Shown: positions 1 through 42,275 of the stretch, one piece after another
Layout: every line of letters starts with the position of its first letter
Position numbering within the stretch: the stretch's first letter is position 1
Assembly: GCA_028685815.1 (NCBI GenBank)
Contig: JAQUDG010000007.1
Location: forward strand, 1-42,275
DNA: 42,275 nt
From: Desulfuromonas sp.
Lineage (GTDB): Bacteria > Desulfobacterota > Desulfuromonadia > Desulfuromonadales > Desulfuromonadaceae
Direction: 5' to 3'
Notes under the pieces: model-generated
What the model was told of the DNA's origin: nothing
Database searches by the model: none
Seen by the model: the letters and a program-made list of their open reading frames with translations, nothing else
Translations under genes and position numbers: made by a program

Positions 1-2
1 TG

Positions 3-176
3 CTAAATAAGTTGCGCCAACTGGTTTGTTTTGATCTGCCCTTTGTTGCGACTGCCAGCATCGGTGTTGTTTCGGTAGAAGATAAGCAGACCCTTGAAAA
101 GACCCTTAAGCGCGTAGATAATGCATTGCAACGCTCCATAGAAATGGGGCGTAATCAGATTACATTCTGGGGCTAG
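3..176 (+). CDS. GGDEF-domain protein, C-terminal end only (partial)
   Basis: The forward frame that is open from the left edge encodes about 57 residues before a TAG at 174-176. It reads like the last third of a GGDEF (diguanylate cyclase) domain: a TASIGV strand near residue 18, then an acidic linker, a helix with RVDNALQ, and the closing GRNQITFW signature of GGDEF C-termini. The catalytic GG(D/E)EF loop lies outside the window, so activity cannot be judged. The reverse-strand open frame over the same bases has no recognisable domain and is treated as a shadow. A short hairpin at 286-310 follows and may end this transcript before ndk. Confidence 0.75.
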   Translation, partial: LNKLRQLVCFDLPFVATASIGVVSVEDKQTLEKTLKRVDNALQRSIEMGRNQITFWG

Positions 177-285
177 CTTGCGACCGCACCAATCGCACAT
201 TGACTTTTGGCGCTGAAAATGATAGAAGCCCACACTCTGAAGTTGTACCCTTAAGTGTCTAGCGCTAATGCTGAACATACCCATC

Positions 286-312
286 TAGAGCCCGTCGGTT
301 TCGGGCTTTAAG
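286..312 (+). terminator. Possible weak terminator between the GGDEF gene and ndk
   Basis: AGCCCG (289-294) pairs with CGGGCT (302-307) around a 7-nt loop, and flanking A/T and G-T pairs extend the stem to about nine. Only TTTAA follows, so the U-tract is poor and termination may be partial. Confidence 0.45.
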
Positions 313-353
313 TATTTTATCTGAACCAATTATCAAAAAAGGAACCCATTATC

Positions 354-767
354 ATGGAAAAAACATTCGCTATCATCAAGCCTGACGCCTTTGCTGCCGG
401 TCATGCAGGCAAAATCCTTGCGCGCATCTACTCAGAGGGTTTCGAGGTTATCGGGCTTAAGAAACTGTATATGAGCAAGGTTGAGGCCGAAGGCTTTTAC
501 TATGTACATAAAGAGCGGCCTTTCTTTGGCGAGTTAACAGATTTCATGAGTAGTGGCCCGTGTGTAGTCATGGCTCTGGAGTCCAACAACGCCATCATGA
601 AATGGCGAGATCTTATGGGTGCCACCAATCCCGCCGATGCAGGTGCAGGAACGCTCCGGCGCGAATTTGGCACTTCTATTGGGGAGAATGCGACCCACGG
701 ATCTGATGCACCGGAGACCGCAGCGTTTGAGCTCGGATACTTCTTTTCTGGCATGGAACTGCTGTAA
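354..767 (+). CDS. ndk: Nucleoside diphosphate kinase
   Basis: Transfers the gamma-phosphate from NTPs to NDPs through a phospho-histidine intermediate, balancing cytosolic (d)NTP pools. The 137 residues match the usual length of bacterial Ndk (about 135-145). The start carries the family opening TFAIIKPDA, and the active-site segment [11 protein letters not shown] holds the catalytic histidine at residue 115. An AAAAAGGAA-like ribosome site precedes ATG 354. The gene sits alone between a hairpin and a strong terminator, ahead of rlmN. The ndk-rlmN-pilF neighbourhood is also known in other proteobacteria such as Pseudomonas. Confidence 0.97.
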
Positions 768-795
768 TCGCAGTTTCGATCGCGCTTGAGGATTC

Positions 796-830
796 AAGGC
801 CCTTCGGATACACTCCGTGGGGCTTTTTTT
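796..830 (+). terminator. Rho-independent terminator of ndk
   Basis: AAGGCCC (796-802) pairs with GGGGCTT (with one G-G mismatch), the inner CGG/CCG closes the loop, and seven Ts follow at 824-830. It begins 28 bases after the ndk stop. Confidence 0.75.
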
Positions 831-833
831 ATG

Positions 834-861
834 TGCGCCCTATACGTGTTATAGGTGCGCA
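834..861. repeat. Long imperfect inverted repeat upstream of rlmN
   Basis: TGCGCCCTATA (834-844) and TATAGGTGCGCA (850-861) pair over 11 base pairs with a single bulged T and a 5-nt CGTGT loop. It lies directly after the ndk terminator and about 90 bases before rlmN. No T-tract follows, so it is not a second terminator in the forward direction. It could be an operator or a transcript-end structure. Confidence 0.5.
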
Positions 862-948
862 CGTGCGGTGCTCGCCCCCGTGGAGTCCTTAATCTTTTAA
901 TAGATAAACCTCAGATGGATACCTAAGCTAGGCAGGGTATAGATCATT

Positions 949-1986
949 ATGGATGAACCAAAGATAGACTTGCGTGGCTTAACCTCTGCCGACCTGATAG
1001 GATTTTTGGGTGGATTAGGGAAAGAACGCTTTCGTAGTAAGCAGTTGATGAGTTGGATGTATAAGAAAAATGTGTCTGACTTCGAGCAGATGACTGACCT
1101 TTCCAAAGATTTACGCGCACAGCTAGAGCAACGTGCGTATATCTCGCAGTGGCAGCCAGAAGCAGAGGAGGTCAGTTCAGACGGAACGCGCAAGTATTTG
1201 TTTCGCCTCGACGATGGGGCCACTATCGAAACCGTTCTCATCCCCATGGAAAGCGGACGATCCACCTTGTGTATTTCTTCCCAGGTGGGCTGCGCTATGG
1301 GGTGTGTTTTTTGTGTTACCGGCACTTTTGGGTTAAAGCGAAATCTCACAACTGCAGAGATTGTTAACCAAGTGTGTGCGGTACGGCAAGAGCACCACAT
1401 CAGCAACATTGTGGTTATGGGGATGGGAGAGCCCTTACAGAACCTGGATAACATGGTTGCTGCTCTTGATATTTTTTATGATGCAGCCGGCATGGACTAC
1501 AGTTCGCGCAAGATAACCCTGTCAACCTGCGGTCTGGTGCCGCAAATGCGCGAATTGGCTCAACGCGTCAATGTAAACTTGGCGGTATCTTTGAATGCCT
1601 CCAATGATGAAGTGCGCAGCCGCCTGATGCCAGTCAACAAACGTTACCCGTTGAGTGAACTTATCCAGGCCTGCCGCGAATTTCCCCTGCTTGGCAAGCG
1701 GCGTATAACCTTTGAATATATTCTAATCCAAGGAGTTAATGACTCCATTGAGGACGCACGCCGTCTGGTCAAACTGTTGCATGGGGTGAAGGCAAAGGTA
1801 AACTTGATCCCGTTTAACGAACACGAGAGTTCATGTTATAAGTGCCCAGATGAGCAGTCGATCAATGCCTTTCAGAGTTATCTGTTGCAGCGCAATCTGG
1901 TAGCTATTCGGCGTGCCAGTAAAGGTCAAGATATTTCCGCCGCCTGCGGGCAGCTTAAAGGCAAGCTGGAACGTAAAAATGGGTAA
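949..1986 (+). CDS. rlmN: Dual-specificity 23S rRNA/tRNA adenine C2-methyltransferase RlmN
   Basis: Radical-SAM enzyme that methylates C2 of A2503 in 23S rRNA and of A37 in some tRNAs. Of 345 residues, the [4Fe-4S] motif CxxxCxxC is at C115, C119 and C122 ([12 protein letters not shown]). The conserved pair of catalytic cysteines is present: C108, seven residues before the cluster, and C333 in the C-terminal [15 protein letters not shown], the SAM-binding GEP motif, lies near residue 160. The ribosome site before ATG 949 is weak (AGGG about 12 bases upstream). mtnP follows after 27 bases and then pfkB, suggesting one transcript. RlmN catalysis releases 5'-deoxyadenosine and S-adenosylhomocysteine, relevant to the next gene. 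Length and motifs are typical and I see no defects. Confidence 0.97.
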
Positions 1987-2013
1987 TCTCGAAAATTCGA
2001 AAGGAATAAATTA

Positions 2014-2883
2014 ATGTCTATGCCAGTAATTGGTGTAATTGGGGGCAGTGGCCTGTATCAACTTGAGGGCTTACAGGATATCGAAGAGATCCGTCTGCAG
2101 ACCCCGTTTGGTGAACCTTCAGATGCGTATATTACCGGTAAGCTTGGCGGGGTGAAGATGGTTTTTCTTCCCCGTCATGGCCGTGCGCACCAATATCTCC
2201 CTTCGGAGGTACCGTATCGGGCTAACATTTATGGAATGAAGATGCTTGGGGTTGAGCGGATCATCTCCGTTTCTGCTGTAGGTAGCATGAAGGAGGAGAT
2301 AGTCCCTGGGCATATTGTCCTTCCAGATCAGTTTATTGACCGTACCAGCGGTAAGCGGGCAAATACCTTCTTCGGTGACGGGATTGTAGGGCATGTTCAG
2401 TTTGACAATCCCATTTGCAACGATCTAGGAAGCAGTCTGGCTGCTGCCGCTAAGCAAGTTGGGGCGACAGTGCACCAAGGGGGAACTTATATCTGCATCG
2501 AGGGGCCGACTTTTTCAACCAAGGCAGAATCAAACCTCTATCGGAGCTGGGGGGTAGATGTTATCGGCATGACCAACCTGCCTGAAGTGCGCCTAGCGCG
2601 TGAAGCTGAGATCTGCTATGCGACCGTGGCCCTCGCCACCGATTATGACTGCTGGAATCAGGCCCATGCCGATGTATCAGTTGAGGCCGTTATCGCGGTA
2701 ATGCGAGCCAATATAGCCATGGCTAAGAAAATTATTGTTGCAGCAGTTTGCAAAATAAGTACGCAAAGACCTTGCTCATGCCCTCAGGCGGCACAACACT
2801 GTGTCATGACGGACCCGACACAATTCAATGTCGCAACCCGCGAGAAACTCGATCTTATTATCGGCAAATACTTTAAGGAGTAA
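2014..2883 (+). CDS. mtnP: S-methyl-5'-thioadenosine phosphorylase
   Basis: Phosphorolyses 5'-methylthioadenosine to adenine and 5-methylthioribose-1-phosphate, recycling the by-product of polyamine synthesis and, in some members, 5'-deoxyadenosine. The 289 residues carry the family motifs: IGGSGLY near the start, phosphate-binding PRHGRAH at about 53-59, IEGPTFSTKAES at about 162-173, and GMTNLPE followed by TDYDCW. The last is the pattern that distinguishes adenine-specific MTA phosphorylases from purine nucleoside phosphorylases for guanine. An AAAGGAA ribosome site supports ATG 2014. It sits 27 bases after rlmN and 8 bases before the sugar kinase. Confidence 0.93.
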   Translation: MSMPVIGVIGGSGLYQLEGLQDIEEIRLQTPFGEPSDAYITGKLGGVKMVFLPRHGRAHQYLPSEVPYRANIYGMKMLGVERIISVSAVGSMKEEIVPGHIVLPDQFIDRTSGKRANTFFGDGIVGHVQFDNPICNDLGSSLAAAAKQVGATVHQGGTYICIEGPTFSTKAESNLYRSWGVDVIGMTNLPEVRLAREAEICYATVALATDYDCWNQAHADVSVEAVIAVMRANIAMAKKIIVAAVCKISTQRPCSCPQAAQHCVMTDPTQFNVATREKLDLIIGKYFKE

Positions 2884-2891
2884 CTCAAAAA

Positions 2892-3803
2892 ATGAGCATT
2901 CTTGCAGTAGGTTCCATGGCTTTTGATAGTATTGAGACTCCATTCGGCAAGGCAGATGAGGTGTTAGGGGGCTCCGCTACCTATTTTTCCACCGCGGCGA
3001 GTTTTTTTACTGCGGTTAATCTCGTGGCCGTAGTTGGGGAGGACTTTCCGCAAGAACACATAGATTTTTTACAGCAGCGGGGCGTCAATATGGATGGCTT
3101 GACTCGCAGTAGGGGTAAAACCTTCCGCTGGAAAGGGAGTTACAGCTACGATCTTAACGAGGCGACTACCTTAGACACCCAGCTTAATGTGTTCGCAGAT
3201 TTTGATCCGCAACTGCCGGAAAATTACCGGAACGCCAAATATGTTTTTTTGGGTAATATCGATCCTGCCCTTCAACTTAAGGTGTTACAGCAGGTGATCA
3301 GGCCTAAGGTCGTCGCCTGTGATACCATGAATTTTTGGATTGAAGGCAAGCGCGAAGCGTTGCTCGAAACCCTTAAATATGTGGATATTTTGCTTATTAA
3401 TGAGGCAGAAGTGCGCCAACTTGCCAATGAGCCCAATATGGTCAGAGCAGCGCGCAAGGTGCAGGAGATGGGGCCTACCACCCTAGTGGTAAAACAGGGG
3501 GAATATGGCGCGGTAATGTTTACCCCTAATGCTGTGTTTGCCGCTCCAGCTTATCCGTTGGAGGCTGTATTCGATCCTACCGGTGCGGGGGATTCATTCG
3601 CAGGTGGATTTATGGGGTATTTAAGCAGTGTAGATAACCCTTCGGATGAAGCGATGCGCCAGGCCATTATTTTTGGCAGCGTCATGGCCTCTTTTAACGT
3701 GGAAGAATTCAGTCTTGGGCGCATGCGTAAGTTGGATATAAGTCAGGTGCGCGACCGCTATCGAAAGTTTCAGTTACTCACAGAGTTTAAAGGGGTCGAT
3801 TAG
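2892..3803 (+). CDS. PfkB-family carbohydrate/nucleoside kinase
   Basis: Ribokinase/PfkB-fold kinase of 303 residues. The N-terminal GGSATYFSTAASFF segment (26-39) is the substrate-side glycine motif. The C-terminal signature DPTGAGDSFAGG (228-239) contains the anion hole and the catalytic base D234. The substrate is not readable from sequence. The fold covers adenosine kinase, ribokinase and fructokinase, among others. Its start is 8 bases after the mtnP stop with an AAGGAG-like site inside the mtnP end, so it is co-expressed with the MTA phosphorylase. A role on a nucleoside or pentose salvage product is therefore a reasonable but unproven guess. The next gene, a pilus-type TPR lipoprotein, starts 20 bases on. 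Confidence 0.88.
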   Translation: MSILAVGSMAFDSIETPFGKADEVLGGSATYFSTAASFFTAVNLVAVVGEDFPQEHIDFLQQRGVNMDGLTRSRGKTFRWKGSYSYDLNEATTLDTQLNVFADFDPQLPENYRNAKYVFLGNIDPALQLKVLQQVIRPKVVACDTMNFWIEGKREALLETLKYVDILLINEAEVRQLANEPNMVRAARKVQEMGPTTLVVKQGEYGAVMFTPNAVFAAPAYPLEAVFDPTGAGDSFAGGFMGYLSSVDNPSDEAMRQAIIFGSVMASFNVEEFSLGRMRKLDISQVRDRYRKFQLLTEFKGVD

Positions 3804-3823
3804 GCCGAAATGCGGAGATATGT

Positions 3824-4567
3824 ATGTTGAGAACAGCTTTCATGTTGCTTATTGCCTTCACTTTAAGTGGATGTGCAGCGAGCGGTCCATCCAGAGTTGA
3901 TATGGCCAAATCCCATTACCAAATGGGGCAGTCATATATGTCAACGCAGGACTATAGTAACGCACTGAAGGAGTTGCTCGAAGGGGTGAGGCTGCAACCC
4001 AACAACCCCGATATGCATAATTTACTGGCACAGGCATATCAGCGCAAATCTGCTTATACTCAGGCTGAGACGCACTATCTGAAAGCTTTGAAGCTAAAAC
4101 CCGAAGATCCATATATCTACAATAATCTAGGCGCGCTGTATTTGGATATGCAGCGCTGGAATGATGCCGCTAGCTATTTTCGGAAGGCAGCGGATGATTT
4201 GGTGTTCCAATATCCAGTTCGGGCGTTAGCAGGGCTTGGGGTTGCTTATCACCGCGCGGGAGAGTATCCGCGCGCGGTAATGGCATACAAAGAGGCAATG
4301 AAGCAGTTCCCCGGCAATTTATCCGTCATGTATCTTCTATCCCAGAGCTACACAAAGATGCATAAGTATCATTTAGCTGAGGAGGTGCTTGAGCAAGCGC
4401 TCAAGATTGACCCTCTTGATAACATCATAAGATTTGAATACGCCAAATCCCTGCTTGAGCAAGACAAAAACGCACAGGCGCTGGAGCAGTTTCGCGAAAT
4501 AGCTAATCGTGAAGATAAGTCCCAGTTAGGTAAAGAAGCTCGCGACTATGTGCAGATGCTCGAATAG
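3824..4567 (+). CDS. TPR lipoprotein, PilF/PilW-like
   Basis: Outer-membrane-type lipoprotein of 247 residues. Residues 1-17 form a lipoprotein signal with lipobox LSGC, giving C17 as the lipidated residue, followed by Ala-Ala-Ser. Roughly six tandem tetratricopeptide repeats fill residues 26-240 (for example NNPDMHNLLAQAYQRKSAY). This layout and size match PilF/PilW, the pilotin that brings the PilQ secretin to the outer membrane. Placement downstream of rlmN is also the classic pilF position, and pilQ is present later in the window. Pilotin function is inferred because TPR lipoproteins are diverse. It is the last gene of the rlmN-mtnP-pfkB run. Confidence 0.8.
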   Translation: MLRTAFMLLIAFTLSGCAASGPSRVDMAKSHYQMGQSYMSTQDYSNALKELLEGVRLQPNNPDMHNLLAQAYQRKSAYTQAETHYLKALKLKPEDPYIYNNLGALYLDMQRWNDAASYFRKAADDLVFQYPVRALAGLGVAYHRAGEYPRAVMAYKEAMKQFPGNLSVMYLLSQSYTKMHKYHLAEEVLEQALKIDPLDNIIRFEYAKSLLEQDKNAQALEQFREIANREDKSQLGKEARDYVQMLE

Positions 4568-4603
4568 CTTAGCATGCTAGGGTAGACTATATTGCGGTCC
4601 TCA

Positions 4604-4679
4604 ATATGGGAGTGACCATATCTGGTAGTTAATACCCTTGACTCATTTTGGCACGGTGCTATTCTTTGCCATATTGGCA
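4604..4679. repeat. ATATGG/CCATAT inverted repeats in the gap before the receiver gene
   Basis: ATATGG (4604-4609) pairs with CCATAT (4616-4621), and a second CCATAT occurs at 4669-4674 inside TGCCA-TAT-TGGCA (4667-4679). The second repeat overlaps the expected start point of the candidate promoter at 4638-4665. A regulator site is possible, but the sequence alone does not show what binds. Confidence 0.35.
4638..4665 (+). promoter_or_regulatory. Candidate sigma-70 promoter
   Basis: TTGACT (4638-4643) and TATTCT (4660-4665) are separated by 16 bases. The match is five of six and four of six. A transcript starting near 4672 would meet the terminator at 4699-4732 after about 60 nt, unless it reads through into the receiver gene. 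Confidence 0.35.
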
Positions 4680-4698
4680 TTAGATGTTATTTAATGAC

Positions 4699-4732
4699 GG
4701 TGCGCACAGTAGTGCACCACCTTTTTTTTTTT
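4699..4732 (+). terminator. Terminator between the TPR lipoprotein and the receiver gene
   Basis: GGTGC (4699-4703) pairs with GCACC (4714-4718), with a possible inner AC/GT pair, and eleven Ts follow at 4722-4732. It lies 131 bases after the lipoprotein stop and only 35 bases before the receiver start, so it could also act as an attenuator. Confidence 0.7.
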
Positions 4733-4766
4733 AGGATTTTATGTTTTGCCAGTGTAGGTGGGTCCG

Positions 4767-5141
4767 ATGCAGAAAATCAAATCAATCTTAGTTGTTGATG
4801 ATGAGAAAATTAGCAGATATTCCCTCGGTAAGCTGCTTGAGCTCGAAGGATATCGGGTTGACAGCGCTGCGGACGGTTTCGAGGCCCTGCGAAAACTGCG
4901 AAATAACAGGGTGGATTTGGTTTTAAGTGACATTAAAATGCCCGGTCTGGATGGTTTGGGTTTGTTGGCACAAATCAGAGAAAAATATCCGGATATATAT
5001 GTTATTATGGTTACCGCTCACGGTAATGTGGATATGTATCTTGAATCCGCCAACTTGGGTGCTTTTGATTTTGTGCATAAACCGGTAAGGTTTGAAGAGT
5101 TGAAATTGGTGCTGAAAAAGATCTCAGTGGTTGATTCATAA
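4767..5141 (+). CDS. Single-domain response regulator (CheY-like receiver)
   Basis: A stand-alone phosphoacceptor receiver of 124 residues. Acidic pocket D11-D12, phosphorylation site D55 in LVLSDIKMPG, T83 in MVTAHGN and K105 in VHKPVRF are all present. There is no output domain, so it must act by protein contact or relay. ATG 4767 is preferred over GTG 4758 because AGGTGGG (4756-4762) is correctly spaced only for the ATG. A universal stress protein gene follows 25 bases downstream and a receiver-kinase hybrid gene about 660 bases downstream. The latter is a possible but unproven partner. Confidence 0.88.
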   Translation: MQKIKSILVVDDEKISRYSLGKLLELEGYRVDSAADGFEALRKLRNNRVDLVLSDIKMPGLDGLGLLAQIREKYPDIYVIMVTAHGNVDMYLESANLGAFDFVHKPVRFEELKLVLKKISVVDS

Positions 5142-5166
5142 TCGTTCCCTATCTAAGGAGGTTGCT

Positions 5167-5613
5167 ATGAAAGAATTTAAGACCATTTTATTTGCCACGG
5201 ACTTTTCCGATTGTTCTGAAAAAGCATTCGAATATGCATATGCTTTGTGCAAAGTTTCTGGTGCACGCTTGGAACTGATCCACACTATAGACGAGCCCGT
5301 CGACCTGCGTGGGTTTTATGTGCCGCATGTATCCTTTGATGTTCTCTTTAAAGAGATAGAGCAGAGTGCAAAGAAGATGATGGATGAGTTTTGTGCTGAA
5401 AAGCTCAGTGAAAAAGACAACTTCGGTACTTTGGTTGTCCCCGGAGTTTCGCACGAAGAGATCTTAAAGCAGGCAACAAATGTGAAGGCGGATGTGATCG
5501 TCATGGGTACTCAGGGACGCAGTGGTCTTGACCATGTTCTGTTTGGTAGTACAACTGAAAAAGTTCTACGTAAGTCCAAGATCCCGGTATTGTCAGTACC
5601 TAATCCTAAGTAA
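5167..5613 (+). CDS. Universal stress protein, UspA family, ATP-binding type
   Basis: A 148-residue single Usp domain beginning FKTILFATDFSDCSEKA. The nucleotide-binding motif Gx2Gx9G(S/T) is intact in the GTQGRSGLDHVLFGST segment near the C-terminus, so this is the ATP-binding rather than the UspA-only subtype. Start ATG 5167 is chosen because AAGGAGG (5154-5160) lies six bases upstream. A longer in-frame start at 5131 would overlap the receiver gene and lacks a ribosome site. Spacing of 25 bases to the receiver gene suggests co-transcription. A strong terminator follows. The cellular role (stress survival, ATP-dependent signalling) is known only at family level. Confidence 0.92.
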   Translation: MKEFKTILFATDFSDCSEKAFEYAYALCKVSGARLELIHTIDEPVDLRGFYVPHVSFDVLFKEIEQSAKKMMDEFCAEKLSEKDNFGTLVVPGVSHEEILKQATNVKADVIVMGTQGRSGLDHVLFGSTTEKVLRKSKIPVLSVPNPK

Positions 5614-5644
5614 GTCGTTTTATCTGTCTTGGGTACAATATTTC

Positions 5645-5678
5645 GGGGCAAGCCTTCCTATGGGTTTGCCCCTTTTTT
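5645..5678 (+). terminator. Terminator after the universal stress protein
   Basis: GGGGCAAGCC (5645-5654) pairs with the GGTTTGCCCC arm ending at 5672 (ten pairs, one G-T wobble), followed by TTTTTT (5673-5678). Confidence 0.85.
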
Positions 5679-5682
5679 AATT

Positions 5683-5700
5683 CCCACAGCGGTGTGTGGG
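5683..5700. repeat. Small inverted repeat CCCACA/TGTGGG
   Basis: CCCACA (5683-5688) and TGTGGG (5695-5700) pair around GCGGTG. It directly follows the terminator and precedes the receiver-kinase gene by about 100 bases. The 11-mer CCCACAGCGGT recurs at 8635-8645. Confidence 0.35.
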
Positions 5701-5802
5701 TGCTACGTCCGAGAAGGATATTGTGGTAGAGTGACGCCCTGCTAGGGTCGGTGAGAGATTGCACGAGAGTAGTCGAGAAGAACAGAAAGTAGGGGATGAT
5801 AT

Positions 5803-7005
5803 ATGTCGAAAAAACTACTTGTCATAGATGACGAGCGCAGCGTTTTAAAGCTGTGTCAGACGATTCTCGAGCATAAAGGGTATACGGTCCAGACCGCCAG
5901 CAGTGGCGAAGAGGGACTGCGCCTGCTTGCAGAGTTCGCTCCTGCTCTTGTTCTGCTTGACTATATGATGCCGGAGATGGACGGCATGCAGGTGCTCAAA
6001 CAGATAAAGAACATATACACCGACGTATATGTGATTGTCCTTACCGGAGTTGGAAATGAATCCGTCGCGGTCGAGGTTATGAAAGCCGGTGCTAGTGACT
6101 ACATTTCCAAGCCGTTTAAAAGCAAAGATTTGTTAGAACGTATCGAGAATGTCCTACATGTAAGGCATATCGAAATGGTAAATCAGCGCCTGCGGTGCGA
6201 GCGGGATGGACTACAGCAAGAAATCCACCACTGGAACAAAGAACTTGAGTTAAGGGTGCAGGAGAAAAGTCGCGAGCTCGAACAAGCGAATCGCGAGATG
6301 GTTCAGGCAGAGAAACTCGCTACCGTAGGGCACCTAGCTGCGGGAATGGCCCATGAAATCCGCAACCCCTTGAATTCCATCGCCCTTACAGCGCAACTGC
6401 TGCAAGCTGAGTGCGAACATGATGCCGACGTGCAGAGTTACACCCAGAATATTCTGGCAGAGGTAGGGCGCGTAGATACCATTTTACGGAAGCTGTTGAG
6501 CGCCAGTGAGCAAAAAAACCGCACAGAAACAAGCGGAATATGCCTGTCTAGTTGTATTGACAAAGTCTTGGAATTGTTTAGTGAACAGATAAAATTCCAG
6601 AAAATTAAATTAAATCTCAATATTCAGCGTACTCCCGTGTATATAGCTGCAGGGGCTGATGAGATTGAGCAGGTTTTCACCAATTTAATTGGCAATGCCT
6701 TGTTTGAGATGAAGGATTCTGGAACCTTGAGTGTTAATTTAAGGGTAGAAAATGACCGGGTTATGGTGCATGTGGGTGATACTGGCGGGGGGATCGAAGA
6801 GGATAATTTGGTTAAAATATTTGATCCTTTTTTCACCACCAGAAGTAGCGGCACCGGTTTTGGCCTTTCGGTGGTGCTCAGAGTGGTTAAGAGTTGTAAC
6901 GGCACTATACGGGTTGAAAGTGAACCGGGACGCGGCGCTGATTTTTACTTGGAATTTCCGCTGGAACAGATATCAGGCGAGCATGCTGTGTGTGTCAGGA
7001 GTTAA
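5803..7005 (+). CDS. Hybrid sensor: N-terminal receiver fused to histidine kinase
   Basis: 400 residues. The order is a receiver domain (1-118, acidic D10, phospho-site D53 in LLDYMMPEMDG, T81, K103), a charged coiled-coil linker (about 125-170), a HisKA dimerisation helix with phospho-histidine H184 in GMAHEIRNPLN, then an HATPase domain with N-box FTNLIGNALFEM, G1 DTGGGIEE and G2 GTGFGLSV. No transmembrane segment or sensory domain is present, so the receiver itself must be the input. Such proteins work inside phosphorelays. Its 3' end (TAA 7003-7005) lies just before the next gene. Candidate partners nearby are the single receiver at 4767 or the sigma-54 activator at 25008. Neither link is shown by sequence. 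Confidence 0.92.
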   Translation: MSKKLLVIDDERSVLKLCQTILEHKGYTVQTASSGEEGLRLLAEFAPALVLLDYMMPEMDGMQVLKQIKNIYTDVYVIVLTGVGNESVAVEVMKAGASDYISKPFKSKDLLERIENVLHVRHIEMVNQRLRCERDGLQQEIHHWNKELELRVQEKSRELEQANREMVQAEKLATVGHLAAGMAHEIRNPLNSIALTAQLLQAECEHDADVQSYTQNILAEVGRVDTILRKLLSASEQKNRTETSGICLSSCIDKVLELFSEQIKFQKIKLNLNIQRTPVYIAAGADEIEQVFTNLIGNALFEMKDSGTLSVNLRVENDRVMVHVGDTGGGIEEDNLVKIFDPFFTTRSSGTGFGLSVVLRVVKSCNGTIRVESEPGRGADFYLEFPLEQISGEHAVCVRS

Positions 7006-7025
7006 TTTTAGGTTTGAAACAACAT

Positions 7026-8612
7026 ATGAATCAACGCTGGAAATTAGCCGAAGTGCCCTTGAGTCTTGCGCAGTCTGAACATGGACTGAGCCAAATTGTT
7101 GCCGATCTTTTGCAAATACGCGCATCTGATATCGGCAACTTAACCATAGTGCGGCGCGGGATTGATGCCCGTCGCAAGGGAAGGGTGTTACGGGTATACA
7201 CCCTTGAATTTGATTTGGCGCCGGATGTTCAGATACCGCAGCAGTTAGAGAAGAATGGTCGCCTGCGTTTGGCTCAACAGGAACAAGCAGTAGGCTTAAG
7301 CCTGCAGCGTTACTCCGCGACTAAAAAAATAATAGTAGTTGGGATGGGCCCAGCAGGGCTATTCGCCGCGCTGGAATTAGCGCGCAGCGGTCACGACGTG
7401 ACCCTCCTAGAACGGGGCGCTCCGGTGGAGCAACGCACCACAGATGTAGAGACTTTCTGGCGCGGTGGTCCTCTGAATACGGAAAGCAATGTACAGTTTG
7501 GCGAAGGGGGGGCTGGGACTTTTTCTGACGGCAAGCTCACCACTAGGGTTAAACACCCATTTTCGGCCCTGGTATTGGATACGTTTATTGCTTGTGGTGC
7601 TCCTGAAGATATCCGCATCGATGCAAAACCGCATATCGGCACCGACGTGTTGCGCAATGTACTGGTGCACTTACGGGGTAAGTTGCGCGGCGTTGGGGTA
7701 AATATTAGATATCATACCCGCCTAACCGATCTGAATATTGAAAATGGAGCGATTAGGGGGGTTGTGGTCAACGCCTCCGAACATATACACTGCGACGCGG
7801 TGGTGCTCGCCATCGGACATAGTGCCAGAGACACCTACACCATGTTACACCGACGCGGAATTGCCTTGGAGCAGAAACCATTCGCTATGGGGGTACGGGT
7901 AGAGCACCCGACAGAACTGATTAACTCCATTCAGTACGGTGCCACTTTGCATCCGCAACTGCCTGCTGCAGAATACGCTTTGAGCTGGAATGACAGCGCC
8001 AGCGGCAGAGGGGTGTATTCTTTCTGCATGTGCCCTGGGGGCGAAGTAGTGTTGAGCAGCAGTGAGGAGAATTCGATCGTAGTTAACGGCATGAGTCGTT
8101 CCAAGCGAGATGCACAGCGTTCCAATAGTGCCTTGGTTGTGAGTGTGAATCCGGAAGATTTTGGCTCCGCTGATCCTCTGGCTGGAGTTGAGTTCCAACG
8201 CTTTTGGGAACAGAAGTCTTTTGCGGGCAATGGCGACTACCGTCCTCCAGCGCAGAACATGCTGAGCTTTTTGCAGCGCGGCTCTGCTGGAGTTTCTAGT
8301 AGTTGTCGCCCCAGCGTGCGTGAAGAGGAATTGCGTAAGTATTTACCCCCCTTTGTATACAACGGGTTGCAGCAGGCGTTGCCACAGTTTGAACGTAAAA
8401 TGAAGGGTTTTATCACTGCGGAGGCGAGCTTGATTGCCTTAGAGTCGCGCACTTCAGCGCCGGTGCGTATCCTCCGTTCTGCGCAGATGGAATCATTGAA
8501 CTGCAGCGGCCTGTATCCGGTGGGCGAGGGCGCGGGGTATGCAGGGGGGATTATGAGCGCTGCTCTTGATGGGCTCAAAGTGGTTCAGGCTATCAATGCA
8601 GCACAAGTATAA
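7026..8612 (+). CDS. FAD-dependent dehydrogenase, COG2509 type
   Basis: About 528 residues. After a roughly 95-residue N-terminal domain comes a dinucleotide-binding fold (IIVVGMGPAGLFAALELA, GxGxxG), then NVQFGEGGAGTFSDGKLTT, a signature of the NAD(FAD)-utilising dehydrogenase group often named YP_- or BFD-like uncharacterised flavoproteins. The C-terminal FAD-contact GLYPVGEGAGYAGGIMSAA is intact. The substrate is unknown. The start is uncertain. ATG 7026 lacks a close ribosome site, TTG 7014 is 12 bases after AGGAG (6997-7001), and the frame stays open back to GTG 6990, overlapping the kinase gene. Close packing suggests co-transcription with the kinase. Confidence 0.85.
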   Translation: MNQRWKLAEVPLSLAQSEHGLSQIVADLLQIRASDIGNLTIVRRGIDARRKGRVLRVYTLEFDLAPDVQIPQQLEKNGRLRLAQQEQAVGLSLQRYSATKKIIVVGMGPAGLFAALELARSGHDVTLLERGAPVEQRTTDVETFWRGGPLNTESNVQFGEGGAGTFSDGKLTTRVKHPFSALVLDTFIACGAPEDIRIDAKPHIGTDVLRNVLVHLRGKLRGVGVNIRYHTRLTDLNIENGAIRGVVVNASEHIHCDAVVLAIGHSARDTYTMLHRRGIALEQKPFAMGVRVEHPTELINSIQYGATLHPQLPAAEYALSWNDSASGRGVYSFCMCPGGEVVLSSSEENSIVVNGMSRSKRDAQRSNSALVVSVNPEDFGSADPLAGVEFQRFWEQKSFAGNGDYRPPAQNMLSFLQRGSAGVSSSCRPSVREEELRKYLPPFVYNGLQQALPQFERKMKGFITAEASLIALESRTSAPVRILRSAQMESLNCSGLYPVGEGAGYAGGIMSAALDGLKVVQAINAAQV

Positions 8613-8615
8613 ATA

Positions 8616-8640
8616 TGTGGGCGTAGATGCAACGCCCACA
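8616..8640. repeat. Perfect 9-bp hairpin after the FAD dehydrogenase
   Basis: TGTGGGCGT (8616-8624) and ACGCCCACA (8632-8640) pair perfectly around a 7-nt loop, starting four bases after the stop codon. No T-tract follows in either direction, so it may act as a 3'-end stabiliser or weak terminator. A second hairpin, ATGTGG/CCACAT, lies at 8665-8683. Confidence 0.55.
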
Positions 8641-8715
8641 GCGGTAATACAATGGCAATAGTGTATGTGGAAACTGCCCACATGCTGAATAGACGTAGAG
8701 AAGGGATTGGTACCT

Positions 8716-9888
8716 TTGAAGAAGAGCTACATTGAAGATATTGGTGAGCGTGACTCGATCGACAGTATTTTTTTGGTTCGAGATAAAAATATGGCGATGG
8801 CAAAAAATGGCAAGCCATACATGAACTTGAAATTAATGGATCGCAGCGGGGAAGTGGATGGGAGAATCTGGGACAATGTCGATGAGCTCACCACCTTGTT
8901 TAATAAAGATGATTTTGTCCACGTCAAAGGTAAAGCTAATGTGTTCATGGGCAAGATGCAGTTTATTGTCACCAGCATAACGCGTGTGGCCGAGGAACAA
9001 GTGGAACTGGCCGATTTTTTGCCGGTTTCTGCCCATGCTCCTGAAGAGATGCGGGCGGAATTCAAATCCATGGTTGCGCACATTGCCGACCCTGATTATC
9101 GACGGATACTTGAATCTTTTGGTGCCGATGAAGAGTTCATGCATTTGTTTACTAAGGCACCAGCGGCGAAATCGATGCACCACGTCTATCTGGGCGGCTT
9201 GCTGGAGCATTCCCTGTGTGTGGCGCGTTTGGCGCTAGATGTGAGCGCGCGCTATCCACAGATCAATCGCGATCTTCTGGTCTGTAGTGCCCTGCTGCAC
9301 GATATTGGCAAGGTTGCCGAGTTGCGCTATGCCCGCAGCTTCGATTACACTGACGTCGGCAAACTCATCGGCCATATTGTCCTAGGGGTAGAGATGCTAG
9401 AGGAGAAGATTAGGGAGTGGCCTGATTTTCCACAACATAAAGCGATGTTGCTCAAGCATATGCTGTTATCGCATCACGGCCAATATGAGTATGGGTCTCC
9501 CAAGCGTCCAAAAACTTTGGAGGCAGTGGTGCTCAATTTTGTCGATGATATGGATGCCAAAATCAATGGTATTTCCTTGCATATTGAGCGCGAACAGTTG
9601 AACCCGTCCGCATGGACATCGTATCATCGCCTGTTTGATCGCTACTTTTATGCACCGGCAGATGAATTGGGAACAGGCATAGAGCAGACACCGCCCGCAG
9701 CTTCGGAAAGCGCTCCTCCTCCCTGTGCCCCTAGTATTGTGAGCAAAAACAAGCCAGCTGAAACAAACATTCCCCCAAAGCGCACCAGCAGATATCAGGC
9801 GCCACTGCGCACTTCCCTTGGTGAGCAACTGGCGGGTGCAACCTTGGATCTGTTTGGAAGCAGAGAGGAAGGCCAAAATGATCATTAA
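8716..9888 (+). CDS. OB-fold/HD-domain 3'-5' exoribonuclease, YhaM-like
   Basis: 390 residues. An N-terminal OB-fold nucleic-acid-binding domain (about 12-95, with YMNLKLMDRSGEVDGRIW) is followed by an HD phosphohydrolase domain containing H165 in GLLEHSLCVA and the HD pair in ALLHDIGK (195-196). This arrangement is that of YhaM/CBF1 3'-5' exonucleases. A proline- and serine-rich tail of about 80 residues after residue 310 is not part of the typical family core. The start is taken as TTG 8716, nine bases after AAGGGA (8701-8706). The in-frame TTG 8707 has no spacing for that site. The stop overlaps the next gene by 11 bases, implying translational coupling. Confidence 0.85.
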   Translation: MKKSYIEDIGERDSIDSIFLVRDKNMAMAKNGKPYMNLKLMDRSGEVDGRIWDNVDELTTLFNKDDFVHVKGKANVFMGKMQFIVTSITRVAEEQVELADFLPVSAHAPEEMRAEFKSMVAHIADPDYRRILESFGADEEFMHLFTKAPAAKSMHHVYLGGLLEHSLCVARLALDVSARYPQINRDLLVCSALLHDIGKVAELRYARSFDYTDVGKLIGHIVLGVEMLEEKIREWPDFPQHKAMLLKHMLLSHHGQYEYGSPKRPKTLEAVVLNFVDDMDAKINGISLHIEREQLNPSAWTSYHRLFDRYFYAPADELGTGIEQTPPAASESAPPPCAPSIVSKNKPAETNIPPKRTSRYQAPLRTSLGEQLAGATLDLFGSREEGQNDH

Positions 9889-10510
9889 AACCCTGCCTGT
9901 AGGTCCATTACAGGTTAATTGTTATATAGTGGCGTGCCCACGTACCAAAAAAGCGTTGATAATCGACCCAGGCGATGAAGCGCAACGGATTCTTCAACTC
10001 CTCGAGCAAGAAGGCTTGGAGCCCAAAATGCTGGTCAATACCCATGGTCATTTTGACCATGTGGGGGGCAATAGCCTGATTGTTGAAAAAACTGGGATTG
10101 AATTCTGTATGCACAAGGAGGACCTGCCCTTGCTTAAACAAGCATCGCGTCAAGCGGCAAGCTACGGCCTTCCAGCGGTGGAATCCCCCATGCCCACTCG
10201 TTTTTTGCAAAACGGTGATCTGTTGGAAATCGGTGATCTGAGCTTTGAAGTTATCCATACTCCAGGACATTCTCCCGGTGGGATTTGTCTGTATGGGCAG
10301 GGGCACCTGTTCTCTGGTGACAGCCTGTTTGCAGGCTCCATTGGGCGCACTGATCTGCCGGTTGGATATTTGCAGCAGTTGCTCGGGCATATCCGTTCCC
10401 AGCTCATGGTTTTGCCGGAGTCCACCTTGGTCCATCCGGGGCACGGGCCAGAATCGACCATTGGAGCGGAACAGCAGTCAAATCCGTTTGTAAATGGGGA
10501 CTATATTTAA
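9878..10510 (+). CDS. Metallo-beta-lactamase-fold hydrolase, glyoxalase II-like
   Basis: 210 residues of the MBL superfamily. The dinuclear metal motif THxHxDH reads H56, H58, D60 and H61 (NTHGHFDHVGG). Further ligands are in TPGHSPGG, SGDSLF and HPGHGP. The short single-domain form is close to hydroxyacylglutathione hydrolase-like proteins (YcbL group) rather than to beta-lactamases. The physiological substrate is unknown. ATG 9878 is chosen because GAGAGGAAGG lies upstream and the protein begins with the family-typical IIKTLPVGPLQVNCYIV. It starts inside the 3' end of the YhaM-like gene. Confidence 0.9.
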   Translation: MIIKTLPVGPLQVNCYIVACPRTKKALIIDPGDEAQRILQLLEQEGLEPKMLVNTHGHFDHVGGNSLIVEKTGIEFCMHKEDLPLLKQASRQAASYGLPAVESPMPTRFLQNGDLLEIGDLSFEVIHTPGHSPGGICLYGQGHLFSGDSLFAGSIGRTDLPVGYLQQLLGHIRSQLMVLPESTLVHPGHGPESTIGAEQQSNPFVNGDYI

Positions 10511-10559
10511 GCAGCGGTTAAGAAAACGATAAATCTAGATACGATAAAGGGGCGAAGTT

Positions 10560-11762
10560 ATGCCAACGCTTAAGGGAAAACAGATTGTGCTCGGCGTGTG
10601 TGGGGGGATTGCGGCATATAAGGCGGTTGAACTTCTGCGCCTGTTAACCAAGGCTGGTGCGATAGTTTCGGTGGTGATGACGCGCAATGCGTGCGAATTT
10701 GTCACCCCCCTTACGTTTCAGACCTTGTCTTACAATCCAGTGCATACTGACATGTTTGATCTGTATCAGGAAAAAGAGATTGGGCATATATCCCTGGCGG
10801 ATAAAGCCGACTTATGTGTGGTCGTGCCGGCAACCGCCAATATCATTGGTAAACTAGGCGCCGGTATCGCGGATGATCTGCTTAGTACTACCCTCATGGC
10901 AACCAAAGCACCGATAGTTCTGGCGCCATCCATGAATGTGAATATGTATGAGAGCGCGGCAGTACAGCACAATATGCAGGTTTTGTTCCAGCGGGGTTTT
11001 CATCTTATTGAGCCAGATGTTGGGGCCCTGGCCTGCGGTTGGGACGGAAAAGGTAAGTTGCCAGCGCCGGCGCATATCTTGGCGTGGGTCGAGCGGATCG
11101 CCACTCCAGCCGATCTTGCCGGGCAGCGGATTTTGGTTACCGCCGGACCGACGCGTGAGGAGCTGGACCCGGCTCGCTGTCTGACCAACTATTCTTCCGG
11201 AAAGATGGGATATGCCATTGCCAGAGCAGCGTGGCAACGGGGCGCAGAGGTGGTTCTCGTCAGCGGTCCCACCGCTCTGGAGGCTCCAGTTGGGATTAGG
11301 CGGGTAGGGGTAAAAAGTGCGTTGGATATGCATGCTGCGGTCATGCGGGAATTGCCTTGGGCCACAGTGGTGATTAAAGCTGCCGCCGTGGCTGATTATC
11401 GCCCCTGCAGCACTGCCAGCCAAAAAATCAAAAAGAAAAATGCTGCCATGAGCATTGAACTTGAACCCAACCCAGATATTTTAGCCGAGATCGGTGCCCA
11501 GAAAACAACGCAGGTTGTGATTGGCTTTGCCGCCGAGACCCACGATCTGTTGCATCACGCGCAAGATAAACTGAAGCGCAAAAATCTGGATATGATAGTA
11601 GCCAACGATATTACCGCCATTGGCGCCGGTTTTGATATAGAAACCAATGTGGTAAAACTGCTCCATGCCGATGGCAGAGTTGAAAATCTGCCTCAGCAGA
11701 GCAAGGCCTCTGTTGCACACGCCTTGCTGGATCGGGTTTGTGCCCTCCTTGGTTCAAATTGA
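10560..11762 (+). CDS. coaBC: Bifunctional phosphopantothenoylcysteine decarboxylase / phosphopantothenate-cysteine ligase
   Basis: Carries out two consecutive steps of coenzyme A synthesis in the cytosol. The CoaC half (1-185) is an FMN flavoprotein beginning [15 protein letters not shown], with [10 protein letters not shown] and the [11 protein letters not shown] substrate-flap motif. The CoaB half (190-400) has [14 protein letters not shown] and the [10 protein letters not shown] and KIKKK segments of the CTP-using ligase. The 400-residue length is normal. AAAGGGGCGA precedes ATG 10560. It converges on the reverse-strand phospholipase-like gene with only 27 bases between stops and no visible terminator. 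Confidence 0.96.
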
Positions 11763-11789
11763 GCTTGCGGCGCACATTTTAGGATTGGT

Positions 11790-12704
11790 TTACACGCTAT
11801 TGGTAGGGTCTGTCACGCTGGAGCGAAAGTGCTCTTTGATCTCTTCCAAAATCGGCAGAGTTAACTCAGAGGGCAGACGTCCATCCTGCCACAGCGCCTT
11901 AAGGCTCGCGCGCATGCGCTGGGCCTTCTTCAGCGCCTGTTCGCCGGTGGGATCCGCGTTCAAGTAGGGGCTGCTCGGATCTGATAAGATGCTCATGCTA
12001 GCTTCCAGAGCCAAGTCCATATACTCCTGCCGATCTTGTTGCTCCATTTTCCACACCGAGCGTTCGTCTAAGCGCTGGAGTAATTTCTGCCAGCGCTGGA
12101 TTCTACTGACGAGCAACATGGAGTTAAACAGGCGTTTATTGGTTCTGAAGGAAAACAGAGTGCGCACCAGAACTTGGTGCAGAAGTTTATCGTTGGCGCT
12201 GAAATCGTGTTGCGCTAGTTCTTTGGCTTGTATCCAGATGGCGGGGTCAATTCTCCCTTCAAAGCGTAGTTCCCAATAGGCGTGGTTGAGAAAAACCGTG
12301 TTGTAGCTGCGCACCATTTTGTAGGGAACCATGAAGCCGTGGGCAATGGTGTCAGCGGCTAGGTGGGCGATATAACCATAGGCGCAAGCGCGCTGGGAAT
12401 CCGTTTCCGCCTCAGCTAGCACTTTATTGCCCATGTTCCAGCTATGGCAGTGTTTCAGGTAGTGGGTGTATTTTTTCCCCAGAGTAATATCGGCGCTTAT
12501 GCAACCGTAGAGAAAATCGTGCGGGAATGCCACAAGTAGTGCAGCTAGGTGAGGCGGCAGGTTGCCAAGCTGCGCCAAGATGCTGTTACCCAAGAGTAGA
12601 TGTACCCCGAACCCCCACGCACAGGCATCCGCAGGGAACAAGAATATAGCTGGGAATATGAGTAGGAACGTACGCACGCCATAAATCATCTGAACAACTC
12701 TCAC
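11790..12704 (-). CDS. Secreted zinc-dependent phospholipase C-like protein
   Basis: Matches the Zn_dep_PLPC family. An N-terminal hydrophobic signal ends in ADACA, so cleavage would expose a Trp (W30) as the mature N-terminus. In bacterial zinc PLCs the N-terminal Trp is itself a zinc ligand. Other candidate ligands follow in the expected order: H35, D72 (CISAD), H81/H85/H87 (HYLKHCH), H114, D118 and H122 in AHLAADTIAHG, then H141 and E145 in HAYWE. The C-terminal 150 residues are helical and charged, with no clear match. GTG 12704 has no ribosome site. ATG 12689, five codons in, gives a cleaner signal peptide. The substrate and whether it is a true phospholipase are not shown. It is divergent from the uracil-DNA glycosylase gene. 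Confidence 0.75.
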   Translation of the reverse strand: MRVVQMIYGVRTFLLIFPAIFLFPADACAWGFGVHLLLGNSILAQLGNLPPHLAALLVAFPHDFLYGCISADITLGKKYTHYLKHCHSWNMGNKVLAEAETDSQRACAYGYIAHLAADTIAHGFMVPYKMVRSYNTVFLNHAYWELRFEGRIDPAIWIQAKELAQHDFSANDKLLHQVLVRTLFSFRTNKRLFNSMLLVSRIQRWQKLLQRLDERSVWKMEQQDRQEYMDLALEASMSILSDPSSPYLNADPTGEQALKKAQRMRASLKALWQDGRLPSELTLPILEEIKEHFRSSVTDPTNSV

Positions 12705-12731
12705 ACCGGTTACATAACTTAAAAATATTGG

Positions 12732-12744
12732 TAGGATAATCCTA
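12732..12744. repeat. Palindrome TAGGAT-A-ATCCTA between divergent genes
   Basis: A perfect 13-base palindrome lies in the 62-bp divergent gap between the phospholipase-like and uracil-DNA glycosylase genes. It contains GATAAT, a plausible -10 element for the forward gene. It is either an operator overlapping a promoter or chance. Confidence 0.35.
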
Positions 12745-12766
12745 TCCGCAGGTAGAAGTAAAGAAT

Positions 12767-13501
12767 ATGCTGGATAAACGTACCCAGAGCTTGAAAATCG
12801 CGACGGCAGAAACCCTGGCTACCTTACAGGATATGCGGCGCTGGGGGGTGGAGCATATCTATGAGAATTCACCCTCTGCACAAGAGCTATTACCCCCCTG
12901 TGCCGAACTGGAAAGCTCTAACTCAACAGCAGCGCCATGCCGTGTTGAAACCCTAGAAGAGATCCGCGCCGAAATGGGGGACTGTCAACGCTGCCTCTTG
13001 AGCAGTACCCGTAACAACCTCGTATTTGGTGCGGGCAACCCCAAAGCAGCACTGGTGTTTGTCGGTGAAGGTCCTAGCCGCCGAGAAGATGAGCAGGGAG
13101 AGCCGTTTGTCGGCGAAGCAGGCCAGTTGTTTAACAATATTTTGTTCGCTATGGGACTTACGCGCGATGCTGTGTATATATGCAATGTTATTAAATGCAG
13201 GGGACCCCATAACCGCGATCCCGGCGTGGATGAAATAGCTGCGTGTGCACCATTTCTTAAGCGTCAACTTAATGCCATCAACCCACAGGTGTTGGTGGCT
13301 CTAGGCACGCTTGCCGCGCAGAGCTTGCTGCAGGATAAGACTCCCATCAGTAAGCTACGAGGTGGATGGTGCAGCTACAATGGAATTGACCTTATGCCTA
13401 CCTTTCATCCGGCTTATCTGTTGCGTAACCCTGAGTTTAAGCGCGAACTGTGGCAAGATATGAAACAGGTGCTGCAACGTCTGCACAGCAAGGATATGTA
13501 A
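12767..13501 (+). CDS. Family 4 uracil-DNA glycosylase (iron-sulphur)
   Basis: Removes uracil from DNA to start base-excision repair. The four cluster cysteines of family 4 are present at C73, C76 (CQRC), C144 (IKCRGP) and C160. Motif 1 reads GEGPSRREDEQGEPFVG (101-116), where GEAPG is usual. Motif 2 is FHPAYLLRN. The first 65 residues are an extension before the catalytic domain, common in this group. AGGTAGAAG (12749-12757) is a moderate ribosome site for ATG 12767. It is followed after 34 bases by the PHP phosphatase. Confidence 0.92.
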   Translation: MLDKRTQSLKIATAETLATLQDMRRWGVEHIYENSPSAQELLPPCAELESSNSTAAPCRVETLEEIRAEMGDCQRCLLSSTRNNLVFGAGNPKAALVFVGEGPSRREDEQGEPFVGEAGQLFNNILFAMGLTRDAVYICNVIKCRGPHNRDPGVDEIAACAPFLKRQLNAINPQVLVALGTLAAQSLLQDKTPISKLRGGWCSYNGIDLMPTFHPAYLLRNPEFKRELWQDMKQVLQRLHSKDM

Positions 13502-13535
13502 AGAATCCAACCTGGACTGGAAGGACTGAGTAATT

Positions 13536-14405
13536 ATGGGGTTAGATTATGTACCAGCGCGGGTTTCTGCCCATGGCGGGCATAGCGGTCAGTTTTGTCT
13601 TCATGCCGAAGATGAGCTTGAGGCTGTAGTACTGGCCTATATAGCGCAGGGGTTTGTTTGGGCTGGCATTACCGAGCACATGCCGCCGATGCAGGACCAA
13701 TACCGTTATGCAGATGAAAAGGAGGCGGGCATCAGTGCGTTGGCGCTGCAGAAACAGTTTGCGACTTATGCGGCTGAAGTAAAGAGGCTCAAGCAGCGCT
13801 ACAGTGGAGATATCCTCCTGCTGGGGGGGATGGAGAGTGAATGTTATCCTGGCGCCTTTGAGTTCGCATTAGAGTTGCAACAACGCTATGCTCTAGATTA
13901 TATTGTCGGGTCCGTGCACCATGTACGCGAAATAAATTTCGATTTCTGCCCAGCACAATATCAGGCTGCCATTACCGCATGTGGTGGTATTGATGCCCTT
14001 TACTGCACCTACTTTGATGAACAACTCACCATGCTCCAGGCGTTACGCCCTGCCGTGGTGGGGCACTTCGATCTGGTGCGGCTGTACGATCCAGATTACG
14101 CGCAGCGCATTCTAAACCCCGAGATCATGCGCCGTATTGAGCGGAATCTCAAGTACGTGTGCGATAATAACCTTTGCCTTGATCTGAACATGCGGGCTTT
14201 GGCAAAAGGGGCATCGGAGCCTTATATTTCCCGCCCTATCCTAGTAAAAGCGCTGGAAATGGGGATAAATATCCTCCCTGGAGATGACTCGCACGGAGTA
14301 TCCAGTGTGGGGTATGGGATCGATGCTGGGACTGCATTGCTGCAGGATTTGGGCTACGCCTGTGCATGGGACAATCCTGGTGCATTTATCCATACCAGAA
14401 CATAA
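13536..14405 (+). CDS. PHP-family histidinol-phosphatase-like hydrolase
   Basis: 289 residues of the PHP phosphoesterase fold. Metal-binding motifs are AHGGHSGQ (12-19), ITEHMP, GGMESEC, SVHHVRE, VVGHFDL and GDDSHGVSSVG, in the order seen in HisJ/HisK-type histidinol-phosphatases. The family position gives histidinol-phosphate to histidinol (histidine biosynthesis) as the likely reaction. No other his genes are near and PHP enzymes vary, so this is a likely but not certain assignment. GGAAGGA lies nine bases before ATG 13536. A UUCG-loop terminator follows. Confidence 0.85.
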   Translation: MGLDYVPARVSAHGGHSGQFCLHAEDELEAVVLAYIAQGFVWAGITEHMPPMQDQYRYADEKEAGISALALQKQFATYAAEVKRLKQRYSGDILLLGGMESECYPGAFEFALELQQRYALDYIVGSVHHVREINFDFCPAQYQAAITACGGIDALYCTYFDEQLTMLQALRPAVVGHFDLVRLYDPDYAQRILNPEIMRRIERNLKYVCDNNLCLDLNMRALAKGASEPYISRPILVKALEMGINILPGDDSHGVSSVGYGIDAGTALLQDLGYACAWDNPGAFIHTRT

Positions 14406-14441
14406 ACGTATAAAATTGATGGTCGTTGTTAATGTGCCTAT

Positions 14442-14478
14442 GGTCATATGATTTTCGAATCATATGGCCTTGGTTTTT
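14442..14478 (+). terminator. Strong terminator with UUCG tetraloop
   Basis: GGTCATATGATT (14442-14453) and AATCATATGGCC (14458-14469) form 12 pairs, one of them G-T, closed by a TTCG tetraloop, followed by TTGGTTTTT. It ends the udg-PHP transcript before metF. Confidence 0.85.
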
Positions 14479-14508
14479 ATGCCTCTAGTACTTAAAGAAG
14501 TTAGCTTC

Positions 14509-14541
14509 GATAAGGGATTTGATAGGGAATCGATAAGGATA
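14509..14541 (+). repeat. Three GATAAGG-like direct repeats before metF
   Basis: GATAAGGG (14509), GATAGGG (14521) and GATAAGG (14532) are spaced 12 and 11 bases apart. The last provides the ribosome site of metF (ATG 14543). The others are Shine-Dalgarno-like copies without a start codon. Confidence 0.4.
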
Positions 14542-14542
14542 G

Positions 14543-15412
14543 ATGAAAAAAATACTCCAAAGTAAGGATACCTCCCTTAGTTTTGAATTTTACCCACCCA
14601 GAACAGAACAGGGGTGGGATAATTTATTGCAGAATATTGAAAAGTTGATGCCTCTGCATCCCTCATCTGTGAGTGTCACCTATGGTGCAGGCGGCTCTGC
14701 CCGCACCCAGACCAATAAGTTAGTGCTCCGAATTCACGAGGAGAGCAGGGTGCCTGTGGTGCCACATCAGACCTGTGTGGCGGCGACACGTGCAGAAGTG
14801 CGCAATATCATGCAGCAATATCAAAATGTTGGAGTGCACAATGTTCTTGCCCTGCGTGGTGATCCACCTGTAGGCGAAGATAATTGGCAACCACCTGCAG
14901 ACGGATTTAAATATGCTGTAGATTTGGTGCGTTTTATCCGGGCTGAATTCCCCGATACGAGTATTGGGGTTGCAGGTTTCCCTGAGGGGCATCCTGAAAT
15001 GCCGAACCGTCTCCTGGAGATTCAGTATTTAAAGGAGAAAGTAGATGCTGGGGCAGATTATATCGTCACCCAGCTGTTTTTTGATAATCGCGACTTTCAC
15101 GATTTTTGTGCGCGCTGCCGCCTAGCTGGAATCGAGGTTCCAATCGTGGCCGGAATCATGCCACTGCGTAATCGTAAAGGGATGGAGCGGATGGCTGAGC
15201 TCGCGGCCGGAGCGCGCTTCCCCGCTGAGTTGCTGCGCAGGGTTGAAGAGGCTCCAGATGAAGCCGCAGTAGAGCGGGTTGGGCTTGACTGGGCGACTGA
15301 GCAAGTGCGCGACCTGCTCGAACACAAAGTGAGTGGGGTCCATTTCTATACCCTGAACAGTGCTGAACCCACCCTGGAGATTTTTTCTCGCTTGGGTCTG
15401 GTAAAGCCCTGA
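14543..15412 (+). CDS. metF: 5,10-methylenetetrahydrofolate reductase
   Basis: 289-residue FAD enzyme of the MTHFR fold that reduces methylene-H4folate to methyl-H4folate for methionine synthesis and C1 metabolism. Motifs seen are SFEFYPPRTEQG near the N-terminus, SVTYGAGGSARTQT (48-61), NVLALRGDPP (the FAD/NADH segment), and GVAGFPEGHPE and TQLFFDN later. Length is typical for the small bacterial type. Its start follows the GATAAGG repeats. It converges on the ehr operon with a terminator in the 61-base gap. Confidence 0.96.
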   Translation: MKKILQSKDTSLSFEFYPPRTEQGWDNLLQNIEKLMPLHPSSVSVTYGAGGSARTQTNKLVLRIHEESRVPVVPHQTCVAATRAEVRNIMQQYQNVGVHNVLALRGDPPVGEDNWQPPADGFKYAVDLVRFIRAEFPDTSIGVAGFPEGHPEMPNRLLEIQYLKEKVDAGADYIVTQLFFDNRDFHDFCARCRLAGIEVPIVAGIMPLRNRKGMERMAELAAGARFPAELLRRVEEAPDEAAVERVGLDWATEQVRDLLEHKVSGVHFYTLNSAEPTLEIFSRLGLVKP

Positions 15413-15432
15413 TGCCTGAACTTTATGTATAC

Positions 15433-15462
15433 GCCCGCCCCTAAATTTGGCGGGCTGTTTTT
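15433..15462 (+). terminator. metF terminator
   Basis: GCCCGCC (15433-15439) pairs with GGCGGGC (15449-15455), then TGTTTTT. It lies between convergent metF and the last ehr gene and could serve both, though the T-tract favours the forward strand. Confidence 0.8.
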
Positions 15463-15473
15463 CATCAGCTATA

Positions 15474-15989
15474 TTAGACGTATTTTTTCTGCAGTATTTC
15501 TAAGATGGCCCGCAGCAGATTTATCGGCGTAGGGGGGCAGCCCTTGACGCAGGCATCCACAGGGATCACGTTAGCCACCGGCCCGCAACTGGCGTAGCTC
15601 ACGCCGAATTCTCCACCGTTGGTGGCGCAGTCACCCATGGCCACCACTAGTTTGGGTGCCGGGGTGCAGGCGTAGGTACGTTTTAACGCCTCCTGCATAT
15701 GCCGCGATACCACCCCAGTTACCAGCAGCATATCTGCATGACGGGGCGAGGCGACAAAGTGAATCCCGAAGCGCTCGATATCGTAGAAGCTGTTATTGAG
15801 AGCGTGCATCTCCAGTTCACATCCGTTGCACGAACCTGCATCCACCATGCGGATGGCCAAGCTTCCGCCAAAGCTGGCAGCGATCTCGCGCTGGCAGTGC
15901 TTCCCCAGCACTAAAATCTCATCTTCAGGTGCCCCGACTTTCTCGGTCAAGAATCCAGTTTTGCGAATTTTGTTCAGGATTGAAAGCAT
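15474..15989 (-). CDS. ehrS: Ehr complex small subunit (NuoB/HyfI-like)
   Basis: 171 residues homologous to the small subunit of Complex I (NuoB) and group 4 hydrogenases (HyfI/HycG). The ligands of the proximal [4Fe-4S] cluster are present: C54 and C57 in SCNGCE, C121 in MGDCATNGG and C151 in KGCPP. Two further cysteines, C135 and C147, are extra. The protein should therefore carry an electron-transfer cluster at the interface with the large subunit. AGGAAGA provides its ribosome site. It is the last gene, 57 bases after the large-subunit stop. It is named after the ehrABCDLS nomenclature used for Geobacter complexes. Confidence 0.88.
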   Translation of the reverse strand: MLSILNKIRKTGFLTEKVGAPEDEILVLGKHCQREIAASFGGSLAIRMVDAGSCNGCELEMHALNNSFYDIERFGIHFVASPRHADMLLVTGVVSRHMQEALKRTYACTPAPKLVVAMGDCATNGGEFGVSYASCGPVANVIPVDACVKGCPPTPINLLRAILEILQKKYV

Positions 15990-16046
15990 GTCTTGTCTAT
16001 CTTCCTGGTTATGGAGCGTGGCTGTGGCTAAAAAGCATGGTCAGGG

Positions 16047-17684
16047 TTAAAGATCGTGTCCTGCATAGGAGCCATTAATCGATTTATTGCATACCGGAAA
16101 GTCAGGGATGATGTTGCCATGGATCAGCTCCTCTAGCGCCCGCCAGTTGAACCAGCTAGGATCCCGTGGGAAATATCGCTCCACCAAGCCTGCTTCGTTT
16201 AGGCGCACATAGGCGAGGGTTTCCCCGCGCCAACCTTCAACCAAACCTAACCCCGCCACATCACGTCCGTTCGGGGTGATCGCGGTACCAATGAGTCCAT
16301 CCGGCAGCGGGTGGAGCAGCTTCTCGATCAGTTCTGTAGATACTATGATTTCATCTCCACGTACCCTGGTACGCTTCGCTACATCACCTTCGGTATACAC
16401 CGGTACGCGTACCTCAAGGCTGGCATAAGGTGGGTATGGAGCATCTCGGCGCAGGTCATAATCGATGCCGTTCGCCCTGGCTACATACCCCAGGGTTCCA
16501 AGGCTGACTGCGGTCTCATGGGGGATAATGCCGGTGGTACGTAACCGATCTTGCAGGGAAGGGTATTCCAAGATCATGGGCATGAGTTCGGCAACTTCGG
16601 TGCGGAGCATGTGCTGCTCAGCCATTATGGCGGCAATTCCATCTGCATTCAGATCGCGGGTTACACCTCCGGGCTGAATGCAATCCATCAGCAGGCGATG
16701 GCCGAAGAGTTCCATACTCAGGCGTTGAACGCGCTCACGCAGGGCACTGAACTGCACCATGGCAAAGCTGAAGCCTACATCGTTACAGATCGCACCGATA
16801 TCTCCACAGTGATTGGCAATCCGCTCGCGCTCCGCCAGAATAGCGCGCAGCGCTAGCGCACGCGGGGGAATCACAACGTCTAAGGCGTGTTCCACCGCCT
16901 GACACGCAGCCCAACTGTGGGCGATGCTGCTATCACCGCTGACTCGGGCAGCGAGGCGAATCAACCCTGGGATATCCCGCCCTTGGGCAATTTTTTCAAT
17001 CCCCTTGTGCACGTAACTCAAGCGTTCCTCAAGGCGCAGCATATCCTCGCCGATGGTGTGAAAGCGAAAGTGCCCCGGTTCAATAATGCCAGCATGCACG
17101 GGGCCAACAGGGACCTCGTAGATATCCTCTCCCTCCATCTTTATAAACTGGTAGGTTTTGTCCGCTGGGGTGTCTTGCTCTGGAAATCCAGCCACGGGGA
17201 AATCCCTACGCAGCGGATATGCATCTGCCTTCCACGCTTGATGACGTGTCCACGGGCGTGGATCTGGATGGGCTTTGAAGATGATGCCGAACATATCGTG
17301 TACATGGCGCTCGGGTCGACTCGCATTGGGGTAAGTTTTTGCCTGAGAGGGTAGTTCAGGCTTTGAGTCCGGCACTGTTGTGCTAAGGACCAGATGTCCG
17401 TCTTTCCCGGCCAGCACAACCATGAGTATGATGCGTTCGGGAATGTGGTCAGCCCACACCCCAGCCCAGCGCAGCCCGCAGCGTTTGGCGATAACAGCTG
17501 CCTCACTCCAGCCCACAGCGGCGACGGCTATATGCGTAGCGGCCCCATTCGGAATCGTGTAATCGACGGTCATAGTCAAATTACTCCGATGCAGTTGCCA
17601 ACTGCAAGCCTGTATGGAAGCCTTGATGCCTGCTTCAATATCTGCTGTCTCCATCAACTCTTTTTTTAGCTGCGGAGTGGTCAT
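16047..17684 (-). CDS. ehrL: Ehr complex large subunit, fused NuoC+NuoD-like, lacking Ni-Fe ligands
   Basis: 545 residues from ATG 17684, which overlaps the upstream stop as ATGA. An open extension of 15 codons to 17729 is not needed. The first ~165 residues are NuoC/HycE-N-like (HVHDMFGIIFKAHPDPRP, then PLRRDF). The rest is NuoD/HycE-like, with GPVHAGIIEPGHFRFH. In real hydrogenases the next motif is RxCGxC. Here it is RVSGDSSIAHS (247-257), with S249 and S252 replacing both cysteines. The C-terminal DPCxxC reads DFPVCNKS (528-535), with only C532. Nickel binding is therefore not expected. This is the defining trait of Ehr complexes, intermediate between Complex I and group 4 hydrogenases. 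Confidence 0.92.
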   Translation of the reverse strand: MTTPQLKKELMETADIEAGIKASIQACSWQLHRSNLTMTVDYTIPNGAATHIAVAAVGWSEAAVIAKRCGLRWAGVWADHIPERIILMVVLAGKDGHLVLSTTVPDSKPELPSQAKTYPNASRPERHVHDMFGIIFKAHPDPRPWTRHQAWKADAYPLRRDFPVAGFPEQDTPADKTYQFIKMEGEDIYEVPVGPVHAGIIEPGHFRFHTIGEDMLRLEERLSYVHKGIEKIAQGRDIPGLIRLAARVSGDSSIAHSWAACQAVEHALDVVIPPRALALRAILAERERIANHCGDIGAICNDVGFSFAMVQFSALRERVQRLSMELFGHRLLMDCIQPGGVTRDLNADGIAAIMAEQHMLRTEVAELMPMILEYPSLQDRLRTTGIIPHETAVSLGTLGYVARANGIDYDLRRDAPYPPYASLEVRVPVYTEGDVAKRTRVRGDEIIVSTELIEKLLHPLPDGLIGTAITPNGRDVAGLGLVEGWRGETLAYVRLNEAGLVERYFPRDPSWFNWRALEELIHGNIIPDFPVCNKSINGSYAGHDL

Positions 17685-19147
17685 AACACACCTTTTCCCG
17701 TAATCATGATGGTGGCCTGATCGATCCAACCGGCTAGAACATCAGGCACGGCAATGCCGAGCCACAGAATAATGCATAGATGCACTGCCACCGGCCACAT
17801 GTTCGCTTTTACCTTAACTTGCCCTGTGGGACATTCCCCGAACACCATGGGCTGCACGTGGCGAAACAAGCCAGCAAAAGCTACACTCAGGCCGAACAGG
17901 AGTGAAATTACCAGCCAGGGGAAACTTTTAATGGTTGCGCTGAAGAGGAGGAATTCACTGGTGAAGACTCCGAAGGGCGGCAACCCGGCAATGGCTATCG
18001 TGCCGATGAGCAGCCCCCAGCCAATTTCCGGTTGGGTCTTTATTAAACCACGAATTTTGTCGATGGACTGGGTTTGACATACCTGTGCAGCATGGCCAAC
18101 GGTTATGAAAATCGCCGATTTAGTCAGGGAATGGACAATCATGTGCAGCAGGGCCCCGAATGTCGCCAGTGGGCCCCCAATGCCAAAGGCAAAGGTAATA
18201 AGTCCCATGTGCTCTATGGAAGAATAACTAAACATGCGCTTGATATCGCGTTGCCGGTGCAGGAGCAGACCCGCCACCAGAAAAGAGAGTAAGCCAAACG
18301 CCATCATAATATGTCCAGCTATATTGGAACCAAGGGCCGGGTCGATGAGCATCTTAAAGCGTACTACCGCATACAGCGCGATATTAAGCAGCAGCCCAGA
18401 GAGGATGGCCGACATCGGTGTCGGTCCTTCGCTGTGGGCGTCCGGCAGCCAGTTATGTAGGGGCACAAGGCCAATCTTGGTGCCATAGCCCACTATCAGG
18501 AATACAAATGCGAGCAATAAAACGGTGGGCTCAAGTTCTGATGCGTGCTCGTACAGCACACTCCACATCAGGGCCTGATTGTTGTCGGGCATAATCTGCA
18601 CCGCAGCAAAGTAGATCAGAGTCGTACCAAACAGCGCCTGGGCGATGCCAACCCCACAGAGAAGGAAGTATTTCCATCCTGCTTCGATAGATTTCGGGGT
18701 GCGATACAGGCTTACCAGCAATACTGTGGCCAGGGTTGCACCCTCTACCGCGACCCATAGAATCCCCAGATTATTGGTCAGCAGTGCCAGCAGCATGGTA
18801 AATAGAAACCCCTGATACATACTGTGATACAGGCGCATCCCTCCAGCTTTAACTTTTCCTATACTCTGTTCGTGTGCCATATACGGAGACGAAAAGATTG
18901 CGGTAGTCATACCGACAAAGGAATTAAGTAGCACCAAGTAGACGTTAAACGCGTCAACGTAAAAAAAGTTCTGCGGCGTGAGAATGGAACCATGGAAAAA
19001 CACATCAGCCGCCAACCGCAGCGATGTAATGAAGGTAGCGATACAAAAGAGCAGATTCAGCCTGCCGGCAATGCGCTTATGCCCGCAAAAGGCAAGCACC
19101 ACTGCGCCTGTCAGCGGAAGCAACAGGGTTAGGTAGAGAGCATTCAT
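17681..19147 (-). CDS. ehrD: Ehr antiporter-like subunit D (HyfF/NuoN-type)
   Basis: 488-residue polytopic membrane protein of the proton-translocating antiporter-like family (HyfF, NuoL/M/N). The conserved TM5 glutamate is in WVAVEGATLATVLLVSLYR and the TM7 lysine in GYGTKIGLVPLHNWLPDAHS, which is the signature of these subunits. These residues carry protons in Complex I, so the subunit probably couples electron flow to ion transport. It shares one base with the previous ehrC stop (TGATG) and its own stop overlaps the ehrL start (ATGA), so translation is coupled. Confidence 0.92.
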   Translation of the reverse strand: MNALYLTLLLPLTGAVVLAFCGHKRIAGRLNLLFCIATFITSLRLAADVFFHGSILTPQNFFYVDAFNVYLVLLNSFVGMTTAIFSSPYMAHEQSIGKVKAGGMRLYHSMYQGFLFTMLLALLTNNLGILWVAVEGATLATVLLVSLYRTPKSIEAGWKYFLLCGVGIAQALFGTTLIYFAAVQIMPDNNQALMWSVLYEHASELEPTVLLLAFVFLIVGYGTKIGLVPLHNWLPDAHSEGPTPMSAILSGLLLNIALYAVVRFKMLIDPALGSNIAGHIMMAFGLLSFLVAGLLLHRQRDIKRMFSYSSIEHMGLITFAFGIGGPLATFGALLHMIVHSLTKSAIFITVGHAAQVCQTQSIDKIRGLIKTQPEIGWGLLIGTIAIAGLPPFGVFTSEFLLFSATIKSFPWLVISLLFGLSVAFAGLFRHVQPMVFGECPTGQVKVKANMWPVAVHLCIILWLGIAVPDVLAGWIDQATIMITGKGVL

Positions 19148-19821
19148 CAGTCAACCTCTTTCAGGAGATTGAGTTTGTCGACATCGAGGGTGCCGAACTC
19201 CGTTCGAATCTGGAAAAAGAAGATGCCGAACAGAATGGCCGCCACCAGCACGTCTAGCGCCACCCCCATCTCTACCACCATGGGCATGCCTTGAGTTGCC
19301 GCTACAGCAGCGAACATCAGGCCGTTTTCCATGCACATAAATCCGACCACCTGCACCACCGCCTTCCGGCGTGAGATAATGAGCAGCATCCCCAACAGCA
19401 CAATCGCCAGCGATACCGCAATGGTGTTGCGGGTTGCCAGCATGGAAAGTTCGCGTATAGGGAGAACAGCATAATAACTGAAGAGCACCAGCGCTGCGGC
19501 CCCGAACATAATCAAGGATGGGTTGCCCACCACCTCAACTTCGCGTTTAATATCCAACCTGGTGACCAGTTTCTGCATCTGTATCGGGATAAAAAACACC
19601 TTTAATCCCAGGGTTAGAGCTGCTGAAATTAATAAATGGTGCCGCCCATAGGTGAATGCTATTACCAAGGTAGTAGCAAACAACAGGGCGCCCTGCAGTG
19701 CAAATATATGGATCAGGGTCAGCAGGCGGGTCTGCGCGAGAAGTAAAAAAGAGGTGAACAGCATGAGCGCCGCTAGGGTGAGAATTATCTGTTCCGCCAG
19801 GGTTAAGACTGTGAAATTCAT
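19147..19821 (-). CDS. ehrC: Ehr membrane subunit C (HyfE-like)
   Basis: 224-residue integral membrane protein resembling HyfE of hydrogenase-4 (an NuoJK-like module). Hydrophobic helices recur along the length, and the segment MCMENGLMFAAVAATQGMP in the C-terminal third is the NuoK-like part, with a membrane glutamate in MCMENG. It shares its first base with the last base of the ehrB stop, and likewise downstream with ehrD. No catalytic role is expected. It probably contributes to the proton channel. Confidence 0.85.
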   Translation of the reverse strand: MNFTVLTLAEQIILTLAALMLFTSFLLLAQTRLLTLIHIFALQGALLFATTLVIAFTYGRHHLLISAALTLGLKVFFIPIQMQKLVTRLDIKREVEVVGNPSLIMFGAAALVLFSYYAVLPIRELSMLATRNTIAVSLAIVLLGMLLIISRRKAVVQVVGFMCMENGLMFAAVAATQGMPMVVEMGVALDVLVAAILFGIFFFQIRTEFGTLDVDKLNLLKEVD

Positions 19822-20771
19822 CAGTGCACCTCCAGTATTACGTGGCCAAGCATCCCCAGCAGGGCGATTATGAAAGCCAGACTCAGAAGTTCCGGGGTGC
19901 GGAACAGGCGCATCTTGGCTAGGACCGACTCAGATGCCGCCAGCACGAAACCTATCCCCATTAGTTTTATCCCCAGAGTCAGCAATCCAACGGCGATGGC
20001 GGTCGGCTCGAGGTGCAGGGCGGTGCCCCAGGGGAGGAACAGGTTGCAGATTAAAACTCCGAATATCAGCATTTTCAGCATCGAAGCCCACTCCAGCAGC
20101 GCAAGGTGACGTCCACTGTATTCCAGAATCATGGCCTCATGTATCATGGTGAGTTCCAAGTGGGTGGCCGGATTGTCGATGGGGATGCGCCCACACTCAG
20201 CGACACCCACCAGCAATAGGCTCATACCGGCAAAAATAAACGATGGATAGATCTGGAACGGCTGAGTCAACGTATGGAGCACCATAGCGTCCAGATTGGT
20301 GCTGGTAAAGGTCATGGCTAGAGTGAAAATAGACAGCAGCATAGCCGGTTCTGTCAGAGATGAAATAGTAACCTCACGCGATGCACCCATTCCTCCAAAA
20401 GCGGTGCCGAGGTCCATCCCCGCCAGACATAAAAAAAAGCGTGCCAGCGCAAAGAAACCCACCATCACAATGACATCGGCAATGACAGCTGTAGGCAGGC
20501 CCACCGCAAACGCGGGAACGATTGAACTGGCCAGCACGGTTACACTGAACACCAAATACGGTGTGGCACGAAACAGCGGAGAAGCCTGTTGCGCCATAAC
20601 CACCTCTTTGCGAAACAGCTTGGCCAGATCGCGGTAGGGCTGCCACGGAATGGGGCCGCGCCGATTCTGAAATTTGCACTTCACCCATTTGATCCAACCG
20701 CTCAGCAAAGGAGCGAGCAAGATCAGAAGTGCTGTCTGCCCTAGTGCAAGAATCCAACCGCTCACATTCAT
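19821..20771 (-). CDS. ehrB: Ehr membrane subunit B (NuoH/HyfC-like)
   Basis: 316 residues, NuoH-like, the membrane subunit that in Complex I contacts the peripheral arm next to the quinone site. The motif PLLSGWIKWVKCKFQNRRGP near the N-terminus matches the HyfC/HycD form. The central FARFFLCLAGMDLGTAFGGMGASRE is the typical loop with acidic residues, and EYSGRHLALLEWASMLK follows. ATG 20771 forms an ATGA overlap with the ehrA stop and is preferred over ATG 20783. It sits between ehrA and ehrC as in hydrogenase-4 operons. Confidence 0.92.
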   Translation of the reverse strand: MNVSGWILALGQTALLILLAPLLSGWIKWVKCKFQNRRGPIPWQPYRDLAKLFRKEVVMAQQASPLFRATPYLVFSVTVLASSIVPAFAVGLPTAVIADVIVMVGFFALARFFLCLAGMDLGTAFGGMGASREVTISSLTEPAMLLSIFTLAMTFTSTNLDAMVLHTLTQPFQIYPSFIFAGMSLLLVGVAECGRIPIDNPATHLELTMIHEAMILEYSGRHLALLEWASMLKMLIFGVLICNLFLPWGTALHLEPTAIAVGLLTLGIKLMGIGFVLAASESVLAKMRLFRTPELLSLAFIIALLGMLGHVILEVH

Positions 20772-22774
20772 ATGACTATCCACAACATAACGATAAGAGT
20801 AAAAAAGGAATACGCCAGATAGGTGCGGATATTCCCACCTTGAATCTTGGTGACCATTTTCGCACTGCGCTGAATCATTCTGCCCAGAGGTAGATAAAGT
20901 TTTTCCCAGGCCCAGTCGCCGACGTGCACAGAATAACGTCCACCATCTTCTGCGGTGCTGGGAGGATCAACCCTCTCGTCTATAGGCCAAATAGGACGAA
21001 AAATACGTCGAATTGGCTGGGAAAAACTTGTAGCCGTATATTGGTTACGCGTACTCAGCGAGCCGAAACCGCAATCCCACCTGGGGCTGTAACGCACCGG
21101 AGTTTTTCGCCGCCGCGGATGTAACAGCAGATAGGCGCCAGCCCAGGCAATGCTTATACCAAACAGGACTAGAGGGGCACCATATGAGGACGCCCGTGCC
21201 GAAATGGGGGTGAGCCACAACCATCCACCGGATTCAACCTGACTCAGGCCGATACCTAGCAGGTCAGTGGGGATGGTTTGCATACTGTTGATTGCCGCGC
21301 TGGGAAAAATCCCCAGTAGCAGACAACCCGACGCTAGTAAGATCTGACTTGCACGCATGCCAAAAGAGACTTCGTGTGCCTGTAACGTATCCTGATGGCG
21401 CGCCTGCCCTAGAAATGCGATACCAAACACCTTGACAAAGCAGGCTGCAGCCAGCGCCCCCGTAAGGGCTAGCGAGGCGGCGGCCACCGCTATGATGGAT
21501 TTAGTGACCCCACTATCCAGCACTGTGCCTTGCAGAGCGGTCTGAAATGTGAGCCATTCGGAGACAAAACCGTTAAATGGCGGCAACGCAGAAATGCTGA
21601 TGCATCCCACCAGAAAACACATGGCAGTTATGGGCATGAGGCGCATCAGGCCACCCATCCGATTTAAATCATGCTGACCACTTTGATTGATAAGTGCACC
21701 CGCTCCAAGAAATAGAAGGCTTTTGAACAGGGCGTGGTTAATGCAGTGGTACAGTGCCGCTACCAGGCCTAAGGCCGCAAGGACAGGGTTTCCGTTACTG
21801 GCAAACAACACCGATAAACCCAGCCCCATGTAGATTATGCCGATATTTTCTACACTGGAGTATGCCAGCAGGCGTTTTAAGTCTTGTTGCATTAGGGCAT
21901 AGAGAATCCCCAACAAGGCCGACGCACACCCAACCAGCAGAATGATAACTCCCCACTGCCAGTGGAAGGTGCCAAGCAGACCGTAGCAGAAGCGGATAAA
22001 ACCATAGACTGCCACCTTTAACATCACACCCGACATTAAGGCTGAGATGTGCGAAGGCGCTACTGGGTGTGCCTGAGGTAGCCATACATGTAGGGGAACA
22101 ATCCCTGCTTTCATGCCAAAGCCGATAAAAGCTAAGGCAAAGGCGATATGTTGCCAGTGCACCGGCAGGGTTGCGGCCTGCATGTCAGTGAAGGTGAAAC
22201 CGGAGCCGAAGCCGGCCAAGACCCCGTACCCCAGCAGGATAAATAAGCCACCAACCTGTGCCATGAGCAGATAGATGAATGCTGCATCGACATTTTCTTT
22301 CTTGTGGTGGTCATGGGCTACTAGAAAGTAGCTCGCAACCGACATCAGTTCCCATGCAACCATGAACGAGAACGCATCGGCCGCCAGGATAACCAGATAC
22401 ATCCCAGCCACGAATAGACCGGTGAAAAATGCCAGGGTGCGCGCTGCGGCTAAATTACTGACACTGCCTATGACATAGCTCGGTCCGAACAGCGAGATGA
22501 TTGCCGTGACTCCCCCGACAATAAGGAGGAAAAAACCCGCCAACGGGTCTAGGTGTTGATGGCTGTTAAGCCATGGCAGACCAATGGGCAAAACCAGGTT
22601 TAAGCTGCAACCTGTGAGCATCCCCATGCATCCGCTCGTAGCTGTGGCCAGGCCAGATAAGCCCAACAAGGTAAACGCCATACGCGCTCCGGTGCTTATG
22701 CTGCGCACGGGGAGAGACACCGCCGCCGCTAGTAAAGCCAAAAACACTCCGAAATGAGCTAGATGTAAATACAT
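20768..22774 (-). CDS. ehrA: Ehr antiporter-like subunit A (HyfB/NuoL-type)
   Basis: 668 residues from ATG 22774. The frame is open another 33 codons, into the regulator gene, but CAGGA lies nine bases before 22774 and the product then starts directly with a hydrophobic helix. It is an antiporter-like ion-translocating subunit: WELMSVASYFLVAHD carries the TM5 glutamate, GFGMKAGIVPLHVWLPQAHP the TM7 lysine, and NHALFKSLLFLGAG a further lysine. The cytosolic C-terminal segment RWDCGFGSL followed by QYTATSFSQP is typical of HyfB/HycC. Two antiporter-type subunits (A and D) mean the complex could move more than one ion per electron pair. Confidence 0.93.
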   Translation of the reverse strand: MYLHLAHFGVFLALLAAAVSLPVRSISTGARMAFTLLGLSGLATATSGCMGMLTGCSLNLVLPIGLPWLNSHQHLDPLAGFFLLIVGGVTAIISLFGPSYVIGSVSNLAAARTLAFFTGLFVAGMYLVILAADAFSFMVAWELMSVASYFLVAHDHHKKENVDAAFIYLLMAQVGGLFILLGYGVLAGFGSGFTFTDMQAATLPVHWQHIAFALAFIGFGMKAGIVPLHVWLPQAHPVAPSHISALMSGVMLKVAVYGFIRFCYGLLGTFHWQWGVIILLVGCASALLGILYALMQQDLKRLLAYSSVENIGIIYMGLGLSVLFASNGNPVLAALGLVAALYHCINHALFKSLLFLGAGALINQSGQHDLNRMGGLMRLMPITAMCFLVGCISISALPPFNGFVSEWLTFQTALQGTVLDSGVTKSIIAVAAASLALTGALAAACFVKVFGIAFLGQARHQDTLQAHEVSFGMRASQILLASGCLLLGIFPSAAINSMQTIPTDLLGIGLSQVESGGWLWLTPISARASSYGAPLVLFGISIAWAGAYLLLHPRRRKTPVRYSPRWDCGFGSLSTRNQYTATSFSQPIRRIFRPIWPIDERVDPPSTAEDGGRYSVHVGDWAWEKLYLPLGRMIQRSAKMVTKIQGGNIRTYLAYSFFTLIVMLWIVI

Positions 22775-22814
22775 GGGGCCAAGTCCTGCAGATTGGGATT
22801 TAAGATCGAAATAC

Positions 22815-23501
22815 TTAATGTTGCGCGGAAAGAAGTTTTTTCTCAGCTGTCCGTATCGCCTTAATAACTTCATCGCGCCTTGGCTGAGTTGCCAGCATTT
22901 TTCTGAGAGCGGAATCTCGCAGCACCATGTGTAGTAGCGATAAAAGGTGCAGTTGAATGCGCAGTGACGGAGACACTACAATAATTAAGGTGTGAACCAA
23001 TTTTCCATCCAGTGCCGCAAACTCAACCGGGTGCTCCAAAAAGCATATATTGACCTTGGCACGGATAAGATGTTCCAGAATCGCATTGCGTGGGTGGGGT
23101 AGAGCGATGCCATCTCCTATGCCGGTAGAGGAGAGTTCTTCCCGAATGAGTAATACCTGTTTGAGCATTTTCAAGTCCGCCTCATCGGGCATTCGCAGAT
23201 GATTTACCGCATCTGCGAGTACTTCGTCCCGATTGTTGCCCGCCACTCTGTATATGATCCCTCCGGCACTAATTGAATCAGCCAGACTCGGGAGGGGCTC
23301 TTTTTCACCCTGAGTAATTTCAAAGGGCTCTTCAATGACATTGCGGCGCTTGGAAGTGGCCCAGTCAAGTAACTCCGCTCGCTTAAACCTATAGCTTCCG
23401 TGCACCTTATAGGTAGGAACTAGATTGCGTTTAATCCAACGGTAGACGGTTTTTTCGGATACAGACAGCAATTTGGCGGTCTCTTTGACGTTGACGTACA
23501 T
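22815..23501 (-). CDS. HTH domain fused to PTS EIIA-type domain (regulator)
   Basis: 228 residues. Residues 1-50 are an excisionase/MerR-type DNA-binding domain (VKETAKLLSVSEKTVYRWIKR, then GSYRFKRAELLDWA). Residues 78-228 are an EIIA (fructose/PtsN-type) domain with the phosphorylatable histidine H136 in GIALPHPRNA. Together these suggest a DNA-binding regulator that reads PTS phosphorylation state. It is the first gene of the operon, 40 bases before ehrA, and so probably controls or senses for the Ehr complex. No EI or HPr gene lies in the window. Regulation by phosphorylation is inferred. Confidence 0.88.
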   Translation of the reverse strand: MYVNVKETAKLLSVSEKTVYRWIKRNLVPTYKVHGSYRFKRAELLDWATSKRRNVIEEPFEITQGEKEPLPSLADSISAGGIIYRVAGNNRDEVLADAVNHLRMPDEADLKMLKQVLLIREELSSTGIGDGIALPHPRNAILEHLIRAKVNICFLEHPVEFAALDGKLVHTLIIVVSPSLRIQLHLLSLLHMVLRDSALRKMLATQPRRDEVIKAIRTAEKKLLSAQH

Positions 23502-24166
23502 ATTTCCCCTATCTGTAGCGCCTCCAAAACCCCTGAGATCGGTTGTATCGACCGTTCTACCCTTTATTACTTTAGGGTTTATCAGGTTTTTTGGATTTTT
23601 CAGATCTTAAAATTCCCTCGCGGGTTGATCGCGCAGGATTTCGTCCATAACGTTTTAGTTCAACAGGGCATATCTTCTATATACCTCTTATTTTGTCAAA
23701 TTTGACTATGGATTGACATATGTACACCTTAGTAGCATTTTTGCCCTAGAGTCAAATGGAAATATAAATATGTCGAATAACACAGAATGGTGCCAAGTAA
23801 GGAATAAATCAGCCATCAAGTTGTCATGACAAACATTCACCCTCCAGATCTCAGTTTCAAGTGCAGTTGACGTGGCGACAGTGCATCCCCAAGGTAGAAT
23901 GTGAGGGGCAGTGCTTTTAGTTACGCAAAGTGTTGTTTCGCGTCTGCTAGGTATCCGTCATTGCTATACGAGAGCCGAGGATGGTGAGGTTTGATGCGAG
24001 ACAGTTACCGCTGATACTAATGTTTGGACGCGTTTCTATTGAGTATCTATAGGAAGAACTATCAATTTGTAAGTGATTTGGTTATATTTGCCTCTGATAT
24101 GCTGAGAAATCTGGACTTCTCTCAGGTGTTTTACCCTTAAATTTGTAATCGATAGGATGAGCCGCT
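23502..24166. other. 665-bp divergent intergenic region between the ehr operon and the GGDEF gene
   Basis: No convincing gene. The region holds a perfect palindrome GTCAAATTTGAC (23695-23706), a TTGACA (23713-23718), another GTCAAA (23751-23756), and a set of small hairpins at 23883-23943 (CCCC/GGGG then TTTT, and ACGCAAA/TTTCGCGT). A further stem, CTGAGAA/TTCTCTCAG (24102-24125), lies near the GGDEF start. A 19-codon ATG frame at 23770-23829 has no recognisable product. Promoters for both directions must lie here, but I cannot fix their elements with confidence. Confidence 0.6.
23695..23706. promoter_or_regulatory. Palindrome GTCAAATTTGAC, candidate operator
   Basis: This is a perfect 12-base palindrome about 195 bases upstream of the HTH-EIIA start. 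Additional GTCAA/TTGAC half-sites lie within 50 bases (TTGACA 23713-23718, GTCAAA 23751-23756). Clustering suggests a binding site; the regulator is not identifiable from sequence. Confidence 0.4.
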
Positions 24167-25000
24167 TTGAATCTACTTTACTGCGCGTTGGTATTTGCTG
24201 GCACGGCTGCGTTGTTGTGCGCCCTGTGGGCAGTTGCCAGAATTCAGAGAATGTTGCCCAATACTAGGTTGGTAAAGGCGTGGCATGTGCTGTCAGGGTT
24301 TATCCTGCTGTTTATATGTAGCTATTTTTTCTACCTGATCGTCTTATGCAAAACCTGCAAAACTGCGGATGTAGTAGCTGTGCCTGAGATGTTTATTCCC
24401 GTTGTGTTTTTTACTGGGGGAGTTTTTGTGCTCATTGTATGTGAGTTGTTCAGTACCACCGCAGAAAAGTTGGTTCAGTTTAATCGGTTAGAGAGTGAAA
24501 GTATTACTGACCCACTAACCGGCACGTACAACAGGCGCCATATGCAATACTGTCTTGAAGGCCAGGCTGCATTTGCACGGCGCAACAAAACTCCTTTAAC
24601 CCTACTTCTGATAGATCTGGATCATTTTAAAGCGGTGAACGACACGTATGGACATTTGTGCGGAGATAATATTCTGTGTCAGGTTGCAGATAGTATAAGC
24701 GCTGTGGCTAAGCGCGATATTGACATGGTGTTTAGGTACGGCGGGGAAGAGTTTCTCCTTATGTTACCCCAGACACCTCTGCTCGGGGCCGCAACGGTGG
24801 CCGAATCTATACGCAGTAAAATCGCCCAAGCCCCGTTTAAGATGGAGTGCAACGGCCACGCCGTAGAAGTGCGTTGCGGTGTCAGCATTGGCGTTGGCCA
24901 GTATAAACCTGAGAGTGAAGATATTATGCATTGCCTGGAGCGGGCGGATAGCAAGTTGTATCTGGCGAAGGAGCAGGGACGAAATAGGGTGGTGTGGTAG
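24167..25000 (+). CDS. Membrane-anchored diguanylate cyclase (GGDEF)
   Basis: Makes cyclic di-GMP from two GTP. 277 residues: three hydrophobic segments at about 3-26, 40-61 and 76-95 place the cyclase on the cytosolic face of the membrane. A GGDEF domain runs from about 112 (DPLTGTYNRR) to the end (GRNRVVW). Active-site loop GGEEF (192-196) is intact, and the product-inhibition site RxxD is present (RDID, 183-186). The start is TTG 24167, supported by AGGATGA (24154-24160). No sensory domain beyond the short membrane part is visible. It converges on the sigma-54 activator with seven bases between them. Confidence 0.94.
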   Translation: MNLLYCALVFAGTAALLCALWAVARIQRMLPNTRLVKAWHVLSGFILLFICSYFFYLIVLCKTCKTADVVAVPEMFIPVVFFTGGVFVLIVCELFSTTAEKLVQFNRLESESITDPLTGTYNRRHMQYCLEGQAAFARRNKTPLTLLLIDLDHFKAVNDTYGHLCGDNILCQVADSISAVAKRDIDMVFRYGGEEFLLMLPQTPLLGAATVAESIRSKIAQAPFKMECNGHAVEVRCGVSIGVGQYKPESEDIMHCLERADSKLYLAKEQGRNRVVW

Positions 25001-25007
25001 CTATCTT

Positions 25008-26366
25008 TTAAGTCTCAATTCCTAGGCGCTTCATTTTTTCTACTAAGGTTGTGCGTTTAATATTCAGCAAAGCCGCAGCTTTTGTCTTTACCCCGGCGCT
25101 TAAGTCCAGCGCCTGACGTATCCAATCACGCTCAATCTGTTGGAGTTGAAACGCCATGTCCAGCCCTGAGTTTGGTAGGGTGGTGATCACTTGATAGTGC
25201 GGCTTGTTAATCCCCGAGATGTGCGTCGGCAGGTCTGCAATCTCTATTTTGGTGCTATCACACAATGCTGCAGTACGTTCGACGATATTCTCCAGTTCAC
25301 GTACATTCCCCGGCCAAGGGTATTGCTCTAGGACTCCGAATACATCGTTAGCAAAAACAAGAGGAGCGCATTTCAGGTTTTTGCAGCTCTTCTTGAGAAA
25401 ATGGCGCGCCAAGATAGAAATATCCTCTTTCCGCTCGCGCAAGGGGGGGAGATTTATCGGGATCACATTAAGGCGATAGAATAGGTCCTCCCGAAAGGTT
25501 CCGTTTGCGATCATCTCTTCCAAGTTAGTATTGGTAGCCGAAATAATCCGTATATCTAGTTTTATCGAATGGTTGGCACCGATTGGTTCCACCTCATGTT
25601 CCTGCAGAACCCGCAACAGCTTTAACTGTAGATGTACCGGCATGGTACCTATTTCGTCCAGAAAGATAGTGCCGCCGTTGGCTTGCTCAAATTTTCCGGG
25701 TTTATTCTTTACCGCCCCTGTGAAAGACCCGCGCATGTGGCCGAATAGCTCGCTTTCGAGCAGATCCTCTGGAATCGCTCCACAGTTGATAGCTACAAAC
25801 GGTTTATCCTGCCGAGGACCGTTATAGTGTAGCGCACGTGCTACCAGTTCTTTGCCCGTGCCCGATTCTCCCAATATAAGAATAGATGAATCGGTTTCCA
25901 CTACCTTCCCCATCCGGGTAAAGACGGCCTGAATCGCGGTACTGGTTCCGATAATATTGGAAAAACTATGATTGTTGTGAAGTTGGCGCCGCAGGAATAG
26001 GTTTTCTTCAATTAGTTTTTGTTTTTCCAGTGCCTTGGATATGATGAGTTTGATTTTGTCGATATTTATCGGCTTGGTAATATAATCAAAGGCACCGTTT
26101 TTCATGGCTTCAACGGCGGTCTCGGCAGAAGCATAACCCGTAATAAGAATTACCGTTGTCTGCGGGGCCTTATCCTGTAGATGTTTGAGAATCTCAAGTC
26201 CGCTTATGTCGGGTAGAATCAGATCGGTAATGACAATGGTGAAGCAGGTGTGGGCTAGAATCTCCAGTGCCGCTTCGCTATATCCAGCACGTTCCAGTGC
26301 GATACGAAGTAAATTGTTGCTTTGGATATCATCATCAATAAGCAGAATATCTGTTGTGTTGATCAC
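25008..26366 (-). CDS. Sigma-54-dependent response regulator (NtrC family) with short receiver
   Basis: 452 residues from GTG 26366, which has GGAGGG properly placed. GTG 26378 is an in-frame alternative. The receiver has an acidic DDD at 11-13 and phospho-site D48 in VITDLILPD. It is about seven residues shorter than usual between the acidic pocket and the phospho-site. The AAA+ domain has Walker A GESGTGKE, the sigma-54 contact loop GSFTGA (the usual form is GAFTGA), Walker B GGTIFLDEIG and arginine-finger region REDLFYRLNV. A Fis-type HTH (TKAAALLNIKRTTLVEKMK) closes the protein. No cognate kinase gene is adjacent. Confidence 0.92.
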   Translation of the reverse strand: MINTTDILLIDDDIQSNNLLRIALERAGYSEAALEILAHTCFTIVITDLILPDISGLEILKHLQDKAPQTTVILITGYASAETAVEAMKNGAFDYITKPINIDKIKLIISKALEKQKLIEENLFLRRQLHNNHSFSNIIGTSTAIQAVFTRMGKVVETDSSILILGESGTGKELVARALHYNGPRQDKPFVAINCGAIPEDLLESELFGHMRGSFTGAVKNKPGKFEQANGGTIFLDEIGTMPVHLQLKLLRVLQEHEVEPIGANHSIKLDIRIISATNTNLEEMIANGTFREDLFYRLNVIPINLPPLRERKEDISILARHFLKKSCKNLKCAPLVFANDVFGVLEQYPWPGNVRELENIVERTAALCDSTKIEIADLPTHISGINKPHYQVITTLPNSGLDMAFQLQQIERDWIRQALDLSAGVKTKAAALLNIKRTTLVEKMKRLGIET

Positions 26367-26593
26367 TGCGCCCTCCACCCATGCTAAGCCATTGCGGAAT
26401 TTTGCGTCATTTTTTTGACTAGAGTATCAGCCACGTCGACACTATGCCAGCTAAATAGCACATAAAGTGGTCTCAATTTGGCGTAGTTATACCGCCGCAA
26501 AAGTACGCTCATCCCACGGATAATGCTTAGATATCTGGTATTTTCACCCTAAATAATGGTTAAGATTGCATAGATGGTTGCAGGTGTTTGTGC

Positions 26594-26623
26594 TTGACAT
26601 GTTATTGGTAATTCTGCTTTACT
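26594..26623 (+). promoter_or_regulatory. Candidate pyruvate carboxylase promoter
   Basis: TTGACA (26594-26599), a perfect -35, lies 18 bases before TTTACT (26618-26623), four of six matches to the -10. It is about 100 bases upstream of the pyc start. Confidence 0.5.
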
Positions 26624-26633
26624 TGCGTAAGTA
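26620..26633. promoter_or_regulatory. Palindrome TACTT-GCGT-AAGTA over the pyc start region, candidate operator
   Basis: A perfect 5-4-5 inverted repeat overlaps the end of the candidate -10 and the likely start point. This is the classic position of a repressor site. The binding protein is unknown. Confidence 0.4.
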
Positions 26634-26725
26634 TTTGAAATAAAACGTATTTTAAAGTATGGCTAAAAAAAAGGTCATTTTTTTATCTGGTATTAAAAGT
26701 GTTTTCGAGCAGGAGTGGAGTTAAT

Positions 26726-29700
26726 ATGGCAATAAAGCAGTTTAAAAAAATTATGGCAGCTAATCGTGGTGAAATCGCCATAAGAATCTTTCGTGCATGT
26801 ACTGAGCTGGGGATCAGTACCCTAGCGATATATTCCAAGGAAGATAAGGTGGCTTTGCACCGCTACAAGGCGGATGAAGCCTATATGATCGGGAAGGGTA
26901 AAGGACCGATCGATGCTTACTTGGGTATTGAGGAAATAATAGAACTGGCGCGGGCCAAAGGGGTAGATGCCATTCACCCTGGATATGGTTTTTTGTCGGA
27001 AAATCCTGAGTTTGCTGAAGCATGTGAGCGCGCCGGCATTACCTATATTGGCCCCACCGCTGAGAGTCAACGTCGCCTTGGGAATAAGGTGGCTGCGCGT
27101 GAAGTAGCTATAGCGGCAGGGGTGCCGATAGTTATGGGGACAGCGAACCCAGTGAAGACAGAAGAGGAAGCCCTGCTGTTTGCCAAAGAATGTGGCTACC
27201 CGATTATTGTCAAGGCAGCCTCTGGCGGTGGAGGACGCGGCATGCGGGTCGTGCGCAAGCGTGAAGAACTCATGGAAGGCATTAGGTCGGCGTCATCCGA
27301 GGCCAAAGCTGCTTTCGGTGATGGAACTGTGTTTCTGGAAAAATATATAGAGGGTCCCAAACACATTGAAGTTCAAATAATGGGGGATCAGCACGGCAAT
27401 TTAGTCCATTATTTCGAACGTGACTGCTCCATACAGCGTCGCCACCAGAAGGTTATTGAGCTTGCCCCTTCACCGTCTTTGAGCCAAGAAAAGCGCGAAG
27501 AGGTGTGCGCTTATGCCATGAAAATAGTACGCGAAGTTGGCTATGTTAATGCCGGCACTGTCGAATTTCTCATGGACAAAGAGGGTGAGTTCTACTTTAT
27601 TGAAACCAATCCGCGCATTCAGGTGGAGCATACCGTGACCGAGTTGGTCACCATGCGAAATCTGGTGCAGACGCAGATTTTGGTAGCACAGGGGTACAAA
27701 CTCTCCGATCCGGAGATTGGTATCAAGCAGCAAAGCGATATTGAGTTGCGCGGATACGCTATTCAGTGCCGCGTCACCACCGAAGATCCAGCCAATAACT
27801 TTGCCCCCGATTTCGGAACTATAAAAGCGTATCGTACCGCTGTTGGGTTTGGTGTCCGTCTGGATGCGGCTAACGGCTTTGCCGGTTCCGAAATCACCCC
27901 TTACTATGATTCGTTGCTGGTCAAGGTTTCCACTTGGGGGATCAATTTTGTTGATGCCTGCCGTACCATGAATCGTGCGCTAAAGGAATTTAGGGTAAGA
28001 GGGGTTAAAACAAATATCGGCTTTCTCGAAAATGTCATCAATCATGAGCCCTTTATAAAGGGAGAATGTGACACGTCATACCTAGATACCCATCCGGAAT
28101 TGTTTAAGATACCGGTGAAAAAAGACCGAGCAAACAAGCTGTTGCAGTATATCGGGCATGTTTCTGTCAATGGATACCCAAACATCAAAAAGCGTCTACG
28201 TCTTAAAGACCTGCGCGAGGCCCACATACCCGAAATCTCCAGTTCAGCCACTTGCTTGCGTGGGACTAGGGACATTCTGCTGGACAAAGGGCCCGAGGGA
28301 TTAGCGCAGTGGGTAAAAGATCAGAAACACCTGCTCATCACCGATACCACCATGCGCGATGCGCACCAATCATTGCTGGCAACCAGAGTGCGTACGTACG
28401 ATCTGGAAAAAATAGCTGAGGCAACTAGTCACCTTGCGGGTGGGTTGTTTTCCCTTGAAATGTGGGGAGGCGCAACCTTCGATGTTTCCATGCGGTTTTT
28501 GACCGAAGATCCGTGGGAGCGCTTAGATCGCCTGCGTACCAAGGTGCCCAATACTCTGTTCCAGATGCTGCTGCGTGGCTCCAATGCCGTTGGTTACACC
28601 AATTACGCCGACAATGTAGTGCAAGATTTTGTAGCCAAAGCGGCCAAAGGTGGCATTGATGTCTTCCGTGTCTTCGACTCTCTTAACTGGACCAAAGGGA
28701 TGAAAGTGGCCATGGAGGCGGTGCAGAAAGAGGGCGCCATTTGCGAAGCGGCCATGTGTTACACCGGAGATATATCCGATCCAAAGCGAGACAAATATCC
28801 CCTTGAGTATTATGTAGGGATGGCCAAAGAGCTAGAAAAGATGGGGGCGCATATCCTCGGAATTAAGGATATGGCCGGATTGCTGAAACCGTTTGCGGCG
28901 GAAAAACTTATAAAGGCTCTTAAGGAAGAGATCAGTATCCCTATCCATCTGCATACCCACGATACTTCAGGCAACGGGGGAACTATGCTGCTGATGGCGG
29001 CCAAAGCTGGGGTCGATATTGTCGATACGGCGCTGTCATCTATTTCTGGACTCACCTCGCAGCCAAGTATGAATGCTTTGATCGCCACCTTGGAAGGCAC
29101 CATCTGGGATCCAAAATTAGACAAAGATGGAATGCAGCAACTGGCCAACTACTGGGAAACGGTGAGAACCTACTACGAGCCCTTTGAGTCGGAGCTGCGC
29201 GCGAGCACAGCGCAGGTATATTATCATGAGATTCCTGGTGGGCAGTATTCCAACTATAAGCCACAAGTTGAAGGACTTGGCCTCGGCGATCGCTGGGAAG
29301 ATTGCAAGCATATGTACCGCAAGGTTAACGATATGTTTGGCGACCTGGTAAAGGTTACGCCATCCTCCAAGATAGTTGGCGATATGGCTATGTTCATGGT
29401 GCAGAATAACCTTGAGCCCGAGGATGTTATGCAGCGTGGGGAAGAGTTGACCTTCCCTCAGGGTGTGGTGGACTTCTTTAAGGGGATGCTTGGGCAGCCA
29501 TACGGAGGATTCCCGCCAGAACTGCAGAAAATCATTCTCAAGAATGAGGTGCCCTTCACCCATCGTCCGGGTGAGTTCTTGGAGCCGGTGGATTTTGAGG
29601 CAAAAAAGAAGGAGCTGGAGCACAAGCTAGGACATGAGGTAATGGATCGCGATGTTTCTTCTGCGATACTCTACCCTGGCGTGTTTGAGGAATTTGACCG

Positions 29701-30172
29701 ACATCGCCAGCTCTACAGCGATACCTCGGTTCTTTCCACTCCGCTGTATTTTTATGGCCTAGAACCAGGTGATGAAGTAAGCATCGAGATTGAGGCAGGT
29801 AAAACTCTGATTGTGAAGCTGACAGCTGTTGGTGAAGTCAGTAAGGATGGTTCTCGCTGTATTTTCTTCGAGCTTAATGGAGAGCCTCGTCAAGTTACCG
29901 TCAAAGATCTTTCAGTTGATACTGATACTGCGGAGATTGTTCTGGCAGATTCTGACAATGACAAGCATGTTGGTGCTCCGATGCCGGGTAAGATATTCAA
30001 GATGTATGTTTCCGTTGGGGATGAAGTCAAAGCTGGCGACACCCTTCTGGTAACCGAGGCAATGAAGATGGAAACTAACGTTCGCGCTAAGGCCGATGGC
30101 GTGGTCAAGGAGATCCTTCATGGCGAAGGCGCTCAGGTGCAGCAGGATGTTCTTATCTTGGTGATCGAATAA
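26726..30172 (+). CDS. pyc: Pyruvate carboxylase
   Basis: Single-chain anaplerotic enzyme making oxaloacetate from pyruvate, bicarbonate and ATP. 1148 residues from ATG 26726 (AGGAGTGGAG upstream; the frame runs nine codons further up). The biotin-carboxylase domain (1-450) begins KIMAANRGEIAIRIFRA and holds the ATP-grasp glycine loop GGGGRGMR. The carboxyltransferase domain (about 540-840) has TDTTMRDAHQSLLATR, then the PC-specific central region, then a C-terminal biotinyl domain with biotin-lysine K1114 in TEAMKMETN. All parts are full-length and intact. It has its own promoter and a strong terminator, so it is a single-gene unit. Confidence 0.97.
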   Translation: MAIKQFKKIMAANRGEIAIRIFRACTELGISTLAIYSKEDKVALHRYKADEAYMIGKGKGPIDAYLGIEEIIELARAKGVDAIHPGYGFLSENPEFAEACERAGITYIGPTAESQRRLGNKVAAREVAIAAGVPIVMGTANPVKTEEEALLFAKECGYPIIVKAASGGGGRGMRVVRKREELMEGIRSASSEAKAAFGDGTVFLEKYIEGPKHIEVQIMGDQHGNLVHYFERDCSIQRRHQKVIELAPSPSLSQEKREEVCAYAMKIVREVGYVNAGTVEFLMDKEGEFYFIETNPRIQVEHTVTELVTMRNLVQTQILVAQGYKLSDPEIGIKQQSDIELRGYAIQCRVTTEDPANNFAPDFGTIKAYRTAVGFGVRLDAANGFAGSEITPYYDSLLVKVSTWGINFVDACRTMNRALKEFRVRGVKTNIGFLENVINHEPFIKGECDTSYLDTHPELFKIPVKKDRANKLLQYIGHVSVNGYPNIKKRLRLKDLREAHIPEISSSATCLRGTRDILLDKGPEGLAQWVKDQKHLLITDTTMRDAHQSLLATRVRTYDLEKIAEATSHLAGGLFSLEMWGGATFDVSMRFLTEDPWERLDRLRTKVPNTLFQMLLRGSNAVGYTNYADNVVQDFVAKAAKGGIDVFRVFDSLNWTKGMKVAMEAVQKEGAICEAAMCYTGDISDPKRDKYPLEYYVGMAKELEKMGAHILGIKDMAGLLKPFAAEKLIKALKEEISIPIHLHTHDTSGNGGTMLLMAAKAGVDIVDTALSSISGLTSQPSMNALIATLEGTIWDPKLDKDGMQQLANYWETVRTYYEPFESELRASTAQVYYHEIPGGQYSNYKPQVEGLGLGDRWEDCKHMYRKVNDMFGDLVKVTPSSKIVGDMAMFMVQNNLEPEDVMQRGEELTFPQGVVDFFKGMLGQPYGGFPPELQKIILKNEVPFTHRPGEFLEPVDFEAKKKELEHKLGHEVMDRDVSSAILYPGVFEEFDRHRQLYSDTSVLSTPLYFYGLEPGDEVSIEIEAGKTLIVKLTAVGEVSKDGSRCIFFELNGEPRQVTVKDLSVDTDTAEIVLADSDNDKHVGAPMPGKIFKMYVSVGDEVKAGDTLLVTEAMKMETNVRAKADGVVKEILHGEGAQVQQDVLILVIE

Positions 30173-30212
30173 AATCATGTAAGCTTTACGTGTTTAAAAA
30201 GTGAGAAGAGAT

Positions 30213-30249
30213 GGGCCGTCCGCATAATTTAAGGACGGCCCTTTTTTTC
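30213..30249 (+). terminator. Pyruvate carboxylase terminator
   Basis: GGGCCGTCC (30213-30221) pairs perfectly with GGACGGCCC (30233-30241), followed by seven Ts (30242-30248). Confidence 0.92.
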
Positions 30250-30370
30250 TGTCTAGGTATTGTTTAAATATCTAAAAGAGATCAGCAATACTCACTGTGT
30301 TCGGCGTCGAAGATATGCAATAATGCTCAAAGGTTATTGCCCATGATTTTAATTTGCAGGAGATCCATCT

Positions 30371-31153
30371 ATGCCTGAGCAAGATATAATGGCTTACGTC
30401 GCAGTGTTTGTTTTCGGCTCAGTTCTGGGTTCATTTCTAAACGTATGTATTTACAGAATTCCACTTCAGCAGTCCATTGTGTTTCCAGCGTCGCATTGCC
30501 CCGCGTGCAATTCGGCGTTGCGCTGGTACCACAACATTCCGATAATAAGCTTTGTGGTTCTCAAACGTCGGTGTGGATTTTGCCAGAAGCTTATTAGTTG
30601 GCGTTACCCGGCAGTAGAATTGCTGAATGCGCTATTTTATCTGGCTGTATTCCACATTTCATCTTTTTCACTGACTTCACTAGCGCTATTTCTGTTTGTC
30701 TCTGCCCTTATTGTGATTTCCTTTATCGATATTGATCACCGCATCATCCCCGATGTGATCAGTCTTCCAGGGATTGTAGTCGGGTTTGCTGCTTCTTTTG
30801 CGTTACCATGGGTTTCGTGGCAGGATTCAATCCTAGGTATCCTTCTCGGGGGGGGGAGTTTACTCGCTGTAGCTTATATTTATGCTCTATTTACCGGTAA
30901 AGAGGGGATGGGTGGCGGGGATATCAAGTTGTTGGCAATGGTCGGCGCATTTCTCGGATACAAAGCTATATTACCAGTGATTTTTTTTAGTTCCCTTATG
31001 GGAACGGCAGTAGGTATCCCTCTCATGCTAATTAATAAAGCGGACGGACGCCTAGCCATCCCTTTTGGACCGTTTATTGCCCTGGCCGCCTTGTTACACC
31101 TATTTGCCGGAGCGCAGATTATCAGGTGGTATTTAGGTTTATTCAGCGTTTGA
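30371..31153 (+). CDS. pilD: Prepilin peptidase / N-methyltransferase
   Basis: Cleaves and N-methylates type IV prepilins and related pseudopilins at the inner membrane. 260 residues. GSFLNVCIYRIP near the N-terminus, then two CxxC pairs in CPAC and CGFC, the zinc-type motif of the methyltransferase half. The aspartyl protease (GxGD) half has FIDIDHRIIPD and GMGGGDIKL, giving both catalytic aspartates. Eight or so hydrophobic segments are visible. GGAG precedes ATG 30371. It lies upstream of pilMNOPQ, but a 418-bp gap separates them, so they may be separately transcribed. Confidence 0.95.
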   Translation: MPEQDIMAYVAVFVFGSVLGSFLNVCIYRIPLQQSIVFPASHCPACNSALRWYHNIPIISFVVLKRRCGFCQKLISWRYPAVELLNALFYLAVFHISSFSLTSLALFLFVSALIVISFIDIDHRIIPDVISLPGIVVGFAASFALPWVSWQDSILGILLGGGSLLAVAYIYALFTGKEGMGGGDIKLLAMVGAFLGYKAILPVIFFSSLMGTAVGIPLMLINKADGRLAIPFGPFIALAALLHLFAGAQIIRWYLGLFSV

Positions 31154-31571
31154 ACTAATTTACATAGCAGGATGTTCCTATTGAAATTGTATAGAGTTTA
31201 ACTTATAACAGAATAATAAGTTTTTCTGTGCGAAGAACATGCAACCAACTTTGAAGCCGTAAGAACATAAATGTATTAGGTAGAGATAAGACTGGAACAA
31301 TATTTTGACTTTACTGCTTTGAATTGAATTCGCATAATTCTAGGGACATGAAGTGCTTGATGGTTTTTGTTTTTAGTTTTATTGCCCTGGCACTAATTAG
31401 CAATTAAGATTCAAATATTTGTACGTATGTTGTAATGTGTGACACTGATGTTTTAACTCAGGATTCTTTTAGTTTTGGCCTGACCCAACACTGGAGTAGG
31501 CGGGGCCAGTTTTTCTGTCGGAGAAGTCGGGTAACCAGAAGACTGCTGTTTCGGGACGGGAATTAATAATT
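31154..31571. other. 418-bp leader region before pilM
   Basis: No gene found. AT-rich, with many short hairpins. The best structure is TGGCC (31476-31480) with GGCCA (31504-31508) followed by TTTTT (31510-31514), a terminator-like element 57 bases before the pilM start that could attenuate the operon. GTCGG/GTCGGG direct repeats follow. A TGGCAC at 31388 looks like a sigma-54 -24 element, but the spacing to GC is one base short. A promoter for pilM is probably here, but I could not define it. Confidence 0.55.
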
Positions 31572-32633
31572 ATGTTTGGATCTAAAAAAGAGATTATTGG
31601 GATAGATATTGGTGCGAGTGCAATCAAACTAGTACAGCTAAAGGAATCCAAATCAGGCTATAAACTCAAAGCTCTTGATCTGGAAGCACTGCCATCCGAG
31701 GCTGTAGTTGATAGTTCCATCATGGACTCCAACACAGTAGTGCAGGCCATAAGAGATTTGATTGTTCGCAACAATCTGAGCAAGAACGCAGAGGTTTCCA
31801 TCGCCGTATCAGGCCACTCTGTAATCATCCGCAAAATATCCCTTCCATTAATGACAGATGAAGAGCTCGATGGGTCAATACAGTGGGAAGCTGAGCAATA
31901 CATCCCTTTCGATATAGCAGATGTCTATCTGGATTACCAAATTGTCGGTCCAGATCCCGCCGATCAGGGGCAGATGGAGGTGATTCTTGTTGCTGCCAGA
32001 AGAGATTTTATCAACGAATATACGGGTGTAATTAGAGAGAGCGGGCTAGTGCCTGTAGTTGTTGATGTTGAATGTTTTGCTGTTGAAAACATTTACTGCT
32101 CTTTATATTCCGATGGACTTCTCGATGTCGTAGCGCTGATCGATATAGGTGCCAGTGCCGCTCAACTCAACATCCTCAAGGATAATATTTCGGTCTTTAC
32201 GCGTGAGATCCAGATGGGGGGCTCCGCCTACAATGAAGAACTGCAGAAGCACTTCGGACTTAATAACGAAGATGCCGAAATTCTTAAATTAAGTGGTTCG
32301 TTCGAAGGTGTAGACAGCGAGGAGGCACACACCGTTATTGATAAGGTTACTGATAACCTTGTCCAAGAACTCGCGCGTGCACTGGATTTCTTTTCTGCTA
32401 CTTTTAACGATGAGAAAGTATCCAAAGTATATCTTACCGGGGGAGTATGCCTTACCTCTGGGCTGATGGATAAGTTTGAACATTCGTTAGAAATGCCTGT
32501 GGCACTGCTGGATCCATTCAGTCGCATAGGTGTCAAGGAAAGTGTTTTTGACCTTGAATTTGTCAAAAAATCTGCTCCTTTCTATGCCGTCGCTGCCGGT
32601 CTAGCTACGAGAACCTTTGGAGACAAGATATGA
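31572..32633 (+). CDS. pilM: Type IV pilus inner-membrane alignment protein PilM
   Basis: Actin-like cytosolic ATPase-fold protein, 353 residues, that binds the N-terminus of PilN and links the pilus motor to the alignment complex. The opening IGIDIGASAIKLVQLKE is the PilM/FtsA-type phosphate-1 loop. ALIDIGASAAQLNI in the middle is the phosphate-2 element, and VYLTGGVCLTSGL the adenosine motif. Length is the family norm. GGGACGGGAA provides a ribosome site before ATG 31572. Its stop overlaps pilN (ATGA). Confidence 0.95.
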   Translation: MFGSKKEIIGIDIGASAIKLVQLKESKSGYKLKALDLEALPSEAVVDSSIMDSNTVVQAIRDLIVRNNLSKNAEVSIAVSGHSVIIRKISLPLMTDEELDGSIQWEAEQYIPFDIADVYLDYQIVGPDPADQGQMEVILVAARRDFINEYTGVIRESGLVPVVVDVECFAVENIYCSLYSDGLLDVVALIDIGASAAQLNILKDNISVFTREIQMGGSAYNEELQKHFGLNNEDAEILKLSGSFEGVDSEEAHTVIDKVTDNLVQELARALDFFSATFNDEKVSKVYLTGGVCLTSGLMDKFEHSLEMPVALLDPFSRIGVKESVFDLEFVKKSAPFYAVAAGLATRTFGDKI

Positions 32634-33205
32634 TTAAAATAAATCTCCTTCCGGTAAAGGCGGTACAGAAGCAGATTCAGATGCGGAACAATCTGCTGGT
32701 GACGGTTGCTATGCTGTTACTAGTGGGTGGAGTATGCTATGTCTTTCAATCTTCTATAACCTCGGATATTGCTACGGTAGAACAAGAAATAAATGATAAC
32801 CGACGAGAAATTAGCAGTCTGAAGAAAAAGATAGGCGAGGTCAATCGATTCAAGAAACTGCAGGCAGAACTGCACAACAAGCTTAAAATCATGAACGAAC
32901 TGCGCGCGTCCAAGTCTGGACCCGTGCATTTGATGGACGAAGTTATAACCGCTCTGCCAGAAAAAATGTGGCTCACCTCATTGTCCGAAAAAGACGGCAC
33001 GGTGCATATCAGCGGAGTTGGACTTACCGAAAACGATGTAGCTACTTTTATGACCAATTTAGAACGTTCTCTGTATTTTTCCAAAGTGGATCTGAAAGTC
33101 ACTAAGCAAAAGGTGCAAGATGGTCTGAGGTTGCAGAGTTTCGATCTATCCTGTCGCGCAGAGAATCCTGCTATCCCAGATGAAGATAAACAGGGGGAAC
33201 GCTAA
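32630..33205 (+). CDS. pilN: Type IV pilus alignment protein PilN
   Basis: 191 residues. The start MIKINLLPV is the conserved PilN opening, the cytosolic peptide that binds PilM. One transmembrane helix (about 21-40) follows, then a periplasmic coiled coil (45-90) and a fold similar to PilO. It forms the inner-membrane PilN-PilO platform. ATG 32630 overlaps the pilM stop by four bases, and pilO starts two bases after its own stop, indicating one transcript. Confidence 0.93.
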   Translation: MIKINLLPVKAVQKQIQMRNNLLVTVAMLLLVGGVCYVFQSSITSDIATVEQEINDNRREISSLKKKIGEVNRFKKLQAELHNKLKIMNELRASKSGPVHLMDEVITALPEKMWLTSLSEKDGTVHISGVGLTENDVATFMTNLERSLYFSKVDLKVTKQKVQDGLRLQSFDLSCRAENPAIPDEDKQGER

Positions 33206-33207
33206 CC

Positions 33208-33798
33208 ATGAACCCGCAAATAGAAAAAATTTTAAAGCTCCCCCTGTATCAGCGGGTGCTTATTCTGGTAGCAGTGCTGGTTTTGCTGGTTGGAGCCTAC
33301 CTGTATTGGCTTTATATCCCTGCACGTGAAGAGCTTGCTACTAAGCAATCTCAGAACAGCAAGTTGTTGATTGAGCTGCAGGAAAGCAGACGTATCGCCA
33401 ATAATCTGCCTAAATTTAAGGCAGAATATGAAGAGATGAAGAACCGGCTAGATCTAGCTTTAAATGAGTTGCCGAATGAAAAAGAAATTCCCACTCTCCT
33501 TAGCAGTATAACAAGTTTGGCACGCGACAATGGACTTGAAGTTTTGCAGTTCAAGCCTGAAAACGAAGCCGTTAAAAACTTTTATGCCGAAGTCCCTGTA
33601 AGCTTAGACTTGAAGGGTAGCTATCATCAGATGGCGCTTTTTTGTCAGGCGGTAGCGCGGATAGCGCGCATTGTAAACGTAAAAGATATTAAGTTGAGTA
33701 AGCCGCAGCAAGACGCTGGTATTACCCTCTTATCTATTTCGTGCCGCACCGTTACCTATCGTTTCATCGAACCGCCCAGTACAGAGAAAGGAAAATGA
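33208..33798 (+). CDS. pilO: Type IV pilus alignment protein PilO
   Basis: 196 residues: a short cytosolic start, one membrane helix (about 15-37, RVLILVAVLVLLVGAYLYW), a coiled coil (40-80), and a ferredoxin-like periplasmic domain that pairs with PilN. The family is recognised by this layout and by order between pilN and pilP. CAGGGGGA provides the ribosome site. Its stop overlaps the start of pilP. Confidence 0.92.
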   Translation: MNPQIEKILKLPLYQRVLILVAVLVLLVGAYLYWLYIPAREELATKQSQNSKLLIELQESRRIANNLPKFKAEYEEMKNRLDLALNELPNEKEIPTLLSSITSLARDNGLEVLQFKPENEAVKNFYAEVPVSLDLKGSYHQMALFCQAVARIARIVNVKDIKLSKPQQDAGITLLSISCRTVTYRFIEPPSTEKGK

Positions 33799-34322
33799 AT
33801 ATGCGCCTATACGCTGTAATTCTTGCCTTCCTCGCCTTCTGGATGGTAACGGGGTGTTCAGACAACAAACCAAAAGAGTTAAAGCCAGTCCAAACTCGAA
33901 GCACTGCCCCTGTACGTTCCGCACCTGATACCACTGAAGAAGTAGCTACCGTTGAGGCTGAGCCCATAAAGCCGAAGTTTATGTATGACGAGCGGCGACG
34001 TGACCCGTTCTCATCCCTACTGGCAATAAAAGATCCGGTTACGGATGATGCTGAGCCCCTGACCCCACTGCAAAAGTTTGGCCTAAACGAAATGCGTCTC
34101 ATTGCAATAGTGGTCGGTAAAGACGAGCCACGTGCTATGATTGAGGCCCCAGACAGTAAGGCATACACCCTGACTCCTGGAGTTAAAATAGGTAGAAATA
34201 AAGGGGTTGTGCAAGCAATAACTCCACATGAAATCATTGTTGAGGAGCGTTTCCGTGATTTCGCTGGAACAACGCGGACAGAAATTAAGCGCATTACGCT
34301 GCCTCATGGAGAAGGGGAATGA
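33795..34322 (+). CDS. pilP: Type IV pilus lipoprotein PilP
   Basis: 175 residues. Signal peptide with lipobox VTGC gives lipidated C21. A Pro-rich, Glu-rich linker (24-60) follows, then the beta-rich PilP domain (MRLIAIVVGKDEPRAMIEAP), which contacts PilQ on one side and PilN/O on the other. ATG 33795 overlaps the pilO stop (ATGA). ATG 33801 two codons on is an alternative. AAAGGAAA is close upstream. The stop overlaps pilQ. Confidence 0.92.
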   Translation: MNMRLYAVILAFLAFWMVTGCSDNKPKELKPVQTRSTAPVRSAPDTTEEVATVEAEPIKPKFMYDERRRDPFSSLLAIKDPVTDDAEPLTPLQKFGLNEMRLIAIVVGKDEPRAMIEAPDSKAYTLTPGVKIGRNKGVVQAITPHEIIVEERFRDFAGTTRTEIKRITLPHGEGE

Positions 34323-36592
34323 ATATGAAATTCAAAAATACTTTACTGCCAACGATGCCGTTGGCTTTGTTGTTCGCGCTGCTATTGCTACCCGCTTTAG
34401 CGCCTTTAGTCCATGCACAGTTAAATACGGTTACATCAGTGGAACTTGGGGTTGATTCCGTATCCGTTGTTACTGATATAGATAATCCTGAATTTATTAC
34501 CTATACCCTTGGGGCCCCTGAGCGCTTGGTAGTGGATGTGGCGCACGTCACACCTACTTTTGTTGAACGCTCTTATATGCTGAGTTCTGTGAATAAGGTC
34601 GGTTTCGATACTATGCGAGTTGGGGTTTATGCAGATAAGACAAGATTTGTCTTTGATGCTGCTGGTGGTAGTTTGCCCCATGCTGAAGTGTATGTGGATG
34701 GGCGAGAAATCGTCGTGGACTGGTCTGGCGACATGGCAGGACGCCGTGCGGTGAAGACCACTACTCAAACAAAGACAGGGACTAAGCTTGTTTCTGCGCA
34801 AAAAACTTTTGCTAACTCAGCAGATGCTCCAGCCGTGGCGACTGCCTTAAGTTTTGATCTTGAAGGAACAGGATCTGTTTTTATGGCAGATTTTGTTGGG
34901 GCTACGCAGCAGATTGAATTGATCCAGCCACGTACGCAAGGAACCACCGTACGCTTTGGAGTTGCTCACGCCGCTTTGCCCAGAAATCTTCGCCGAGTAA
35001 TAGACGCATCGGTATTCCCCAGCTCTGTCTTACAGGTAACGCCATATTCCACCATAGTTGACGGGGTACGCAACGTTATGTTTGCAGTGCAACTTAAAGG
35101 TGCGGTTGAATATGAAGTAGCTTTGAAAAAAGGCGTCCTTGAATTTCGTTGCGATAATGGCATTTTCGCCGATCTTCCCTCTGAAAATATGCAGATAAGC
35201 GTTGATATTGACAGCTCTAGTCATGGTGCATATGGGCCTAAGTCAGCACAAGCACCGCAATATAGGGATGATTCTACCAATGATATTGAGCATAGCCCGA
35301 CAGTTGGAGCGGTGCTTGAATCGCTATCTGTTGACGCTCGTACCGAAACTGTACATGAAAGGGCGTTGGAAAAAACATACACCGGAGAGCCGATATCTCT
35401 TGTGTTTGACGATGCGGATATTCGTAAGGTTATGCGCCTCATAGGGGAAATCAGTGACATGAACCTGATTGTCTCTGAAGAGGTTCAGGGCAAAATATCT
35501 CTACGACTACAAGGTGTTCCATGGGACCAAGCTCTAGATCTAGTGCTCGAAATTCAAGAGTTAGGGATGATTCAGAAGGGCAATGTAGTGCGAGTTCTCC
35601 CGCTGAAAAAAATTCAGTCCATGGAAACAGAGCGTCTGCGTTCCAAACAGGAAATAAAACGCCTAGAAGAGACCGGAACAGAAATATTTGCCATCAACTA
35701 TAAAGATGCAAAATCGTTTGAAGATGTAATCAAAGATATGCTCTCAGATCAGGGCAAGGTCAAGGTGATTAAGGGGAGCAAGAAGATTATGGTCACTGAT
35801 ATCCCCTCTAAATTGGATGAAGTTAGGGACCTCCTCAAGGTACTGGATGAGCCGGCCAAACAAGTAATGATTGAAGCGCGTATCGTCGAAGCAAACACCT
35901 CAGACGGTTTAGAATTTGGCGTAAACTGGGGCTTCAGCTACGACAACAATGAAACAGGTGGTATTGGCTTAGAAAATATGGATTCAGCCGGTATCGGTTT
36001 GGGAGGATCATTTCTTCTCCCCGGTGCCATTGGAACCTCCGGTTTGGGAGGTAAGTTTACCTTTGGTCGCTTAGGCTTCGATGATAAGGTTTTAGATCTT
36101 AGAATTGCAGCATTAGAAACTGCGGGCAAGGGGCGCGTAGTTTCTTCGCCAAAAGTTCTGACTCTTGATGGTGAAACTGCCAAAATAGAGCAGGGTACGT
36201 CTATTCCCTATCAATCTGTAAGTCAAAATGGGACTACTACTGAGTTTGAAGATGCTACCCTTGCTCTTGAGGTTACTCCTGAGATTAATCCGGATAATAC
36301 GGTCATCCTTAAAATTAAGGCAACCAATAGCACTATAGGCAGCACTGTTTCTACTGGTGCTGGGAGCGCACCGTCCATCGACACCAAGGAAGCAACAACC
36401 AAACTGCTCCTTAAAAATGGTGAAACTACAGTTATTGGTGGGATTTATGTGGAAAGCGAATTAAGTAGTGAGACAGGAACCCCAATTCTCAAAGATATTC
36501 CCCTGCTGGGTTACTTGTTTAAATCACGCAAAAAAGGCAATATAAGAAACGAATTATTGATTTTTATCACGCCCCGTATAGTTGAGCTATGA
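34319..36592 (+). CDS. pilQ: Type IV pilus secretin PilQ
   Basis: 757-residue outer-membrane secretin forming the pilus exit channel. A signal peptide ends at about VHAQ (33-34). Two AMIN-like peptidoglycan-binding domains follow at roughly 38-130 and 175-290, then an STN/N0 domain (365-430), a secretin N1 domain (450-520, EIFAINYKDAKSFEDVIKDM), and the C-terminal secretin barrel ending in PLLGYLFKSRKKGNIRNELLIFITP. A Ser/Thr-rich, glycine-rich loop is at 540-590. ATG 34319 overlaps the pilP stop (ATGA). A terminator follows, so it closes the pil operon. The TPR lipoprotein at 3824 is a plausible pilotin. Confidence 0.95.
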   Translation: MNMKFKNTLLPTMPLALLFALLLLPALAPLVHAQLNTVTSVELGVDSVSVVTDIDNPEFITYTLGAPERLVVDVAHVTPTFVERSYMLSSVNKVGFDTMRVGVYADKTRFVFDAAGGSLPHAEVYVDGREIVVDWSGDMAGRRAVKTTTQTKTGTKLVSAQKTFANSADAPAVATALSFDLEGTGSVFMADFVGATQQIELIQPRTQGTTVRFGVAHAALPRNLRRVIDASVFPSSVLQVTPYSTIVDGVRNVMFAVQLKGAVEYEVALKKGVLEFRCDNGIFADLPSENMQISVDIDSSSHGAYGPKSAQAPQYRDDSTNDIEHSPTVGAVLESLSVDARTETVHERALEKTYTGEPISLVFDDADIRKVMRLIGEISDMNLIVSEEVQGKISLRLQGVPWDQALDLVLEIQELGMIQKGNVVRVLPLKKIQSMETERLRSKQEIKRLEETGTEIFAINYKDAKSFEDVIKDMLSDQGKVKVIKGSKKIMVTDIPSKLDEVRDLLKVLDEPAKQVMIEARIVEANTSDGLEFGVNWGFSYDNNETGGIGLENMDSAGIGLGGSFLLPGAIGTSGLGGKFTFGRLGFDDKVLDLRIAALETAGKGRVVSSPKVLTLDGETAKIEQGTSIPYQSVSQNGTTTEFEDATLALEVTPEINPDNTVILKIKATNSTIGSTVSTGAGSAPSIDTKEATTKLLLKNGETTVIGGIYVESELSSETGTPILKDIPLLGYLFKSRKKGNIRNELLIFITPRIVEL

Positions 36593-36605
36593 CTATGGGT
36601 ATTTC

Positions 36606-36655
36606 AACTAAGCGAGAAAAACTGGTTGTACCCGTCTTTCTCGCTTAGTTTTATA
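36606..36655 (+). terminator. Terminator after pilQ
   Basis: AACTAAGCGAGAAA (36606-36619) pairs perfectly with TTTCTCGCTTAGTT (36637-36650), 14 bp with a 17-nt loop, followed by TTATAT. The T-tract is short, but the stem is very stable. Confidence 0.8.
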
Positions 36656-36689
36656 TGAAGCATCATCCTTTTGTAAGTTAGCAGTTTAT

Positions 36690-37238
36690 ATGACGCGCAA
36701 ATATATATTTTTAACCGGTTTTATGGCAGCGGGGAAGTCCACTGTTGGACGCGTGCTGGCACATATGCTTGACGGCCAGTTTATCGATACAGATGCCATA
36801 ATTGAGCATCGTCTGTGCATGAGTATCAAGGCAATATTTGCCCACTTCGGAGAAGAGTACTTTCGCTCGTGTGAAACTGCGGTGCTATATGATCTGTGTA
36901 GCGTCGAGAACATTAAGTGTGACCGTGCTAGTTCGTCCGCAACATCGAATAATATTGTTATTTCTACTGGCGGAGGAATGGTGGGGCGGGTGCAGAATCG
37001 CGAGATCATGCACAAACATGGCACCGTAGTTTACCTGCATGCTCCATGGACAGAGATCAGTAAGCGTTTGCACGGAGTATCCAACCGTCCTCTCGCCCAC
37101 AACGTTGAGGCGGAAAGTCTGCATCGTCTGTGGCAGAGGCGTTTGCCGCTGTATAAAAAGGCAGATATCATAATCGAGACTGCGCATTGTGATCCGAGAA
37201 CCATTGCGCAAAATATCGTACGCCGAATCATTATCTGA
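36690..37238 (+). CDS. aroK: Shikimate kinase
   Basis: Phosphorylates shikimate at O3 in the aromatic pathway. 182 residues with Walker A GFMAAGKSTVG (10-20), substrate-binding DTDAIIEHR, FRSCET for shikimate contact, and STGGGMVG; the lid arginine is in NRPLAH. A normal start at ATG 36690 lacks a good ribosome site (GTTAG, weak). The pilMNOPQ-aroK-aroB order is the conserved proteobacterial arrangement. aroB follows after 71 bases. The terminator between pilQ and aroK makes aroK the likely head of its own transcript. Confidence 0.94.
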   Translation: MTRKYIFLTGFMAAGKSTVGRVLAHMLDGQFIDTDAIIEHRLCMSIKAIFAHFGEEYFRSCETAVLYDLCSVENIKCDRASSSATSNNIVISTGGGMVGRVQNREIMHKHGTVVYLHAPWTEISKRLHGVSNRPLAHNVEAESLHRLWQRRLPLYKKADIIIETAHCDPRTIAQNIVRRIII

Positions 37239-37309
37239 CTCGGCTGAATTTCGCCTCAGCTTCGCTTCTTCCAACAACGTTTAATTTTTCACGGGGAATC
37301 TCACCGATT

Positions 37310-38401
37310 ATGCAGCAAATGAAGGTTGAGCTGGCTGAACGCTCATATCGTATTGTGCAAGGCGATGATTTGCTTGTACATTTGGGTGAATTGCTGGCTC
37401 CGCTCCAATTGGCAGAACATGTGGTAGTGATCACCAATGATGTAGTGTCGCCACTGTATGGCTCCCAGGTTGATCATGCATTGAAGCAGGCTGGCTACCG
37501 GGTAGATAGCGTTATTCTCCCTGATGGCGAGAAACATAAAAATGCGCACAGCTTGGATATTATTTACACCCACATGCTTGAGTGCGGTTGTGATCGTAAA
37601 ACTACCATTATAGCCCTTGGAGGAGGTGTGGTAGGCGACATGGCTGGATTTGCGGCGGCTACATATATGCGCGGCATCCCCTTTGTGCAGATCCCCACCA
37701 CCCTGTTGGCGCAGGTAGATAGTTCCGTCGGGGGAAAAACAGCCATTAACCATCCCCTAGGCAAAAATATGATCGGGGCTTTTTATCAACCCCTTAAGGT
37801 GATTATCGATACATCTACTCTGGATACTTTGAAAAAACGCCATTTTTGTGCAGGACTTGCCGAGGTGGTTAAATACGGCGTCATCGCCGATGAAGAGTTT
37901 TTCGCCTGGATTGAAGACAACCTAGCGACGTTGCTGCGCAAAGAGCCTACTGCGCTGGGTTATGCCATAATGCGTTGTTGCAGCATTAAGGCTGATATCG
38001 TCGCTCAAGATGAAACCGAGCAGTCGGTGCGTGCATTGCTTAATTTCGGTCATACCTTTGGCCATGCTGTTGAGCAGCTATGCGGTTATGGTGAGATTCT
38101 TCATGGCGAAGCAGTTGCTATAGGGATGGTGATAGCGGCGCGTGTTTCCGCGACTATGGGTTTATGCACTTTGGATGATGTCATTAGATTGGAAGACATT
38201 TTATATAAATGTGGTTTACCAACCGTTGTGCCCGCACAGTTCTCTCCTAGGCAGTACGTCGCTGCCATGATGCGCGATAAAAAAGTAAGTTCCGGCAAGT
38301 TGCGTATGGTGTTGAACCGCGGTATTGGTTCGAGCGACATCTATGAATTTGATAACCCAATACAGGTTTTTGCTGAAGTTTTAGCGTGCGCGGCGGAATA
38401 A
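37310..38401 (+). CDS. aroB: 3-dehydroquinate synthase
   Basis: NAD- and metal-dependent enzyme of the shikimate pathway, 363 residues. GGGVVGDMAGFAAA (104-117) binds NAD, PTTLLAQVDSSVGGKTAIN follows, and NFGHTFGHAVE carries zinc-ligand histidines; another, in GEILHGEAVAIGM, completes the set. Intact and of normal length. ACGGGG precedes ATG 37310. The GTG start of the next gene is four bases after its stop. Confidence 0.96.
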   Translation: MQQMKVELAERSYRIVQGDDLLVHLGELLAPLQLAEHVVVITNDVVSPLYGSQVDHALKQAGYRVDSVILPDGEKHKNAHSLDIIYTHMLECGCDRKTTIIALGGGVVGDMAGFAAATYMRGIPFVQIPTTLLAQVDSSVGGKTAINHPLGKNMIGAFYQPLKVIIDTSTLDTLKKRHFCAGLAEVVKYGVIADEEFFAWIEDNLATLLRKEPTALGYAIMRCCSIKADIVAQDETEQSVRALLNFGHTFGHAVEQLCGYGEILHGEAVAIGMVIAARVSATMGLCTLDDVIRLEDILYKCGLPTVVPAQFSPRQYVAAMMRDKKVSSGKLRMVLNRGIGSSDIYEFDNPIQVFAEVLACAAE

Positions 38402-38405
38402 AATT

Positions 38406-39116
38406 GTGGCTGAAATTGAACTGAAACAACTACAGTCTGAGTGGGAGAAGAATCCTGAGACGGATGCTTTTTACCCTCTGGCGTGTGCTTATCTAAAAAG
38501 CGGTCTGCTTGCCGCCGCAGCGGATGTTCTCCACCAGGGGCTACGCTGGAACTCCAGTCACTCTAGGGCTTTGGCTGCACTGGGGCAAGTGCTGTACAGG
38601 CACAAAGACGTCGACGAAGCGCGTGACGTCCTTGCAAGAGCGTTGACGTCTGATCCTACCTGCCGTGATGCTCTATGCACCCTAGCTGAAATTGAAATTG
38701 AGGCGGGAAATTTTCAGCGTGCCGGTAAATGGTTGGCTCGTGCAGAGTCTCTCGATGCCACTTCCAGTAGTGTTCCCAACGTTGCTCCGTGTGGTGCCTC
38801 CAGTACAGCAGTTTTACGCCACCAGCTCGAACAAAGGCGACATCGCTGTGACGCTGATCTTGCCGACATTCCTTTTGTTACTGAAACCATGGTAGAGTTG
38901 TATCTCAAACAAGGGTTGCAGGAAAAAGCGGTTGCAGCGCTGAGCCAACTCGTAAAGCGCAAGCCGGAGGATGTTGCGCTGCGTCGACGACTCGATGAGT
39001 TGCGTATTTGTGTGCATAGCCCATTTAAGAGTGCGTGTGTGCAAGAGCAGTTGAGCGCTTTGTTGCGTGCTATTGAGTACCAAAAACGGATAGACAGAGG
39101 AGATAATAGTGTTTAA
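38406..39116 (+). CDS. TPR-repeat protein of unknown function
   Basis: 236 residues, no signal peptide or membrane segment, so cytosolic. Helical repeats of about 34 residues occupy roughly 10-115 (ACAYLKSGLLAAAADVLHQGLRWNS, then VLYRHKDVDEARDVLARALTSDPTC) and again at 155-195 (LYLKQGLQEKAVAALSQLVKRKPED), with a variable linker between. The start is GTG 38406, four bases after aroB. The 3' end overlaps the roadblock gene by eight bases, so the two are likely made together and may interact. No known family name can be given. Confidence 0.8.
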   Translation: MAEIELKQLQSEWEKNPETDAFYPLACAYLKSGLLAAAADVLHQGLRWNSSHSRALAALGQVLYRHKDVDEARDVLARALTSDPTCRDALCTLAEIEIEAGNFQRAGKWLARAESLDATSSSVPNVAPCGASSTAVLRHQLEQRRHRCDADLADIPFVTETMVELYLKQGLQEKAVAALSQLVKRKPEDVALRRRLDELRICVHSPFKSACVQEQLSALLRAIEYQKRIDRGDNSV

Positions 39117-39480
39117 ACCTATTCTGCAATCAATTTTGGACGAAAGCAGCGGCGCCCTTGGAGTTTTTCTGCTCGGCGACGATGGCATTGTTATTGAACA
39201 GGCGCGCACAAGTCACACTGCGGCGGATGAGCAGTTGACCCTAGTTGTTGAGCTGGCGGCAGGAATTAAAAATATACGTCAAACGGCGGATGTTCTCGAA
39301 GCCGGCGCCTTAAATGAAGTTGTAATCCATTACGAGAAACTTAGTCTGCTGGTACATATACTCACAGACGAATATTTTGTTGTATTGTTTTTAAAACCCG
39401 ATGCCATAAGTGGAAAAGGCTCTTACTTGCTTAAACGCGAAGCAGGACGTTTGCGTGCAGGCCTGAACCAGGACATATAG
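39109..39480 (+). CDS. Roadblock/LC7 domain protein (MglB-like fold)
   Basis: 123 residues, one roadblock/LC7 domain: a long N-terminal helix, then GVFLLGDDGIVIEQA, a central helix (ADEQLTLVVELAAGIKNIRQT), and a beta hairpin with VVIHYEKLSLLVHILTDEYFVVLFL. In MglB this fold is a GTPase-activating protein for the MglA GTPase in cell-polarity control, and other members bind small GTPases. No mglA lies in the window. GTG 39109 follows GAGGAGATAAT. It overlaps the TPR gene and its stop directly abuts aroQ. A role in pilus polarity is possible because pilMNOPQ is upstream, but it is not shown. Confidence 0.75.
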   Translation: MFKPILQSILDESSGALGVFLLGDDGIVIEQARTSHTAADEQLTLVVELAAGIKNIRQTADVLEAGALNEVVIHYEKLSLLVHILTDEYFVVLFLKPDAISGKGSYLLKREAGRLRAGLNQDI

Positions 39481-39930
39481 ATGTATATCCAGATTATTCA
39501 CGGACCGAATCTCAACATGCTTGGTACGCGCGAACCTGAACACTACGGTTGCCTTAATCTTGCAGATATAAACGCCATTATAATGTCCAAAGCGCGCAGT
39601 CTTGGGGTTGAAGTAGATTTCCTGCAGTCAAATCACGAGGGTGTTTTGCTTGATGCCCTGCACCAAGCGGCCAGTGCTGGAACAGACGGAGTTATCATAA
39701 ATCCTGCAGCTTATACGCACACCAGCATAGCGCTGCGCGACGCTGTCGCGGCTATTGCTCTGCCGGTGGTCGAGGTGCACCTGTCCAATATTTACGCGCG
39801 TGAAACCTTCAGACATCACTCCTGTCTTGCACCGGTAGCGCTGGCCCAAATAAGCGGGTTTGGTGCCAATGGATACATCCTCGCCCTCGAGGGTTTGGTT
39901 CTGCATCTGCGTAGCCTGCAGGCAAAATAG
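39481..39930 (+). CDS. aroQ: Type II 3-dehydroquinate dehydratase
   Basis: Dehydrates 3-dehydroquinate to 3-dehydroshikimate. 149 residues with the type II hallmarks: [13 protein letters not shown] (catalytic Arg and flexible Tyr loop), [21 protein letters not shown] and [11 protein letters not shown], which positions the catalytic His. ATG 39481 begins immediately after the roadblock stop. This makes it the third shikimate-pathway gene in this run, after aroK and aroB. Confidence 0.96.
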
Positions 39931-39958
39931 AATAACATTTTACTCTCGCTGAAAATTT

Positions 39959-41038
39959 ATGATTATGTTAGATTCCCGACTGATTCGCCTGCAGCATGAA
40001 CTTAAAAGAAACAAATTGGATGCAGTGCTGCTCCTAGATCCTGTGCATTTGCGCTATTACTCAGGCTTCAGTGGTAGTGACGGCGCACTTGTCGTTACCC
40101 CTGCCCAATGTTACTTTCGCACAGATTCACGCTATATCTCCCAGGCTACAGCTGAAGTGCGAGCCGCCTCCGTAGAAGTGCACACAACTAAGCACGCTGA
40201 GCTTGTCAAACTGCTGCAATATTTGGGGGCTAAGAGGGTGGGGTTTGAAGCCGTTACGCTCAGCGTGGCCGAACTGAATCAGCTCAGTGAACTTGATTCT
40301 GCTGTCGTCTGGGAGCCCTTGAAGCATTTGGGTGAACTGCGCCAGGTTAAAGATTACGCTGAACTTGAATGTTTAGAGCAGGCTGCGGCCATTAATGCAA
40401 CAGCGTTTGAGAAGATTTTGCCCCACATACGTCCTGGCGTGACGGAGCGCGAGATTGCTATAGAGTTGGAATATGCCTTGCGCTGTTGCGGCGGTGAGGA
40501 TAAAGCCTTTGATTTTATTGTGGCCTCAGGTTGGCGCGGAGCTTACCCTCATGGAGTTGCATCCGATAAAATCGTTCAAGCTGGCGAACTTATTACCATA
40601 GATTTCGGCACTCGAAAATCTGGTTACTATTCAGATGAGACCGTGACGTTAGCTGTAGGTGAGGTTGAGCAGAAACTGCGCGATATTCATGCCTGCGTCC
40701 TTGAAGCACACGATCTTGCGCTCGAAGCCTTGTCACCATCTGTTTTGGCCCGCGACGTGGATCGAGTAGCACGTGATTATATTGAAGCGTGCGGTTACGG
40801 TAAATATTTCGGCCATGGTTTGGGGCATGGAATAGGGCTTGCGGTACATGAAGGACCGACTCTATCCCCTAAGTCTGAAGTAGTTCTAACCGCTGGGATG
40901 GTTTTTACTATCGAGCCCGGTATTTATATCCCTGACTATGGGGGGGTACGCATAGAAGATACAGTATTATTGACCAATGATGGGTATAGAGCATTGACTT
41001 CTGTACCCAAAAAACTACGCACATTACCCATTGAATGA
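39959..41038 (+). CDS. M24-family aminopeptidase (Xaa-Pro type)
   Basis: 359 residues, creatinase-N domain (1-130) then pita-bread metallopeptidase. The dimetal ligands lie in TIDFGTRKSGYYSDET (first Asp pair), FGHGLGHGIGLAVHEGP (His), FTIEPGIYIPDYGG and VRIEDTVLL (Glu pair). It would remove N-terminal residues before proline in the cytosol, though the exact dipeptide specificity cannot be read. ATG 39959 has no good ribosome site; ATG 39965 is an in-frame alternative. accB follows after 19 bases. An efp gene often follows this peptidase in bacterial genomes, but none is present here. Confidence 0.9.
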   Translation: MIMLDSRLIRLQHELKRNKLDAVLLLDPVHLRYYSGFSGSDGALVVTPAQCYFRTDSRYISQATAEVRAASVEVHTTKHAELVKLLQYLGAKRVGFEAVTLSVAELNQLSELDSAVVWEPLKHLGELRQVKDYAELECLEQAAAINATAFEKILPHIRPGVTEREIAIELEYALRCCGGEDKAFDFIVASGWRGAYPHGVASDKIVQAGELITIDFGTRKSGYYSDETVTLAVGEVEQKLRDIHACVLEAHDLALEALSPSVLARDVDRVARDYIEACGYGKYFGHGLGHGIGLAVHEGPTLSPKSEVVLTAGMVFTIEPGIYIPDYGGVRIEDTVLLTNDGYRALTSVPKKLRTLPIE

Positions 41039-41057
41039 GCAGCAGGAGAAATATTTT

Positions 41058-41540
41058 ATGGATATCAAAGACATTAAAGCCCTTGTAAAACTTATTATGG
41101 ATACAGACATCTCTGAATTTGAAATGGAAACAGATGAAGATCGCGTGTTTATAAAGCGTGGTTCGCAGCAAGAGATTATTCATGTAGCTGCTCCGGTGGC
41201 AGCTCCGGCAGCTGCGGTTCCAGCATCAGGACTCCCAATGGCGCAACAGGGAGTGTGTGACGCATCTGATTCTAGGGCAGAAGCAACTCTAGGAGATAAG
41301 CAGGAGCGTGTTACATCACCTATCGTCGGCACTTTTTATGCCGCACCTTCTCCGGAGTCTGAATCCTATGTGAAAGTAGGAGATGTGGTGGATGCGGGGC
41401 AAACCCTATGTATTGTTGAGGCTATGAAGCTCATGAATGAGATCGAAGCTGAATACAAGTGTAAAATTGTGGAGATGGTAAAAACTAATGCCGAGCCAGT
41501 AGAATTTGGCGACGTTCTCTTTATTGTAGAAAAAATTTAG
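41058..41540 (+). CDS. accB: Acetyl-CoA carboxylase biotin carboxyl carrier protein
   Basis: 160 residues. N-terminal acidic helix (1-32), an Ala/Pro-rich linker (44-62), then the biotinyl domain with biotin-lysine K124 in IVEAMKLMNEIE. SPIVGTFYAAPSPES is the thumb region typical of AccB. AGGAG (41044-41048) lies before ATG 41058, which is preferred over an upstream in-frame start at 41031 overlapping the peptidase gene. accC follows after 62 bases, the normal pairing. Confidence 0.96.
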   Translation: MDIKDIKALVKLIMDTDISEFEMETDEDRVFIKRGSQQEIIHVAAPVAAPAAAVPASGLPMAQQGVCDASDSRAEATLGDKQERVTSPIVGTFYAAPSPESESYVKVGDVVDAGQTLCIVEAMKLMNEIEAEYKCKIVEMVKTNAEPVEFGDVLFIVEKI

Positions 41541-41602
41541 ACATTATCCCTGACCTGTAGCTTGTGTGTCGAAAAGCTGTAGGTTTGCGTTCAGGAGTGA
41601 CT

Positions 41603-42275
41603 ATGATTCACAAGGTTGTAATTGCCAATCGTGGGGAAATTGCCCTGCGGATTATTCGCGCCTGCAAAGAGCTCGGGATAAAAACAGTTGCCGTACATTC
41701 AGACGTAGACAGTGAAGCCCTGCATGTCAAATTGGCCGATCAGAGTGTCTGTATTGGACCAGCGGCCAGTGCAGACAGCTATCTGAATATGAAGGCCATT
41801 ATCAGCGCAGCTGAAGTGACAGACGCGGATGCTATTCATCCTGGCTATGGTTTTCTATCCGAAAATGCAGAGTTTGCGGAGATATGCCAAAATTGTGGCC
41901 TGACCTTTATTGGACCAACTGCAGAAAATATGCGTTTGATGGGAGATAAGATCAGTGCCCGCCAAACAGTTACCAAGGCTGGTGTTCCTATTCTTCCTGG
42001 CACCACCGATGCCGTCACTAGTGCAGAAGAGGCGGTACGGATTGCAGAGGAAATAGGCTGCCCAGTTATTATCAAAGCAACAGCAGGTGGAGGTGGCCGA
42101 GGAATGAAGATAGTTCATTCCCTGACATCGGTTCCCAATGCGTTTGCGGCAGCACGCTCAGAAGCCAAAGCTGGATTTGGCAACCCTGAGGTTTACATCG
42201 AAAAATATTGTGAGCGTCCGCGCCATGTCGAAATTCAGATCATGGCGGATAAGCACGGTAACGTTATCCATTTAG
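41603..42275 (+). CDS. accC: Biotin carboxylase of acetyl-CoA carboxylase (partial, cut by window end)
   Basis: The first 224 residues of an ATP-grasp biotin carboxylase (usual total about 450). [22 protein letters not shown] opens the N-lobe, [13 protein letters not shown] and [14 protein letters not shown] (the glycine-rich lid) follow, and the frame runs off the right edge while still open. CAGGAG lies nine bases before ATG 41603. It shares this layout with the N-terminal half of the pyruvate carboxylase at 26726, but partners accB next door. Confidence 0.95.

Follow-up and report, generated by a model that had tools for sequence, protein, structure and literature searches.

A six-subunit Ehr complex of Desulfuromonas sp. 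in a type A clade that lacks the nickel ligands and the fused ferredoxin domain

What does a hydrogenase-like membrane complex do when the residues that should hold its nickel are gone? The question is raised by a six-gene operon at 22774–15474 on the minus strand of the window, a stretch of 42,275 nucleotides of Desulfuromonas sp. The genes lie on the same strand, overlapping or almost abutting, and their products match hydrogenase-4 subunits B, C, E, F, G, and I in Pfam and NCBIfam, with E-values as low as 2.7e-234, so the match is beyond chance. The same gene set was seen again in several phyla among the matches listed (80 of 576), in methanotrophs, purple sulfur bacteria, rhizobia, Azospirillum, Nitrospirota, and Desulfuromonadia. 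Strand, overlaps, family matches, and recurrence thus bear out the initial annotation, which had seen six coupled hydrogenase-4/complex I genes here. It had also called the substrate of such Ehr (Ech-hydrogenase-related) complexes unsettled, and the parts of the literature that we surveyed state their function as unknown (PMC12342949, PMC10284858, PMC7894505).

The large subunit, EhrL (16047..17684, minus strand), is a HyfG/HycE-like NuoC–NuoD fusion of 545 residues, starting at the ATG at 17684 (MTTPQ), with Pfam matches to Complex1_49kDa, Complex1_30kDa, and NiFeSe_Hases. When it is aligned with HycE and ligand-bearing relatives, the first CxxC position (HycE C241 and C244) is occupied by SGDS at residues 249–252 (16929..16940, minus strand), and the replacement of both cysteines by S249 and S252, numbered from MTTPQ, had been recognized correctly. 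DFPVCNKS (residues 528–535; 16080..16103, minus strand) had been taken as the equivalent of DPCxxC. It aligns instead with DAPLIIGS of E. coli HycE, and as a second nickel motif, it is ruled out by this alignment, by the ligand-bearing relatives, and by the structure. The true DPCxxC position (DPCYSC) is NGSYAG at residues 537–542 (16059..16076, minus strand), three residues before the end of EhrL, where S539 and G542 replace HycE C531 and C534. DFPVCNKS is an Ehr signature upstream of the ligand position; four Methylococcales sequences carry DFPLVNKSF together with an intact ELCYSC, so the signature is separate from the ligand motif. At Cys-532 within it, 12 of the 87 type A sequences have Asn or Ile, and from the alignments, this residue is not equivalent to a nickel ligand.

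The nickel ligand positions of EhrL are thus S249, S252, S539, and G542. All four cysteines are gone, as is characteristic of the Ehr members of the NuoD/HycE family, and the two CxxC ligand pairs of a group 4 [NiFe] hydrogenase are absent. The proposed loss of the H2 site is upheld by the alignments, with independent support from HypD, which has no match in the host's own genome (99.37% complete); a host without HypD could hardly build a [NiFe] site or its Fe(CN)2CO group. We use only this absence. HypD as an order-wide correlate was rejected, since 89 of 121 Methylococcales genomes have it and just 5 of the 59 genomes that show an Ehr-like match lack it, so it carries little weight there. 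H2 would not be the substrate of this complex.

The model of EhrL, predicted alone as a monomer, has a pLDDT of 87.4 and a pTM of 0.90. Its best PDB match is HycE (7z0s_E; VIA Z 45.6, rmsd 2.1, 514 aligned), which is also its best solved relative by phmmer (E=2.2e-61), and the structural match closes with EhrL residue 545 paired to HycE 537. The fold also matches NuoD, with Z about 40. Model confidence is lowest exactly at residues 195–203 and 541–545, so the list of pocket residues given below rests on alignment. The loop EPGHFR at residues 202–207 (17064..17081, minus strand) is a hydrogenase-type Glu loop identical to that of E. coli formate hydrogenlyase-1 and hydrogenase-4, including HycE; NuoD has G at EhrL position 202 and H at position 201. 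Unlike the HycE/HyfG complexes, EhrL lacks the four nickel ligands and the C-terminal extension, and the locus has no HycB, HycF, or FdhF. Pyrococcus MBS/MBX (6u8y), which we take to be a superfamily member without a full NiFe site, differs from Ehr in subunit make-up; 6u8y_L was found by phmmer at 3.2e-21, far below HycE, and MBS/MBX is absent from our tree.

The small subunit, EhrS (15474..15989, minus strand; HyfI/NuoB-like, 171 residues, Pfam Oxidored_q6 E=3.2e-31), has one [4Fe-4S] set, C54, C57, C121, and C151, and further cysteines at 32, 108, 135, and 147. Its CxxC is of the hydrogenase type, whereas the complex I small subunit has adjacent cysteines. The four cluster cysteines had been assigned correctly, and the same proximal-cluster quartet is kept in 79 of 79 type A small subunits (one genome is counted twice, as L041 and L060, and 8 of the 80 named loci have no called small subunit). 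The Fe-S relay, however, is not intact as had been supposed; the fused HycF/NuoI-like domain is missing, and the proximal cluster alone remains. The ferredoxin motif CxxCxxCxxxC occurs in none of the 79, while type B small subunits start with a fused HycF/NuoI-like 2x[4Fe-4S] domain, and a hycF-like domain was found in 14 of 15 type B regions (L041, L043, and L045–L057, with L046 the exception). Among the 80 named type A loci, several of them shortened by contig ends, hycF-like matches occur solely in L060 and L137, both within an adjoining type B operon. No NuoI-like 2x[4Fe-4S] subunit was found in the operon or window, the scope of this search (host complex I genes elsewhere were excluded), and the sole motif match is antisense to another gene.

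Residues 1–18 of EhrS (MLSILNKIRKTGFLTEKV; 15936..15989, minus strand) align with the fused type B subunits as a remnant N-terminal peptide of the HycF/NuoI-like domain. In a test of 59 small subunits with a plausible start, of which every fourth was scored, type A N-termini gave a mean BLOSUM62 score of 19.1 against HycF/HyfH, compared with −7.5 (sd 5.2) on permutation, and 0 of 20000 permutations scored equally high. Judged from these sequences, the ferredoxin domain is deleted in type A, with its N-terminal peptide left on the NuoB-like domain.

The other four genes, also on the minus strand, encode the membrane arm. The HyfB/NuoL-like antiporter subunit (20768..22774) matches NCBIfam hydrogenase 4 subunit B at E=2.7e-234; its open frame extends to 22873, and the start at 22774 was chosen because it avoids overlap with the upstream regulator. 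A HyfC/HycD/NuoH-like subunit (19821..20783; GTG start, Pfam NADHdh E=3.7e-36) was aligned with HyfC, HycD, and NuoH. The HyfE-like subunit (19147..19821) matches the NCBIfam hydrogenase 4 membrane subunit at E=2.6e-28 with 99 bits, below the model cut-off of 136, and the HyfF/NuoM-like antiporter subunit (17681..19147) matches subunit F at E=2.1e-222. In the HyfB-like subunit, E175 (TM5), K255 (TM7), K286 (TM8), and E439 (TM12), counted on the 701-residue frame, align with NuoM E144, K234, K265, and E407. The HyfF-like subunit has E135, K224, and E398, and its TM8 Lys position is N255, the same as in E. coli HyfF. Both antiporter subunits therefore have the TM5 Glu/TM7 Lys pair that had been reported for them (E175/K255 and E135/K224), and ion translocation by the membrane arm is inferred from these conserved residues, although the Asn at TM8 of the HyfF-like subunit weighs against it. 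Antiporter-like, NuoH-like, and HyfE-like subunits thus share one operon with EhrL and EhrS, as is typical of Ehr.

The phylogeny, which took 80 of 131 rows, gave support of 100/98 for type A, 100/100 for type B, and 99/96 for the two together. A nickel ligand-bearing Methylococcales clade is next outside them, and the three groups (67 rows) are set apart from HycE/HyfG, other group 4 enzymes, and NuoD at 100/100. The alignment with NuoD and HycE and the tree, both suggested in the initial annotation as checks, thus give a large subunit without nickel ligands in the type A clade. These data show that the complex of the window is a six-subunit member of the complex I/group 4 hydrogenase superfamily in the type A Ehr clade. 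Ehr complexes of its type had been said to be known from Geobacter, and the Ehr type holds, but most Ehr-bearing relatives in its order are type B, presumably the Geobacter form, with a HycF/NuoI-like domain fused to the small subunit, which the window lacks. Desulfuromonadia type B rows served in the tree as stand-ins for literature-named Ehr sequences such as GSU EhrL, and the Geobacter sulfurreducens complex is taken to be type B, a presumption that does not draw on its own sequence. That named example (GSU0739-45, as described in the parts of the literature surveyed) has HyfB/C/E/F-, EhrL-, and EhrS-like subunits in common with the window complex and likewise no nickel ligands, but its cluster has seven genes rather than six; a clear second HyfB-like gene is present in 7 of the 15 type B regions of the order. 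A regulator that combines an HTH_17 DNA-binding domain with a PTS EIIA (PtsN-like) domain in one protein (Pfam) recurs upstream of type A and of type B operons in this order; in the window, it lies at 22815..23501 (minus strand) and carries LPHP at residues 134–137. In sum, the six genes, the nickel-free large subunit, the Ehr type, and the ion-translocation residues of the initial annotation stand, and the placement of DFPVCNKS, the intact Fe-S relay, and, presumably, the Geobacter kind do not.

The ligand-bearing Methylococcales enzyme (L211, L212, L226, and L227; G118, G146, G099, and G164) has DFPxxNKSF like Ehr but, unlike the window, keeps CGVC and ELCYSC, and by these motifs, it could be a hydrogenase. 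The two of these loci that were read for it (L211 and L212) both have a HycF–HyfI fusion. These relatives point to a HycE-like [NiFe] hydrogenase as the ancestor, in which the HycF ferredoxin domain would have been fused to the small subunit, the nickel ligands would then have been lost, and the ferredoxin domain would finally have been deleted.

The former active-site loops have a mean entropy of 0.32 bits, compared with 1.52 in the rest of the domain, and 2 of 5000 random loop placements reach a value as low. Asp-251 is invariant in 113 of 113 Ehr sequences, whereas this position is V, L, or I in 11 ligand-bearing sequences and L in 6 NuoD. The alignment comprised the 131 rows minus L090, an incomplete sequence; its 87 type A rows contain one genome twice (L012 and L060), and L123 (stop codon), L128, and L131 were dropped in one comparison step. 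The type A row L118 has Cys at position 249. By this alignment, the best-conserved part of EhrL is the emptied active site. Since the nickel site and the electron wiring are lost, yet the former active site is conserved best, the complex probably has a different job.

Clustering of neighbouring genes (at least five loci) returned SulP, a small XRE-type HTH protein, two-component and chemotaxis-type regulators, and antisense artefacts; no redox partner gene recurring beside the operon was found by this clustering or in the 80 named loci. A SulP gene lies within 12 kb of 28 of the 61 type A loci counted in Methylococcales, always upstream and on the same strand, against an expectation of about 0.5; the 61 are what remains of 66 rows once the five least identical (35–38%) are omitted. 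It lies about 7 kb before EhrL in 24 of the 28, a spot just before the HyfB-like gene that was read directly in L198, L199, and the named loci and follows from distance in the others, and about 1.2–1.8 kb before EhrL in 4, adjoining or within the operon. A Geobacteraceae MAG (L102) has a divergent SulP between EhrL and EhrS. In the order of Thiorhodococcus, SulP is 6.8–7.4 kb before EhrL in at least 4 of 50 Ehr-bearing genomes among the matches listed, picked by eye, with an expectation of 1.0 within 12 kb and 0.04 in that 1-kb slot. These chance estimates are rough and post hoc, made once the pattern was noticed, and the genomes counted in both orders are of unstated completeness. In several methanotrophs, Ehr is located between SulP and the DUF2490/histidine-kinase genes that adjoin SulP where Ehr is absent. 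No SulP-like gene was matched in the window, and 33 of the 61 Methylococcales loci have none, at least 6 of them with less than 7.5 kb upstream on the contig (plus-strand loci checked). The STAS domain (Pfam) was missing in 3 of 5 SulP proteins scanned and found in L083 and L081, so that, depending on class, SulP may transport sulfate, formate, or bicarbonate. Carbonic anhydrase was rejected as a recurrent neighbour, with matches only in L052 (type B) and L098 (type A) within L039–L138 and can/cynT-like (beta) genes in 0 of 20 SulP regions without Ehr. The surveyed parts of the literature, which do not include Marreiros 2013 or Coppi 2005, report neither the ferredoxin-domain difference nor the SulP link.

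What is the function of such a complex? Our best explanation, to which we give slightly less than even chances, is that type A Ehr has been repurposed as an ion-translocating complex with a single cluster and a putative polar substrate. The membrane arm, with two antiporter-like, a NuoH-like, and a HyfE-like subunit, would still move ions, driven or gated by the binding of a small polar substrate and its protonation or one-electron chemistry in the former NiFe pocket, which by alignment may be lined by H197, E202, D251, Ser or Thr at 252, N533, K534, and S539. If electrons are involved, they would pass one at a time into the only [4Fe-4S] cluster left in EhrS, donated by an unlinked ferredoxin or flavodoxin that docks where the missing HycF domain has exposed a surface. 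The conserved cluster could also be structural instead of redox. The SulP link hints at anion or inorganic-carbon chemistry, and a non-redox machine, in which an ion gradient drives or is fed by such chemistry in the former pocket together with the SulP transporter, is unlikely in our view, though a serious alternative. The gradient-linked CO2-hydrating NDH-1 and DAB systems are analogues, and the gene neighbourhoods described above and the loss of the electron-input parts from type A point this way, as does the proposal, in the parts of the sources surveyed, that SulP adjoining carbonic anhydrase is a bicarbonate transporter (PMC6458275, PMC11423575). However, the window and more than half of the Methylococcales loci have no SulP, stand-alone SulP regions have no beta carbonic anhydrase, the mixed STAS result leaves the transported anion open, and the invariant cluster cysteines argue for redox. 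Its specific form, a gradient-coupled inorganic-carbon or anion system with SulP in which the former hydrogenase head is an anion or CO2/HCO3− site with no electron chain, seems rather improbable to us.

A complex I-like oxidoreductase, passing electrons from a donor through the proximal cluster to a quinone between EhrS, EhrL, and the NuoH-like subunit, would fit the NuoD fold of EhrL, the NuoB-like cluster, and the retained NuoH-like subunit; the fused NuoC–NuoD layout and the antiporter charge pattern are also common to complex I. But all 113 Ehr sequences have I201 and G250 where Nqo4 has His38 and Tyr87, presumably the quinone-headgroup residues, with equivalents that bind quinone in NuoD, and NuoI and NuoEFG are absent among the six genes. 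A quinone bound in the complex I way is probably not the substrate, and we regard this reading as improbable. With formate, the Ehr proteins of Geobacter reach a higher abundance than in hydrogen-containing conditions (PMC7894505), and FDH–Ehr complexes have been proposed for other lineages (PMC6349859), both from the parts of these papers surveyed. A formate hydrogenlyase-like or FDH–Ehr complex producing or consuming H2 or formate is nevertheless very unlikely here, since the nickel ligands and, in the host, HypD are absent and no ferredoxin domain is left to accept electrons from FDH. Moreover, tblastn matched no FdhF/HycB-like gene at E≤1e-3 in the window or at E≤1e-5 in the 80 named loci (some shortened by contig ends), and an FDH partner at the locus was rejected on this ground. 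Ehr in Geobacter KN400 has been treated as non-functional because of its lost NiFe centre (PMC13194489, as far as surveyed), but a relic under relaxed selection is scarcely credible for an operon that recurs in several phyla with its former active-site loops more conserved than the rest.

A central problem in bioenergetics is the coupling of ion pumping to redox chemistry in complex I and in the hydrogenases related to it. The relatives described here can be ordered in a series: first the catalytic metal goes, then the electron relay, whereas the pump and the strongest constraint on the emptied site remain. Type A is thus a natural system in which to test what the pump arm requires from the head. 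The literature, as far as surveyed, handles Ehr as one entity of unknown function; the division into types A and B and the SulP link turn this into hypotheses that can be tested.

The Ehr operon (22774-15474, minus strand) consists of six consecutive genes, overlapping or with short gaps, which encode in order HyfB-like, HyfC/NuoH-like, HyfE-like and HyfF-like subunits, the HyfG/HycE-like large subunit EhrL (a NuoC-NuoD fusion) and the NuoB-like small subunit EhrS. Given the EhrL start at 17684 (545 residues), the initial annotation had read SGDS (249-252) and DFPVCNKS (528-535) correctly, as it had C54, C57, C121 and C151 of EhrS. Alignment shows that the charges are also kept in both antiporter subunits (E175, K255, K286 and E439 in the HyfB-like subunit; E135, K224 and E398 in the HyfF-like subunit), but the TM8 lysine position of the latter is N255, the same as in E. 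coli HyfF. Directly upstream is a gene for an HTH_17-PTS EIIA fusion regulator (22815-23501) with an LPHP motif, which we take to resemble the phospho-histidine site of PtsN. EIIA-Ntr proteins affect potassium transport, which would agree with a role of this regulator in controlling an ion pump. While HTH-EIIA is found in the window's order, many Chromatiales and alphaproteobacterial operons of type A, the Ehr clade of the window, have a small XRE-type HTH protein of ~95-105 residues upstream of the HyfB-like gene (loci L067, L073, L078, L109, L111, L115, L123, L128 and L130 among them). At 31572-36592 the window also has an ordinary set of type IV pilus assembly genes (pilM-, pilN-, pilO-like and secretin), then genes for 3-dehydroquinate synthase and a type II dehydroquinase.

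Among solved structures, EhrL is best matched by HycE from the formate hydrogenlyase of E. coli (7z0s_E; phmmer E=2.2e-61). In the phmmer alignment, HycE CGIC (C241, C244) falls on S249-G250-D251-S252, as had been proposed for the first CxxC. DFPVCNKS had been taken to replace DPCxxC; it aligns with HycE DAPLIIGS, and DPCYSC (C531, C534) aligns with N537-G538-S539-Y540-A541-G542. The AlphaFold model of EhrL (mean pLDDT 87.4, pTM 0.90), which is uncertain precisely in the pocket loops at 195-203 and 541-545, matches HycE with Z 45.6 and rmsd 2.1 over 514 residues. Its last residue, 545, pairs with HycE 537, which agrees with the offset of the sequence alignment; this end presumably lies near the site where HycE is cut on maturation. 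The corrected positions are supported most strongly by four loci of Methylococcales (L211, L212, L226, L227) with ICGVC ... DFPLVNKSFELCYSCTDR, that is, the DFPxxNKSF signature together with all four cysteines. The alignment and these loci rule out DFPVCNKS as the DPCxxC equivalent, and show the nickel ligands to be replaced by S249, S252, S539 and G542. None of the four cysteines is kept in the alignment, in agreement with the earlier claim that EhrL lacks nickel ligands. C532 sits at a different place from the ligands, and 12 of the 87 type A sequences have N or I instead. Assembly of the Fe(CN)2CO group requires HypD, a gene for which is missing from the genome of the host (99.37% complete).

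With its strongly conserved loops, the site hardly resembles a relic in decay. In 38 type A sequences, the three loops at the former site (193-208, 247-256 and 526-545) have a mean entropy of 0.32 bits, compared with 1.52 elsewhere in the domain; a mean as low arose in 2 of 5000 random placements. All 113 Ehr sequences (87 type A and 26 of the sister clade, type B) have Asp251, which lies between the two positions formerly held by cysteine; this position is V, L or I in ligand-bearing enzymes and L in NuoD. H197, E202, N533, K534, S535 and G542 are invariant in both types. The ligand positions show slight variation: 85 of the 87 type A sequences have S at 249, with V and C in the other two, 25 of the 26 type B sequences have A there, and position 252 is S, T or A. 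Judged from this conservation, the empty site is under strong constraint.

The Fe-S relay, which had been considered intact, has lost a part. Two kinds of EhrL occur in the window's order: type A, 59-63% identical to the window's and present in 7 of 58 genomes including its own, and type B, 33-40% identical. Cleanly called type B small subunits have ~250 residues with a HycF/NuoI-like domain at the start, and E. coli HycF or HyfH as query recovered this domain from 14 of the 15 regions of that type, all but L046; some of the 15 are cut, and 7 have a clear second HyfB-like gene. Among 80 named type A loci, the domain occurs only in L060 and L137, each time inside an adjoining type B operon. In the alignment, type A small subunits (~170 residues) consist of the first ~18 residues of HycF, roughly MLxIxxKIxxTGxxTE, followed by the NuoB-like part. 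When every fourth of 59 type A sequences was scored, these N-termini gave a mean of 19.1 against HycF/HyfH, compared with -7.5 (sd 5.2) for position-permuted sequences (0/20000 as high); 15 other E. coli N-termini scored ≤0.2. The four proximal-cluster cysteines are present in every one of the 79 small subunits found for type A, CxxCxxCxxxC in none; across the whole of the 80 loci, that motif followed by P occurs only in L101, where it lies outside the operon, and in L137, where it belongs to type B. Thus, deletion of the ferredoxin domain rules out an intact relay in type A, and only the proximal cluster cysteines stay. Some cysteines of the HycF-like domain are already lost in 3 of 9 aligned type B members (L045, L051, L057) and in the ligand-bearing subunits of L211 and L212.

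The tree, built from 80 large subunits, has type A (100/98), type B (100/100) and the two together (99/96) as clades, and the ligand-bearing Methylococcales clade adjoins A+B. Support is 100/100 for the split of these 67 rows from HycE/HyfG, NuoD and the remaining group 4 sequences, with the root placed outside the 67 and long branches flagged by the program. The ligand-bearing loci (L211 in genome G118, L212 in G146, L226 in G099, L227 in G164) encode a group 4 hydrogenase with four nickel ligands and DFPLVNKSF, a putative intermediate between hydrogenase and Ehr; in L211 and L212, the fused HycF-HyfI small subunit lacks some of the first cluster motif. Since type B carries the fusion, which was also read in L211 and L212 among these four loci, the simplest order is HycF fusion, then loss of the nickel ligands, then, in type A, deletion of the ferredoxin domain. 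Of the seven members of the window's small clade (100/98), six come from its order and the seventh is a MAG named Desulfobacterales; nesting of this clade in a mostly gammaproteobacterial part of type A suggests horizontal transfer. Types A and B adjoin on one contig in L043 (Geothermobacter), L060 (window's order), L102 (Geobacteraceae MAG) and L137 (Piscinibacter), which suggests that they work together.

What might the complex do? Passages in six papers (PMC12342949, PMC10284858, PMC10432482, PMC4378227, PMC7304191, PMC6349859) already describe Ehr complexes without nickel-binding residues, and call their function unknown or only hypothesised. Coppi 2005 and Marreiros 2013 left aside, we found no literature report of the subtype without the ferredoxin domain, its ligand-bearing sister or a link to SulP. 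Methylococcales have an Ehr-like match in 59 of 121 genomes, and a SulP-family gene lies within 12 kb in 28 of 61 type A loci (57 genomes), always upstream on the same strand, where ~0.5 would be expected; of the 33 loci without it, at least 6 have <7.5 kb of upstream contig. In 24 loci SulP is ~7 kb before EhrL, a distance that corresponds to the place directly before the HyfB-like gene, where it was seen in L198 and L199 as well as in the named loci. In 4 it is ~1.2-1.8 kb before; among these, L195 and L196 have it between the F and G genes and L197 immediately upstream of EhrL. The order of Thiorhodococcus has Ehr in 50 of 119 genomes, and at least four genomes among the matches listed have SulP 6.8-7.4 kb before EhrL, two on the other strand (chance expectation ~1.0 within 12 kb and 0.04 for this 1-kb slot). 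In L102, a different SulP gene separates EhrL from EhrS; the window has no SulP-like match. Where SulP occurs without Ehr, a DUF2490 or histidine-kinase gene is nearby in 15 of 20 regions (at the edge of the region in L177, upstream in L190 and L192), although kinases form a large family. Genes of these kinds come after Ehr in a number of the named methanotroph loci, which looks like an insertion of Ehr into a SulP-DUF2490/kinase unit. Across L175-L194 and the Methylococcales Ehr loci, SulP near DUF2490 and/or a histidine kinase recurs, with Ehr in between or not.

As a rival to the reading proposed below, the complex might be a non-redox machine that works with SulP and is coupled to an anion or to carbon. 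For SulP proteins next to carbonic anhydrase, passages of PMC6458275 and PMC11423575 propose bicarbonate transport; a can/cynT search found beta carbonic anhydrase in 0/20 stand-alone SulP regions, and 2 of 5 SulP proteins scanned have a STAS domain. Alternatively, Ehr might be a quinone reductase; EhrL has I201 and G250 where complex I has its quinone residues, which we take to be Nqo4 His38 and Tyr87. An FDH-Ehr complex is a further candidate. The neighbour survey found no recurrent redox partner gene next to the operon. Alongside the parts, losses and constraint seen here, we propose that the former NiFe pocket would bind a small polar substrate, that electrons, if any, would enter singly from a mobile carrier via the sole EhrS cluster, and that the membrane arm would still move ions.

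Follow-up and report, generated by a model that had tools for sequence, protein, structure and literature searches.

EhrR, an HTH-EIIA fusion protein encoded ahead of Ehr operons, is a predicted PTS-controlled local repressor

In the 42,275-nucleotide window from Desulfuromonas sp. (the whole stretch of DNA that was analysed), the operon for an Ech-hydrogenase-related (Ehr) complex is preceded by the gene of a regulator, here given the working name ehrR, in which a DNA-binding domain is fused to an EIIA domain. We predict, and hold to be probable though well short of certain, that EhrR is a local, autoregulated repressor of ehr whose DNA binding is set by HPr-dependent phosphorylation of H136. 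This prediction rests on features read from sequence, namely the domain fusion, the invariant histidine, the linkage and the operator that are conserved across genomes, and the close gene spacing within the operon. The regulator gene and its parts are as follows.

22815-23501, minus strand: regulator gene ehrR (HTH_17-EIIA), an ORF of 228 aa
23349-23498, minus strand: HTH_17 or excisionase-type winged HTH, residues 2-51 (Pfam PF12728, TIGR01764)
22851-23258, minus strand: PTS_EIIA_2 domain, residues 82-217 (PF00359; fold match to PtsN 3urr)
23094-23096, minus strand: codon of H136, the predicted phospho-acceptor, invariant and aligned to the active-site histidine of PtsN
22947-22949, minus strand: codon of H185, a second active-site-type histidine (HLLSLL motif), H in 74/89 relatives

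The ehrR gene starts with ATG, and AGGGG, which resembles a Shine-Dalgarno sequence, lies about 8 nt 5' of it. The initial annotation had described the product as an excisionase-type HTH fused to an EIIA domain with a phospho-histidine at H136, and this description was borne out. Both domains score above curated cut-offs (HTH_17, 54.5 bits versus 27, and PTS_EIIA_2, 68.1 bits versus 27, in Pfam; TIGR01764, 40 versus 28.8, in NCBIfam), and H136, located within STGIGDGIALPHPR, aligns to the histidine of IPHG in the PtsN proteins of E. coli and Burkholderia. Substitution of H136, which had been named as a possible objection, was not seen: the residue is intact here and is histidine in 89/89 regulators and in 10/10 members of a ClC-linked sister branch (99/99 sequences). 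Its active-site surroundings G129, A133, R138 and D165 are conserved or nearly so, and H185 is substituted in 15/89 relatives. The AlphaFold2 model (22-row alignment) comprises two well-folded domains with a mean pLDDT of 86; the HTH part is modelled as helices plus a wing (pLDDT 80-89), and linker residues 57-66 are of low confidence. The top PDB matches of this model are PtsN structures, 3urr (TM 0.83 by target length) and 1a6j. Besides PtsN, Foldseek returned cytosolic domains of SLC4 bicarbonate/anion exchangers (5jho, AE1, AE2) at E values of about 1e-4 to 1e-3, model-based matches that would be in line with an EIIA-like fold serving anion-transport control.

Downstream of ehrR lie six ehr genes, HyfB-, C-, E-, F-, G- and I-like, all on the minus strand.

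20768-22774, minus strand: ehrA, HyfB/NuoL-like antiporter-type membrane subunit (PF00361, NF005086); start at the M of MYLHLAHF
19821-20783, minus strand: HyfC/NuoH-like membrane subunit (PF00146)
19147-19821, minus strand: HyfE-like membrane subunit (NF008556 at 99 bits, under the cut-off of 136)
17681-19147, minus strand: HyfF/NuoM-like antiporter-type subunit (PF00361, NF005045)
16047-17729, minus strand: HyfG-like large subunit (30K+49K) without NiFe cysteine pairs (PF00346, PF00329)
15474-15989, minus strand: HyfI/NuoB-like small subunit (PF01058)

The longest ehrA ORF begins at 22873 and would overlap ehrR, but the start that fits the family is at 22774. The gap of 40 nt between ehrR and ehrA that had been proposed from the sequence is thus right. 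The large subunit is group-4-like and is accompanied by antiporter-like subunits, as expected of an Ehr member; its L1 motif reads VSGDSS and its C terminus FPVCNKSINGSYAGHDL, so that the four NiFe-ligand cysteines are absent. This identifies the product as an Ehr-type complex rather than a hydrogenase, and assignment to [NiFe] hydrogenase group 4 (Hyf) was rejected. Likewise, 47/47 Ehr large subunits lack the NiFe CxxC pairs at L1 and at the C-terminal site alike. An inserted 2-kb gene found in many ehr operons was considered as a DAB2-type protein and rejected as such, since it clusters with HyfB-type antiporter subunits instead. As a separate observation, four group-4-type hydrogenase large subunits carry an in-frame TGA at L1 (L234, L235 and L236 from genomes G195, G173 and G062, and L237 from G022). 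The motif reads RIUGIUGYIHS, with both L1 cysteine positions affected, in three genomes and RIUGICGYIHS in one, suggesting selenocysteine at these positions, as judged from the reading frame.

The direct operon position had been taken to strengthen a functional link between regulator and complex, and comparison across genomes upheld this link. A scan of one genome per species found 281 relatives of EhrR; among the best 80 of these 281, Ehr-type genes lie beside the regulator in 70. Their hosts include Desulfuromonadia, Planctomycetota (with Candidatus Kuenenia), Verrucomicrobiota, Spirochaetota and Latescibacterota. Mostly, ehr follows downstream on the same strand; two linked loci are divergent (L046, L055), and in L087 the regulator lies in convergent orientation at the distal end. 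Across 61 same-strand loci, most distances from regulator to next gene are below 60 nt, and 14 loci show a -4 overlap of the ATGA type. A second sample comprised 297 genomes of the phylum, with strong homologues defined by more than 230 bits and linkage by an Ehr large subunit no more than 15 kb away. Here, 31/33 strong homologues were linked; in the genomes of the remaining two, a full-length Ehr large subunit was not found, and ehr genes adjoin one of these two homologues (L195). Conversely, 36/64 Ehr loci of the phylum sample have the regulator and 28/64 have none nearby, some of the latter on short contigs, indicating that the regulator is common and not obligatory. Judged from these gene neighbourhoods, the pairing of EhrR and ehr is more than chance and the link is real, with further support from a conserved operator. 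Second HTH-EIIA copies were observed beside the first regulator in some ehr operons of Planctomycetota, Verrucomicrobiota and Spirochaetota (L053, L062, L065, L094, L112), and in L104 from the same groups the additional gene encodes a stand-alone EIIA.

The predicted operator is a direct repeat, TGTCCA-N4-TGTCCA, with a 10-bp period, located on a sigma70-like promoter before the regulator gene. With a threshold of at least 10/12 matches, it was called in 64/77 upstream regions of regulator genes, compared to about 2% in shuffles; the other 13/77 fall below 10/12. Its commonest position is -49 relative to the start codon. The 10-bp period was found in 52/77 regions, and other half-site spacings in 0-9 regions, save for 20 at the harmonic of 20 bp. 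The element overlaps the -10 and/or the -35 of the promoter, and both are occupied in two loci (L070, L098). In a second class it is inverted over the -35 (TTGACAT-N3/4-TGGACA). Where regulator and ehr diverge (L046, L055), the operator is positioned before ehr instead of before the regulator gene, and in Geothermobacter (L085) it stands before each of two ehr operons, only one of which has its own regulator. Allowing one mismatch, an extended pattern gave 22 hits in 18 of 28 regulator-bearing genomes versus 2 for the reversed pattern, nearly all of the 22 at promoters of regulator/ehr loci. The strictest exact pattern, ATGTCCA-N3-ATGTCCA, was too strict, occurring in 7 of 297 phylum genomes, near chance, and no operator was seen at several regulator loci of the phylum sample (for instance L129, L134, L141 and L144-L146). 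The operator is thus strong in part of the family and not universal. Its pattern and positions point to a local regulator that would block RNA polymerase.

The canonical operator was not found within 220 nt upstream of ehrR in the window itself, where the best site reached 8/12. A position weight matrix (PWM) of the operator picked out one candidate.

23707-23758, minus strand: candidate diverged operator/promoter, TTGACT...TGTACATATGTCAA (operator PWM)

At 16.4 bits, this is the top PWM site of the whole window (next, 8.0), and dinucleotide shuffling of the intergenic region gave a P of about 0.001. It lies on the ehrR strand, about 205 nt upstream, with half-sites 8 bp rather than 10 bp apart, and we regard it as a candidate only, a weak and diverged site. 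In the tree the window EhrR has a longish branch, of 0.88 changes per column; a 10/12 site is present in the usual position in L037, its sister. Elsewhere in the Desulfuromonas genome, one-mismatch operator sites numbered 8 versus 11 in the reversed control, thus giving no evidence of a regulon; those inspected lie inside or beside unrelated genes. Past the ehrR upstream region, at 24167-26378, the window encodes a diguanylate cyclase on the plus strand and a sigma-54-dependent response regulator on the minus strand.

The initial annotation had also proposed that PTS-type phosphorylation sets expression of the complex, and this interpretation is partly supported. PTS phosphorylation of EhrR is plausible, as H136 is intact and invariant and both EI and HPr, the partners sought for it, are encoded in the same genome. 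This genome has a PTS-Ntr-type cluster, rpoN-hpf-ptsN-hprK-rapZ-EIIA(man)-...-EIID-HPr-EI, and also a fused EIIA-HPr-EI. Among regulator-bearing genomes, EI was found in 60/61 and HPr in 59/61. Since EI is present in 137/148 phylum genomes, its presence discriminates little and shows only that a donor is available; its co-occurrence was dropped as evidence for phosphorylation.

These features are most economically combined in a model of an autoregulated repressor that receives PTS input. The N-terminal MerR/excisionase-type winged HTH would bind the tandem TGTCCA half-sites, whose 10-bp spacing would place them on one DNA face, probably head-to-tail as in BldC. Bound EhrR would occlude the -10 and/or -35 of the sigma70-like ehrR-ehr promoter. 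The C-terminal EIIA(Ntr)-type domain would accept phosphate from HPr~P at H136, and the phosphorylation state would change DNA binding, so that Ehr synthesis would track the PEP/pyruvate or nitrogen state sensed by EI. The position of the operator on core promoter elements makes repression likelier than activation. We infer that EhrR would be the binder of TGTCCA-N4-TGTCCA, that it would repress, and that it would be phosphorylated, which may lead to release.

With the same operator and target, the EIIA domain could instead serve as a protein-interaction domain and not as a phosphate sensor, contact with a partner (for example one of the PtsN partners, an Ehr subunit or another ion-transport protein) releasing or recruiting DNA binding. 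E. coli EIIA(Ntr), which controls K+ transport through protein contact, offers a precedent, and both the replacement of H185 in 15/89 relatives and the adjacency of the HTH-EIIA family to membrane ion systems would fit. However, an H136 invariant in 99/99 sequences, within surroundings (G129, A133, R138, D165) that are conserved or nearly so, argues against the interaction reading, which we consider unlikely. Activation by promoter remodelling, as suggested by membership of the EhrR HTH in the MerR/excisionase superfamily, appears less likely again. MerR activators act between the -35 and the -10, whereas the operator covers either the -35 or the -10 together with the start region, rather than falling within a 19-bp spacer; the spacers were estimated by inspection at about 16-18 bp, and a coiled-coil dimerisation domain is not evident in EhrR. 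The element might also be the site of another, unrelated regulator, given that the canonical form is absent from the window and that its pairing with EhrR is predicted from sequence. Yet it tracks the regulator gene across several phyla, SulP loci (L050, L061, L075, L054) included, and has few occurrences elsewhere in these genomes, making this explanation very improbable. That an excisionase-like gene merely happens to precede ehr, as its excisionase-type HTH score might suggest, is refuted in practice by linkage in 70 of the best 80 of 281 relatives and in 31/33 strong homologues, in several gene orders. A true excisionase (recombination factor) was rejected as an identity for EhrR, a protein of 228 aa with an EIIA domain whose relatives lie beside ehr, SulP or ClC genes.

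The predicted repressor belongs to a family that extends beyond Ehr. Ten loci are unlinked to Ehr. In five of them the regulator is directly followed by a SulP permease (L050, L054, L061, L075, L103), and the SulP loci share the operator element (L050, L061, L075 and L054 among them); in two a carbonic anhydrase comes just 3' (L073, L076). The L081 regulator has a carbonic anhydrase about 2.8 kb 5' of it and 0.3 kb of contig on its 3' side, and L080 is cut by a contig end. The tenth, L041, has a gene for a DUF1275 membrane protein directly 3' (L041:8972-9709), and such a gene was also observed between regulator and ehr at L038:3700-4437. A more distant sister branch of HTH-EIIA proteins (L177-L186, 165-207 bits) is encoded directly ahead of ClC chloride channels, most of them with CBS domains, in 9/9 loci tested by Pfam, and the tenth looks alike; in several of these loci a protein of about 280 aa comes next, without a Pfam match in the single case checked. 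In the tree the ClC branch is a single clade, and the SulP cases are nested among Ehr-linked sequences of the Desulfuromonadia type. Regulators of the window-type Ehr operon occupy at least three places, indicating that the regulator stays in position when the Ehr subtype or the target is exchanged. The SulP, carbonic anhydrase and ClC contexts hint at a role of the family in controlling how ions or bicarbonate are handled. It is possible, and we put it forward tentatively, that HTH_17-EIIA proteins form a bacterial family of one-component PTS-linked repressors for ion and inorganic-carbon handling, the main branch acting on Ehr or else on SulP/carbonic anhydrase and the sister branch standing before ClC. 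If so, Ehr complexes would be placed in pH, ion or bicarbonate homeostasis under PEP/nitrogen-state control.

Ehr complexes are exemplified by Geobacter GSU0739-0745 (PMC7894505); the window holds a gene set of the kind described for them (HyfB/C/E/F-like, large- and small-subunit genes, NiFe cysteines absent). In the portions available of PMC7894505, PMC6349859 and PMC10284858, Ehr function is called unknown or uninvestigated and no Ehr regulator is named. None of the papers covered by a literature search described an HTH-EIIA protein regulating Ehr or SulP, which does not prove absence. Newly described here are the conserved predicted operator and, as a prediction from sequence comparison, the first switch for the orphan Ehr complex. 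For these widespread complex-I-like machines, a conserved regulator of their own, acting at a defined operator, would provide a handle on function: the condition lifting repression should show when Ehr is needed, and the operator could be used to find more members. The winged HTH-EIIA fusion with its direct-repeat operator, found in several phyla, would also add a compact coupling of PTS phosphorylation to transcription.

With EIIA(Ntr)/PtsN (PF00359, TIGR01419), EhrR shares the EIIA-2 fold and the active-site motif STGIGxGIAxPH. Unlike PtsN, it has a DNA-binding domain, and its genome encodes a separate ptsN; a PtsN equivalog (TIGR01419) was rejected as its identity, since it reaches 54.3 bits versus a cut-off of 138.7 and is fused to an HTH rather than stand-alone. 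PRD-type regulators (LicR, MtlR, LevR) are, like EhrR, transcription regulators with PTS domains; these domains are PTS-phosphorylated, with EIIA-2 in LicR/MtlR. In contrast to them, EhrR has no EIIB domain and a small one-HTH architecture, and it is a predicted repressor beside respiratory/ion complexes rather than sugar operons; this identity was likewise rejected, as no PRD match was found at E<=0.001 in Pfam. BldC, a small and pleiotropic MerR-like protein, consists of the winged HTH only, binds to direct repeats in head-to-tail fashion and has the consensus AATTXXXX(C) (PMC5859096). By analogy, both are MerR-like winged HTH proteins and the predicted EhrR operator is also a direct repeat; unlike BldC, EhrR has an EIIA sensor and a predicted operator, TGTCCA-N4-TGTCCA, local to one operon. 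EhrR is thus classed as a predicted PTS-controlled transcription regulator of a new kind of variant, nearest by function to the PRD-type regulators and PtsN and meeting neither definition.
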